From: Halorubrum lipolyticum DSM 21995
GTDB taxonomy: Archaea; Halobacteriota; Halobacteria; Halobacteriales; Haloferacaceae
NCBI RefSeq assembly: GCF_000337375.1
Contig: NZ_AOJG01000006.1
Span: forward strand, 76,020 to 116,945
Length of the DNA stretch: 40,926 bases
Direction of reading: 5' to 3'
Shown: one piece after another, positions 1-40,926 of the stretch
Numbering within the stretch: the first letter of the stretch is position 1
Layout: every line of letters starts with the position of its first letter
The notes under the pieces: generated by a model
What the model saw: the letters and a program-made list of their open reading frames with translations, nothing else
What the model was told of the DNA's origin: nothing
Databases searched by the model: none
Program-made: the position numbers and the translations under genes

Positions 1-18
1 GATGTGTATAAGAGACAG
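1..18. other. Nextera transposase adapter (artifact)
   Basis: Bases 1-18 match the Tn5/Nextera mosaic end AGATGTGTATAAGAGACAG without its first A. They are library adapter, not genome. The apparent GTG start of the first open frame (position 4) lies inside it, so residues MYKRQ must not be read as protein. Confidence 0.97.
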
Positions 19-663
19 GCCCACGACGGAGCGGTCGACCGCGAGGCGCTCCGCGAGAATCTCCGGATCGAGCACCACACCAGCTTCGAGACGGACGGGC
101 TCGCGGTCGACGGGCAGCCGTTCGAGGCGTTCTTGGAGGGCACCATCGAGTACGGGTTCACCCGGTGGCTCGTCGAGGACCTCCCGTTCGAGGTGAGCGG
201 CACCGGCAACCAGAGCGTGCTCCGCGACCTCTACGACGCCATCCCGGAGATCGACCGCGCGGAGATCGGCGGCTCCGTGTCGATCGCGCTCCGGGAAAAC
301 GGCGAGGAGACCCGCGAGCAGCGCTCGTTCGACCTCGTGTTGCGCGACCGGATGGGAAATCCGCTGTTCGTCGCCGACCTCAACGACAGCCGAGACCCGA
401 CCGCCGAGGGCGCGCTGGAGTCGCTCGTGGGCAACGGGCGCGACATCGCCGAGTCGAACGAGTCGTTCGCGGCGGCGTTCGCGGTGACGGAGAGCTTCTT
501 CGAGCCGGGCGCGTTAGAGACCGCGAGCGACGCGGTCGGCGGCGGCCTCTTCAGCCGGTCGAAGCGCGCGAGCTTCGTGAAGCTCTCGCGCAAGCGCGGC
601 TACCACCTCTGTCTGGTCGAGGCCCGCGACGGCGGCTTCCACATGACGGTCCCGGACCTGTAG
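19..663 (+). CDS. Conserved haloarchaeal hypothetical protein, C-terminal fragment
   Basis: The open frame enters from the contig edge and ends at a TAG at 661-663, leaving about 214 residues of a longer protein. I do not recognise the family with certainty. The fragment is soluble and acidic, has no membrane segment and no obvious catalytic motif. Its end (KRASFVKLSRKRGYHLCLVE, then FHMTVPDL) looks like a compact alpha/beta domain, and a stretch near its middle reads like a restriction-endonuclease-type or ligand-binding fold (NPLFVADLNDSRDP), which is only a guess. Codon use is typical of the genome. It is convergent with the regulator at 914-1219, with the 11-bp repeat array between them. 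The true start lies outside the contig. Confidence 0.7.
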   Translation, partial: AHDGAVDREALRENLRIEHHTSFETDGLAVDGQPFEAFLEGTIEYGFTRWLVEDLPFEVSGTGNQSVLRDLYDAIPEIDRAEIGGSVSIALRENGEETREQRSFDLVLRDRMGNPLFVADLNDSRDPTAEGALESLVGNGRDIAESNESFAAAFAVTESFFEPGALETASDAVGGGLFSRSKRASFVKLSRKRGYHLCLVEARDGGFHMTVPDL

Positions 664-769
664 CCGTCGAGACTGAACCCGTCGCCGTCGAGCCGTCGGG
701 GGAGTCCGAAACCGGAGCGCAACGAGTCAGAGCGGTCAGCTCGGGAGAGCGAAACAGTCGGGAACCGAA

Positions 770-890
770 CGGTAAACTCGCTCCGGACGCGGTTTAATAG
801 CTATTTAAACGCAATTCAAACGCTACTTAAATGCGATTCGAACGCAGCGGTCACGCGACGTAAACACGACCCGAACGCGACCCGTCCGTC
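770..890. repeat. Degenerate 11-bp periodic repeat array
   Basis: From about 770 to 890 the intergenic DNA reads as successive 11-bp units with rough consensus AYTYAAACGCN. The clearest units are 803-813, 814-824, 825-835 and 836-846; weaker ones are 858-868 and 869-879, with decayed ones at 770-780, 781-791 and 792-802. Unit length equals about one helical turn, so AT-rich cores fall on the same face. It lies between two convergent genes and encodes nothing. Role unknown. Confidence 0.75.
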
Positions 891-913
891 GTCTCACGCG
901 AAGTCGAAGCGGT

Positions 914-1219
914 TCAGTTCTCGAGTTCCGCGGCGTCGTCGATCCGCATCGAGCCGAGCTTGTTGACCGTCTCGTCGAGCTTCTCGTCGAGCTCGTCGAC
1001 GAACTCGTGGGTGCGCTCGGTCGTGATCGCGCCCTGGCTGGACGGCTCGATGAGGTTCTCCTCCTCGAGCACGCGCAGCGAGTAGCGGACCTTGTGATGG
1101 GGGTAGCCCGTCTCGTTCGACATCTTCACGATGCCGATCGGCTCGTTTTCGATGACCATCCGCAGGACCTGGAGGTGACGTTCCAGCATATCTACCTCCT
1201 TCTCTAGTCGATCTATCAT
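914..1219 (-). CDS. Winged-helix transcriptional regulator
   Basis: A 101-residue protein. After a short N-terminal helix (residues 1-16) it has a winged-helix DNA-binding domain (about 17-70): LQVLRMVIENEPIGIVKMS, a turn at GYPHHKVRYSLRVLEEENLI as recognition helix, then a basic-poor wing and a C-terminal helical tail (HEFVDELDEKLDETVNKL) suited to dimerisation. The start at 1219 is chosen because a TATA box (1247-1253) lies about 30 nt upstream; a longer frame reaching 1381 would read through the promoter. It is divergent from purA across 271 bp, so it could regulate purA, which is an inference from position only. I recognise the fold, not the target. Confidence 0.85.
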   Translation of the reverse strand: MIDRLEKEVDMLERHLQVLRMVIENEPIGIVKMSNETGYPHHKVRYSLRVLEEENLIEPSSQGAITTERTHEFVDELDEKLDETVNKLGSMRIDDAAELEN

Positions 1220-1246
1220 GGCACATGTTAACTCGTCATGCCCCCG

Positions 1247-1253
1247 TTTAAAA
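1247..1253 (-). promoter_or_regulatory. TATA box of the winged-helix regulator
   Basis: Reads TTTTAAA on the minus strand, about 30 nt upstream of the ATG at 1219, the spacing expected for a nearly leaderless archaeal transcript. It decides the start against the longer upstream frame. Confidence 0.6.
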
Positions 1254-1377
1254 GTTGCTGTCGGCGGACGACCCGAAATCGCTCGACCCGACGCTTTGAC
1301 GTGGGGGTAGTTAACGCATTCGATCGCGGCGGCGGCGAGCCGGTCGCATCGCTTCGTCGCCGATCGCTGGTGTGTCA

Positions 1378-1431
1378 CCACGAACGGCGATAGCGGCGCG
1401 CATACTCTGCGGATCTAATGCACGTTCGTGG
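1378..1431. promoter_or_regulatory. Candidate purA operator: CACGTTCGTG plus an inverted half-site
   Basis: CACGTTCGTG at 1421-1430 is a perfect palindrome of form CACG-nn-CGTG. A half-site CCACGAACG at 1378-1386 faces its partner CGTTCGTGG at 1423-1431, and the similarity extends outward (TCAC...GTGA). The palindrome ends 29 nt upstream of the purA TATA box. The same 10-mer pattern sits at the matching place upstream of purD (33761-33770). The binding protein is unknown; the position upstream of TATA fits an activator better than a repressor. Confidence 0.5.
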
Positions 1432-1458
1432 TGTGATTCCGGCGCTGGACCGTAATCG

Positions 1459-1466
1459 GTTTTACC
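1459..1466 (+). promoter_or_regulatory. TATA box of purA
   Basis: GTTTTACC, centred about 28 nt upstream of the purA ATG, which implies a leaderless mRNA. An imperfect inverted repeat of CCCGG/CCGGG lies between it and the start codon. Confidence 0.6.
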
Positions 1467-1490
1467 TCCCGCCCGGAACCACCGGGTCGT

Positions 1491-2846
1491 ATGACACTCA
1501 CCATCGTCGGCTCCCAGCTGGGAGACGAGGGCAAGGGCGCGCTCGTCGACCGGTGGGGAGGGGACGCGGACGTCGTAGTCCGTTATCAGGGCGGCGACAA
1601 CGCCGGCCATACCGTCGTCGAGGGCGGCGTCGAGTACAAGCTGTCGCTCGTGCCGAGCGGCGCGGTCCGGGGGACGACCGGTATCCTCGGCAACGGCTGC
1701 GTCGTCAACCCGAAGACGCTGTTCACCGAGATCGACGACCTGCGCGAGCGCGGGCTCGACCCCGACGTGCGAGTCGCCCGCCGGGCGCACGTCATCATGC
1801 CGTACCACCGCGTGCTGGACGGGATCGAAGAGGAGGTCAAGGCGGACGACGACGCCGGCGACGAGGTCGGCACGACCGGCCGCGGCATCGGTCCGACGTA
1901 CGAGGACAAGGCCGGGCGTCGCGGGATCCGGATCGCGGACCTGCTCGCCCCCGACGTGCTCCGCGAGAAGCTCGAGTACGCCGTCCCGCAGAAGCGCGCG
2001 CTCGTCGAGGACGTGTACGGGCTCGAAATCGAGGGAGGTGACGACCGCGCCGAGGCGTTCGACGTCGACGCGCTCCACGAGGAGTTTGCCGCGATAGGCG
2101 AGCGCCTCGCCGACGAGGGGATGACCGTCAACTGCTCCGACTACCTCCACCGCCGCCGCGAGGCGGGCGACGAGATCCTCTTCGAGGGCGCGCAGGGTAC
2201 CCACATCGACATCGACCACGGGAACTACCCGTTCGTCACCTCCTCGAACCCGACCGCCGGCGCCGCGTCGGTCGGCTCCGGGCTCGGCGTCACCGCGGTC
2301 GGGGACGGCGAGGTCGTCGGCATCGTGAAGGCGTACCTCTCCCGGGTCGGCGAGGGGCCGCTCCCGACCGAGCTCGACGGCGACGCCGACGAGGAGGCGC
2401 TCGCCGACGACATCCGCGAGAAGGGCGGCGAGTTCGGCACCGTCACCGGCCGCCCCCGAAGAATCGGCTGGCTCGACCTCCCCATGCTCCGGCACGCCGC
2501 GCGCGTCTCCGGCTTCACTGGCGTCGCGGTCAACCACGTCGACGTGCTCGCCGGGCTCGACGAGCTGAAGGTCTGTACGGGCTACGAGCTCGATGGCGAA
2601 GAAATCGACACCGTCCCCACCACGACCGAGCGCTGGGAGCGCTGCGAGCCGGTGTTCGCGGAGCTCGACACCTGGGCGGAGTTCGACTCGGCCGCGGTCG
2701 CCGAGGCGGGCTACGACGCGCTCCCGGAGGCGGCCCGCGAGTACCTGGAGTTCGTCGCCGACGAGATCGACACGCCGATCTACGCGGTCGGCGTCGGCCC
2801 CGACCGCGAGGAGACGGTCGAGCTGACGAACCCGTTCGACGAGTAA
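1491..2846 (+). CDS. purA: Adenylosuccinate synthetase
   Basis: Catalyses IMP + aspartate + GTP to adenylosuccinate, the first step of the AMP branch of purine synthesis, in the cytoplasm. The 451-residue protein carries the family signature GDEGKG at residues 11-16 (D12 matching the catalytic Asp) and GDNAGH at 35-40 (H40 matching the catalytic His), then TTGRGIGPTYEDK near 130 and EGAQGTHIDIDHG near 230. Length is slightly above the bacterial norm of about 430, through acidic insertions. The ATG at 1491 is supported by a TATA box 28 nt upstream. A single gene, divergent from the winged-helix regulator; the CACGTTCGTG palindrome upstream is shared with purD. Confidence 0.98.
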   Translation: MTLTIVGSQLGDEGKGALVDRWGGDADVVVRYQGGDNAGHTVVEGGVEYKLSLVPSGAVRGTTGILGNGCVVNPKTLFTEIDDLRERGLDPDVRVARRAHVIMPYHRVLDGIEEEVKADDDAGDEVGTTGRGIGPTYEDKAGRRGIRIADLLAPDVLREKLEYAVPQKRALVEDVYGLEIEGGDDRAEAFDVDALHEEFAAIGERLADEGMTVNCSDYLHRRREAGDEILFEGAQGTHIDIDHGNYPFVTSSNPTAGAASVGSGLGVTAVGDGEVVGIVKAYLSRVGEGPLPTELDGDADEEALADDIREKGGEFGTVTGRPRRIGWLDLPMLRHAARVSGFTGVAVNHVDVLAGLDELKVCTGYELDGEEIDTVPTTTERWERCEPVFAELDTWAEFDSAAVAEAGYDALPEAAREYLEFVADEIDTPIYAVGVGPDREETVELTNPFDE

Positions 2847-2935
2847 CGTCGCCGCCGGTGACCAACTCCGGCACAGCGTGCTGACGGGTATCGCGGACGG
2901 CCGACGCTTTTCAGGGTCGAACGCGAACCGCCGAC

Positions 2936-3751
2936 ATGGCCCGGCCCTCCAACGGTCCGTCAGACGGCGCGCAGTCCGCTCCGGAACCGATCGTCGTACG
3001 CACGTTCTCACACCTCTCGCGACTGCTCCCGCTCGCGCTCGTGCCGCTCGTCACGACGCTTTTGAACGCGAGCGACCTGCTGGCGGCGTCGCGGACGGAC
3101 GGGATCTCGGTCCGGGCGTCGTTCCCGGTCTACCGGTACGACCTCTGGAGCTTCGTGGAGTCGCCGACCGGGGACGGGCTCTCGGTCGGCCTCCCGTTCG
3201 GCACCGTGGAGTCGGTCGTGCTCTTCGTCCCGCTGCTCGGCGCCTACGTCGTCGTCTCGGGCGCGCTGAGCGCGGGCTACTTCGGCGCAATCGCCGAGGG
3301 GATCACGACCGGACAGTTTGACTTCGTCGCGGGCGTCCGGCGGTTCGGCGTCCGGATGATACTCCTCGAGGCGATCGTCGTGGTCGCGGTGGCGGCCCTC
3401 TTCCTGCCGTTGCTCGTCGTTCCGCCGCTGTTCGTCGCCGCGGTCCTCGCGGCGCTCGTGCTCGCTTACCTGTACTTCCCGACGGTGTACGTCCTCACCC
3501 TGGAGGACCGAGGGATCGAGTCCGCAGTCCGCCGGGCGCGGGACCTCGTCTCGCGCCACCAGCCGCTCGGGTTCTTCCTCTTCGTCGCGATCGTCACTGC
3601 AGTCTGCTCCGTTCCACTGGGCCTCCTGACGCGTGCTGGAACGCCCGGCGCCCTGCTCGCGGCGGTCGTCGCCGCGCCGCTGGGGCTCGCGTTCAACGTC
3701 GCGACCGCGCTGAAGGTCGCGCAGATGGCTGACGTGGAGACGGTCGAGTGA
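2936..3751 (+). CDS. Multi-pass membrane protein of unknown function
   Basis: A 271-residue protein with an alanine/valine/leucine-rich hydrophobic core. Likely membrane segments are near residues 28-45, 95-115, 143-165, 167-188, 213-233 and 238-258. A short polar N-terminus precedes them and the C-terminal end (KVAQMADVETVE) is cytosolic. The central charged stretch EDRGIESAVRRARDLVSRH resembles the conserved loop of haloarchaeal membrane proteins of the glycerophosphodiesterase-membrane-domain type, but no catalytic residues are visible and I do not assign a function. The start at 2936 follows CTTTTCAGG about 27 nt upstream. It is in the same direction as purA, 89 bp downstream, but has its own promoter-like sequence. 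Convergent with the aldo/keto reductase. Confidence 0.85.
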   Translation: MARPSNGPSDGAQSAPEPIVVRTFSHLSRLLPLALVPLVTTLLNASDLLAASRTDGISVRASFPVYRYDLWSFVESPTGDGLSVGLPFGTVESVVLFVPLLGAYVVVSGALSAGYFGAIAEGITTGQFDFVAGVRRFGVRMILLEAIVVVAVAALFLPLLVVPPLFVAAVLAALVLAYLYFPTVYVLTLEDRGIESAVRRARDLVSRHQPLGFFLFVAIVTAVCSVPLGLLTRAGTPGALLAAVVAAPLGLAFNVATALKVAQMADVETVE

Positions 3752-3781
3752 CCGGCCGGGGGACGATCGGCGCCCCAGTCG

Positions 3782-4642
3782 CTACTGCGGGTCGACGTCG
3801 TTCAGCGCGGCCATGTCCTCGTCCGTCAGCGACAGGTCCGCGGCCGCGAGGTTGGCTTCGAGGTGGTCGACGCTCGACGTGCCCGGGATCGGGAGCGTCA
3901 CGTCGGAGTGATCGAGGAGCCACGCGAGCGCGACCTGCCGAGCCGTCGCGTCGTGGCGGTCGGCGACTTGGTCGAGCGCGTCGGGAGTCTCGTCTCCGTC
4001 GACCGCGTACATCGGTCCCCACGGGATGAAGCCCACGCCCTTTTGTTCGCAGGCGGCCAGCACGTCCTCGTCGTCGCGGTGGCCGACGTTGTAGCGGTTC
4101 TGGACGGTGGCGACGTCGACGATCTCCGTGGCGGTCTCTAACTGCTCGACGCTGACGTTCGAGAGGCCGACGTGAGAGATCTGGCCGGCGTCTTTCATCT
4201 CCGCGAACGCGTGGACCGACTCCTCGAAGTCGGTGTCGGGGTCGGGGCGGTGGAACTGGTAGAGGTCGATCGTGTCGGTGCCGAGCCGGTCGAGGCTACA
4301 CAGCACCTGATTTCGCAGAAAGTCGGGGTCGCCGTGGGGGAGCCAATCGCCCTCGCGGTTGCGGAGCAGGCCGGCCTTCGAGGCGACGACCACGTCGTCG
4401 GGGTCGCCGAGGGCCTCGCCGATCAGCCGCTCGCTGACGCCCGGCCCGTAGGAGTCGGCGGTGTCGACGAAGTCGACGCCGAGGTCCACGGCTCGCTGGA
4501 GGACCCGCTTGGCCTCCTCCTCGTCGTCGGGGCGGCCGACGATGTCCTCGCCCGTGATCCGCATCGCGCCGAAGCCGAGGCGGTTGACGGTCATGTCGCC
4601 GCCGATGTCGAACGTCTCGCTCAGGGGTGTGTCTGAAGCCAT
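3782..4642 (-). CDS. Aldo/keto reductase
   Basis: A 286-residue (alpha/beta)8-barrel oxidoreductase using NADPH to reduce aldehydes or ketones; the substrate cannot be told from sequence. The full catalytic tetrad is visible: D60 and Y65 (DTADSYG), K89 (VASKAG) and H131 (QFHRPD). The C-terminal cofactor region (QVALAWLLDHSDVTLPIPGTSSVDHLEANL) is complete. Length is normal for the family. The ATG at 4642 begins MASDTPLSETF just ahead of the first beta strand. Convergent with the membrane protein at 2936-3751 (30 bp apart) and divergent from the Lrp-type regulator gene. Confidence 0.93.
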   Translation of the reverse strand: MASDTPLSETFDIGGDMTVNRLGFGAMRITGEDIVGRPDDEEEAKRVLQRAVDLGVDFVDTADSYGPGVSERLIGEALGDPDDVVVASKAGLLRNREGDWLPHGDPDFLRNQVLCSLDRLGTDTIDLYQFHRPDPDTDFEESVHAFAEMKDAGQISHVGLSNVSVEQLETATEIVDVATVQNRYNVGHRDDEDVLAACEQKGVGFIPWGPMYAVDGDETPDALDQVADRHDATARQVALAWLLDHSDVTLPIPGTSSVDHLEANLAAADLSLTDEDMAALNDVDPQ

Positions 4643-4775
4643 GTGCTGTCACTCTCGAGCCACGCTCAAAGTCGTGGGGGTGGCGGAAGGGGGCGCGCTC
4701 GTCAGCGGTGGCCTGCCCCCTCGCCCGTCTTGCGTCCGTCGCTACTCATAAACCGTCCCCGCGTGATCGTGAGGT

Positions 4776-5264
4776 ATGGACGCCGAGCGCGAGGTACTCG
4801 ACGTGTTGGCGCGGAACGCCCGCGAGGACATCGACGACATCGCGGCCCAGACGGGCCTCGACGCGGACGCGGTAGCGGCGGCGATCGACGCGCTGGAGGC
4901 GGACAACGTGGTTCACGGCTACCAGGCGGTCGTGGACTGGGACCGCGTCGACGAGGGGAAGATCCGGGCGGTCGTCGAGATCAACGTCGAGCTCGACCGC
5001 GAGACCGGCTACGAGCAGGTGGCCGACCGGATCGCGAAATTCCCCGCGGTCGACGCCCTCCACCTCGTCTCCGGCGACTACGACTTCGCCGTCGAGGTGC
5101 TCGGCGAGACGATGCAGGACGTCTCGCGGTTCATCTCCGAGCAGGTCGCGCCCATGCCCGAGGTCACCCAGACGGTGACCCACTACATCATGGAGACCTA
5201 CAAGGACGGCGGGATCCGGTTCGAGGACGGCGACGACGACGACCGCCTCTCCGTCTCGCCATGA
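4776..5264 (+). CDS. Lrp/AsnC family transcriptional regulator
   Basis: A 162-residue feast/famine regulator. Residues 1-48 form the helix-turn-helix (EREVLDVLARNAREDIDDIAAQTGLDADAVAAAID); residues 60-145 form the ligand-binding RAM domain (GKIRAVVEINVE ... VDALHLVSGDYDFAVEVLGE). An acidic tail follows. Such proteins bind amino acids and form dimers to octamers on DNA. The stop overlaps the ATG of the aminotransferase (ATGA at 5261-5264), so the two genes are translationally coupled, and the regulator probably answers to an amino acid handled by that enzyme (inference). Confidence 0.94.
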   Translation: MDAEREVLDVLARNAREDIDDIAAQTGLDADAVAAAIDALEADNVVHGYQAVVDWDRVDEGKIRAVVEINVELDRETGYEQVADRIAKFPAVDALHLVSGDYDFAVEVLGETMQDVSRFISEQVAPMPEVTQTVTHYIMETYKDGGIRFEDGDDDDRLSVSP

Positions 5265-6403
5265 GGCTCTCGGACCGCGCGCGCGACCTCCCGGAGTCGG
5301 GGATCCGGAAGTTCTTCGAGCTCGCGGAGGCGCGCGACGACGTGATCTCCTTAGGCGTCGGCGAGCCCGACTTCTCGGCGCCGTGGGCCGCCCGCACCGC
5401 CGCGATCGACTCGCTCGAACGCGGGAAGACCTCCTACACCTCGAACCGCGGGATGGCCGCGCTCCGCGAGCGGATCGCCGCCCACCACGAGCGCTACGAC
5501 CAGCCGTACGACCCGGCCGACGAGGTGCTCGTCACGACCGGCGCGAGCGAGGCGGTCGACCTCGCGTTCCGCGCGCTGGTCGACCCCGGCGACACGGTCG
5601 CCGTCCACGAGCCGACGTACATCTCCTACGGCCCCGGGATCGAGCTGGCGGGCGGCGAGCGGCTGACGGTCCCCACGCGGGCCGAGGACGACTTCGCTCT
5701 CACGCGGGAGTCGCTGGAGGCGGCGGGCGCGGCCGAGGCCGACCTGCTCGTCTGCTGTTACCCGAACAACCCGACGGGCGCGACGATGACCGAGGAGGAG
5801 TACGCCGAGGTCGCCGCGTTCTGCCGGGACGAGGACCTCCGGGTGATCGCCGACGAGATCTACTCGGCGCTCACCTACGGGACCGATCACACGTCGATCG
5901 CGACCCGGCCGGGGATGCGCGAGCGCACCGTCGTCGTCAACGGGTTCTCGAAGGCGTACGCGATGACGGGGCTCCGGCTGGGGTACGCGCTGGGCCCGAC
6001 CGACGCGATCGACGCGATGAACCGGATCCACCAGTACACGATGCTGTCGGCGCCGACGACGCCGCAGTACGCCGCGATCGAAGCGCTCGACCGCTGCGAC
6101 GAGGAGGTGACCGACATGGTCGACGAGTACAACCGCCGCCGGCGGCTGGTCGTCTCCCGGTTCAACGAGATGGGACTCGACACCTTCGAGCCGGGCGGCG
6201 CGTTCTACGCGTTCCCGGACTGCGGCGGCGACGACGAGGTCTTCGCCGAGGAGCTGCTGGAGGCGCAGGGCGTCGCGGTCGTCCCCGGCTCCGTCTTCGG
6301 CGAGGGCGGCGAGGGCCACCTCCGGGTGTCGTACGCGACCTCGATGCGCGAGCTGAAGGAGGCGACCGACCGGATCGCGACGTTCGTCGAGGGGCGGGAC
6401 TGA
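5261..6403 (+). CDS. PLP-dependent class I/II aminotransferase
   Basis: A 380-residue fold-type I aminotransferase. The PLP lysine is K231 (NGFSKAYAMTGLRLGY), with the NNPTG turn at 169-173, D198 and Y201 (ADEIYS) and R239 for the phosphate. The C-terminal substrate arginine is in LRVSYATS. The N-terminal SGIRKFFELAEARDDVISLGVGEPDF is typical of aspartate/aromatic-type enzymes of subgroup I-gamma; the exact amino acid is not determinable. The ATG at 5261 is chosen because it overlaps the regulator's stop codon; a longer in-frame extension back to 4643 runs through the regulator gene and is not real. Convergent with the SDR gene, 84 bp apart. Confidence 0.95.
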   Translation: MRLSDRARDLPESGIRKFFELAEARDDVISLGVGEPDFSAPWAARTAAIDSLERGKTSYTSNRGMAALRERIAAHHERYDQPYDPADEVLVTTGASEAVDLAFRALVDPGDTVAVHEPTYISYGPGIELAGGERLTVPTRAEDDFALTRESLEAAGAAEADLLVCCYPNNPTGATMTEEEYAEVAAFCRDEDLRVIADEIYSALTYGTDHTSIATRPGMRERTVVVNGFSKAYAMTGLRLGYALGPTDAIDAMNRIHQYTMLSAPTTPQYAAIEALDRCDEEVTDMVDEYNRRRRLVVSRFNEMGLDTFEPGGAFYAFPDCGGDDEVFAEELLEAQGVAVVPGSVFGEGGEGHLRVSYATSMRELKEATDRIATFVEGRD

Positions 6404-6487
6404 CCGGGGACGGGCGGACCTCCGTCGATCGCTGAACCCTCGAAGCGACCATCTTTATAAATCGACGAGAGCCGCGGACTCGACCGT

Positions 6488-7450
6488 TCAAACCGGGAAC
6501 TCGACGCCGGTCGCGTCCGTCGAGTACTCCCAGAGTCTCCGGGCGTCCTCGCGGTCGTAGGAGGCGTCGTTCGAGCGGCCGACAGTCGGGTGTCCGCGCA
6601 TGTTCAACAGCCCGCCGGGCTCGACGTACGCGCCGCCGTCGACGTCGGCGGTGGCCGCGTACAACATCGGCTCGACCCCGATTTCGGCGTCCTGTCCGAG
6701 AAGGGCGTTCGCGGCCTTCATCCCGACCTTCATCAGGGGGTTCCCGCTCTCGGCGGCGGTCCGCATCTGGAGGTTGGTGTCGGTGTAGCCGGGGTGGCAG
6801 GCGACGCTACGAACGTCGAGGCCGGCGTCGGTCTCGCGGTTCGCGGCGTCGATCCGGTGGTGGAGCTCGTAGGCGAACAGGAGGTTCGCGAGCTTGCTCC
6901 GGCCGTACGCCTTCCACTTGCCGTACGACCGCTCCCAGTTGAGGTCCGCGAAGTCCATCTCGCCCTGCTCGTGGGCGCCCGACGACTGCGTGACGACGCG
7001 CGCGACGCCGTCGACCCCCTCGGCGGCTTCGAGGAGTTCGAAGAGCCGCCCGGTGAGCGCGAAGTGGCCGAGGTGGTTGACGCCGAACTGCGTCTCGAAG
7101 CCGTCCGCGGTCTCGCTCCGGGGGATCGCCATCACGCCCGCGTTGTTACAGAGCACGTCGACCGCGTCGTAGTCGTCGCTCAGGTCCTCGGCGAAGGCCC
7201 GCACCGAGTCGAGCGAGGCGAGGTCGCACTCGCGCACGTCGAGGTCGCCGTCGACCTCGCCGCCGGCGTCGGCGCGGATCTCGGCGGCGGCGTCCTCGGC
7301 GCGCTCGACGCTCCGGCACGCCATCACCACCGTAGCGCCCTCCGCGGCGAACGCGCGCGTCCCCTCGTAGCCGAGCCCGCTGTTCGCGCCGGTGACGACC
7401 ACCGTCTTCCCGTCCAGTCGCGGCATCTCCTCGGCGGTCCAGTCTGCCAT
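6488..7450 (-). CDS. Short-chain dehydrogenase/reductase, retinol-dehydrogenase-like
   Basis: A 320-residue Rossmann oxidoreductase. TGANSGLG (20-27) binds the dinucleotide, NNAG (102-105) stabilises the central sheet, and N125, S156/S157, Y182 and K186 (YGRSK) form the catalytic set. RS at 46-47 after the second strand suggests NADP(H). The sequence resembles the retinol dehydrogenase/protochlorophyllide-reductase branch (VNHLGHFALTGRL; GYTDTNLQ), but substrate is unknown. The start at 7450 (MADWTAEEMPRLDGKTVVVTG) fits the family; a frame reaching 7831 crosses the top6B start. It is divergent from top6B across 169 bp. Confidence 0.94.
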   Translation of the reverse strand: MADWTAEEMPRLDGKTVVVTGANSGLGYEGTRAFAAEGATVVMACRSVERAEDAAAEIRADAGGEVDGDLDVRECDLASLDSVRAFAEDLSDDYDAVDVLCNNAGVMAIPRSETADGFETQFGVNHLGHFALTGRLFELLEAAEGVDGVARVVTQSSGAHEQGEMDFADLNWERSYGKWKAYGRSKLANLLFAYELHHRIDAANRETDAGLDVRSVACHPGYTDTNLQMRTAAESGNPLMKVGMKAANALLGQDAEIGVEPMLYAATADVDGGAYVEPGGLLNMRGHPTVGRSNDASYDREDARRLWEYSTDATGVEFPV

Positions 7451-7619
7451 ACGCACGGAAGGGGCGTCACGGGGAGAAATCTGTCGGCGGGATCCGACGG
7501 TCACGCTTCGTGCGAAACGTTCCCGAACAGGGCGGCGAGACGGCGCCTGACGCCGGGATCCACTTTCACCGCGCCGGCGGTGCGTTTTTAGGTGCCTCGG
7601 TGGAAGGGGAGGATACCGA

Positions 7620-10076
7620 ATGACGTCCTTCCAGTCGACGATCGGCGACGAGGAGGGGATCGCGGAGGAGCTGGCCGAGGGCCAGCGCGAGATCTCCATC
7701 GCCGAGTTCTTCGAGAAGAACAAACACATGCTCGGGTTCGACTCGGGCGCCCGCGGGCTCGTCACCGCCGTCAAGGAGGCGGTCGACAACGCGCTCGACG
7801 CGACCGAGGAGGCCGGCGTCCTCCCCGACATCTACATCGAGATCGAGGAGGTGGGCGACTACTACCGGCTCGTCATCGAGGACAACGGGCCCGGTATCAC
7901 GAAAGAACAGCTCCCGAAAGTGTTCGGGAAGCTCCTGTATGGGAGTCGTTTTCATGCCAGGGAGCAGTCTCGTGGCCAACAGGGAATAGGGATCTCAGCG
8001 GCTGTACTGTACTCTCAGTTGACTTCCGGCCAGCCCGCGAAGATCACCTCACGCCCGAAGGGACAGTCGCGGGCGCAGTACTTCGAGCTCATCATCGACA
8101 CCGACACGAACGAGCCGGAGATCAAGGCGGACGAGGAGACGACGTGGGACCGCCCCCACGGCACCCGGATCGAGCTGGAGATGGAGGCGAACATGCGCGC
8201 CCGCCAGCAGCTCCACGACTACGTGAAACACACCGCGGTCGTCAACCCCCACGCGCGGCTCGAACTCCGCGAGCCGGGGCTCGACGAGCCGCTGAAGTTC
8301 GAGCGCGCGACCGACGAGCTGCCGGCGGAGACGGAGGAGATCCGCCCGCACCCGCACGGCGTCGAGCTCGGCGCGCTGATAAAGATGCTGGAGGCGACCG
8401 AGTCGTACTCCGTCTCCGGGTTCCTCCAGGAGGAGTTCACGCGGGTCGGCAAGAAGACCGCCGACAGCGTGATCGACAACTTCCGAGACGTGTACTACGG
8501 CCGCGAGCTCGCGTGGTCGCCGCCGCGCGCCCACGACGACCGCGACGTCGCCGCCGCGGTCGCGGACGCGGTCGCCAACAAGGGCAAGGCGGCGACCACC
8601 GCCTTCGCCGAGGGCGTCGCCGAGACGGTCGCTGGCAACGACCGCCTCTCGCGCTCGGAACTCGCGGCGATCGTCGGTAACGTCGCCGAAAACGTCGAGG
8701 GCGACACGGGCAAGACGTTCGGCGGGACCGTCCGCGAGAACGCCGTCGACGCGGCGTGGCGGGCGATAACGGGCGTGGACGCCGACGGCGACGCGGCGGG
8801 TGCCGCCGATGACGGGGACGGCGACGACGCCGAGTCCCCCCTCGTCGCCGACGCCTACGCCCTCGTCGACGACGCCACCTCGACCCGGAAGGACGACGCC
8901 GCGGTGCGGGCGATGGCCGAGGCGCTCGCGCGTCGGTTCGCGAACCTCGACGGTGAGGCGTTCCGGATCGCCCGCGACGACTTGGAGCGGCTCGTCGCGG
9001 ACGCGGCCAATTTCGTCGCCGAGCAGCGCGACGCCACCTTCGGCGAGACGGCCCGCGAGAACGTCGTCGAGGCGTTCTGGTCGCGGGCGCGGACGGTCCC
9101 GGACGACCCGCCGAAGGTGAAGTCGATCGCGGGCGACCGCGACGCCGCGGCCGACTTACTCGAGGCGATGCGGACGACCGACATCCTCGCGCCGCCGACG
9201 GACTGCCTCGCGCCGATCACGGCCGAGCTGGTCGAGGCCGGCCTCCGGAAGGAGTACGACGCCGACTTCTACGCGGCCGCGACCCGCGACGCCGAGGTCC
9301 ACGGCGGCGACCCGTTCATCGTCGAGGCCGGCATCGCCTACGGCGGCGAGATCCCGGCCGAGGGGTCGGTCGAGCTGCTCCGGTTCGCGAACCGCGTCCC
9401 GCTCGTCTACCAGCGCGGCGCCTGCGCGACGACGGACGTGATCAAGTCGATCGGCTGGCGCAACTACGGGCTCGACCAGCCCGGCGGATCGGGGCTCCCC
9501 AACGGGCCGGCCGTTATCAGCATCCACGTCGCCTCCACGAACGTCCCGTTCACGAGCGAGTCGAAGGACGCGCTCGCGAACGTCCCCGCGATCGAAGACG
9601 AGATCGAACTGGCGGTCCGCGAGGCGGCGCGCGAGCTGAAGTCGTACCTCAACAAGCGGCGCTCGATGCAGCAGCGCCGGGAGAAACAGGACGTGCTCGG
9701 CAAGATCCTCCCGGAGATGGCCGACAAGGTCTCGGAGGTCACGGGCCGGTCGCGCCCCGACATCGACGGGGCCTTGGCGCGGATCATGAACAACGTCAGC
9801 GTCGAGCGCGAGGTGGACGGCGAGACGGTGACGCTGGTCGTCGAGAACCACTCGGACGTGAACGAGCAGTTGGAGATCACGGACATCGTCTCCGCGGAGC
9901 CGACCGACCTCTCCGACGGGACGGTGGTGGACATGGACGGCGAGTGGTTCGTCCAGTGGAAGCCCGAGGTGCCCTCGGGCGACGAGCGGGAACTGACGTA
10001 CGCGGTCGACGGCGAGGCCGACTTCGAGGTCAGCGTCGGCGGCGTGGAGACTGAGAAACTCACGGTGAACGCGTAA
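7620..10076 (+). CDS. top6B: DNA topoisomerase VI subunit B
   Basis: ATPase subunit of the type IIB topoisomerase, which with Top6A relaxes and decatenates DNA. The 818-residue protein has a GHKL ATPase domain (about 1-225: E51/N55 region [18 protein letters not shown] near 90, GQQGIG at 119-124), an H2TH domain beginning near 250 ([27 protein letters not shown]), then a transducer domain from about 510 ([11 protein letters not shown], catalytic-type SKDALANVP). It is far longer than the roughly 530-residue crenarchaeal enzyme because about 200 residues are inserted in the H2TH region; the insert holds two related segments ending TFGGTVREN and [14 protein letters not shown] (about 8 nt upstream of the ATG) is a clear ribosome binding site. 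Codon use is foreign-looking over 7938-8027. Directly abuts top6A. Confidence 0.97.
7938..8027 (+). other. Patch of atypical codon usage in top6B
   Basis: Thirty consecutive codons (residues 107-136, around GQQGIG) use tat, agt, cgt, ttt, cat, agg, tct, caa, gga, ata, tca, gct, gta, ttg and act, while the codons on both sides end almost always in G or C. The protein sequence is the normal conserved ATP-lid motif, so only the DNA is unusual. This looks like a short replaced or recoded tract. Confidence 0.8.
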
Positions 10077-11162
10077 ATGACGACAGAAAGCGACGCACGA
10101 GACGAGCTGATCGACCTGGCAGCGGACTTCTACGACCAGTTCGCCGCCGGGAACATCCCGGAGATGACGCTTCCCACGCGGACGAAGAGCAACATCGAGT
10201 ACGACACCGAAAGCGGCGTCTGGACCTACGGCGACCGCACGTCGACGCGCAGCGCCAACTCGGTGCGGGGCGCGCGCAAGCTGCTGAAGGCGGCGTACAC
10301 GATCGAGTTCCTCGCGGACCAGCTCGACGAGGACCGCTCGTCGACGCTGCGGGAGCTGTACTACCTCTCGGAGTCGTGGGACAACGACGAGGCGCAGTTC
10401 TCGAGTCAGGACGAGTCGAACGACCTCGTGGAGGACCTGGAGATCGTCACGGGGGTCACCCGCGAGGACTTCCACATGCGCCCGGAGGAGTCGGGCGCGA
10501 CCCTGATGGGGCCCCTCCTCATCCGCGAGCAGACCCGCCGCGGAGAACGCGAGATCCACTGTCAGGAGGACGTGGGCGCGGGCGGCTACCAGATCCCGAA
10601 CAACCCGGACATGATCGAGTTCCTCGACGACGACATCGACTTCGCGCTCGCCGTCGAGACCGGCGGGATGCGCGACCGGCTCGTCGAGAACGGGTTCGAC
10701 GAGGAGTACAACTGCCTCGTCATCCACCTCAAGGGCCAGCCGGCGCGAGCGACCCGTCGGATCACGAAGCGCGTCCACGACGAGCTGGACGTTCCCATCG
10801 CGGTCTTCGCCGACGGCGACCCGTGGTCCTACCGGATCTACGGCTCCGTGGCGTACGGCTCGATCAAGTCCGCGCACCTCTCGAAGTACCTCGCGACGCC
10901 GGAGGCGCAGTTCGTCGGGATCCAGCCCGAGGACATCGTCGAGTACGACCTCCCGGCCGACCCGCTCTCCGACTCGGACGTGAACGCCCTCGAATCCGAG
11001 CTGGACGACCCGCGGTTCCAGACCGACTACTGGGAGGAACAGATCGAACTGCAGCTCGACATCGGGAAGAAGTCCGAACAGCAGTCGCTCGCGAGCCGCG
11101 GGCTCGACTTCGTCACCGACACCTACCTCCCCGAGCGGCTCGACGCGATGGGCGTGATCTGA
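10077..11162 (+). CDS. top6A: DNA topoisomerase VI subunit A
   Basis: The DNA-cleaving subunit, homologous to Spo11. The 361-residue protein has a winged-helix 5Y-CAP domain with RELYY at 93-96, Y96 being the expected catalytic tyrosine that forms the 5' phosphotyrosine link, then a Toprim domain with the metal-binding glutamate in AVETGGM and the acidic pair in FADGDPWS, followed by [13 protein letters not shown]. Length is normal. The ATG is immediately after the top6B TAA (10074-10076), so the genes are one transcription and translation unit and no separate promoter is seen. In several haloarchaea gyrB and gyrA follow; here they do not, the next gene being on the other strand. Confidence 0.97.
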
Positions 11163-11183
11163 AGCCCCGCGGGGATAGCCCTT

Positions 11184-11420
11184 TTACTCGCCTTCGTCCG
11201 CGACCTCGCCGATCTGGCGACGCTCGCCGTCGGCGTCGTCGTTCGCATATTTATAAACGACCCCGTCCACCTCGTCCGTCGTCGCGTTGTGCGAGCCGTC
11301 ACAGAGCGGCTCCGAATCAGAGAGACCGCACTGACAGACGTAGATCATGCCGTCGTCACCCATGTCGGACTCGTCGAGCTTTACCGGTCCGCGCTCCTCG
11401 TGCGTGACTTCGCGTGCCAT
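11184..11420 (-). CDS. CDGSH iron-sulfur domain protein
   Basis: A 78-residue protein with the complete 2Fe-2S cluster motif of the CDGSH family: C29, C31, C40 and H44 in CQCGLSDSEPLCDGSH, three cysteines and one histidine as ligands. The protein is otherwise acidic and short, consistent with a soluble mitoNEET-like electron-transfer or cluster-transfer protein. The ATG at 11420 gives MAREVTHEERGPVKLDES; an in-frame extension to 11648 runs into the msrB gene and is rejected. It is divergent from msrB across 109 bp, so two redox-related genes may share a control region. Confidence 0.9.
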   Translation of the reverse strand: MAREVTHEERGPVKLDESDMGDDGMIYVCQCGLSDSEPLCDGSHNATTDEVDGVVYKYANDDADGERRQIGEVADEGE

Positions 11421-11529
11421 GGTCGTCGATCGGTGCGCACCCGAATACGGCTTGTGGCCGCAGAGCGGGAGCAGCCGCTCCCGTCGAGACCGCCGCAACC
11501 CCCTTGCCCGTGGGGGCCGTATCGGAGGT

Positions 11530-11949
11530 ATGAGCGAGACCGACGAGGGCGACGCGGTCGACCCGCGAGAGCTGACCGACGCGGAGTGGCGCGAGCGCCT
11601 CTCCGAGGAGGAGTACCGCGTGCTCCGCGAGAGCGGCACGGAGGCCAAGTTCTCCGGCGAGTACGTCGACCACCACCCCGACGACGGGGAGTACCGCTGT
11701 CGGGCCTGCGGGACCGTCCTCTTCGACGCCGAGACGAAGTACGAGTCCGGCTGCGGCTGGCCCGCCTTCTACGCCGCCGAGGAGGAGTCGGTGACGACGA
11801 CGGTCGACACCAGCCACGGGATGCGCCGCACCGAGGTCCGGTGTGCGAACTGCGACTCCCATTTGGGCCACGTGTTCGACGACGGCCCCGAGCCCACCGG
11901 CAAGCGGTTCTGCATCAACTCGGTCGCGATGGAGTACGGCGGGGAGTGA
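11530..11949 (+). CDS. msrB: Peptide-methionine (R)-S-oxide reductase
   Basis: Repairs methionine-R-sulfoxide in proteins. The 139-residue protein carries both zinc pairs (C57/C60 in CRAC and C105/C108 in CANC), the SGCGWPAF motif with C75, and the catalytic C128 in RFCIN. The ATG at 11530 follows GGAGGT directly, too close to act as a normal ribosome site, and starts MSETDEGDAV; an in-frame extension to 11347 runs antisense to the CDGSH gene. Single-domain enzyme with no MsrA fusion. Confidence 0.95.
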   Translation: MSETDEGDAVDPRELTDAEWRERLSEEEYRVLRESGTEAKFSGEYVDHHPDDGEYRCRACGTVLFDAETKYESGCGWPAFYAAEEESVTTTVDTSHGMRRTEVRCANCDSHLGHVFDDGPEPTGKRFCINSVAMEYGGE

Positions 11950-12007
11950 GAACTCGGCCCGAGGGAGGACACCGCGCCTACGTGGCCGCGACCGACGCGA
12001 CCGCCCG

Positions 12008-12829
12008 CTACGCCGCCAGCGGGAGCCTGACGACGAACACCGTGCCCTTCGGCTCGTTGTCCTCGATCCACACGTCCCCATCGTAGATCTCCACGAGCGA
12101 CCGGACCAGGTACAGCCCGATCCCGGCGCCCGGGCTGTCGAGTCCCTTCTCGCCCTTCCCGAAGACCTCGTCCCGGTGGCTCTCGGGGATCCCCGGGCCG
12201 TTGTCGGCGACGCGCACCTCGGCGACGCCGCGGGCCTCGTCGACCGCGGCCGAGACCGTCACCTTCGGCGGCGTCTCGTCGTTGTGCTGGACCGCGTTCC
12301 GCAGGAGGTTCCGGAAGACAGAGCTCAGCATTTCGTCGGCGACAACGTCCGCGCCGGGGAACGATCCCTCAGCGGTGAAGACGGCCTCCGAGTAGGCCGA
12401 TCGGACCTCCTCGACCTGCTGTGAGAGGACCCGAGCGAGCGAGACGCGGCTCGGCTCGGTTTCCTCGCGGAGCATCACTTCGGCGAGGTCGCGGACCGTC
12501 GTGGTCAGGGAGACGGCGCTCTGGGTGTTCCGCTTGATCACGTCCAAGTACTCCTCGCCCTCCCCGTCGACGTGGTCGTCGAGCAGTTCGGCGTACGCGC
12601 CGACGAGCTGGAGGTCGTTACGGATGTCGTGGCGCATCACTTGGTTCAGCAGTCTGAGATCGTCGCGCTGGCGCTTGAGGCGCTCCTCGGGGTCCGCGTC
12701 GTCGACCAGTTCGCCAGCCTCTCCGTCTGAACGCACGACACCCGTGTCCTCTCTCGCGCCCGGCTCGGTCGAAACCCTCGCTCCTGGCCCCGCGTCTTCA
12801 CCCGGTGCCGCGTTCGCGTCGTCGCCCAT
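12008..12829 (-). CDS. Sensor-less histidine kinase
   Basis: A 273-residue two-component kinase with no visible sensor domain. Residues 1-45 are an acidic disordered leader, 46-115 the dimerisation/phosphoacceptor helices with H67 in the haloarchaeal H-box MRHDIRNDL, and 130-273 the HATPase domain: N-box RNLLRNAVQHND (about 171-182), G1 DNGPGIP (208-214), and G2 GAGIGLYLV (232-240). No membrane segment, so it is cytosolic and must receive its signal from a partner. No response regulator is encoded next to it. A TATA box at 12854-12863 supports the start at 12829. Archaeal members often lack adjacent regulators. Confidence 0.92.
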   Translation of the reverse strand: MGDDANAAPGEDAGPGARVSTEPGAREDTGVVRSDGEAGELVDDADPEERLKRQRDDLRLLNQVMRHDIRNDLQLVGAYAELLDDHVDGEGEEYLDVIKRNTQSAVSLTTTVRDLAEVMLREETEPSRVSLARVLSQQVEEVRSAYSEAVFTAEGSFPGADVVADEMLSSVFRNLLRNAVQHNDETPPKVTVSAAVDEARGVAEVRVADNGPGIPESHRDEVFGKGEKGLDSPGAGIGLYLVRSLVEIYDGDVWIEDNEPKGTVFVVRLPLAA

Positions 12830-12853
12830 GAGAACTCGTACGCCGGCCGGTAG

Positions 12854-12863
12854 TTTTTAAATA
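12854..12863 (-). promoter_or_regulatory. TATA box of the histidine kinase
   Basis: TATTTAAAAA on the minus strand, centred about 29 nt upstream of the ATG at 12829. One of the strongest promoter matches in the window; it implies a leaderless transcript. Confidence 0.65.
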
Positions 12864-12899
12864 CCGATCGGGGTCCGGAGCGGTCCGGGAGGTCGTCGC

Positions 12900-14054
12900 T
12901 CAGATCCCCTCGTCGAGCAGCTCGCGGGCGATGATGTTCTTCTGGATCTCCGTGGTCCCCTCGTAGATCTGGGTGATCTTGGCGTCGCGGTAGAGCCGCT
13001 CGACGTCGTGGTCGTTGACGTATCCGGCGCCGCCGTGGACCTGGACCGCCTCGTCGGCGACCTCCACCGCGGTCCGGGAGGCGAACTCCTTGGCCATCGA
13101 TGCGAGCGCGGTGAGATCCCCCGGTTCGTTGTCGACCGCCCACGCCGAGCGGTAGGTGAGCCAGCGGGCCGCCTCGGTGTTCGTGTGCATCTCCGCGAGC
13201 TTGTGTTTGATCGCCTGGAAGTCGCTGATCGGGCGGTCGAACTGCTCGCGTTCCTCGGCGTACTCCAGCGCGCGCTCGGCCGCGCCGCGGGCGATCCCGA
13301 CGCCCTGCGCGGCGACCGCGGTGCGCGTCTCGTCGAAGAACTGCATGAGCTGTAAAAAGCCCATCCCGCGCTGGCCGATCAGGTTCTCGTCGGGGACGCG
13401 CACGTCGTCGAACCGGAGCTCGGCGGTGTCGCTCGCGCGGATCCCGAGCTTCCCGGTGATCTTGTCCCGGGCGAGTCCGTCGCGGTCGCCCTCGACGAGG
13501 ATCTGCGAGTAGCCCGAGTAGCGGTCGTCGATCTCGGGGTCGGTCTCGCAGACGACGACGAAGTAGTCGGCGACGGTGCCGTTCGTGATCCACATCTTCG
13601 AGCCGTTGATCACCCACTCGTCGCCGTCTTTTTCGGCGTGCGTCGCCACCGAGGTCACGTCCGAGCCCGCCTGCGGCTCCGAGATGGCCGAGCCCATCAC
13701 CGCGTCGCCGGCGGTCACCTCCGGGAGGACGCGCTCCTTCTGCTCGTCCGTCCCGAACTCCATCAGCGCCTCCGCCCCGAAGCCGGCGCTGGAGACGCAG
13801 AGGCCGATGCCGGGGTCGGCCGCGAACAGCTCTTCCGTGAGGATCGCGTTCTCCAGCGAGGAGTAGCCGACGCCGCCGTACTCGACCGGGACGTGCGGCG
13901 CGAGCAGCCCCATGTCGGCGGCCGTCTCCATCACCTCGTACGGGTACTCCTCGGCGACGTCGTACTCGGTCGCAACCGGCCGGATCTCCTCGTCCGCGAA
14001 CCGGCGGACTTCCTCGCGCAGCTGCTTCTGCTCGTCCGTTAGCTGGAACTCCAT
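12900..14054 (-). CDS. Acyl-CoA dehydrogenase
   Basis: A 384-residue FAD enzyme that introduces the alpha-beta double bond into acyl-CoA. The N-terminal helical domain (MEFQLTDEQKQLREEVRRFADEEI), the middle beta-domain with the FAD/substrate motif AISEPQAGSDVTSVAT and WITNGTVADYFVV, and the C-terminal four-helix domain ending QIYEGTTEIQKNIIAREL are all present; the glutamate of YEGTTEI is the expected catalytic base. Chain-length specificity cannot be told. The start at 14054 is preferred over the in-frame ATG at 14081 because of family alignment and a TATGATA about 26 nt upstream. It stands alone without an electron-transfer flavoprotein or thiolase neighbour. Confidence 0.95.
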   Translation of the reverse strand: MEFQLTDEQKQLREEVRRFADEEIRPVATEYDVAEEYPYEVMETAADMGLLAPHVPVEYGGVGYSSLENAILTEELFAADPGIGLCVSSAGFGAEALMEFGTDEQKERVLPEVTAGDAVMGSAISEPQAGSDVTSVATHAEKDGDEWVINGSKMWITNGTVADYFVVVCETDPEIDDRYSGYSQILVEGDRDGLARDKITGKLGIRASDTAELRFDDVRVPDENLIGQRGMGFLQLMQFFDETRTAVAAQGVGIARGAAERALEYAEEREQFDRPISDFQAIKHKLAEMHTNTEAARWLTYRSAWAVDNEPGDLTALASMAKEFASRTAVEVADEAVQVHGGAGYVNDHDVERLYRDAKITQIYEGTTEIQKNIIARELLDEGI

Positions 14055-14340
14055 GTGCGACCGTTTCGCCGAATCTATCATAATCGTTCGTAAACGTCGA
14101 GGAATTCGGATCGCGTTTACAGTTCTTCGGCTTGGTGTCACGGAGCACCGTCGGCGACGTGTTATTTAAATGGCGACGAGCGAGGGGGACGAGCGAGTAT
14201 AAAAACGGTGCGGCGGCGTGCGTCGTCGGCGTCCGTGTGAGCGATCCCCGCTCGGCGAGCGATACCCCGGCGCGGCCGCTCGGAATGCGATATACACAGA
14301 ACGTGTTTCGAGAGCTGTCCGAGCGCGTCGAGACCGGCGA
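14055..14340. other. 286-bp intergenic region with two unassigned TATA-like boxes
   Basis: Between the acyl-CoA dehydrogenase start and the cold-shock gene stop. It contains TATTTAAAT at 14163-14171 and GTATAAAAAC at 14197-14206, both good archaeal promoter matches. No convincing gene follows in the plus direction: the frame downstream runs antisense through the cold-shock gene. An untranslated RNA or a long leader for the dehydrogenase is possible. Confidence 0.4.
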
Positions 14341-14535
14341 TTACAGCCGGGTGAGGTTCGTCGCGCGCGGCCCCTTGTCCGCCTCCTCGATCTCGAACTC
14401 TACCTCCTGTCCCTCCTCGAGATCCGGGCCGCCGACGTCTTCCATGTGGAAGAACACGTCCTCGTCAGCGTCGTCAGTCTCGATGAATCCGTAGCCGCCG
14501 GTGTCGTTGAAGAAATCGACCTTGCCTGTCGCCAT
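14341..14535 (-). CDS. Cold-shock (CspA-family) protein
   Basis: A 64-residue single cold-shock domain that binds single-stranded nucleic acid. The RNP1-like motif GGYGFIE (13-19) and RNP2-like motif DVFFHM (26-31) are both present; the usual basic surface is offset by many acidic residues, as in haloarchaeal homologues. A TATA box (14561-14570) lies 29 nt upstream, so the mRNA is nearly leaderless. Divergent from the NAD-binding gene at 14697. Confidence 0.95.
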   Translation of the reverse strand: MATGKVDFFNDTGGYGFIETDDADEDVFFHMEDVGGPDLEEGQEVEFEIEEADKGPRATNLTRL

Positions 14536-14560
14536 CGCAGCCGTACCAACTCCCGACTAA

Positions 14561-14570
14561 TGTATAAGTG
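14561..14570 (-). promoter_or_regulatory. TATA box of the cold-shock gene
   Basis: CACTTATACA on the minus strand, centred about 29 nt from the ATG at 14535. Confidence 0.6.
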
Positions 14571-14696
14571 TTGCGTGCCTTCCCGAAACGCCCGAATTGA
14601 GCACTTAGATCCGCTTTCGGCGGGATGTATCCGGTTTCGGCTCCCGAACCGTCGGGCGACCGAAACGACAACGTCGCTGGGCGACGATCACCGGGT

Positions 14697-15353
14697 ATGA
14701 CCACCCTCCTCGTCGTCGGCGGCAGCGGGTTCATCGGTCGCGAGGTGTGTCGGATCGCCGTCCGCGACGGCCACGAGGTCCGAAGCGTCTCCCGGGGCGG
14801 TCGCCCGCCCACCGACGCGCCCTGGACCGACGCAGTCTCCTGGACCAGCGCCGACCTCTTCCGGCCCGACGCGTGGCGGAGCCGCCTCGACGGCGTCGAC
14901 GCGGTCGTCCACGCCGTCGGGACGCTCACCGAGTCGCCCGCGGAGGGAGCCACCTTCGAGCGCGTCAACGGCGACGCGGCGATCATCGCGGCGCTCGAGG
15001 CCGAGCGCGCCGGCGTCGAGACGTTCGTCTTCCTCTCCGCGTCGGTGAAACCTCCGGGCGTTCGGAACGCCTACCTCACGGCGAAGCGCCGCGCGGAGGC
15101 CGCGATTGCGGACCTCGCGCTCGACGCGGTCGCGCTCCGACCCGGTCCGGTGTACGGCCCCGGTCAGCCGCACTTCCCGAAAGCGGTCGACGGGCTGGTC
15201 CGGCTGATCGCGTCCGTACCGCCGATCGCGGACCGACTCGGCGAGCGTCGCCCGCTCGCCGTCGACACGGTGGCGCGGGCGACCTATCGGACCGCGCTCG
15301 ACCCCGACGAGTCGCTGCTCGACGTGGACGACATCCGGACGGTCGGGAACTGA
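14697..15353 (+). CDS. NAD(P)-binding epimerase/complex I NDUFA9-like protein
   Basis: A 218-residue atypical SDR. GGSGFIG (8-14) binds the dinucleotide; VNGDAAIIAALEAERAGVETFVFLSAS is the NmrA/NDUFA9-like central core, and YLTAKRRAE retains a Y-x-x-x-K pair. The family usually has about 290-300 residues; this one is shorter because the C-terminal substrate lobe is reduced, which makes a binding rather than catalytic role plausible. The ATG at 14697 gives the classical strand MTTLLVVGGSGFIG; the in-frame extension to 14625 has no support. Convergent with the 2-TM gene, 13 bp apart. Confidence 0.88.
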   Translation: MTTLLVVGGSGFIGREVCRIAVRDGHEVRSVSRGGRPPTDAPWTDAVSWTSADLFRPDAWRSRLDGVDAVVHAVGTLTESPAEGATFERVNGDAAIIAALEAERAGVETFVFLSASVKPPGVRNAYLTAKRRAEAAIADLALDAVALRPGPVYGPGQPHFPKAVDGLVRLIASVPPIADRLGERRPLAVDTVARATYRTALDPDESLLDVDDIRTVGN

Positions 15354-15366
15354 ACGGTCCGACGAC

Positions 15367-15627
15367 TCACTGCCCCGACTTCGCCATCTCCAACGACATG
15401 AAGAACCCGAAGTAGGCGGGGATCCCGGCGAGCATGAACATGTACAACACCCACTGCGGGGAGCTCGAGAACGCGAAGTCGTACAGCAGCGAGACGGCCG
15501 TCACCCACACGACCGCGAAGGCGAGGTCGTAGAGCATCCCGCCGCGGTTCTCGCTGACGTGAGACCGAACCCGGTCGGCGAGGCTCTCGTCCGCGTCTGG
15601 CTCGTCGATGTGCTCGGCGTCGCTCAT
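15367..15627 (-). CDS. Small two-helix membrane protein
   Basis: An 86-residue protein with an acidic N-terminus (residues 1-30) and two hydrophobic helices, about 32-50 (LYDLAFAVVWVTAVSLLYDF) and 57-79 (PQWVLYMFMLAGIPAYFGFF). No motif that I recognise; it looks like a conserved haloarchaeal protein of unknown function. It is the last leftward gene of the acetate-module run, 86 bp downstream of the UspA gene, so may be cotranscribed. Confidence 0.8.
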   Translation of the reverse strand: MSDAEHIDEPDADESLADRVRSHVSENRGGMLYDLAFAVVWVTAVSLLYDFAFSSSPQWVLYMFMLAGIPAYFGFFMSLEMAKSGQ

Positions 15628-15713
15628 GGGTGAACGTCGTCGTCGAAATACGTCGGTGTTCCGGAACGGTGCAGGCCGAGCGCCCCCTGACGGGGCGCGC
15701 GCTCGGCGCCGAT

Positions 15714-16175
15714 TCAGTCCTCCTCGAGGTAGTCGACGACGAGCACGGGCACGTGCGTGGAGCGCAGTGTCCGCTCGGTGACGCTCCCGAGGAGCGCGCG
15801 GCGGACGCCGGCGCGCCCGTGGCTCCCCATCACGATGAGGTCGATATCGTGGTTCTCGGCGTAGTCGCCGATCACTTTGTGCGGCCGGCCGCCGGAGACG
15901 TGTTCGACGATATCGACGCCGCGTTCGGCTCCGCGATCGGCGACCACGCCGGTCGCCTCGTCGGCCTGCTCTTTCAGCTCTCCCATCTCCTCGAACCGAC
16001 CCTGTTTGAGCCGGTCGACCTGTTCGGTCCCGAGACTGAAGTTCACCGAGTCGATGTCGACCACGTACAGCGCGTGGACCTCGGCGTCATACTTCTCCGC
16101 GAGGTCGAGCGCGTGGTCGACGGCGGCCTCTGCGACATCGCTTCCGTCCGTGGGGACGAGGATTCGGTCGTACAT
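15714..16175 (-). CDS. Universal stress protein (UspA family)
   Basis: A 153-residue ATP-binding UspA protein. The start MYDRILVPTDGSDVAEAA and the nucleotide motif G-x2-G-x9-G-S (GSHGRAGVRRALLGS) place it in the ATP-binding class. Its ATG overlaps the TAA of the symporter large subunit by one base (TAATG), so it is translationally coupled to the transporter. In many haloarchaea UspA proteins lie next to sodium or acetate symporters and probably tune them; that link is inference here. Confidence 0.95.
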   Translation of the reverse strand: MYDRILVPTDGSDVAEAAVDHALDLAEKYDAEVHALYVVDIDSVNFSLGTEQVDRLKQGRFEEMGELKEQADEATGVVADRGAERGVDIVEHVSGGRPHKVIGDYAENHDIDLIVMGSHGRAGVRRALLGSVTERTLRSTHVPVLVVDYLEED

Positions 16176-17905
16176 TATCGCTCCTCCGTGGCTTCGTCGT
16201 CGTCAACTGCGCGGCCCCCATCTGTTGCGACGTCCTCGCCGCCGTCGGCGACGACGTCCTCGGCGGTCTCCTGCTGTCCCATCGGTTCGGGACTGTGACA
16301 CTGCCGCACGATCCGCTTCGTCTCGAGCGACGGCTCGTCGGTCGCCATCGAGACGGCGATGGTGACGACGAACACGACCGGGAGCGTGATGAGCGCAGAG
16401 CCGATTGCGGGCATCCACGTCGCCAGCCCCGCCGACAGCGGCGCCTCGAGACCGCCGACGTAGTTCGGCACGATCTCGTTGATCATCGGGATCGACCAGA
16501 GCGTCAGCCCGGTCGTCATGCCGGCGAGCGCTCCCTGCCGATTGGCGTTCTCCCACCACATGCCGAGGAAGAACATCGGGAACAGGACGGAGCCGGCGAG
16601 CGAGAACGCGTATCCCACGAGCGCCGCGATCGACGACGCGGGATTGAGCGCGGCCAGCGTGGTCAGCGCGCCGAGCGCGACGATCGAGAGGCGGCCGACG
16701 AGGATCTGCTGGCGCTGCGTCGCGTCCTCGTTGATGATGTTGGTGTAGATGTCGTGGCTGATCGCCGAGGAGCCGGCGATGAACAGCCCGGCGACCGTCG
16801 CGATCGCCGCGGCGATACCGCCCGCCGCGACGATGCCGACGAACCAGTCCGGGAGCCCGGACAGCTGCGTCGCCAGCACGACGATGACCTCGCTGGCCGC
16901 GCTCGTCATGCCGGGGTCGCCGTACGTCGCGCCGACGTTCTGGGTGTAGAGGTCGGTGCCAAACGCCGCGAACGCCGGGGCGCTCCAGTAGAGGATACAG
17001 ATGAAGAACAGGCCCCAGACCGTCGACCAGCGGGCCGTCCGCTCGCTCTCGACCGTGTAGAACCGGACGAGCACGTGCGGGAGCCCGCAGGTGCCGACGA
17101 TCAGCGAGAACGTCGTGGCGACCCAGAGGTAGTAGCTCGACGAGGCGAACGGCTCGGAGAACTCGCTACCGAGCTCGCTGATGAGCATTCCGTACTCGAG
17201 CTGCGGCAGCACCGTGGAGTAGCCGTTGGTGTAGCCGACGACGAACAGCCCCACGACGAACGCGAGGATGAGGATGACGTACTGGACCGCCTGGTTCTTC
17301 GTGGCGCCCAACATCCCGGACAGCGTCAGGTAGCCGACGGTGACGACCATCATCGCGACGACCATCACCTGGTACCCGTCGAGGCCGGGGATGAGACCGC
17401 CGTAATCGCCGAAGATGTACAGGCCGACGAGCGCCATCCCCTTCGCCTGCCCGATGGCGTAGACGAAGCCGATGAGGAACGTCGTCACCGCCGCGATGGC
17501 GCGCGCGGTGTCGGAGTTGAACCGGTCGCCGACGAAGTCCGGCGCCGTGTACTTCCCGAACCGGCGCAGCTGCGCGGCGAGGAAGATGAGCAGGATGAAG
17601 TATCCCGTCGTCCAGCCGACGACGTACACGAGCCCGTAGAACCCCGCGAGCGCGATCGACGCCGCCATGCCGAGGTACGAGGCGGCCGACATCCAATTCG
17701 CCCCGATCGCCATCCCGTTCTCGACGTTCCCGATGGAACGGCCGGCGACCCACATGTTCTCGGTGTCGGCGACGCGGAAGACGAACCCGATCGTGAGGAA
17801 CAGCCCCAACATCGCGATCACGAGGACCGCCGGCGCCAGCTTGAACGAGATGTCGAGCGCCTCCGGGAGGAGGTCGCTCTGCAGGAGGAGCGAACTCCCC
17901 GTCAT
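16175..17905 (-). CDS. Sodium:solute symporter (SSS family), acetate-permease-like large subunit
   Basis: A 576-residue integral membrane transporter with about 13 hydrophobic helices. The SSS signatures AGRSIGNVENGMAIGANWMSAASYLGMA and, in the centre, GTCGLPHVLVRFYTV are clear; the closest class is the cation/acetate symporter ActP. It starts by overlapping the DUF4212 small subunit by 4 nt (ATGA) and ends overlapping uspA. Its acidic C-terminal tail has DGG-type repeats similar to the N-terminal tail of the small subunit. Acetate as substrate is inferred from the neighbouring acs genes; pyruvate or propionate are alternatives. Confidence 0.94.
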   Translation of the reverse strand: MTGSSLLLQSDLLPEALDISFKLAPAVLVIAMLGLFLTIGFVFRVADTENMWVAGRSIGNVENGMAIGANWMSAASYLGMAASIALAGFYGLVYVVGWTTGYFILLIFLAAQLRRFGKYTAPDFVGDRFNSDTARAIAAVTTFLIGFVYAIGQAKGMALVGLYIFGDYGGLIPGLDGYQVMVVAMMVVTVGYLTLSGMLGATKNQAVQYVILILAFVVGLFVVGYTNGYSTVLPQLEYGMLISELGSEFSEPFASSSYYLWVATTFSLIVGTCGLPHVLVRFYTVESERTARWSTVWGLFFICILYWSAPAFAAFGTDLYTQNVGATYGDPGMTSAASEVIVVLATQLSGLPDWFVGIVAAGGIAAAIATVAGLFIAGSSAISHDIYTNIINEDATQRQQILVGRLSIVALGALTTLAALNPASSIAALVGYAFSLAGSVLFPMFFLGMWWENANRQGALAGMTTGLTLWSIPMINEIVPNYVGGLEAPLSAGLATWMPAIGSALITLPVVFVVTIAVSMATDEPSLETKRIVRQCHSPEPMGQQETAEDVVADGGEDVATDGGRAVDDDEATEER

Positions 17906-18405
17906 TCGTCGGACCCCCCGTCGGCCGCCGCGACCCCGGCACCGCTCTTACTCTCCGCGACGTCGGCGTGGTCGATACCGTACTTCTCGTCGAGCGCGTC
18001 CCGCTTGCGCGAGTACCAGAACGCTAAGATTAGCGCGCTGGTCGGGGCGCCGAACGCGACGAGGAAGTAGTGAAGCGGGAAGCCCAAGATCGGCATCTGG
18101 CTCGTCATCGGACCGGGCGCGATCCGCGTCAGGGTCACCGGTCCCCACACCGCGAGGACCCAGACGGCGAACCCCGACCAGACGATGCGGAGGTGATCGC
18201 GCATATACGGCGTGCTCGGATTGAGGATGTTCACCTCCGCTCCGAGGTAGTCGGTGTCGTTGTGCTCCTGTGCCGCGCCCCTGGCGACGCCGCCGTCGGT
18301 GGCCGCGTCGTCGGCTGCACGGCCACCGTCGGTGACCGCGTCGTCGGCTGCGCGGCCCCCGTCGGTGACCGCGTCGCCCGAATTACGTGAGCTATTATCT
18401 GTCAT
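17902..18405 (-). CDS. DUF4212 family symporter small subunit
   Basis: A 167-residue protein with two membrane helices (about 72-95, FAVWVLAVWGPVTLT, and 105-130, FPLHYFLVAFGAPTSALILAFWYS) preceded by the conserved NPSTPYMRDHLRIVW and followed by RKRDALDEKYGID, which identify DUF4212. This family pairs with SSS permeases as an accessory subunit. The N-terminal 45 residues are a low-complexity extension with an 11-residue repeat DAVTDGGRAAD, not part of the usual domain. A TATA-like GCATAAAC (18433-18440) lies about 31 nt upstream of the ATG. First gene of the transporter operon. Confidence 0.93.
   Translation of the reverse strand: MTDNSSRNSGDAVTDGGRAADDAVTDGGRAADDAATDGGVARGAAQEHNDTDYLGAEVNILNPSTPYMRDHLRIVWSGFAVWVLAVWGPVTLTRIAPGPMTSQMPILGFPLHYFLVAFGAPTSALILAFWYSRKRDALDEKYGIDHADVAESKSGAGVAAADGGSDE
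18293..18380 (-). repeat. 33-nt tandem repeat in the DUF4212 gene
   Basis: Two complete 33-nt units (18293-18325, 18326-18358) and a partial third (18359-18380) encode the 11-residue motif DAVTDGGRAAD in the cytosolic N-terminal tail. The 13-nt core ctgcgcggccccc recurs near 16207-16219 in the tail of the partner permease gene, so the two genes share related repeat DNA. Confidence 0.8.
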
Positions 18406-18519
18406 GTGTTGTGGTGTGTATTGTCGTGGTGCGTTTATGCGATTTTATCGTGATATTTGTTCGCGGTGTCGTGCGCGTCGTCTCTCGTTTCGCGTCTCGA
18501 AAACGGATCCGTCGGTGGG

Positions 18520-20514
18520 CTACTCGCTCTTCGCTTTCTGCTGGATCTCCTCGACGATCTCCGGGTTCCGGAGCGTGCTGGTGTTACCCAGCTCCTTGCC
18601 GTCGGCGATGTTCTCAAGCAGGCGGCGCATGATCTTCCCCGAGCGGGTCTTCGGCAGGTCCGGCGTGAACACGACCTGCTCCGGCCGGGCGATCGGGCCG
18701 ATGGCGTCCTCGACGCCCGCGACGATCGCGTCGCGGAGCTCGTCGTTGCCCTCGTACCCGTCCTCGGTCGTCACGTACGCGTAGACGGCCTCGCCTTTGA
18801 TGTCGTGGTCGCCGCCGACCACGGCCGCCTCCGCGACGCCCTCGACGCCGACGATGGCGGACTCGATCTCCATCGTCCCCAGCCGGTGGCCGGAGACGTT
18901 GAGCACGTCGTCGACGCGACCGAGCACGGTGATGTAGCCGTCCTCGTCGATCTTGGCGCCGTCCTCCGGGAAGTACACCCAGTCCTCGGGGTCGTCGCTG
19001 TCGGTGTCCGAGTACTCCGCCCAGTACTCGTCGATGTACCGTTCGTCGTTGTTGTACAGCGTCCGGAGCATCCCGGGCCACGGCTTCTGTACCGTGAGGT
19101 AGCCGGCCTTCCCCGGCTCTACCTCGTCGCCGAGCGTGTCGAGGATCTGTACGTCGAGCCCCGGGAGCGGCGGTCCGGCCGCCCCGGGCTTCATGTCCTT
19201 GATACCGGGCAGCGTCGTCACCATCATGCCGCCGGTCTCGGTCTGCCACCACGTGTCGACGATCGGGCACTCCTCGTCCCCGATGTGCTTGTAGTACCAC
19301 TTCCACGCGCGCGGGTTGATCGGCTCGCCGACCGTGCCGAGCAGCCGCAGCGAGGAGAGGTCGTGGGCGTCGGGGTACTCCGCGCCCCACTTCATGAACG
19401 CCCGGATGGCGGTGGGCGCGGTGTACAGCTGGGTCGCGTCGTGCTCCTCGACGATCTCCCAGAGGCGGTCGCGCTCCGGGTGATCGGGCGTCCCCTCGTA
19501 CATCATCGTCGTCGTCCCGAGCGCGAGCGGCCCGTAGACGATGTAGGAGTGACCCGTGATCCAGCCGATGTCGGCCGAACAGAAGTACGTGTCATCCGGC
19601 TTGATGTCGAGGACCGACTGCGAGGTCCACGACACCCACGAGAGGTAGCCGCCGGTCGTGTGTTTCACGCCCTTCGGCTTCCCCGTCGTCCCCGAGGTGT
19701 ACATCAGGAACAGCATGTCCTCGGCGTCGCGGGTGACCGGCTCGACCTCGGCGCCCTCGTGGTCCGCCACGAGGTCGCCGTAGTCGATCTGGTCGTCGCC
19801 GAGGTCGTGACCGAAGCCGTCGCCGTTCGGCCCGAGTCGGTCGACGACGACCGTGGTCGTGTCGTGCTCGACGCCCGCGAGCCCCTCGTTGGCCTTGTCG
19901 AGGTGGTCGAGGGGGTCGCCGCGCCGGTAGTAGCCGTCGCAGGTGACGAGGTACTCCGACTCCGCGGAGTTCATCCGCGTCGCGAGCGCGTCCGCCGAGA
20001 ACCCGGCGAAGACGACGCTGTGCGGCGCGCCGATCCGGGCGCACGCCAGCATCGCGATCGGCAGCTCCGGGATCATCGGCATGTACATCGTCACCACGTC
20101 GTCCTCCTCGACGCCCTGCTCGCGGAGCGCGGCCGCGAACTCGTTCACCTCTCGGTGCAGCTCCTCGTACGTGTACGTGCGGTCGTCCTCGTCGACCGGC
20201 TCGCCGACCCACTCGATCGCGGCCTCGTCGCCGCGCTCGTCGAGGTGTCGGTCGAGGCAGTTGGCCGACGCGTTCAGCTCGCCGCCGGTGAACCACTCGT
20301 AGAAGGGAGGGTTGCTGTCGTCCAGCACCTGATCGTAGTCCGTCTCCCAGTCGAGCAGATCGGCGGCCGCCTCCCAGCACTCCGGCCAGTTCTCCTCGAA
20401 CTCGTCGTAGACGCCGGGATCCGACACGTTCGCCTGTTCGACGAACGACTCCGGCGGCTCGAACACCTCCTGCTCTGCGAGTCTCGCTTCCAGTTGACCG
20501 TCTCCCTCTGTCAT
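18520..20514 (-). CDS. acs: Acetyl-CoA synthetase
   Basis: AMP-forming synthetase converting acetate, ATP and CoA to acetyl-CoA in the cytoplasm. The 664-residue protein has the ANL-family motifs: YTSGTTGKPKGVKHTTGGYL (P-loop-like), VDTWWQTETGG (A5), YTVLGRVDDVLNVSGHRLGT-type hinge and the C-terminal LPKTRSGKIMRRLL, whose lysine is the usual catalytic and acetylation site. Length matches bacterial Acs. The start at 20514 is backed by GTTTAAG about 34 nt upstream; longer in-frame extensions cross the next gene. Upstream of the symporter operon and downstream of the integrase-like/Bat regulator. Confidence 0.97.
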   Translation of the reverse strand: MTEGDGQLEARLAEQEVFEPPESFVEQANVSDPGVYDEFEENWPECWEAAADLLDWETDYDQVLDDSNPPFYEWFTGGELNASANCLDRHLDERGDEAAIEWVGEPVDEDDRTYTYEELHREVNEFAAALREQGVEEDDVVTMYMPMIPELPIAMLACARIGAPHSVVFAGFSADALATRMNSAESEYLVTCDGYYRRGDPLDHLDKANEGLAGVEHDTTTVVVDRLGPNGDGFGHDLGDDQIDYGDLVADHEGAEVEPVTRDAEDMLFLMYTSGTTGKPKGVKHTTGGYLSWVSWTSQSVLDIKPDDTYFCSADIGWITGHSYIVYGPLALGTTTMMYEGTPDHPERDRLWEIVEEHDATQLYTAPTAIRAFMKWGAEYPDAHDLSSLRLLGTVGEPINPRAWKWYYKHIGDEECPIVDTWWQTETGGMMVTTLPGIKDMKPGAAGPPLPGLDVQILDTLGDEVEPGKAGYLTVQKPWPGMLRTLYNNDERYIDEYWAEYSDTDSDDPEDWVYFPEDGAKIDEDGYITVLGRVDDVLNVSGHRLGTMEIESAIVGVEGVAEAAVVGGDHDIKGEAVYAYVTTEDGYEGNDELRDAIVAGVEDAIGPIARPEQVVFTPDLPKTRSGKIMRRLLENIADGKELGNTSTLRNPEIVEEIQQKAKSE

Positions 20515-20624
20515 GGTACGCTCTGTAGCAAACCGATCTCGCCCCTTAAACGATGGCGCTAAATACGAAAAATCGTGATAGATTCGCGCGGCGATTCGGA
20601 GCGCCGCGACCGCCCGGGACCGAC

Positions 20625-22430
20625 TCAGCCCTGATCGAGGCGCCGGGCCCGCCGCCCGTCCTCGAAGAGCTCGTCGAGCAGCCGGCGCTGGGCCTTCCGG
20701 AGGTGGTTGTGGAACGTCGGCGAGGAGACGTCCATGGCGTCGGCGACCTCCTCCGCGGTGCTCCCCCGCGGCCAGTCGAAGTACCCCCCGTGGTACGCGG
20801 CCGACAGCGCGGCCCACTGGCGGTCGGTGAACCGGTCCGCGACCCCCTCCCGGAGCGAGTCCTCGCTCCGCGGCGCCCGCGCCACCGACTCCTTGCTCGC
20901 GAGCCGCGCGTCGTCGAAGGCGTCCCGGAACCCCTCGGCGACGGGGCGCACGTCGGCGCCCTCCGGGAGGTCGGCGACCACTCGGACCCTCCCGTCTTCC
21001 GCGGTCGCGTCGCGGACGGTCGCGCCGTGCTCGGTGAGGGTCCGGACCGCGGACCCGCCCGCAACGCGCGCGGACACGTCGCAGCCGTCCTCGCGCGTCT
21101 CGATCACGCGGAGGTCGGAGACGCCGGACGCGCCCGCGACCGCGTCGGCCAGCGCCTGCGGCCGCGCCCCCTCGACGGAGAGGTAGAAGCGGGAGGCGTC
21201 GTCGTCGACGGCCACCGTGGACGCCAGCTCGATCCGACAGCCGAGCGTCGCGCTCGCGCGGGCGAGGAACGCCCCCTCGTCGCCGGTGTGGAACTCCACC
21301 TCGGTCACCGCGTCGGAGTGGAGCAGCTCCCGCCAGCGCTCCGCGGTCACGGCCCACCCGAGACACCGTCCGAGCGCCGCGATCTCTCGGCGCTCGACCG
21401 ACGAGACGGACGGTACGGTTTCGGAAGAGGACTCCCCGCCGGCGACCACGCACAGCGCGCCGTGGGTCACGTCGCGGTACCGGAGGGGTACCGCGACCGC
21501 CGGTCGACCGGCGGTCGCGGGCGATCCCGCAGTCGATATCGCTTCTTCCTCCTCGACCGCCTCGCGCCACGGCCCGTCGCCGTCGACGCCGCGGTCGACG
21601 AGCGTCTCTCGGTCGACGCCGGCCGCGCCCGCGATCTCGACGCGCCCGCGGTCCCCCGTCCCGCGGACGACCCACGCCTCGGCCCAGCGGTCGGACTCGG
21701 TCACGCCGTCGGGAACCGCCGCGAGGGGTGTCGCTCGGTCGTCGCCGTCCGCGAGCGCCTCGAACCCTCCGAGGGCGGTCGGCGCCGACTCGTCCGCCGG
21801 CCCGTCCGCCGACCCACCCCGACCGCCGGCGATCGCCGAGGCGATCGCCTCGCCGTCAAGCGGTCCGAGGTACCCGTCGAGCGTCGCCATCGTCTCCCAC
21901 CCCCCGGCCTCGCGGACCGCGTGCGGGTCGACGCCGCGGTCGGCGAGGAGCCGCCGCGCGAAGGTCCGTCGGAGGTCGCGAGGGGTCACGTCCGGGCCGA
22001 CGAGACCGTCGCTCCGCGCCGCCGCGCGCTCGGCGGTCTCGCTCACGATCATCTGGACCCGACGGGGCGACACGTCGACGAACGGCTCGGACTCGCCGAG
22101 GTCGGCGCTCTCGGCGTACCGCCGCATTTCCGCCGCCAGCGACGCCGGAATCGCCGTCTCGCGGTCGATCCCGCTTCGGTCTCGCGGCGCGGGCTCCGTC
22201 TCGGGAGCGCCGTCGGTTTCTCCCCCTCCCGCCGTGTCCTCCGACGGGACCGCGAGGATTGAGAGGTCCGCGTCGCCCTCCGTCTCGCGGAGGTGTCGCG
22301 GGGCGACGCGCGTGATCTCCCCGGTCCGGAGCCCCGCCTCGCCGCCGAGGCGGACGACCAGCGCGGCGCGGTACGTCTCCGCCGCCGTCACGAGCGCCTC
22401 GTACGCGTCGGCGTCCACTCCCTGGTCCAT
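20625..22430 (-). CDS. Bat-type regulator with N-terminal tyrosine-recombinase-like domain
   Basis: A 601-residue fusion. Residues about 1-195 resemble the catalytic domain of tyrosine recombinases: R35 in GEAGLRTGEI, RDLRR (R151, R154) where the family has H-x-x-R, GGW (W178) and Y187 in LDGYLGP. Next is a GAF-like region (about 230-385), a BAT domain (about 395-530, VTEVEFHTGDEGAFLARASATLGC), and the HTH-10 DNA-binding domain at the end (FTDRQWAALSAAYHGGYFDWPRGSTAEEVADAMDVSSPTFHNHLRKAQ). The HTH-10/BAT pair is that of bacterio-opsin activator. It lies 110 bp upstream of acs and likely controls acetate genes (inference). TTATTTC about 30 nt upstream supports the ATG at 22430. Confidence 0.9.
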   Translation of the reverse strand: MDQGVDADAYEALVTAAETYRAALVVRLGGEAGLRTGEITRVAPRHLRETEGDADLSILAVPSEDTAGGGETDGAPETEPAPRDRSGIDRETAIPASLAAEMRRYAESADLGESEPFVDVSPRRVQMIVSETAERAAARSDGLVGPDVTPRDLRRTFARRLLADRGVDPHAVREAGGWETMATLDGYLGPLDGEAIASAIAGGRGGSADGPADESAPTALGGFEALADGDDRATPLAAVPDGVTESDRWAEAWVVRGTGDRGRVEIAGAAGVDRETLVDRGVDGDGPWREAVEEEEAISTAGSPATAGRPAVAVPLRYRDVTHGALCVVAGGESSSETVPSVSSVERREIAALGRCLGWAVTAERWRELLHSDAVTEVEFHTGDEGAFLARASATLGCRIELASTVAVDDDASRFYLSVEGARPQALADAVAGASGVSDLRVIETREDGCDVSARVAGGSAVRTLTEHGATVRDATAEDGRVRVVADLPEGADVRPVAEGFRDAFDDARLASKESVARAPRSEDSLREGVADRFTDRQWAALSAAYHGGYFDWPRGSTAEEVADAMDVSSPTFHNHLRKAQRRLLDELFEDGRRARRLDQG

Positions 22431-22668
22431 TCGTTTCGTATACTCTTCAAAATCCGAAATAACTCTTTCGCCGTAGATCGGGGTTTAAAAGGACAGTATC
22501 CGGATAGCGTCGGGAGATCCTGGACAGATGCGGTCGTCTCTGTGCTCACTCTCACAGAGCTGTTTCGCTTTCACAGAAAAAGCCGAAAAGAGAGTGTCGA
22601 ATCTCTCCCCGTGACAGCCGCTCCGCGTCCGGGCGGCTCAACCGTTACTCCGCGTCCGTCCGGACTGC
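22431..22668. other. Intergenic region with hairpin and TCACAGA repeats
   Basis: Holds the regulator's promoter near 22430-22465 and, further right, a 7-bp stem CTCTGTG/CACAGAG at 22538-22559, a repeated TCACAGA (22552, 22571) and a GAGAG/CTCTC stem near 22590-22607. TTTAAAAG at 22492-22499 could drive a plus-strand transcript through these structures. No coding potential is convincing. Confidence 0.4.
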
Positions 22669-22905
22669 TCACCCCCCGTTCGCGACACCCCACGTGACGT
22701 GGTCCCACAGCCGCTCGTAACTGTAGTAGGTTACCGTCTTCACCACGTTGGCGACCAGCCCGATGTTCACGGCGGCGCCGACGTCGCCGACGACGACCCA
22801 CGCCACGAGAACGGTGATCGCGACCATGAGCGCGCGGTAGCAGAGGGTTTTGGCGAGCGCGCGTTTCCGCGCGTGGACCGCCGAGCGCGAGACGAGACCA
22901 CTCAT
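22669..22905 (-). CDS. DUF2061 family membrane protein
   Basis: A 78-residue protein with two helices (about 25-45, CYRALMVAITVLVAWVVVGD, and 47-62, AAVNIGLVANVVKTVTYY) and the DUF2061 signature AKTLCYRALM ... VKTVTYYSYERLWDHVTWG. Function of the family is unknown. The start at 22905 is preferred over 22932 because the TATA-like CTATTTAG near 22951-22957 would put the transcription start between the two. It lies between acs2 and the Bat-type regulator in the same direction. Confidence 0.85.
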   Translation of the reverse strand: MSGLVSRSAVHARKRALAKTLCYRALMVAITVLVAWVVVGDVGAAVNIGLVANVVKTVTYYSYERLWDHVTWGVANGG

Positions 22906-22978
22906 GCGGCGTGAAACGACCCGGAGTGACAAGAAACCTACAGTCGTTTCTAAATAGTTAATAAGTAATTGGTAATAG

Positions 22979-24937
22979 TTACTTTTTGCGGACCGCAGAC
23001 TCGATCTCGCCGACGACTTCGGGGTTGCGCAGGGCGCTCACGTCGCCGAACTCGTCGCCGCGGGCGATGTCCTCCAGCAGGCGGCGCATGATCTTCCCCG
23101 AGCGGGTCTTCGGCAGGTCCGGCGTGAACACGATCCGGTCGGGGCGCGCCACGTCGCCGACCGCGTGCGCCAGCCGCTCGCCGATCGCCTCGCGGAGGGA
23201 CTCGTCGGGGTCGACGTCGCCTCGAGTCGTCACGTACGCGACGATCCGCCCGTCGTCGTCGCCGACGACCGCGGCCTCGGTGACGCCGTCGGCCTCGACG
23301 ATGGCCGACTCCAGCTCCGCGGTGTTGAACCGGTGCGTCCGAACGTTGATCACGTCGTCGACGCGGCCGAGGATCGTGACGTAGCCGTCCCCGTCGACGG
23401 TGGCGCCGTCGCCGGTGCGGTACCGCCACCCGTCCTCGCCCTCCAGCCAGTACTCCCGCCGGTACCGCTCGTCGCCCTCGCGGAGCCCGCGGAGCATCCC
23501 GGGCCACGGCGCGGCGATCGTGAGGTACCCCGGCTCGCCGGGTTCGACGGGTTCGCCGTCCTCGTCGACGACGCGCGCGTCGATCCCCGGCAGCGGCGGG
23601 CCGACCTTCCCGGGCTTCATCGGCGTGACCCCCGGCAGGGTCGCGAGGGAGATGGCGCCCGTCTCGGTCTGCCACCACGTGTCGACGATCGGCGCCTCCC
23701 CGCCGCCGACGTGCTCGCGGTACCAGCGCCACGCCTTCGAGGTGATCGACTCGCCGACGGTCCCCAGCAGGCGGATCGACGACAGGTCGTGGGCGTCGGG
23801 GTACTCCGCGCCCCACTTCATAAACGAGCGGATCGCGGTGGGTGAGGTGTAGAAGACGCTGACGGCGTTGCGCTCGATCAGGTCCCACACGCGGTCGCGG
23901 TCGGGGTAGTCGGGCGACCCCTCGTAGAGGACGCTGGTCGTCCCGACGGAGAGGGGACCGTAGACGCCGTAGGAGTGGCCCGTGATCCAGCCGATGTCGG
24001 CGGCGCACCAGTAGGTGTCGTCCGGGCGCACGTCGAGGACGTTCCGGGTCGTCCACGCGACGTGCGCGAGGTAGCCGCCGGTCGCGTGCTCGACGCCCTT
24101 CGGACGCCCCGTCGTCCCGGAGGTGTACATCACGAAGAGGAGGTCGGTGGCGTCGCGCGCGACGGGCTCGACCGTCTCCCCGTCGTGCGCCGCCACGACC
24201 GCCTCGTACTCGTGTTCGTCGTCGCCGAGCGGCACGTCGAGCGCGTCGCCGAGCCGGTCGACGACCACCGTCGCCGAGAGGTCGGCCTCGGCCCGGAGCC
24301 GGGCGTTGTCCGCCTTCGACTTCTGGTTGAAGGCGTCCTCCCGCCGGTAGTAGCCGTCGCAGGTGACGAGGTACTCCGAGTCGGCGGCGTCGATCCGGGT
24401 CGCGAGCGCCTCCGCCGACAGCCCCGCGAAGACGACGTTGTGCGGCGCGCCGATCCGGGCACAGGCCAGCATCGCGATCGGCAGCTCCGGGACCATCGGG
24501 AGGTACAGCGTCACCACGTCGTCCTCCTCGACCCCCAGGTCGCGGAGCCCGGCAGCGAGCGCGTTCACCTCTCGGTGGAGGTCGAGGTAGGTGTACGACC
24601 GACGCTCCCCCCGTTTGCCGAACCAGCGGATCGCGAGCTGGTTCCGCCGCTCGTCGAGGTGACGGTCGACGCAGTTGGCCGCGGCGTTGAGCCGCCCGTC
24701 CGGGAACCACTGATAAAACGGCGGATTCTCGTCGTCCAGCACCGTCTCGTAGGGGCGCTCCCAGTCGAGCAGGTCGGCGGCGCGGCGCCACGCCTCGGGC
24801 CCTTCCTCGGCGAACGCCTCGTATATCTCCGGGTCGCTCGCGACGGCCCGGTCGCTGAACGCGGCGGGCGGCTCGACGACCTCGTCGCCGGCGGCGGTCC
24901 CGTCCGCCCGCCGGCCGTCGACTCCGGCGTAATCCAT
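22979..24937 (-). CDS. acs: Second acetyl-CoA synthetase-like acyl-CoA synthetase
   Basis: A 652-residue ANL enzyme parallel to the other acs in every motif: YTSGTTGRPKGVEHATGGYL, VDTWWQTETGA and LPKTRSGKIMRRLL, the last almost identical in DNA as well. Overall it is clearly diverged, so it is an old paralogue, possibly for another short-chain acid such as propionate. The ATG at 24937 is chosen because TATA sequence (24961-24969) lies 28 nt upstream; the ATG at 24952 would fall at the transcription start. First gene of the leftward run. Confidence 0.94.
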   Translation of the reverse strand: MDYAGVDGRRADGTAAGDEVVEPPAAFSDRAVASDPEIYEAFAEEGPEAWRRAADLLDWERPYETVLDDENPPFYQWFPDGRLNAAANCVDRHLDERRNQLAIRWFGKRGERRSYTYLDLHREVNALAAGLRDLGVEEDDVVTLYLPMVPELPIAMLACARIGAPHNVVFAGLSAEALATRIDAADSEYLVTCDGYYRREDAFNQKSKADNARLRAEADLSATVVVDRLGDALDVPLGDDEHEYEAVVAAHDGETVEPVARDATDLLFVMYTSGTTGRPKGVEHATGGYLAHVAWTTRNVLDVRPDDTYWCAADIGWITGHSYGVYGPLSVGTTSVLYEGSPDYPDRDRVWDLIERNAVSVFYTSPTAIRSFMKWGAEYPDAHDLSSIRLLGTVGESITSKAWRWYREHVGGGEAPIVDTWWQTETGAISLATLPGVTPMKPGKVGPPLPGIDARVVDEDGEPVEPGEPGYLTIAAPWPGMLRGLREGDERYRREYWLEGEDGWRYRTGDGATVDGDGYVTILGRVDDVINVRTHRFNTAELESAIVEADGVTEAAVVGDDDGRIVAYVTTRGDVDPDESLREAIGERLAHAVGDVARPDRIVFTPDLPKTRSGKIMRRLLEDIARGDEFGDVSALRNPEVVGEIESAVRKK

Positions 24938-24960
24938 GATACTATCTCGCAAGCGAAGGA

Positions 24961-24969
24961 ATGTATACT
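24961..24969 (-). promoter_or_regulatory. TATA box of the second acs
   Basis: AAGTATACA on the minus strand, centred about 28 nt upstream of the ATG at 24937; implies a leaderless transcript and decides the start codon. Confidence 0.6.
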
Positions 24970-25028
24970 TTGTCCGAGCGTCCGGCGCGCGGACGGGATC
25001 GAAATGCGGTGACTCGGGCCGAACCGAG

Positions 25029-25091
25029 GTCGACTCCGCCGGCGCGAGCCCGGCCGCCTACGTCGACTCCGCCGGCGCGAGCCCGGCCGCC
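25029..25091. repeat. 33-nt tandem duplication across the hflX stop codon
   Basis: The 30-nt block at 25029-25058 is repeated at 25062-25091, giving two 33-nt units. In the hflX frame the second unit encodes the C-terminal residues GLAPAEST; the stop TAG at 25058-25060 sits at the junction, so the first unit is untranslated. Confidence 0.85.
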
Positions 25092-26407
25092 TTCGACCGA
25101 GCGCGCGCGACGATCGACGGCTTGGCCTCGAAGTCGAGGGCGACCTGGTCGTCCGCGTACGTCTCCTCCTCGACGTGGCCGTGGTCGTGGATCCACGAGA
25201 CGAGGCTCATCGCGTCGTCGGAGAGGGGGAGGACGAGCCGCTCGCGCTCCCACTCCGGGAGCTCGGACTCGACGCGGTCGCGGAGCTCCGCGACGCCCGC
25301 GCCCGTCTTCGCCGAGACGGCGACCGGGTCCGGCGCGACGCCCGAGAGCGCGGCGCGCTTGTCCGCCAGCTCGCCGGGCGCCAGCCGGTCGACCTTGTTG
25401 AACACCGTGACGATCGGGGCCTCGTTGCGCTCGTAGAGGGTGTCGTGGCTCGTGACGAGCTTCTCGCGCATCGCCTCGACGGACTCGCTGGCGTCGACGA
25501 CGAGCAGCACGAGGTCGGCGCGGTACACCGAGTCGAGCGTCGACTCGAACGACTCCACGAGCCAGTGGGGCAGATCCGCGATGAACCCGACCGTGTCGGT
25601 CAGGAGCACGTCGCGCTTCTCCATCTCGGCCCGGCGGGTGGTGGTGCCGAGGGTGGTGAAGAGCATGTCCTGCGACTCGGCGGTCGTGTCGAGGTCCGGG
25701 TGCCGCTCGGCGTTCTCGTCGACGTCGATCTCGGCGGCGAGCCGGCGCATCAGCGTCGACTTGCCGGCGTTGGTGTAGCCCGCGAGCGCGACCAGGTCGA
25801 ACCCGGAGTCGCGGCGCTGCTCCCGGCGCGCCTCCTCCTTCGCTGCGATCGACTCCAGCTCGTCGCGGATCTCGGAGATCTGGCGTTTGATGTCGCGCTC
25901 GACGCTCTCGTCGTACTCGCCGAGCCCCATGAACCCCGGGCGCTCGTCGCGCTTCGCGAGGCTCGCCTTCGCCTCGGCGCGCGGGAGCTCGTACCGCAGC
26001 TCCGCCAGCTCGACCTGCAGCTGCGCCTTCCGGGTGTTGGCGCGCTGGCCGAATATCTCGAGGATGAGCGTGAACCGGTCGATCACCTCGACGCCCTCGG
26101 GGAGCTCGCCCCCGATGTTGAACGTCTGGTACGGCCCCACGTCGTTGTCGACGATCACGGCGTTCGCTTCGGTCCGGCGGACCAGGTCGCGGAGCTCCGC
26201 GACCTTCCCCTTCCCGAACATGAACGCGGCGTCCTCGGTGCGGGTCTGGGTGAGCTCGCCGACCACGTCGTAGCCCGCGGCGGCCGCGAGCTGGGTGATC
26301 TCGGTCAGGTCCGCCGATCCTGACTCGACGCGCTTGGCGACGACCGCGCGCCGCTCGGCGGCGGTCGGCTCGGCGTCGATGTCGACCCCCTCGGCGCTCC
26401 CGGTCAT
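25058..26407 (-). CDS. hflX: GTPase HflX
   Basis: A 449-residue ribosome-associated GTPase. Residues 1-200 are the HflX N-terminal domain with glycine-rich GKGKVAEL and the helical linker (KASLAKRDERPGFMGLGEYDESVERDIKRQISEI); the G domain follows with G1 GYTNAGKST (210-218), G3 DTVGF (271-275), G4 NKVD and G5 SAKTG. A C-terminal tail of about 60 residues ends in the duplicated segment. HflX splits stalled ribosomes in bacteria. It overlaps a 9-codon reading frame (26433-26404) that starts like hflX itself, and follows the DUF2209-like gene by 22 bp. Confidence 0.95.
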   Translation of the reverse strand: MTGSAEGVDIDAEPTAAERRAVVAKRVESGSADLTEITQLAAAAGYDVVGELTQTRTEDAAFMFGKGKVAELRDLVRRTEANAVIVDNDVGPYQTFNIGGELPEGVEVIDRFTLILEIFGQRANTRKAQLQVELAELRYELPRAEAKASLAKRDERPGFMGLGEYDESVERDIKRQISEIRDELESIAAKEEARREQRRDSGFDLVALAGYTNAGKSTLMRRLAAEIDVDENAERHPDLDTTAESQDMLFTTLGTTTRRAEMEKRDVLLTDTVGFIADLPHWLVESFESTLDSVYRADLVLLVVDASESVEAMREKLVTSHDTLYERNEAPIVTVFNKVDRLAPGELADKRAALSGVAPDPVAVSAKTGAGVAELRDRVESELPEWERERLVLPLSDDAMSLVSWIHDHGHVEEETYADDQVALDFEAKPSIVARARSKAAGLAPAEST

Positions 26408-26429
26408 GCCGCACCCTCGGTCTCCCCGG

Positions 26430-26865
26430 TCATAACAGGAGGTCCCGGGCGGCGTACGCGGCGTGGTGTGCTGCCTGCACTGTTTCGCGTTCTCCTATGC
26501 TCTCGACGTATTTAAACTCGGGTCGGAAGCTCAGCCCCACCCGCTCCGCGGGCTCCTCGTAGAACTCGCCGCCCTCCGCGACGACCGGCCCCGCGGGCGG
26601 CTCCGGGAGGTTTCCGACCGCCTCGGCCGCGAGCGCGACGGTCGCGTCGAGCGTCGGCCCCTCGCGCGCGGCGGCGAAGCCCATGCCCTCGACCGACCGG
26701 ATCCGCGTCGAGTCGATCCGGGCGTGCACCGCGGCCGCGACCATCAGGTACCCGCCCGCCTCCTCGTGGCGGCCGCTGATGTCGACGCCGACGACCTCAG
26801 GGACGGGCGCTCGCCACCTCGGTTCGGTCGGGGCGCGGCGTCGTTCCGGCGGCTGTCGTGTCCAT
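26430..26865 (-). pseudogene. DUF2209-like conserved protein with an apparent frameshift
   Basis: Reading leftward, an ATG at 26865 opens MDTTAAGTTPRPDRTEVASARP and stops at a TGA (26797-26799). One base earlier in phase, the DNA encodes EVVGVDISGRHEEAGGYL and continues without stop through MVAAAVHARIDSTRIRSVEGMGF to 26430. Removing one C from the CCC at 26800-26802 would join the two into one protein of about 145 residues. VDISGRHEEAGGYLMVAA resembles the N-terminus of DUF2209, a euryarchaeal family of unknown function. Either the gene is mutated, the assembly has an indel, or translation starts at the internal ATG at 26744 and omits the conserved Asp. The stop overlaps an ATG just ahead of hflX. 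Confidence 0.6.
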
Positions 26866-26976
26866 ACCCCGCGATAGACCGCCCGACGAATTGAACGTTT
26901 CCGTGGTCGGCGGCGGTCGTATTTAAAAAGAACCGCGGTGTCGTCGACCGGTTATAACTGGCGCGCGGGACGCCGC

Positions 26977-27049
26977 TCGACGAAGCTACGCTTCGTCGAA
27001 CAACGCAGCGCTCCGCGCTGCTGGCTCGATCCGGCTTACGCCGGATCGA
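26977..27049. repeat. Three tandem hairpins downstream of the sugar-acid dehydratase
   Basis: Hairpin A 26977-26999 has a 10-bp stem and a 3-base loop. Hairpin B 27005-27021 has a 7-bp stem. Hairpin C 27026-27049 has a 10-bp stem with a TTAC loop that contains the dehydratase stop codon. A and C are both followed on the plus strand by GAACAACG and share the flanks TCGA...TCGA, yet their inner stem bases differ while remaining paired. No U-run follows, so they are not simple terminators. Confidence 0.75.
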
Positions 27050-28274
27050 ACAACGTCTCGCCCTCGACCATGTGCTCCTCGACGGCGTCCATGTCGAGCG
27101 TGAGGCCGAGACCGGGCTTCTCCGGCACCTCGATGTAGCCGTCCTCGATGACGTCCTCCTCGACCAGGTCCTCCCACCAGCCGAGCTCGTAGGAGTGGTA
27201 CTCGATCGCGAGCGAGTTCGGGATCGAGGCGCCGACGTGGGTCGCCGCCATCGTCGCGATCGGGGAGGCGACGTTGTGCATCGCGACCGGGACGTAGTAC
27301 TGGTTCGCCACGTCGGCGATCTTGCGGGTCTCGCGCATCCCGCCGACCTTCGGCAGGTCGGGCGCGACGATGTCGACGGCCTGGCTCTCGATGAGGCGGC
27401 GCAGCTCGGTGACGCGGTAGCGGTTCTCGCCGACCGCGATCGGCGTGACGGTGTTCTTCGTCACCTCCTCCTGCACCTCGAGGTTCTCCGGCGGCACGGG
27501 GTCTTCGAGCCACCACACGTCGTACTCCTCGATGGCGTCCGCGAGGCGCTTCGCGGAGCCGCCCGAGAACGTCCAGTGGCAGTCGAAGGCCACGTCGGCC
27601 TTGTCCTTCACGCGCTCGGTGACGGTCTCGACGATCTCCGCCTTGTGGCGGATCTCGCCGGGGCGGAGGTGGCGGTTCGCGCGGTCCTTCTCGAAGCCGC
27701 TCGGCACGTCGAGGTCGAACTTCAGGGCGTCGTAGCCGAGTTCGTCGACGACGCGCTCGGCCTCGTCGGCGCAGGCCTCGGGGTCCGCCTCCTCCTCGGT
27801 GTGGCAGTCGCAGTAGACGCGCATCCGGTCGCGGTACTTGCCGCCGAGCAGCTGGTAGGCGGGCACGTCCAGGATCTTGCCGGCGGCGTCGTGCAGGGCC
27901 ACCTCGATCCCGGAGATCGCGGTGACGGTGACGCCCTCGACGGAGCCCTCGCCCGACATCTTCTGGATGAGGTGCTCGTACAGCCGGTCGATGTCGAGCG
28001 GGTTCTCGCCGATCACGAACGGCTTCATGCGCTCGATCAGCTCCGGCACGCCGGCGCCCCAGTACGCCTCGCCGGTCCCCACGACGCCGGCGTCGGTGTA
28101 CACGCGGACCAGCGTCCACGGGAAGTTCCCGTCGACCATCGTGGTCTGCACGTCAGTGATCTCGACGTCGCGTCCGTCGCCGCGCGTGCCCGTCGTCCCC
28201 ATCGTCTCGGCGGAGAGCTCCCGCATCGTGTACTCCGCGTTCGGGTCGTGGAGCGACTCGTAGTTTCGGCTCAT
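27036..28274 (-). CDS. Enolase-superfamily sugar-acid dehydratase (gluconate/galactonate/xylonate type)
   Basis: A 412-residue mandelate racemase/muconate lactonising-group enzyme that removes water from an aldonic acid to give a 2-keto-3-deoxy acid. Visible active-site residues are K185 and D187 (ALKFDLD), metal-ligand D231 with H233 (FDCHW), E257 (WLEDPVPP), E283 (VGENRY) and H333 (AMHN). The family in haloarchaea includes gluconate dehydratase of the semi-phosphorylative Entner-Doudoroff route; which acid is used here cannot be decided. The start at 28274 (MSRNYESLHDPNAEYTMREL) is preferred to 28334 because a TATA-like element lies about 29 nt upstream. Its stop lies in a hairpin loop. Confidence 0.92.
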   Translation of the reverse strand: MSRNYESLHDPNAEYTMRELSAETMGTTGTRGDGRDVEITDVQTTMVDGNFPWTLVRVYTDAGVVGTGEAYWGAGVPELIERMKPFVIGENPLDIDRLYEHLIQKMSGEGSVEGVTVTAISGIEVALHDAAGKILDVPAYQLLGGKYRDRMRVYCDCHTEEEADPEACADEAERVVDELGYDALKFDLDVPSGFEKDRANRHLRPGEIRHKAEIVETVTERVKDKADVAFDCHWTFSGGSAKRLADAIEEYDVWWLEDPVPPENLEVQEEVTKNTVTPIAVGENRYRVTELRRLIESQAVDIVAPDLPKVGGMRETRKIADVANQYYVPVAMHNVASPIATMAATHVGASIPNSLAIEYHSYELGWWEDLVEEDVIEDGYIEVPEKPGLGLTLDMDAVEEHMVEGETLFDPA

Positions 28275-28431
28275 AGCCCCCGATTTATTCGGAACAGGGT
28301 AAACGTTTATGTTCTTCTGCGGAGGGGTTCGCACCCGCGCGAACGCTTATCGGTCCGTCGCCGGACAGATAGGGCGCTTTCGCCGCCGTACAAATAGGGA
28401 GTTTTTCATTGGCGTACCCACTACTGTCGGT

Positions 28432-28902
28432 ATGGTCGAACTCACGGATTCGCTGAAGTGTCTGTTTACCGGGACTGTCGAGGAGCGGGGCGGCGATCAC
28501 GTCGTCACGATCCCCGCCACGGAGGTCGAACACGGGACGATCGAGGCGGGCGAGTCGTACCGCGTGGCGCTCATCAAACGCGAGGCGGGCGGCGACGGCG
28601 CGGCCGCCGCGACCGACGGCAACGCGGATCACGCGGTCGCCGGCGACGGCGCCGGCGGCGCTCCCACGTCGACGACGACGACGCGCTCGAGGGGCGACGC
28701 CGGGGCGTCGGGTCCCCCGGTCTCCGAGGGCGACGTGCGAGAGGTGACGATCGAGACGCTCGGCGACAAGGGCGACGGGATCGCGAAGATCGAGCGCGGC
28801 TACGTCGTCATCGTCCCGGACTCCCAGCCGGGCGACGAGCCGACCGTCGAGATCACGAGCGTCCGCGAGAACGTCTCGTTCGCGGAAGTCGTCGAGGAGT
28901 AG
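28432..28902 (+). CDS. TRAM-domain RNA-binding protein
   Basis: A 156-residue protein whose C-terminal 60 residues (VREVTIETLGDKGDGIAKIERGYVVIVPDSQPGDEPTVEITSVRENVSFAEVVE) are a TRAM domain, an OB-like RNA-binding fold. The N-terminal part (MVELTDSLKCLFTGTVEERGGDHVVTIPATEVEHG) is a second conserved haloarchaeal segment, and between them lies a low-complexity linker rich in Ala, Gly, Asp and Thr. The ATG at 28432 is chosen because TTTTTCATT is about 27 nt upstream. Divergent from the dehydratase. Haloarchaeal small TRAM proteins have been proposed to act as RNA chaperones. Confidence 0.92.
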   Translation: MVELTDSLKCLFTGTVEERGGDHVVTIPATEVEHGTIEAGESYRVALIKREAGGDGAAAATDGNADHAVAGDGAGGAPTSTTTTRSRGDAGASGPPVSEGDVREVTIETLGDKGDGIAKIERGYVVIVPDSQPGDEPTVEITSVRENVSFAEVVEE

Positions 28903-28925
28903 GCGACGACGCGGACCGGTGACCG

Positions 28926-30035
28926 CTACCGCGGCGCCTCCTCGGGGTCGCTCCGCGAGAACAGCTTTCTGAGGTGTCCCGGCGAGAAGAAGGAGCTCGG
29001 TCGGTCCATGTGGACGCCGATCTCGCCCGACAGCGCCCACAGACCGGCCCGTTGGACGGGTTCCGGGAGCGAGTAGCATCGTCGGATCCCCTTTCCGAGC
29101 CGGATCTCCGTGCCGATCGCGTCGCGCCACCCGGACTCGTAGTCGGCGAGCGTCGCCGGGTCCCGCGGGTCGATCGCGTCGGCCGCCACGTCGGCCGCGG
29201 TCATCCCGTAGAGTATCCCACCGCCCGTGAACGGCTTCGTCTGGGCGGCGGCGTCGCCGATCAGGAACGCCCGGTCCGTGGTCACGCGGTCCGGGGGGCC
29301 GACCGGGATCGCCCCCGAACAGAAGTGGTCGGTCGTCACGTCGTACGCCTCCGTGAGCCGGTCGAACATCGCGGACACGTCGTCGCTCGGCGGCGCGGCG
29401 AGCCCGTACTCCACGCCCGCGTCGCCGCGGGGGATGCGCCACGCGAAGAACGTCGGCGCGGTGAGGTGGACGTCGACGAGGTCGCCCGCGTCGGGTGCGT
29501 CGTCGAACGCGAGCACGCCGTGGAGCAGTTCGTCCGGCTCGGGGAGCCCGAGCGACCGGCGGACCCGCGAGGTCGGGCCGTCGCAGCCGGCGACCATCTG
29601 CGCCTCGACCTCCTCCACGTCGCCCGCGGGCGTCCGGACCTCGACGACGACCCGGTCGGCCCGCTCGTCGACGCCGACGACCGTGTGGTTCTCCCGCACG
29701 TCGGCACCGGCCTCTCGCGCGCAGTCGGCGAGGGTGCGGTCGAGCCCGACGCGGTCGATCACGTTCGAGACGGGGTCTGATTTATAAAACGGGTACGCCT
29801 TCGAGCCCGGGCCGCCGACGCGGAAGCGCGCGCCGTACACCCGGTTCTGGAGGAGCTCGTCGCGGGCGTCGTCCGGGACGTACCCCCACACGTCGTCGGA
29901 GACGTGTCCGGAGCAGGCCAGCGGGGTCCCGACCGACCCCTTCTCGAAGACGACGACATCGCGGCCGGCCGCGGCGGCGCGCCGGGCGAACCGCGACCCC
30001 GGCGGCCCCGCGCCGACGACGACGAAATCGTGCAT
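28926..30035 (-). CDS. Geranylgeranyl reductase family flavoprotein
   Basis: A 369-residue FAD-dependent protein with the Rossmann motif VVVGAGPPGSRFARRAAAAG at the N-terminus, DRVGLDRTLADCAREAGADV in the middle and the second FAD motif FLIGDAAAQTKPFTGGGILYGM near residue 270. This is the pattern of digeranylgeranylglycerophospholipid reductases that saturate archaeal lipid chains. It might alternatively act on a quinone or carotenoid. A TATA box (ATTATATATC, 30056-30065) lies about 26 nt upstream of the ATG at 30035. It ends 24 bp from the TRAM gene stop (convergent). Confidence 0.9.
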   Translation of the reverse strand: MHDFVVVGAGPPGSRFARRAAAAGRDVVVFEKGSVGTPLACSGHVSDDVWGYVPDDARDELLQNRVYGARFRVGGPGSKAYPFYKSDPVSNVIDRVGLDRTLADCAREAGADVRENHTVVGVDERADRVVVEVRTPAGDVEEVEAQMVAGCDGPTSRVRRSLGLPEPDELLHGVLAFDDAPDAGDLVDVHLTAPTFFAWRIPRGDAGVEYGLAAPPSDDVSAMFDRLTEAYDVTTDHFCSGAIPVGPPDRVTTDRAFLIGDAAAQTKPFTGGGILYGMTAADVAADAIDPRDPATLADYESGWRDAIGTEIRLGKGIRRCYSLPEPVQRAGLWALSGEIGVHMDRPSSFFSPGHLRKLFSRSDPEEAPR

Positions 30036-30076
30036 AAGGGATGCGTGGTGACGGAGATATATAATTACGCCGCGGC

Positions 30077-31405
30077 TTACTCGAGGCGGGCGAGCAGGTT
30101 ACAGACGTAGACGGTCCGGAGCATCGTCGCGGACTGCCCGCGGGCGAACACCAGCTCGTCGCGGTCAAGCACGTGCGAGAGGACGTCCGCGGAGGCGTGT
30201 TCCGGGGCCGCCGAGACCCCCGTGTCCCGCTCGGCGACCCACTCCATCACCCGGAGGTCGGACTTGCTGTCGCCCATCACCAGCAGGAAGGGGTCCCGCA
30301 CGTCGAGCACGTCGAGCGCCGCCTCGACGCCCGCGACCTTGTCCAGCTCCAGCGAGCTGATCTCCGCGGCGTCCGCGCGGTAGTAGCCCACGTCGATCCG
30401 GTCGAACAGCGCCGCGACCGGCTCCGGCACGTCGTCTGAGTCGGCCGGGTCGTCGACCTCCGCCGTCTCGAGCACCTCCCGGATCTCGGGGTCGGCCGCC
30501 GCGTAGTGCGCGCGGGCCCACGCCGCGCCGCGGTCCGCGAGGTCGGTGTCGTCCGCGTCGGTGTCGTCCGCGTCGAGGTTGGTCGCGTCGAGGTTGGTCG
30601 TGTCTGCGTCTCCCACACCGGGATCGCCGGCGATCCGGTCGACGACCGCCTCGCCGAGCAGGTCGATCAGGTGGACCAGCCCGTCGTCGATCACGGCCTC
30701 GGCGTCCGCGCCGCCGGTCTCGAAGTTCGGCTTCAGCGTGACGTTGAACTCGTTGCCCTGGAGGTGACAGCCGCGGCGCACGTTCTCGGGCGCGTCGGGG
30801 AGCACGCGCGACCGCACCGCGTCGAAGACGCCGCGCACGGTCTCGTCGAGGTCCTCGTACAGCAGGCGCTTCGTGCGCGAGCCGTGTCCGGGCGTGAACA
30901 CGCCGTTGCCGGCCTCGTAGACGATCGAGAAGCGCCCGGAGTGGACGAGCTCGTTGCCGAGCCCCTGGATCATGAACCCCTTCACGTTCTCCAGCGTCTG
31001 GCCGGTACAGATGACGATCGGCACGCCGGCGTCGTGCAGCACCGTCAGCATGTGGAGGGTCTCGCGGGGGATCTCGTTGTCCGTGCCGCCCGCGGACCGG
31101 AGGGTCTCGTCGACGTCCAACACCAGGGCGTTGACCGCGCGGCCGTAGCGCGCGTGCAGGTCGAGCGCGGTGAACGCCGCCTCGCGGTCGGCGTAGGCCG
31201 CGACCTCGGCGAAGGTGGCGCCCGCGGGCAGCGACTCGCGGATCCCCCGTTTCAGCCGGTCGAGCTCCTCGCCGGCCTCCTCCCAGTGTTCCAGCGCCAC
31301 TCGCGAGTCGACCGGCGGGAAGAGGTCCACGAACGACTGGTGCTCCCGGAGGCTCTCCGCGTCGAACTCGTCGTACAGGCGATAGAGAAGGTCGTGCCGC
31401 TCCAT
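30077..31405 (-). CDS. HAD superfamily hydrolase
   Basis: A 442-residue phosphatase-like protein. Residues 1-90 are helical and acidic; the HAD core begins with motif I VLDVDETLR (about 95-103), motif II VICTGQT, a large cap region, motif III lysine in SLELDKVAG, and motif IV LLVMGDSKSDLRVMEW. The cap has a four-unit 15-nt repeat (30542-30601) coding a TNLDA/DDTDA acidic stretch, a haloarchaeal insertion that is probably not essential. No substrate can be assigned; the order of motifs is that of Cof-like type II HADs. It follows the flavoprotein gene on the same strand by 41 bp. Confidence 0.85.
   Translation of the reverse strand: MERHDLLYRLYDEFDAESLREHQSFVDLFPPVDSRVALEHWEEAGEELDRLKRGIRESLPAGATFAEVAAYADREAAFTALDLHARYGRAVNALVLDVDETLRSAGGTDNEIPRETLHMLTVLHDAGVPIVICTGQTLENVKGFMIQGLGNELVHSGRFSIVYEAGNGVFTPGHGSRTKRLLYEDLDETVRGVFDAVRSRVLPDAPENVRRGCHLQGNEFNVTLKPNFETGGADAEAVIDDGLVHLIDLLGEAVVDRIAGDPGVGDADTTNLDATNLDADDTDADDTDLADRGAAWARAHYAAADPEIREVLETAEVDDPADSDDVPEPVAALFDRIDVGYYRADAAEISSLELDKVAGVEAALDVLDVRDPFLLVMGDSKSDLRVMEWVAERDTGVSAAPEHASADVLSHVLDRDELVFARGQSATMLRTVYVCNLLARLE
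30542..30601 (-). repeat. 15-nt acidic-linker repeat in the HAD gene
   Basis: Four 15-nt units: two of gtcggtgtcgtccgc and two of gtcgaggttggtcgc. They encode the acidic stretch TNLDATNLDADDTDADDTD. Such repeats change length by slippage. Confidence 0.8.
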
Positions 31406-31456
31406 GGGCGCCCTCCGAGCCGGGGCGCGTAAAACGTGCCGTCTCCGGCCGCCGCC

Positions 31457-33700
31457 CTACTCCGACGAGTCCCGCGCCGCCAGCCACTCCAGCGCCGCGT
31501 CGAGGTCGGTCTCCGGCGGCGAGCACGTCCGGCCCTCGCAGACGTAGGCGGTCGGCTCGCCGTCGACCGCGTCGCGGTCGGCCCAGATCGGCGGGGCTTC
31601 GTCCATGCCGAGCCGATCGAGCCAGGCCGCGAGTCCGTCTTCCGTCGGGGGACGCGGGGCGACGAGCGCGCCCGGCAGGTAGCGCTCCCCCAGCGTCTCG
31701 CGCCACGCCTCCGGCACCGCGTCGGTGGCGACGGTCACCTCGATCCCGCCGGACGCGACGCGGTCGGCGGCGCGCACCAGCGAGACGTGTTCCAGCGGAC
31801 TCGCGCGGATCCGGTCCGCGTGAGTCGTCACGACCCGTTCCGCGACCTCCGCGAACTCGCGGTCGGTCCGGAAGCCGTCGAGGAGCGCGAGCGTCTCCGC
31901 CGCCACGCCGAGGCTCGACGGGGTCGACCGATCGGTGAACTCCTGTGGGCGGGCGAAGAGGGTGTCGTCGCCGTCTCCTCCGGCAGTTTCGTCTGGGTCC
32001 CGCGTGAAGTAGATCGTCCCGTCCTCCTCGTCGTAGAAGTCCGAGACGATCGTCTCCGCCAGGTCGAGCGCGAACCCGAGCGCCTCCGGGTCGCCGGTGG
32101 CCGAGTAGGCGTCGAGCGCGCCGCGCGCGAGGAACGCGTGGTCGTCGAGGTAGCCCGGTCCGCGCACGTCGCCGTCGAGCCACCGCCGCGCGAGGGCGCC
32201 CGTCTCCTCGTCGTACAGGCGCTCGCGGCAGAACGCGAGCGCGTCGCTCGCGATGTCGGCGTACGGCTCACCGAGGACCCGCCCGGCGGCCGCGAACGCG
32301 GAGATTGCCCGGCCGTTCCACGACGCGAGCACCTTCTCGTCGCGCGCGGGCCGCGGCCGCGACTCGCGCGCCTCGAAGAGCGCGACGCGGGCCGCCGTCA
32401 GCGTCTCTCGGACGTCATCGGTCGACATGTCGTGTGCCTCGGCGAGCTCCGCGACCGACGCCGCGATCGTGGGGACGGTCGTGCCGCGCTCGAAGTTCCC
32501 CCCGGACTCGATCCCGTACCGGTCCTTCGCGAGCGACGCCGCGGGCTCGTCGAGGACCGCGTCGACCTCGCCGGGCGTCCAGACGTAGAAGGCGCCCTCG
32601 ACATCGTTCGCGTCGTCGTCGCGGCCGCTCCCGTCGGAGCCCGCGTCCCCGCGTCGGCTCGCCGGCGGTCGGCTCCGGGCGTCGAGCGTGCTGAAGAACC
32701 CCCCCTCGTCGTGGCGGAGCTCGCGGTCGAGAAAGCCGAGGGTCTCGTTCGCGACGCGGGCGTACGAGGCGTCGCCCGTGAGCCGGTGGGCGTCGAGGTA
32801 CGCCATCGGGAGCTCCGCGTTGTCGTACAGCATCTTCTCGAAGTGCGGGACCGTCCACTGCCGGTCGACGGCGTACCGGTGGAACCCCCCGCCGACCTGG
32901 TCGTACATCCCGCCGCGGGCCATCCCGTCGAGGGTGCCCGTCGCGGCCGTGAGGGCGGCGTTTCTCCCGGTCTTCGCGTACGCTCGCAGGAGCACGTCGA
33001 TCCGGCCGGGCATCGGGAACTTCGCGCCGCCGCTCCCGAACCCGCCGTACTCGTCGTCGTACCCGCGGATCGCGGCGGCCGCGGCCTCGTCGAGGAGGTC
33101 GGGGCCGGGCGCCTCGGCGCCGCTCATATCGCCGGCGTCGCCCGCGCCGCCGACAGGCCCTGAATCCGGGACCGACTCCAGCTCGTCGCGGGCGCTCGTC
33201 GTCCACTGGTCGGCGCGCCGCTTCATCTCCTCGCGCTGTTCGGGGTCCGCCCACGAGTCGGCGATGCGCTCGCACAGATCGCGGAACCCCGGCTGGTTTC
33301 GGCGCGGCTCGGGCGGGAAGTAGGTCCCCACGTAGAACGGCTCTCCCTCCGGCGTACACCACGCGGAGAGGGGCCACCCGCCCCCGCCGGTGACGAGCTG
33401 CGAGACGGTCATGAAGGTGCTGTCCACGTCCGGCCGCTCCTCGCGGTCGACCTTGACGGGGACGAACGACTCGTTGAGCACCGCGGCGACCGACTCGTCC
33501 TCGAAGCTCTCCTCGGCCATCACGTGACACCAGTGACACGAGGAGTAGCCGATAGAGACGAACACCGGCACGTCGTGTTCGCGAGCGCGCTCGAACGCCT
33601 CCTCGCCCCACGGCTGCCAGTTGACGGGGTTGTCGGCGTGCTGCTGGAGGTACGGGCTCGCCTCCCCGTCGAGACGGTTCCGCTCGGTCGGCTGTGACAT
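31457..33700 (-). CDS. Thioredoxin-domain YyaL/DUF255 protein
   Basis: A 747-residue protein. Residues 1-170 form the DUF255 thioredoxin-like domain with the conserved C55-H-W-C58 in [15 protein letters not shown] and [15 protein letters not shown]; the rest is an (alpha/alpha)6-barrel resembling the AGE/glycosidase fold, with GYSP-like motifs such as [35 protein letters not shown]. The family (SPATA20 in animals) has unknown enzymatic function. Length is near the family's 700. The ATG at 33700 begins [31 protein letters not shown], the conserved start. It stands alone, divergent from purD. Confidence 0.93.
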
Positions 33701-33736
33701 ACGCCCGATTCGGCCCGGCGCGGCAAAAACCCGTCA

Positions 33737-33770
33737 CACGAGCGTCGCCGTGAATACCTACACGAACGTG
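33737..33770. promoter_or_regulatory. Candidate purD operator: CACGAACGTG
   Basis: CACGAACGTG at 33761-33770 has the same palindromic form, CACG-nn-CGTG, as 1421-1430 upstream of purA. It ends 28 nt before the purD TATA element and 59 nt before the ATG, matching purA (29 and 61). A second, one-mismatch half-site CACGAGCG lies at 33737-33744. It overlaps ACGTGGATATCCGTG, a near-palindrome on GGATATCC. Confidence 0.5.
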
Positions 33771-33797
33771 GATATCCGTGCGCAGATAGAGAGTAAG

Positions 33798-33804
33798 GCT
33801 TACA
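33798..33804 (+). promoter_or_regulatory. TATA-like element of purD
   Basis: GCTTACA, centred about 28 nt upstream of the purD ATG. It is weaker than a consensus box, which fits a promoter that needs an activator. Confidence 0.45.
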
Positions 33805-33828
33805 CTACCGTGTAGTGATCGGTCGCAC

Positions 33829-35112
33829 ATGACGGAGACCGTACTCCTGGTGGGGGGCGGCGGGCGCGAGCACGCGATCGCCCGCGCCGTCGCAGAGGAC
33901 TGCGCGCTGTACGCCTGCGCGAGCAACCGGAACCCGGGGATCCGCCGGCTCGCCGACGGCTTCGAGACGATCGACGAGACCGACGCCGCGGCGGTCGCCG
34001 ACTACGCGACCGAGGTGGGTGCGGACCTGGCCGTGATCGGGCCGGAGTCCGCGCTCGCGGCGGGCGTCGCCGACGCGCTCGACGACGCCGGCGTGTACGC
34101 GTTCGGGCCGCGGGCCGAGGAGGCGCGACTGGAGACTGACAAGGCGTACCAGCGCGAGTTCATGGACGAGGCCGACATCCCCGGCTGTCCGGACTACGCG
34201 GTGTTCGACGACATCGAGGCCGCCTGCGATCACATCGACGACTACGACGGCGACCTCGCGGTGAAGCCGGCCGGGCTCACGGGCGGCAAGGGCGTGAAGG
34301 TGATCGGCGATCAGGTGACCGCCGAGGGGGCCAAAGAATACCTCCGCGACTCCGACTACGAGCGCGTCGTGTTGGAAGAGCGGCTCGTCGGCGAGGAGTT
34401 CACGGTGCAGGCGTTCGTCGCGAACGGCGAGCTCCGCACCACGCCCGCGGTGCAGGACCACAAGCGCGCATACGAGGGCGACGAGGGACCGAACACCGGC
34501 GGGATGGGGTCGTACACCGCCACCGGCCTCTCGCTGCCGTTCATGGCCGAGGGCGACTACGACGCCGCCGTCGACGTGCTGGAGGCGGTCGTGGACGCGC
34601 TCCCCGACTACAAGGGCGTGCTCTACGGCCAGTTCATGCTCACGGACGCGGGTCCGAAGGTCGTCGAGTTCAACGCGCGCTTCGGCGACCCGGAAGCGAT
34701 GAACACGCTCCCCGTCTTAGAGACCCCCTTCCTCGACGTGCTCACGGCCGCTCGCGACGGAAACGACCTCCCCGAACTCGCCTTCTCCGGCGAGGCGACC
34801 GTCTGTAAGTACGCGGTCCCGGAGGGATACCCGACCGACCCCGACGCGGGCGCGAAGATCGCCGTCGACGAGGAGAGCGTCGGCGACGCGCTCCTCTACT
34901 ACGCCAGCGTCGACGAGCGCGAGGACGGCCTCTACACGACGACCTCGCGGTCGTTCGCCGTCGTCGGCCGCGGCGACTCTATCGCGGCCGCGGAGGCGCA
35001 GGCCGAGGACGCGCTCGCCGCCGCCGGCGACCGGGTCCGCATCCGCCACGACATCGGCACGGCCGACCTCGTCGAGCGCCGGATCGAGCACATGGCCGAG
35101 CTCCGACGCTGA
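33829..35112 (+). CDS. purD: Phosphoribosylamine-glycine ligase
   Basis: GAR synthetase, step two of purine synthesis, an ATP-grasp enzyme. The 427-residue protein opens with VLLVGGGGREHAI (N-terminal Rossmann domain), carries the ATP-grasp core KPAGLTGGKGVKV, QDHKRAYEGDEGPNTGGMGSYTATGLSL and FNARFGDPEAMNTL (metal-binding E/N set), and ends with the small C-terminal domain to residue 427, the usual length. It stands alone; purA is not adjacent but shares an upstream palindrome. It is divergent from the YyaL gene, and 46 bp downstream lies the left end of the IS6-like cassette. Confidence 0.98.
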   Translation: MTETVLLVGGGGREHAIARAVAEDCALYACASNRNPGIRRLADGFETIDETDAAAVADYATEVGADLAVIGPESALAAGVADALDDAGVYAFGPRAEEARLETDKAYQREFMDEADIPGCPDYAVFDDIEAACDHIDDYDGDLAVKPAGLTGGKGVKVIGDQVTAEGAKEYLRDSDYERVVLEERLVGEEFTVQAFVANGELRTTPAVQDHKRAYEGDEGPNTGGMGSYTATGLSLPFMAEGDYDAAVDVLEAVVDALPDYKGVLYGQFMLTDAGPKVVEFNARFGDPEAMNTLPVLETPFLDVLTAARDGNDLPELAFSGEATVCKYAVPEGYPTDPDAGAKIAVDEESVGDALLYYASVDEREDGLYTTTSRSFAVVGRGDSIAAAEAQAEDALAAAGDRVRIRHDIGTADLVERRIEHMAELRR

Positions 35113-35158
35113 GCTCGTCGCGGTCTTCGACCCGCGACCGGGAGCGACTCTTCTACTC

Positions 35159-35170
35159 GGCTCTGTTGAA
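35159..35170 (+). repeat. Left inverted end of the cassette
   Basis: GGCTCTGTTGAA, IS6-like terminal sequence, 46 bp after the purD stop. Confidence 0.65.
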
Positions 35171-35259
35171 TCAGGTGATGGCGGATTTCCGCAGGTGCGC
35201 TGAATAGAGGGCACAGACGTAGATAGAGAGTGCAGACCACGCGCTGTAACGGACGGCGG

Positions 35260-35709
35260 TCAGTCAAGATCGGAAGCCATACTGTCGAAGAGATCCGGCG
35301 ATATCGTCGTAAAGGTCACGTCGCCGTTGTCACGGAGGCGTATATAAAGGTGATTGCACGACACTAGCCAGGAATGCGTGAGCCTCTCGCCTTCGTAGCT
35401 GACAGTCGCGATCAACGAACGCATGTTCGGAAGCACATTCTTTCGATAAACGCCTTCCGGATGATCCCACGGTGGAGGCGAATCCTCGGCTGTCGGAACG
35501 TCGAACTCACTCGAGAACACGTCCCGCTCGAGAATCCCTGTCCGGATAGACAGTTGGAGGGATTGCGGAGTACTCCGGACGTTTTCGATGACGATACCGA
35601 ATCGAGAGAACGGAGAGCAGTCCGCCGCTGCGCTCGTTCGGGAAAGACAGCCGGCACTGACTGCAACTCCTCCCGCGGAGAACGTGCCGAGTAGCTCGCG
35701 CCGTTTCAT
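35260..35709 (-). CDS. Putative Tat-exported lipoprotein
   Basis: A 149-residue protein opening MKRRELLGTFSAGGVAVSAGC: twin arginines R3-R4, a hydrophobic stretch and a lipobox-like cysteine at C21, the haloarchaeal pattern for a Tat-exported lipoprotein held on the outer face of the membrane. The mature part is a beta-rich, mildly acidic domain (FGIVIENVRSTPQSLQLSIRTG ... TVSYEGERLTHSWLVSCNHLYIRLRDNGD) resembling an immunoglobulin-like or carbohydrate-binding fold; I do not recognise the family. Codon use is AT-richer than the neighbours. It lies inside the IS6-like cassette. Confidence 0.75.
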   Translation of the reverse strand: MKRRELLGTFSAGGVAVSAGCLSRTSAAADCSPFSRFGIVIENVRSTPQSLQLSIRTGILERDVFSSEFDVPTAEDSPPPWDHPEGVYRKNVLPNMRSLIATVSYEGERLTHSWLVSCNHLYIRLRDNGDVTFTTISPDLFDSMASDLD

Positions 35710-35840
35710 ACGCTATCGGTTGAATCGCTCACAAAAAGGTGTTCGCTAACGTCAAACCGCGAATCTGGCACAGAGCTCCCTTCAGATTCGATCAGATCGG
35801 TCACGATAAGATTATTTCTTCTGAGTTGTTTGGAACGCGT

Positions 35841-36053
35841 ATGGCCGAGGACGAGGGTACGTTGAATAACGAATTCATAATCCTCGGAATATTCTGCGGG
35901 CTAACGTTCGTAAATCCGTATTTCGGTATCTATGAGTACCTTGCCGATTGGCTCGTGCTTCTCATAATCGCCGTCGTTGTCATTACACTCACGTCCATAT
36001 ATGTCAAATTAATGGGGGAGACTTCCAGTGAGTACGACTGGGACTCGTTTTGA
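35841..36053 (+). CDS. Small two-helix membrane protein in the cassette
   Basis: A 70-residue protein with two helices (about 11-27, IILGIFCGLTFVNPYFG, and 31-50, LADWLVLLIIAVVVITLTSIY) and polar ends, MAEDEGTLNNEF and MGETSSEYDWDSF. No recognised family. The start is set at 35841 because an AT-rich TATA-like TAAGATTATTT lies about 30 nt upstream; the longer frame to 35739 is not supported. The low G+C of this gene and its promoter are unlike the genome background, consistent with acquisition. Confidence 0.65.
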   Translation: MAEDEGTLNNEFIILGIFCGLTFVNPYFGIYEYLADWLVLLIIAVVVITLTSIYVKLMGETSSEYDWDSF

Positions 36054-36125
36054 GAACGTAACGCAGTTCCCGTGCTGACTACGCCCTCGATGTTCAGTAC
36101 GCGTTTCCTATCAGTCCCTGTGGGT

Positions 36126-36137
36126 TTCAACAGACCC
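36126..36137 (-). repeat. Right inverted end of the cassette
   Basis: TTCAACAGACCC on the plus strand, the inverted partner of 35159-35170. It abuts TTTTATTC, which is also the TATA element of the next gene. Confidence 0.65.
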
Positions 36138-36145
36138 TTTTATTC
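36138..36145 (+). promoter_or_regulatory. TATA element of the acyltransferase, doubling as cassette target copy
   Basis: TTTTATTC, centred about 26 nt upstream of the GTG at 36167. It is the octamer that resembles the sequence left of the cassette, so it may be a target-site copy kept because the gene needs it. Confidence 0.5.
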
Positions 36146-36166
36146 CCGCCGCCCGAACGGAGCGAC

Positions 36167-36745
36167 GTGACACGCGACGACGCGAACGCGACGCGCGACG
36201 ATACCGACCCGCCCCGAAGCGACGGCCTCGACCACTTCCCGACGCGCGGGCCGCGCAACTCCCTGTGGTCGTGGCCCGACGCGAAGTCGCCGCTCGCGGT
36301 CGTCCGCAACTACGTCGTCATCGTCCTCGCGCGGATCTGTCCGAGCCTCCGGCTGAAGAACTGGCTGTTGCGCCGGATCGGCGTGGCCGTCGGCGCCGGC
36401 GTCTCGTGGGGGTTGGAGTCGACCCCGGACGTGTTCTGGCCCGAGCGGATCACGGTCGGTAACGACGCCATCATCGGCTACGACGCCACGCTGCTCTGCC
36501 ACGAGTTCCTCCAGGACGAGTACCGGCTCGGGGACGTGGTCGTCGAGGACCGCGCGATGATCGGCGCGGGCGCGGTCGTCCTCCCGGGCGTCACGATCGG
36601 CGAGGGCGCGCGCGTCGCCGCCAACTCGCTCGTCGCCGAGGACGTGCCGCCCGGGACGACGGCCGCCGGCGTGCCGGCCGAGGTCGTCTCGCGGGCGGGC
36701 GCAGTGGACGAAGAGGGCGGTGAGACGGACGTAGACGACGACTAA
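36167..36745 (+). CDS. Hexapeptide-repeat acyltransferase
   Basis: A 192-residue left-handed beta-helix protein. The hexapeptide repeats ITVGNDAIIGYDATL and VVVEDRAMIGAGAVVLPGVTIGEGARVAANSLV are typical of O-acetyltransferases (maltose/galactoside type), which move acetyl from acetyl-CoA to a sugar or similar acceptor as trimers. The helical N-terminus (NYVVIVLARICPSLRLKNWLLRRIGV) may contact the membrane. GTG is the start because the TATA element is 26 nt upstream; no upstream ATG is in frame. The catalytic His (CHEFL) is present. Substrate unknown. Confidence 0.88.
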   Translation: MTRDDANATRDDTDPPRSDGLDHFPTRGPRNSLWSWPDAKSPLAVVRNYVVIVLARICPSLRLKNWLLRRIGVAVGAGVSWGLESTPDVFWPERITVGNDAIIGYDATLLCHEFLQDEYRLGDVVVEDRAMIGAGAVVLPGVTIGEGARVAANSLVAEDVPPGTTAAGVPAEVVSRAGAVDEEGGETDVDDD

Positions 36746-36759
36746 GGAGCGTCTCAGGC

Positions 36760-37125
36760 CTACTTCTCGGCGTCGTCCGCTGACTCGTCGGCGTCGCTTT
36801 CGGCGTCGTCGCTTTCGGCGTCGTCGCTTTCGACGCTTCCGGTGTCCCCGCCGTGGGCGTCGGCCGCGGCCACCGCCTCGGCGTCGGTGATGTGCGCCTC
36901 GGTGCTCACGCTCTCGAGGTCGACGCCGACTTCGGTCGCGACCGCGTCGAGGACGGCCCGCTGTTCGGCCATCTCGTTTTCGAGCCGCTGGACGCGCTCG
37001 GAGGTGTCGAGCACGGTCGTCTGCGTCTCCTCGACCTCGCTGCGGAGCTCGTTGATCTTCTGGTACGTGCGCTCCGCCCGGTCGGCGAGCGTCTGGATCT
37101 TCTTCGCCGTGTCCCCGAATCCCAT
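36760..37125 (-). CDS. DUF5798 coiled-coil protein
   Basis: A 121-residue protein. Residues 1-75 (MGFGDTAKKIQTLADRAERTYQKINELRSEVEETQTTVLDTSERVQRLENEMAEQRAVLDAVATEVGVD) form one long coiled coil and match the haloarchaeal DUF5798 family. The C-terminus is an acidic Ser/Asp/Glu/Ala tail made partly by a 15-nt tandem repeat (36791-36835). Function unknown; such short coiled coils may act as scaffolds. Convergent with the acyltransferase and divergent from surE. Confidence 0.85.
   Translation of the reverse strand: MGFGDTAKKIQTLADRAERTYQKINELRSEVEETQTTVLDTSERVQRLENEMAEQRAVLDAVATEVGVDLESVSTEAHITDAEAVAAADAHGGDTGSVESDDAESDDAESDADESADDAEK
36791..36835 (-). repeat. 15-nt repeat coding the acidic tail of the DUF5798 protein
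   Basis: Three units of about tcgtcgctttcggcg, encoding repeated ESDDA. The last unit differs at one or two bases. Confidence 0.8.
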
Positions 37126-37261
37126 ACGGGCCGATCGAATCCGAGATACGTGGGCCTTTCCGTTCGGCGCGGCGGGACCACGTTCGACCGCCGACGGTCG
37201 GCCTCGCGTCGCACCGCGCCGGCGACGGTGGACTTTTGACCGAACCGCCCGACGTGACTCT

Positions 37262-38083
37262 ATGAGCGTCGAACGCGTCCTGTTGACGAACGACGACGGG
37301 ATCGACGCCGCCGGGCTCAGAGCGCTCTACGACGCGCTCGACGCCGACTACGACGTGGTGGCGGTCGCCCCGACCGAGGACCGGTCGTCGGCGGGGCGCA
37401 CCCTCTCGGAGGACGTCGGGATCGCCGACCACGAGCTCGGGTACGCCGTCGACGGCACTCCGGTCGACTGCGTCGTCGCGGGGCTCGACGCCCTGATCCC
37501 CGACGCCGACGTCGTGGTCGCGGGCTGTAACGAGGGGGCGAACCTCGGCGCGTACACCCTCGGGCGCTCGGGGACCGTCTCCGCCGCGGTCGAGGCCGCC
37601 TTCTTCGACGTGCCCGCGGTGGCGACCTCCATGTACGTCCCCGGCGGAGAGGACTGGTGGAAGCGGGAGCTGCGGTCGGCGGAGTTCGCGAACGCGACCC
37701 GCGCGACCCGGTACCTCGTCGCGGAGGCGACCGCGTCGGGCGCGTTCGACCGCGTCGACTACCTCAACGTCAACGCCCCGATCGCGGACGCGGACGAGGG
37801 GGGCGAGGGCGACGCGCCGGCGCCGATGCGCGTCACGTCGCCCTCGCCGTGGTACGGGATGGAGGCGGCACACGACGGGAACGGCCGCGTGCGCTTCTCG
37901 GACCCCATCTGGGGGAAGATGAACGCCGGCGACGTGCCCGACCCGATCGGCACCGACCGTCGAGCGGTCGTCGACGGCGAGGTGTCCGTCTCGCCGCTGT
38001 CGGTGCCGCACGCGGCCGAGCCGGACGCGGGGCTCGACGAGCTGGCGGCGGCGTACGGGCGCGCGACCGAGAACGTCCGGTGA
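37262..38083 (+). CDS. surE: 5'/3'-nucleotidase SurE
   Basis: A 273-residue metal-dependent nucleotidase that removes phosphate from nucleoside monophosphates. The metal site LLTNDDGI (7-14, D11/D12), S42/S43 in EDRSSAGRTLS and N90 in AGCNEGANLG all fit the family. The C-terminal half is the usual oligomerisation region. The ATG at 37262 is preferred over much longer in-frame extensions that run antisense through the DUF5798 gene. CTTTTGAC about 26 nt upstream could be its TATA element. Confidence 0.95.
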   Translation: MSVERVLLTNDDGIDAAGLRALYDALDADYDVVAVAPTEDRSSAGRTLSEDVGIADHELGYAVDGTPVDCVVAGLDALIPDADVVVAGCNEGANLGAYTLGRSGTVSAAVEAAFFDVPAVATSMYVPGGEDWWKRELRSAEFANATRATRYLVAEATASGAFDRVDYLNVNAPIADADEGGEGDAPAPMRVTSPSPWYGMEAAHDGNGRVRFSDPIWGKMNAGDVPDPIGTDRRAVVDGEVSVSPLSVPHAAEPDAGLDELAAAYGRATENVR

Positions 38084-38126
38084 CCGCCCGCTCCGAGTGT
38101 ACGTTCGGTGATCGCCCGATCCGAGC

Positions 38127-38813
38127 CTACTCCTCGTCGGCGCTGACGGTGACCTTCGCCTCGCTGACCACGCGGTCGCCCATCTCGTAGCCGGGCTCGT
38201 ACACCTCGTGGACCGTCCCCTCGGGCTGGTCGCTCTCGACCCGGAGCATCACCTGATGGCGGGCCGGGTCGACCGCCTCACCGGGGTCGGGGTCGATGGG
38301 CTCGACGCCCTCGTCGGCGAGGACCTCGTCGAACTTCTCCAGCGTCGACTCGACGCCCGGGCGGAGGTCGCTCCCGGCCTCCTGGTCGAGCGCGCGCAGG
38401 AGGTCGTTTCGGACCGGCGTGATGCGCTCGACGAGCGCCTCCGAGGCGCGCTCGCGGATCTCCTCCTGCTTGCGCTTGGCGCGCTGCTTGTAGTTGCTGA
38501 AGTCGGCCTTGACGCGGGCGAGCTTGCTCGTCAGCTCCTCTACCTCCTCTTCTGTCTCGAGCAGTTCGTCGCGCGTCTCGTCGAGCTCGGCCTCCAGCGC
38601 CGCGACCTCTCGGGCGAGCGCCTCGTCGTGCTCCGCGACTTCGGCGGCCAGTGCCTCGCGGTCGGCGGCTCCGCGGCCCGCTCCGTCCGCGTCGGTCGAC
38701 TCGCCGGTCGGTTCCTCGGCGGTCGCGTCCGCGGTGCCGTTCGTCCGCGCCGCGTCGGCCGCGGCGTCGTCGGGGGACTCGACCTCGACGTCGACGGCGT
38801 CGTCGTCGCTCAT
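38127..38813 (-). CDS. grpE: GrpE nucleotide-exchange factor
   Basis: Co-chaperone that releases ADP from DnaK. The 228-residue protein has an acidic disordered head (1-50), the long coiled-coil (about 60-130, EALAREVAALEAELDETRDELLETEEEVEELTSKLARVKADFSNYKQRAKRKQEEI), a helical bundle (RITPVRNDLLRALDQ) and the beta-wing (VDPARHQVMLRVESDQPEGTVHEVYEPGYEMGDRVVSEAKVTVS). The start at 38813 rather than 38840 is supported by a TATA-like GCTTATGC 28 nt upstream. dnaK is not adjacent in this window. Confidence 0.96.
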   Translation of the reverse strand: MSDDDAVDVEVESPDDAAADAARTNGTADATAEEPTGESTDADGAGRGAADREALAAEVAEHDEALAREVAALEAELDETRDELLETEEEVEELTSKLARVKADFSNYKQRAKRKQEEIRERASEALVERITPVRNDLLRALDQEAGSDLRPGVESTLEKFDEVLADEGVEPIDPDPGEAVDPARHQVMLRVESDQPEGTVHEVYEPGYEMGDRVVSEAKVTVSADEE

Positions 38814-38950
38814 GTCCGATCGAAGTCGGTCGGCGGGCATAAGCGTTGCAGAACGCGGTCGCGAGCGATGGCGCGGGAGTCGCAGCGGCGGTGCAGAGGC
38901 AGCCGACCTCGACCGGATTTATGAAGCTCCCACCCGACCACACGATCCGT

Positions 38951-39913
38951 ATGCCAGTCCGTCCCTCGACCTTCTCGATCGTCGCGCGCGACCCGGAGAC
39001 CGACGCCGTCGGCGTCGCGGTCCAGTCGAAGTTCGTCGGCGTCGGCGCCGTCGTCCCGTTCGCGAGCGCGGACGCCGGCGCGGTCGCGACGCAGAGCTAC
39101 GCCAACGTCGCCTACGGCCCCGACGGCCTCGACCTCCTGCGCGAGGGTCACGACGCCGCCGAGGTCGTCGAGCGGCTCACCGAAAGCGACGACGAGGCCC
39201 CCTCGCGACAGGTGGGCGTCGTCGGCACCGACGGCTCGGTGGCGGCGTTCACCGGCGAGGACTGTCACGACCACGCCGGCGACCTGCAGGGCGAGGGCTA
39301 CACCGTGCAGGGCAACATCCTGGAGAACGCCGAGACGCTCACCGCGATGGCCGAGGCGTTCGAGGAGACGGAGGGCGGGCTCCCGGAGCGGCTGATCGCG
39401 GCGCTCCACGCCGGCAACGAGGCCGGCGGCGACAAGCGCGGCGAGCAGGCCGCGGCGCTGTACGTCGCCAAGCCCGAGGGCGGGTACGACGGGCGCAACG
39501 ACCGGTGGGTCGACGTGCGCGTCGACGACCACGAGGCTCCGATCGACGAGCTCGAGCGGGTGTTCAAGCTGTACGACGTGACCCTGCTGGAGCGCGAGAC
39601 GCCGGAGGGCACCCGAGAGCTCACGGGCGAGACGGCCGCGGCGGTGTCGGCGACGCTCGCGGACCTCGGGTTCCTCGACGGGACCGAGAGCGCCGCCGAC
39701 GACGCGGTCGACGCGGACGACGGTTCGGTGTCGTTCGGCGAGGCCGAGCGCGAGGCCCTCGAGACGTTCCGCGGGATGAACAACTTCGAGAACCACCCGG
39801 TCGCCGTGCTCGAGGACGCGCTCGCCCGCGGGTGGGACGCCGCCGAAGGCGAGGGAGAAGACCGCCTCGTCGACGCGGTGTGGCACGGGCTCTCGCGGCT
39901 CGACCGGAAGTGA
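38951..39913 (+). CDS. DUF1028 family protein
   Basis: A 320-residue protein. The N-terminal two thirds match DUF1028, an Ntn-hydrolase-like family: MPVRPSTFSIVARDPETDAVGVAVQSKFVGVGAVVPFASADAGAVATQSYANVAYGP, and the C-terminal third (VDVRVDDHEAPIDELERVFKLYDVTL ...) is the peptidoglycan-binding-like extension common in archaeal members. Biochemical function is unknown. The ATG at 38951 follows a GATTTATG element by about 31 nt; an in-frame ATG at 38921 would be too close. Divergent from grpE and upstream of menD. Confidence 0.9.
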   Translation: MPVRPSTFSIVARDPETDAVGVAVQSKFVGVGAVVPFASADAGAVATQSYANVAYGPDGLDLLREGHDAAEVVERLTESDDEAPSRQVGVVGTDGSVAAFTGEDCHDHAGDLQGEGYTVQGNILENAETLTAMAEAFEETEGGLPERLIAALHAGNEAGGDKRGEQAAALYVAKPEGGYDGRNDRWVDVRVDDHEAPIDELERVFKLYDVTLLERETPEGTRELTGETAAAVSATLADLGFLDGTESAADDAVDADDGSVSFGEAEREALETFRGMNNFENHPVAVLEDALARGWDAAEGEGEDRLVDAVWHGLSRLDRK

Positions 39914-39965
39914 GGTCGGTGGCAAGACGAGTGGAGCCGAACCGCGCCGCGCCCGACTCTCGGGA

Positions 39966-39974
39966 GTATTTAAA
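39966..39974 (+). promoter_or_regulatory. TATA box of menD
   Basis: GTATTTAAA, centred about 27 nt upstream of the ATG at 39997; one of the best TATA matches in the window. Confidence 0.6.
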
Positions 39975-39996
39975 TCGCGACCCCCAACCGGTCGTT

Positions 39997-40889
39997 ATGA
40001 CCGCGCCGAACCGGAACACGCTGTGGGCGCGCGCCCTCGTCGACGAGCTCGTCGCCGCGGGCGTCGACGCCGTCGTGGCCTCGCCCGGGAGCCGCTCGAC
40101 GCCGCTGACGGTTGCCGCCGCGCGCAGCGACGACCTGCGCGTCTTCTCCCAGTTGGACGAGCGCTCGGCCGCCTACTTCGCGCTGGGCCGCGCGCGTCGG
40201 ACCGGGACGGTGACGCCGCTGATCTGCACCTCCGGCACCGCCGCCGCCAACTACCACCCCGCCGTGATGGAGGCGAGCGAGGCCCGCGTCCCCCTGCTCG
40301 CGCTCACGGCCGACCGACCGCCGGAGCTGCGCGACTCGGGCGCCAACCAGACCGCCGACCAGGAGAAGCTGTACGGCGACGCCGTCCGGTTTTATAAAGA
40401 CCTGCCGGAGCCCGCGCCGAACGACCGCGCGCTCCGCTCGCTGCGGACCACCGTCGCCCGCGCCGTCGGGACCGCCGAGGGCGCCGACCCCGGACCGGTC
40501 CACCTCAACGTCCCGTTTAAGAAGCCGCTGGAGCCGACTCGGGTCCCCGACGACGTGCCCGCCGACCTCGATCAGGTCGCCGAGCGCGGCCGCGACGGCC
40601 CCTACGTCGACGTGACGCCCGGGTCGCCCGAGCCGGGCGACGAGGCGCTCCAGCGGCTCGCCAACGAGCTGTCGACGACCGACCGCGGACTGATCGTCGC
40701 CGGGCCGGCGGACCCGCCGGGGCTCGACGCCGAGGCCGTCACGGCGCTGTCGCACGCGACGGGGTTCCCGGTCCTCGCCGACCCGCTCTCCGGCGTCCGG
40801 TTCGGCGGCCACACCCGGGTCGCTCCCGTGATCGGCGCTTACGACGCGTACCTCTCGGCGGCGGTTGCAGGTGAGTCTCATAGCTGGAC
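39997..40889 (+). CDS. menD: MenD (SEPHCHC synthase), N-terminal part
   Basis: Catalyses the second committed step of menaquinone synthesis (isochorismate + 2-oxoglutarate, thiamine-diphosphate dependent). About 298 of about 590 residues are present. MTAPNRNTLWARALVDELVAAGVDAVVASPGSRSTPLTVAAA and LDERSAAYFALGRARRTGT (the glutamate of ERS is the ThDP-activating residue), then TSGTAAANYHPAVMEA, are typical. The authentic sequence ends at or before 40889, where the adapter begins; codons from about 40864 on (gtt, gca, ggt, tct, cat) do not fit either the genome or the family, so the last roughly 25 bases may be a chimeric join. Confidence 0.93.
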
Positions 40890-40926
40890 CTGTCTCTTAT
40901 ACACATCTCTGAGCGGGCTGGCCAGG
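40890..40926. other. Nextera adapter with 454-type tail (artifact)
   Basis: CTGTCTCTTATACACATCT (40890-40908) is the reverse complement of the Nextera mosaic end; the following 18 bases match, apart from about one base, the reverse complement of the 454 B primer tail used in early Nextera kits. Not genomic. Confidence 0.97.

Follow-up and report, generated by a model that had tools for sequence, protein, structure and literature searches.

A degenerate tyrosine-recombinase domain fused to a Bat-type regulator in the acetate gene cluster of haloarchaea, with paired palindromes at its own promoter

Tyrosine recombinases and Bat-type transcriptional activators meet in an architecture already in print as fam30-04, a family of archaeal tyrosine recombinases that Badel et al. 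2021 define by its Phage_integrase, BAT and HTH_10 domains, joined in some members by GAF_2 (PMC8371274). In the passages devoted to it fam30-04 is grouped among the integrase families, and catalytic loss, linkage to acetyl-CoA synthetase (acs) genes and operators are not mentioned there (PMC8371274). A precedent for a recombinase fold at work in regulation is MrpR/YopR, the master repressor of the Bacillus prophage SPbeta, which has lost recombination and binds DNA (PMC10516654). Bat-type activators such as Bat and DmsR combine BAT, HTH_10 and a GAF-like region. At its N-terminal place Bat carries a PAS/PAC domain (PMC1447603). The protein analysed here, encoded in a 40,926-nucleotide stretch of DNA from Halorubrum lipolyticum DSM 21995 (hereafter the window), has the fam30-04 architecture and resembles the Bat-type activators in its BAT and HTH_10 domains and, less surely, in a GAF-like region, except that a recombinase domain takes the N-terminal place. 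No report of its link to acs genes, or of the palindromes described below, was found in searches of open-licence papers. The features discussed are collected in Table 1.

Table 1. Features of the window, with positions counted from its first letter.
Feature	Position	Strand	Remarks
Sodium:solute (acetate-type) symporter	16175..17905	-	PF00474
DUF4212 protein of transporter pair	17902..18405	-	PF13937
acsA, AMP-forming acetyl-CoA synthetase	18520..20514	-	PF00501, PF13193, PF16177; start inferred
Conserved block, TAG at about -46 and TATA-like TTTA; candidate activator site	20545..20577	-	acsA upstreams, order-wide
Fusion gene: recombinase-like, GAF-like, BAT and HTH_10 domains	20625..22430	-	601 aa, ATG start
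HTH_10 domain, aa 534-585	20676..20831	-	PF04967, E 1.7e-19
BAT domain, aa 373-527	20850..21314	-	PF15915, E 2.7e-41
GAF-like domain, about aa 242-345	21396..21707	-	weak GAF_2 match; alpha/beta elements in AlphaFold2 model
Tyrosine-recombinase catalytic-like domain, aa 1-200, without core-binding domain	21831..22430	-	Pfam, AlphaFold2, VIA
Acidic variable loop, aa 62-87, replacing the beta2-beta3 Lys hairpin	22170..22247	-	dN/dS 0.72, no conserved Lys
Proximal palindrome TTTCG-N16-CGAAA, directly upstream of start codon	22434..22459	.	sequence search
Distal palindrome TTTCG-N16-CGAAA, 129 bp further upstream	22563..22588	.	sequence search
acsB, second acetyl-CoA synthetase, upstream of fusion gene	22979..24952	-	

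An initial annotation, made from the letters alone, had proposed that a tyrosine-recombinase-like domain is fused here to a Bat-type HTH-10 regulator, and this fusion is confirmed: PF00589 matches above its Pfam cut-off, and BAT and HTH_10 match as well. The Phage_integrase profile search suggested in that annotation returned aa 6-188 (E 2.4e-7; 31.1 bits, the cut-off being 27.1); the GAF_2 match stays under its own cut-off (17.7 against 28.6 bits), with plausible elements for such a domain in the full-length model. Among solved structures, phmmer retrieved the archaeal XerA 4a8e as its single match (E 8e-8), and a profile of 67 orthologous domains matched the same protein at E 2.3e-18 and, this one included, 22 sequences at E <=0.01, mostly Xer, integron and Cre recombinases. 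Structure prediction, also suggested at the outset, yielded the recombinase fold: the AlphaFold2 model of aa 1-206, with the 67-domain alignment as input, reached a pLDDT of 90.8 and a pTM of 0.85, and its best structural matches were XerA 5hxy (VIA Z 18.2, rmsd 3.8, 164 aligned residues) followed by XerA 4a8e (Z 17.0, rmsd 2.5, 143 aligned). The full-length model (pLDDT 85, pTM 0.56) has confident domains in an uncertain relative arrangement. Both Pfam and AlphaFold2 place the catalytic part at the very N-terminus, from residue 6, and the core-binding domain is absent. The model also resembles MrpR, YopR and SroF of phi3T (VIA Z 12.3 to 14.4), and shares with the MrpR-type repressors a recombinase fold whose catalytic residues are lost; MrpR, however, is a phage repressor that keeps the core-binding domain, the Lys and the Tyr (PMC10516654), whereas the haloarchaeal protein has only the catalytic half, fused to GAF-BAT-HTH_10 and encoded in a cellular metabolic cluster.

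The catalytic residues were followed through 92 orthologous rows, namely the window protein and 91 loci out of L001-L110. The loci excluded were the window's own (L001), duplicate copies of a gene already counted (L103-L110), four that are truncated by a contig end or interrupted by a frame break (L095, L096, L098 and L102), one containing masked sequence, and L084-L088, whose best match is a BAT paralogue without recombinase domain. At L096 (G023:C89) the fusion gene is broken into two frames in the assembly. Glu38, Arg90, Leu153 and Arg154 are each invariant (92/92), Arg35 is found in 85/92 and Trp178 in 89/92, with Tyr in the other three. Position 151, that of the box II His, is His in 6/92, Arg in 42 and Ser in 27, the window protein having Arg. 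The nucleophile Tyr187 is present in 64/92 orthologues and elsewhere replaced by His (10), Phe (9), Leu (7), Val (1) or Ser (1). The initial annotation had placed R35, R151, R154, W178 and Y187 correctly, and the window protein does retain Arg35, Arg154, Trp178 and Tyr187; its statement that the replacement is confined to the box II histidine is true within the R-H-R-W-Y set and fails beyond it, the Lys of the beta2-beta3 hairpin being missing too, with an acidic, fast-changing loop of variable length in its place. Of the conserved Arg and Tyr that it expected in orthologues, the Arg was borne out by position 154 and the Tyr was not, given its state at position 187. In a fusion set of 72 rows (67 rows thinned to <85% identity plus five named plasmid loci) the complete R-H-R-W-Y set occurs in six, and any Lys within aa 56-90 in three, there inside the variable loop, whereas among 69 stand-alone recombinases the Lys of the hairpin stretch is present in 69/69 and R-H-R-W/H-Y in 68/69. 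When mapped on the tree described below, Tyr187 has changed at least 12 times among the fusions. The window protein is itself probably inactive, given the missing Lys, the missing His and the state of its orthologues, and judged by these sequences the fusion protein is almost certainly not a working recombinase.

Loss of catalysis has not been accompanied by decay of the domain. In a sample of the window protein and nine close orthologues (45 pairs), dN/dS was 0.20 for the recombinase domain core, 0.37 for the GAF-like domain, 0.147 for BAT and 0.053 for the HTH, and 0.72 for the acidic loop (44 pairs of the same ten sequences); order-wide, mean pairwise identity is 0.52 in the recombinase domain core as against 0.44 in BAT. 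Since the nucleophile has been lost repeatedly and the domain is otherwise tightly held, a non-catalytic function is most likely, and we are highly confident that this is a degenerate recombinase serving something other than recombination. The initial annotation had offered the reuse of a recombinase fold for DNA binding as one of two readings; fold, catalytic loss, placement in one clade beside catalytically intact stand-alone recombinases and purifying selection all agree with it, the DNA binding itself being the part that we infer.

In sequence, the domain stands closest to stand-alone single-domain recombinases of haloarchaea, about 200-235 aa long, which score 150-203 bits (one at 119) against the fusion profile. 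A second, more distant single-domain group, to which three phage records matched, scores 70-93 bits (one fragment lower), and haloarchaeal Xer-like proteins also fall well below the closest relatives. The 69 stand-alone tree rows cover all these kinds, 11 of 80 having been dropped as duplicates, fragments or weak matches. A quick unconstrained tree rooted on Xer left a few fusions scattered outside the rest, which suggested multiple fusion events; this was dropped, as constraining all 72 fusions to one clade raised the log-likelihood by 25.4 (p-AU 0.883), and one fusion event is therefore the simpler reading. On that simpler reading the recombinase domain would go back to a single capture in an ancestor of the order. 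Stand-alone single-domain recombinases with intact catalytic residues form a haloarchaeal family (L176-L215), one of whose members, L182 (G000:C8:18160-18693), is encoded in the genome of the window itself. Unlike the fusion, they keep Lys, His and Tyr and have neither a regulator part nor a palindrome by the gene. A mobile-element origin by way of L182 was considered and rejected: searches with L182 turned up nothing in phage records and no confirmed match in viral contigs, and one of seven neighbours scanned around it had a Pfam match.

The fusion is widespread in the order and mostly found in one genomic setting. Among 196 relatives, 99 genomes from 10 of the 17 families sampled contain a recombinase-domain match inside a long open frame of at least 298 aa, the shortest being truncated at contig ends or by frame breaks, and a full-length profile run over 294 genomes of the phylum found matches, BAT paralogues included, in 53, every one a member of this order. 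The fusion occurs in the named species Haloferax alexandrinus, Haloferax larsenii, Halococcus dombrowskii, Haladaptatus salinisoli and Halocatena marina, annotated there only as 'bacterio-opsin activator domain-containing protein'. Orthologues of 700-918 aa from several families (L071-L083) carry additional residues that separate the recombinase domain from the GAF/BAT part, and two 674-aa frames with a recombinase match (G118:C14:6156-6671 and G147:C34:4871-5386), from small genomes belonging to another family of the order, are possibly a different fusion. The gene order in the window, all on one strand, is acsB, fusion gene, acsA, DUF4212 gene and SSS symporter gene. In 88 of 96 distinct loci (L102-L110 and L084-L088 being left out of this set) acs genes lie on both sides on the same strand; seven loci have acs on one side only, five of them cut by contig ends, and the single locus with none nearby is also cut. 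In Haloferax volcanii a related cluster of acs7, HVO_A0155, ssf and uspA28 is co-transcribed and acetate-induced (PMC7746861), and HVO_A0157 is a suspected orthologue there, judging by the locus numbers in that report and by Haloferax alexandrinus; none of the open-licence papers searched mentions it by name. From the conserved linkage with acs we consider it likely that the fusion protein regulates the acetate cluster; the earlier claim that it controls the acs genes is upheld to this extent, synteny being its sole support.

Candidate DNA sites became visible in the alignment of the upstream regions, where pairs of TTTCG...CGAAA recur. A scan of the 300 bp ahead of each of the 92 genes gave 92 occurrences of the strict N16 form (70 in 45 loci of the same genus, 22 in 47 other loci), against 5 in the remaining 892,547 bases of these loci. 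Spacings other than N16 are uncommon, N15 excepted, with 11 in other families. The whole 3.4-Mb genome has the strict form at five places, two of them at the fusion promoter; ORFs are present at the other three (L218, L219 and L220). A relaxed form, TTCG-N15/16-CGAA, lies near the start codon in 80/92 loci (mean 0.3 and maximum 3 in 200 shuffles), and both relaxed sites are present in 76/92, one or both being missing in 16/92; among 3251 random pieces from the same loci 88 had at least one relaxed site and two had two or more. The distance between the two sites is mostly 77 to 150 bp, and its best-fitting period is 10.5 bp within the genus (R 0.61 over 18 distinct values, p about 0.001) and 10.4 bp for the remaining families (R 0.64 over 31 values). 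As these significance values ignore shared ancestry, helical phasing of the two sites is suggestive only. Both sites are kept in 52/64 rows with Tyr187 and in 24/28 rows without it, and this persistence in the absence of the nucleophile indicates that the palindromes are not kept for cutting. Nor do they appear to be sites of the stand-alone recombinases or of BAT paralogues: no palindrome was found by the recombinase genes of 69 stand-alone loci (the one match lay 2.6 kb away) or at five BAT/HTH_10 paralogue loci. The stand-alone loci thus lend no support to an ancestral link between domain and site.

The palindromes were also considered as acs-promoter sites and rejected, being present upstream of acsA in 1/87 and of acsB in 1/56 loci; control of acs would therefore need the HTH_10 part. 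A separate motif, TAG-N7..10-TTA, is present in 86/87 acsA upstreams (mean 6.1 and maximum 12 when shuffled), its TAG mostly at -46 and inside a wider conserved block in these 87 loci, immediately ahead of the TATA region. By analogy with the bop gene, which has an upstream activating site and Bat as its activator (PMC1447603), this block is put forward as a candidate for the activator site used by the HTH_10 end. If each domain has its own target, two sorts of site would be expected beside two domains of DNA-binding type, as is the case here.

The fuller palindrome consensus, read by eye from the counts, is GTTTCGG-n-TTT-N6-AAA-n-CCGAAAC, that is, two 11-base arms around 6, and arms flanking a short centre are the build of a recombinase core site. 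The lox site of phage P1 has TTCG, 16 bases and CGAA, a register like that of the fusion-promoter palindrome; since the comparison was made after the palindrome had been seen, and a four-base match in fixed register is expected about once in 256 per site compared, the likeness is a lead, not proof. Cre has its core-binding domain and is catalytically intact, the fusion domain lacks both, and the core-binding half contributes to site recognition in Cre. In the alignment of the fusion domain with Cre (overall identity 19%) Arg123 falls on Cre Arg259, and Arg123-Arg124, the pair that opens the helix aligned with Cre helix J, is invariant in the fusions (92/92); the 80 stand-alone rows have Arg at position 123 in 53 and at position 124 in one. 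Helix J of Cre carries Arg259, which contacts G66 in the C10/G66 pair of lox through a bidentate bond (PMC7438526); in our reading of the numbering, G66 is the G in CGAA.

Taken together, these observations lead us to a reading that we hold to be somewhat probable, namely that of an acetate-cluster regulator with a dead recombinase half binding the palindromes of its own promoter. The fusion protein would regulate transcription of the haloarchaeal cluster for acetate uptake and activation. Its N-terminal domain, the catalytic half of a tyrosine recombinase, would have been captured once and have lost the ability to recombine while keeping a recombinase grip on DNA. It would bind the palindromes with two subunits on each, and Arg123 would read the G of CGAA in the way that Cre Arg259 reads it in lox. 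As the proximal palindrome reaches to the start codon, binding there would repress the gene itself, and the distal palindrome, whole helical turns away, might be bridged to it like two sites in a recombinase synapse. The HTH_10 domain would be left free to act at acs promoters, through the conserved block upstream of acsA, and the GAF/BAT part would sense a signal. That the recombinase-derived domain binds the paired palindromes is, as far as the sequences allow us to judge, about evenly balanced; the fuller proposal, in which a dead synapse serves as a looping autoregulator, the recombinase domain bridging the palindromes, Arg123 reading the base that Cre Arg259 reads and the HTH_10 end working at acs promoters, is tentative and rather doubtful.

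The palindrome could indeed be read by the HTH_10 domain or by another factor. If the N-terminal domain were a dead structural, dimerisation or sensing module, the HTH_10 of the same protein would bind the palindromes, as might be expected from the most constrained part of the protein, from the C-terminal HTH being the recognised DNA-binding part of Bat-type activators (PMC1447603) and from BAT paralogues having other N-terminal regions, a place that in Bat-type regulators is taken by different input domains; a pair of half-sites spaced by two turns would fit a dimeric HTH protein too. We regard this as unlikely, although more serious than the other alternatives, as the five BAT/HTH_10 paralogue loci are without palindrome, the strict site occurs at so few places in a genome with several HTH_10 genes, Arg123-Arg124 is invariant just where the helix aligned with Cre helix J begins, and the lox register would have to be a coincidence. 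It is improbable that the palindromes serve some other regulator while the recombinase-like domain acts elsewhere: there is no direct tie of site to protein and the acsA and acsB upstreams lack the sites, but the palindrome pair is co-conserved with the fusion gene across families, and two of the five strict sites of the genome at this very promoter fit self-binding best.

The other reading of the initial annotation, a regulator still able to cut and rejoin DNA, which might invert or exchange DNA at the paired palindromes to switch expression, draws on the four catalytic residues retained in the window protein, on the six orthologues with R-H-R-W-Y and on two recombinase-like sites side by side. 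The missing hairpin Lys, the rarity of the His, the loss of Tyr in 28/92 rows, most of which keep both palindromes, and the uniform orientation of the acs neighbours, none of which lies on the opposite strand in any of the 96 loci, speak against it and leave an active recombinase hardly credible. Invertible DNA was likewise rejected as an explanation, given that uniform orientation and inverted repeats that are short and operator-like, not the ends of a switched segment.

The fam30-04 proteins that have been counted as integrases are very probably not integrases. If the reading favoured here, a dead recombinase half acting on its own promoter, is true, the fusion would be a cellular, order-wide case of a recombinase turned metabolic regulator, in which the recombinase way of reading, and perhaps of pairing, DNA sites has been kept; the candidate sites supplied here make the idea testable in a genetically tractable haloarchaeon.
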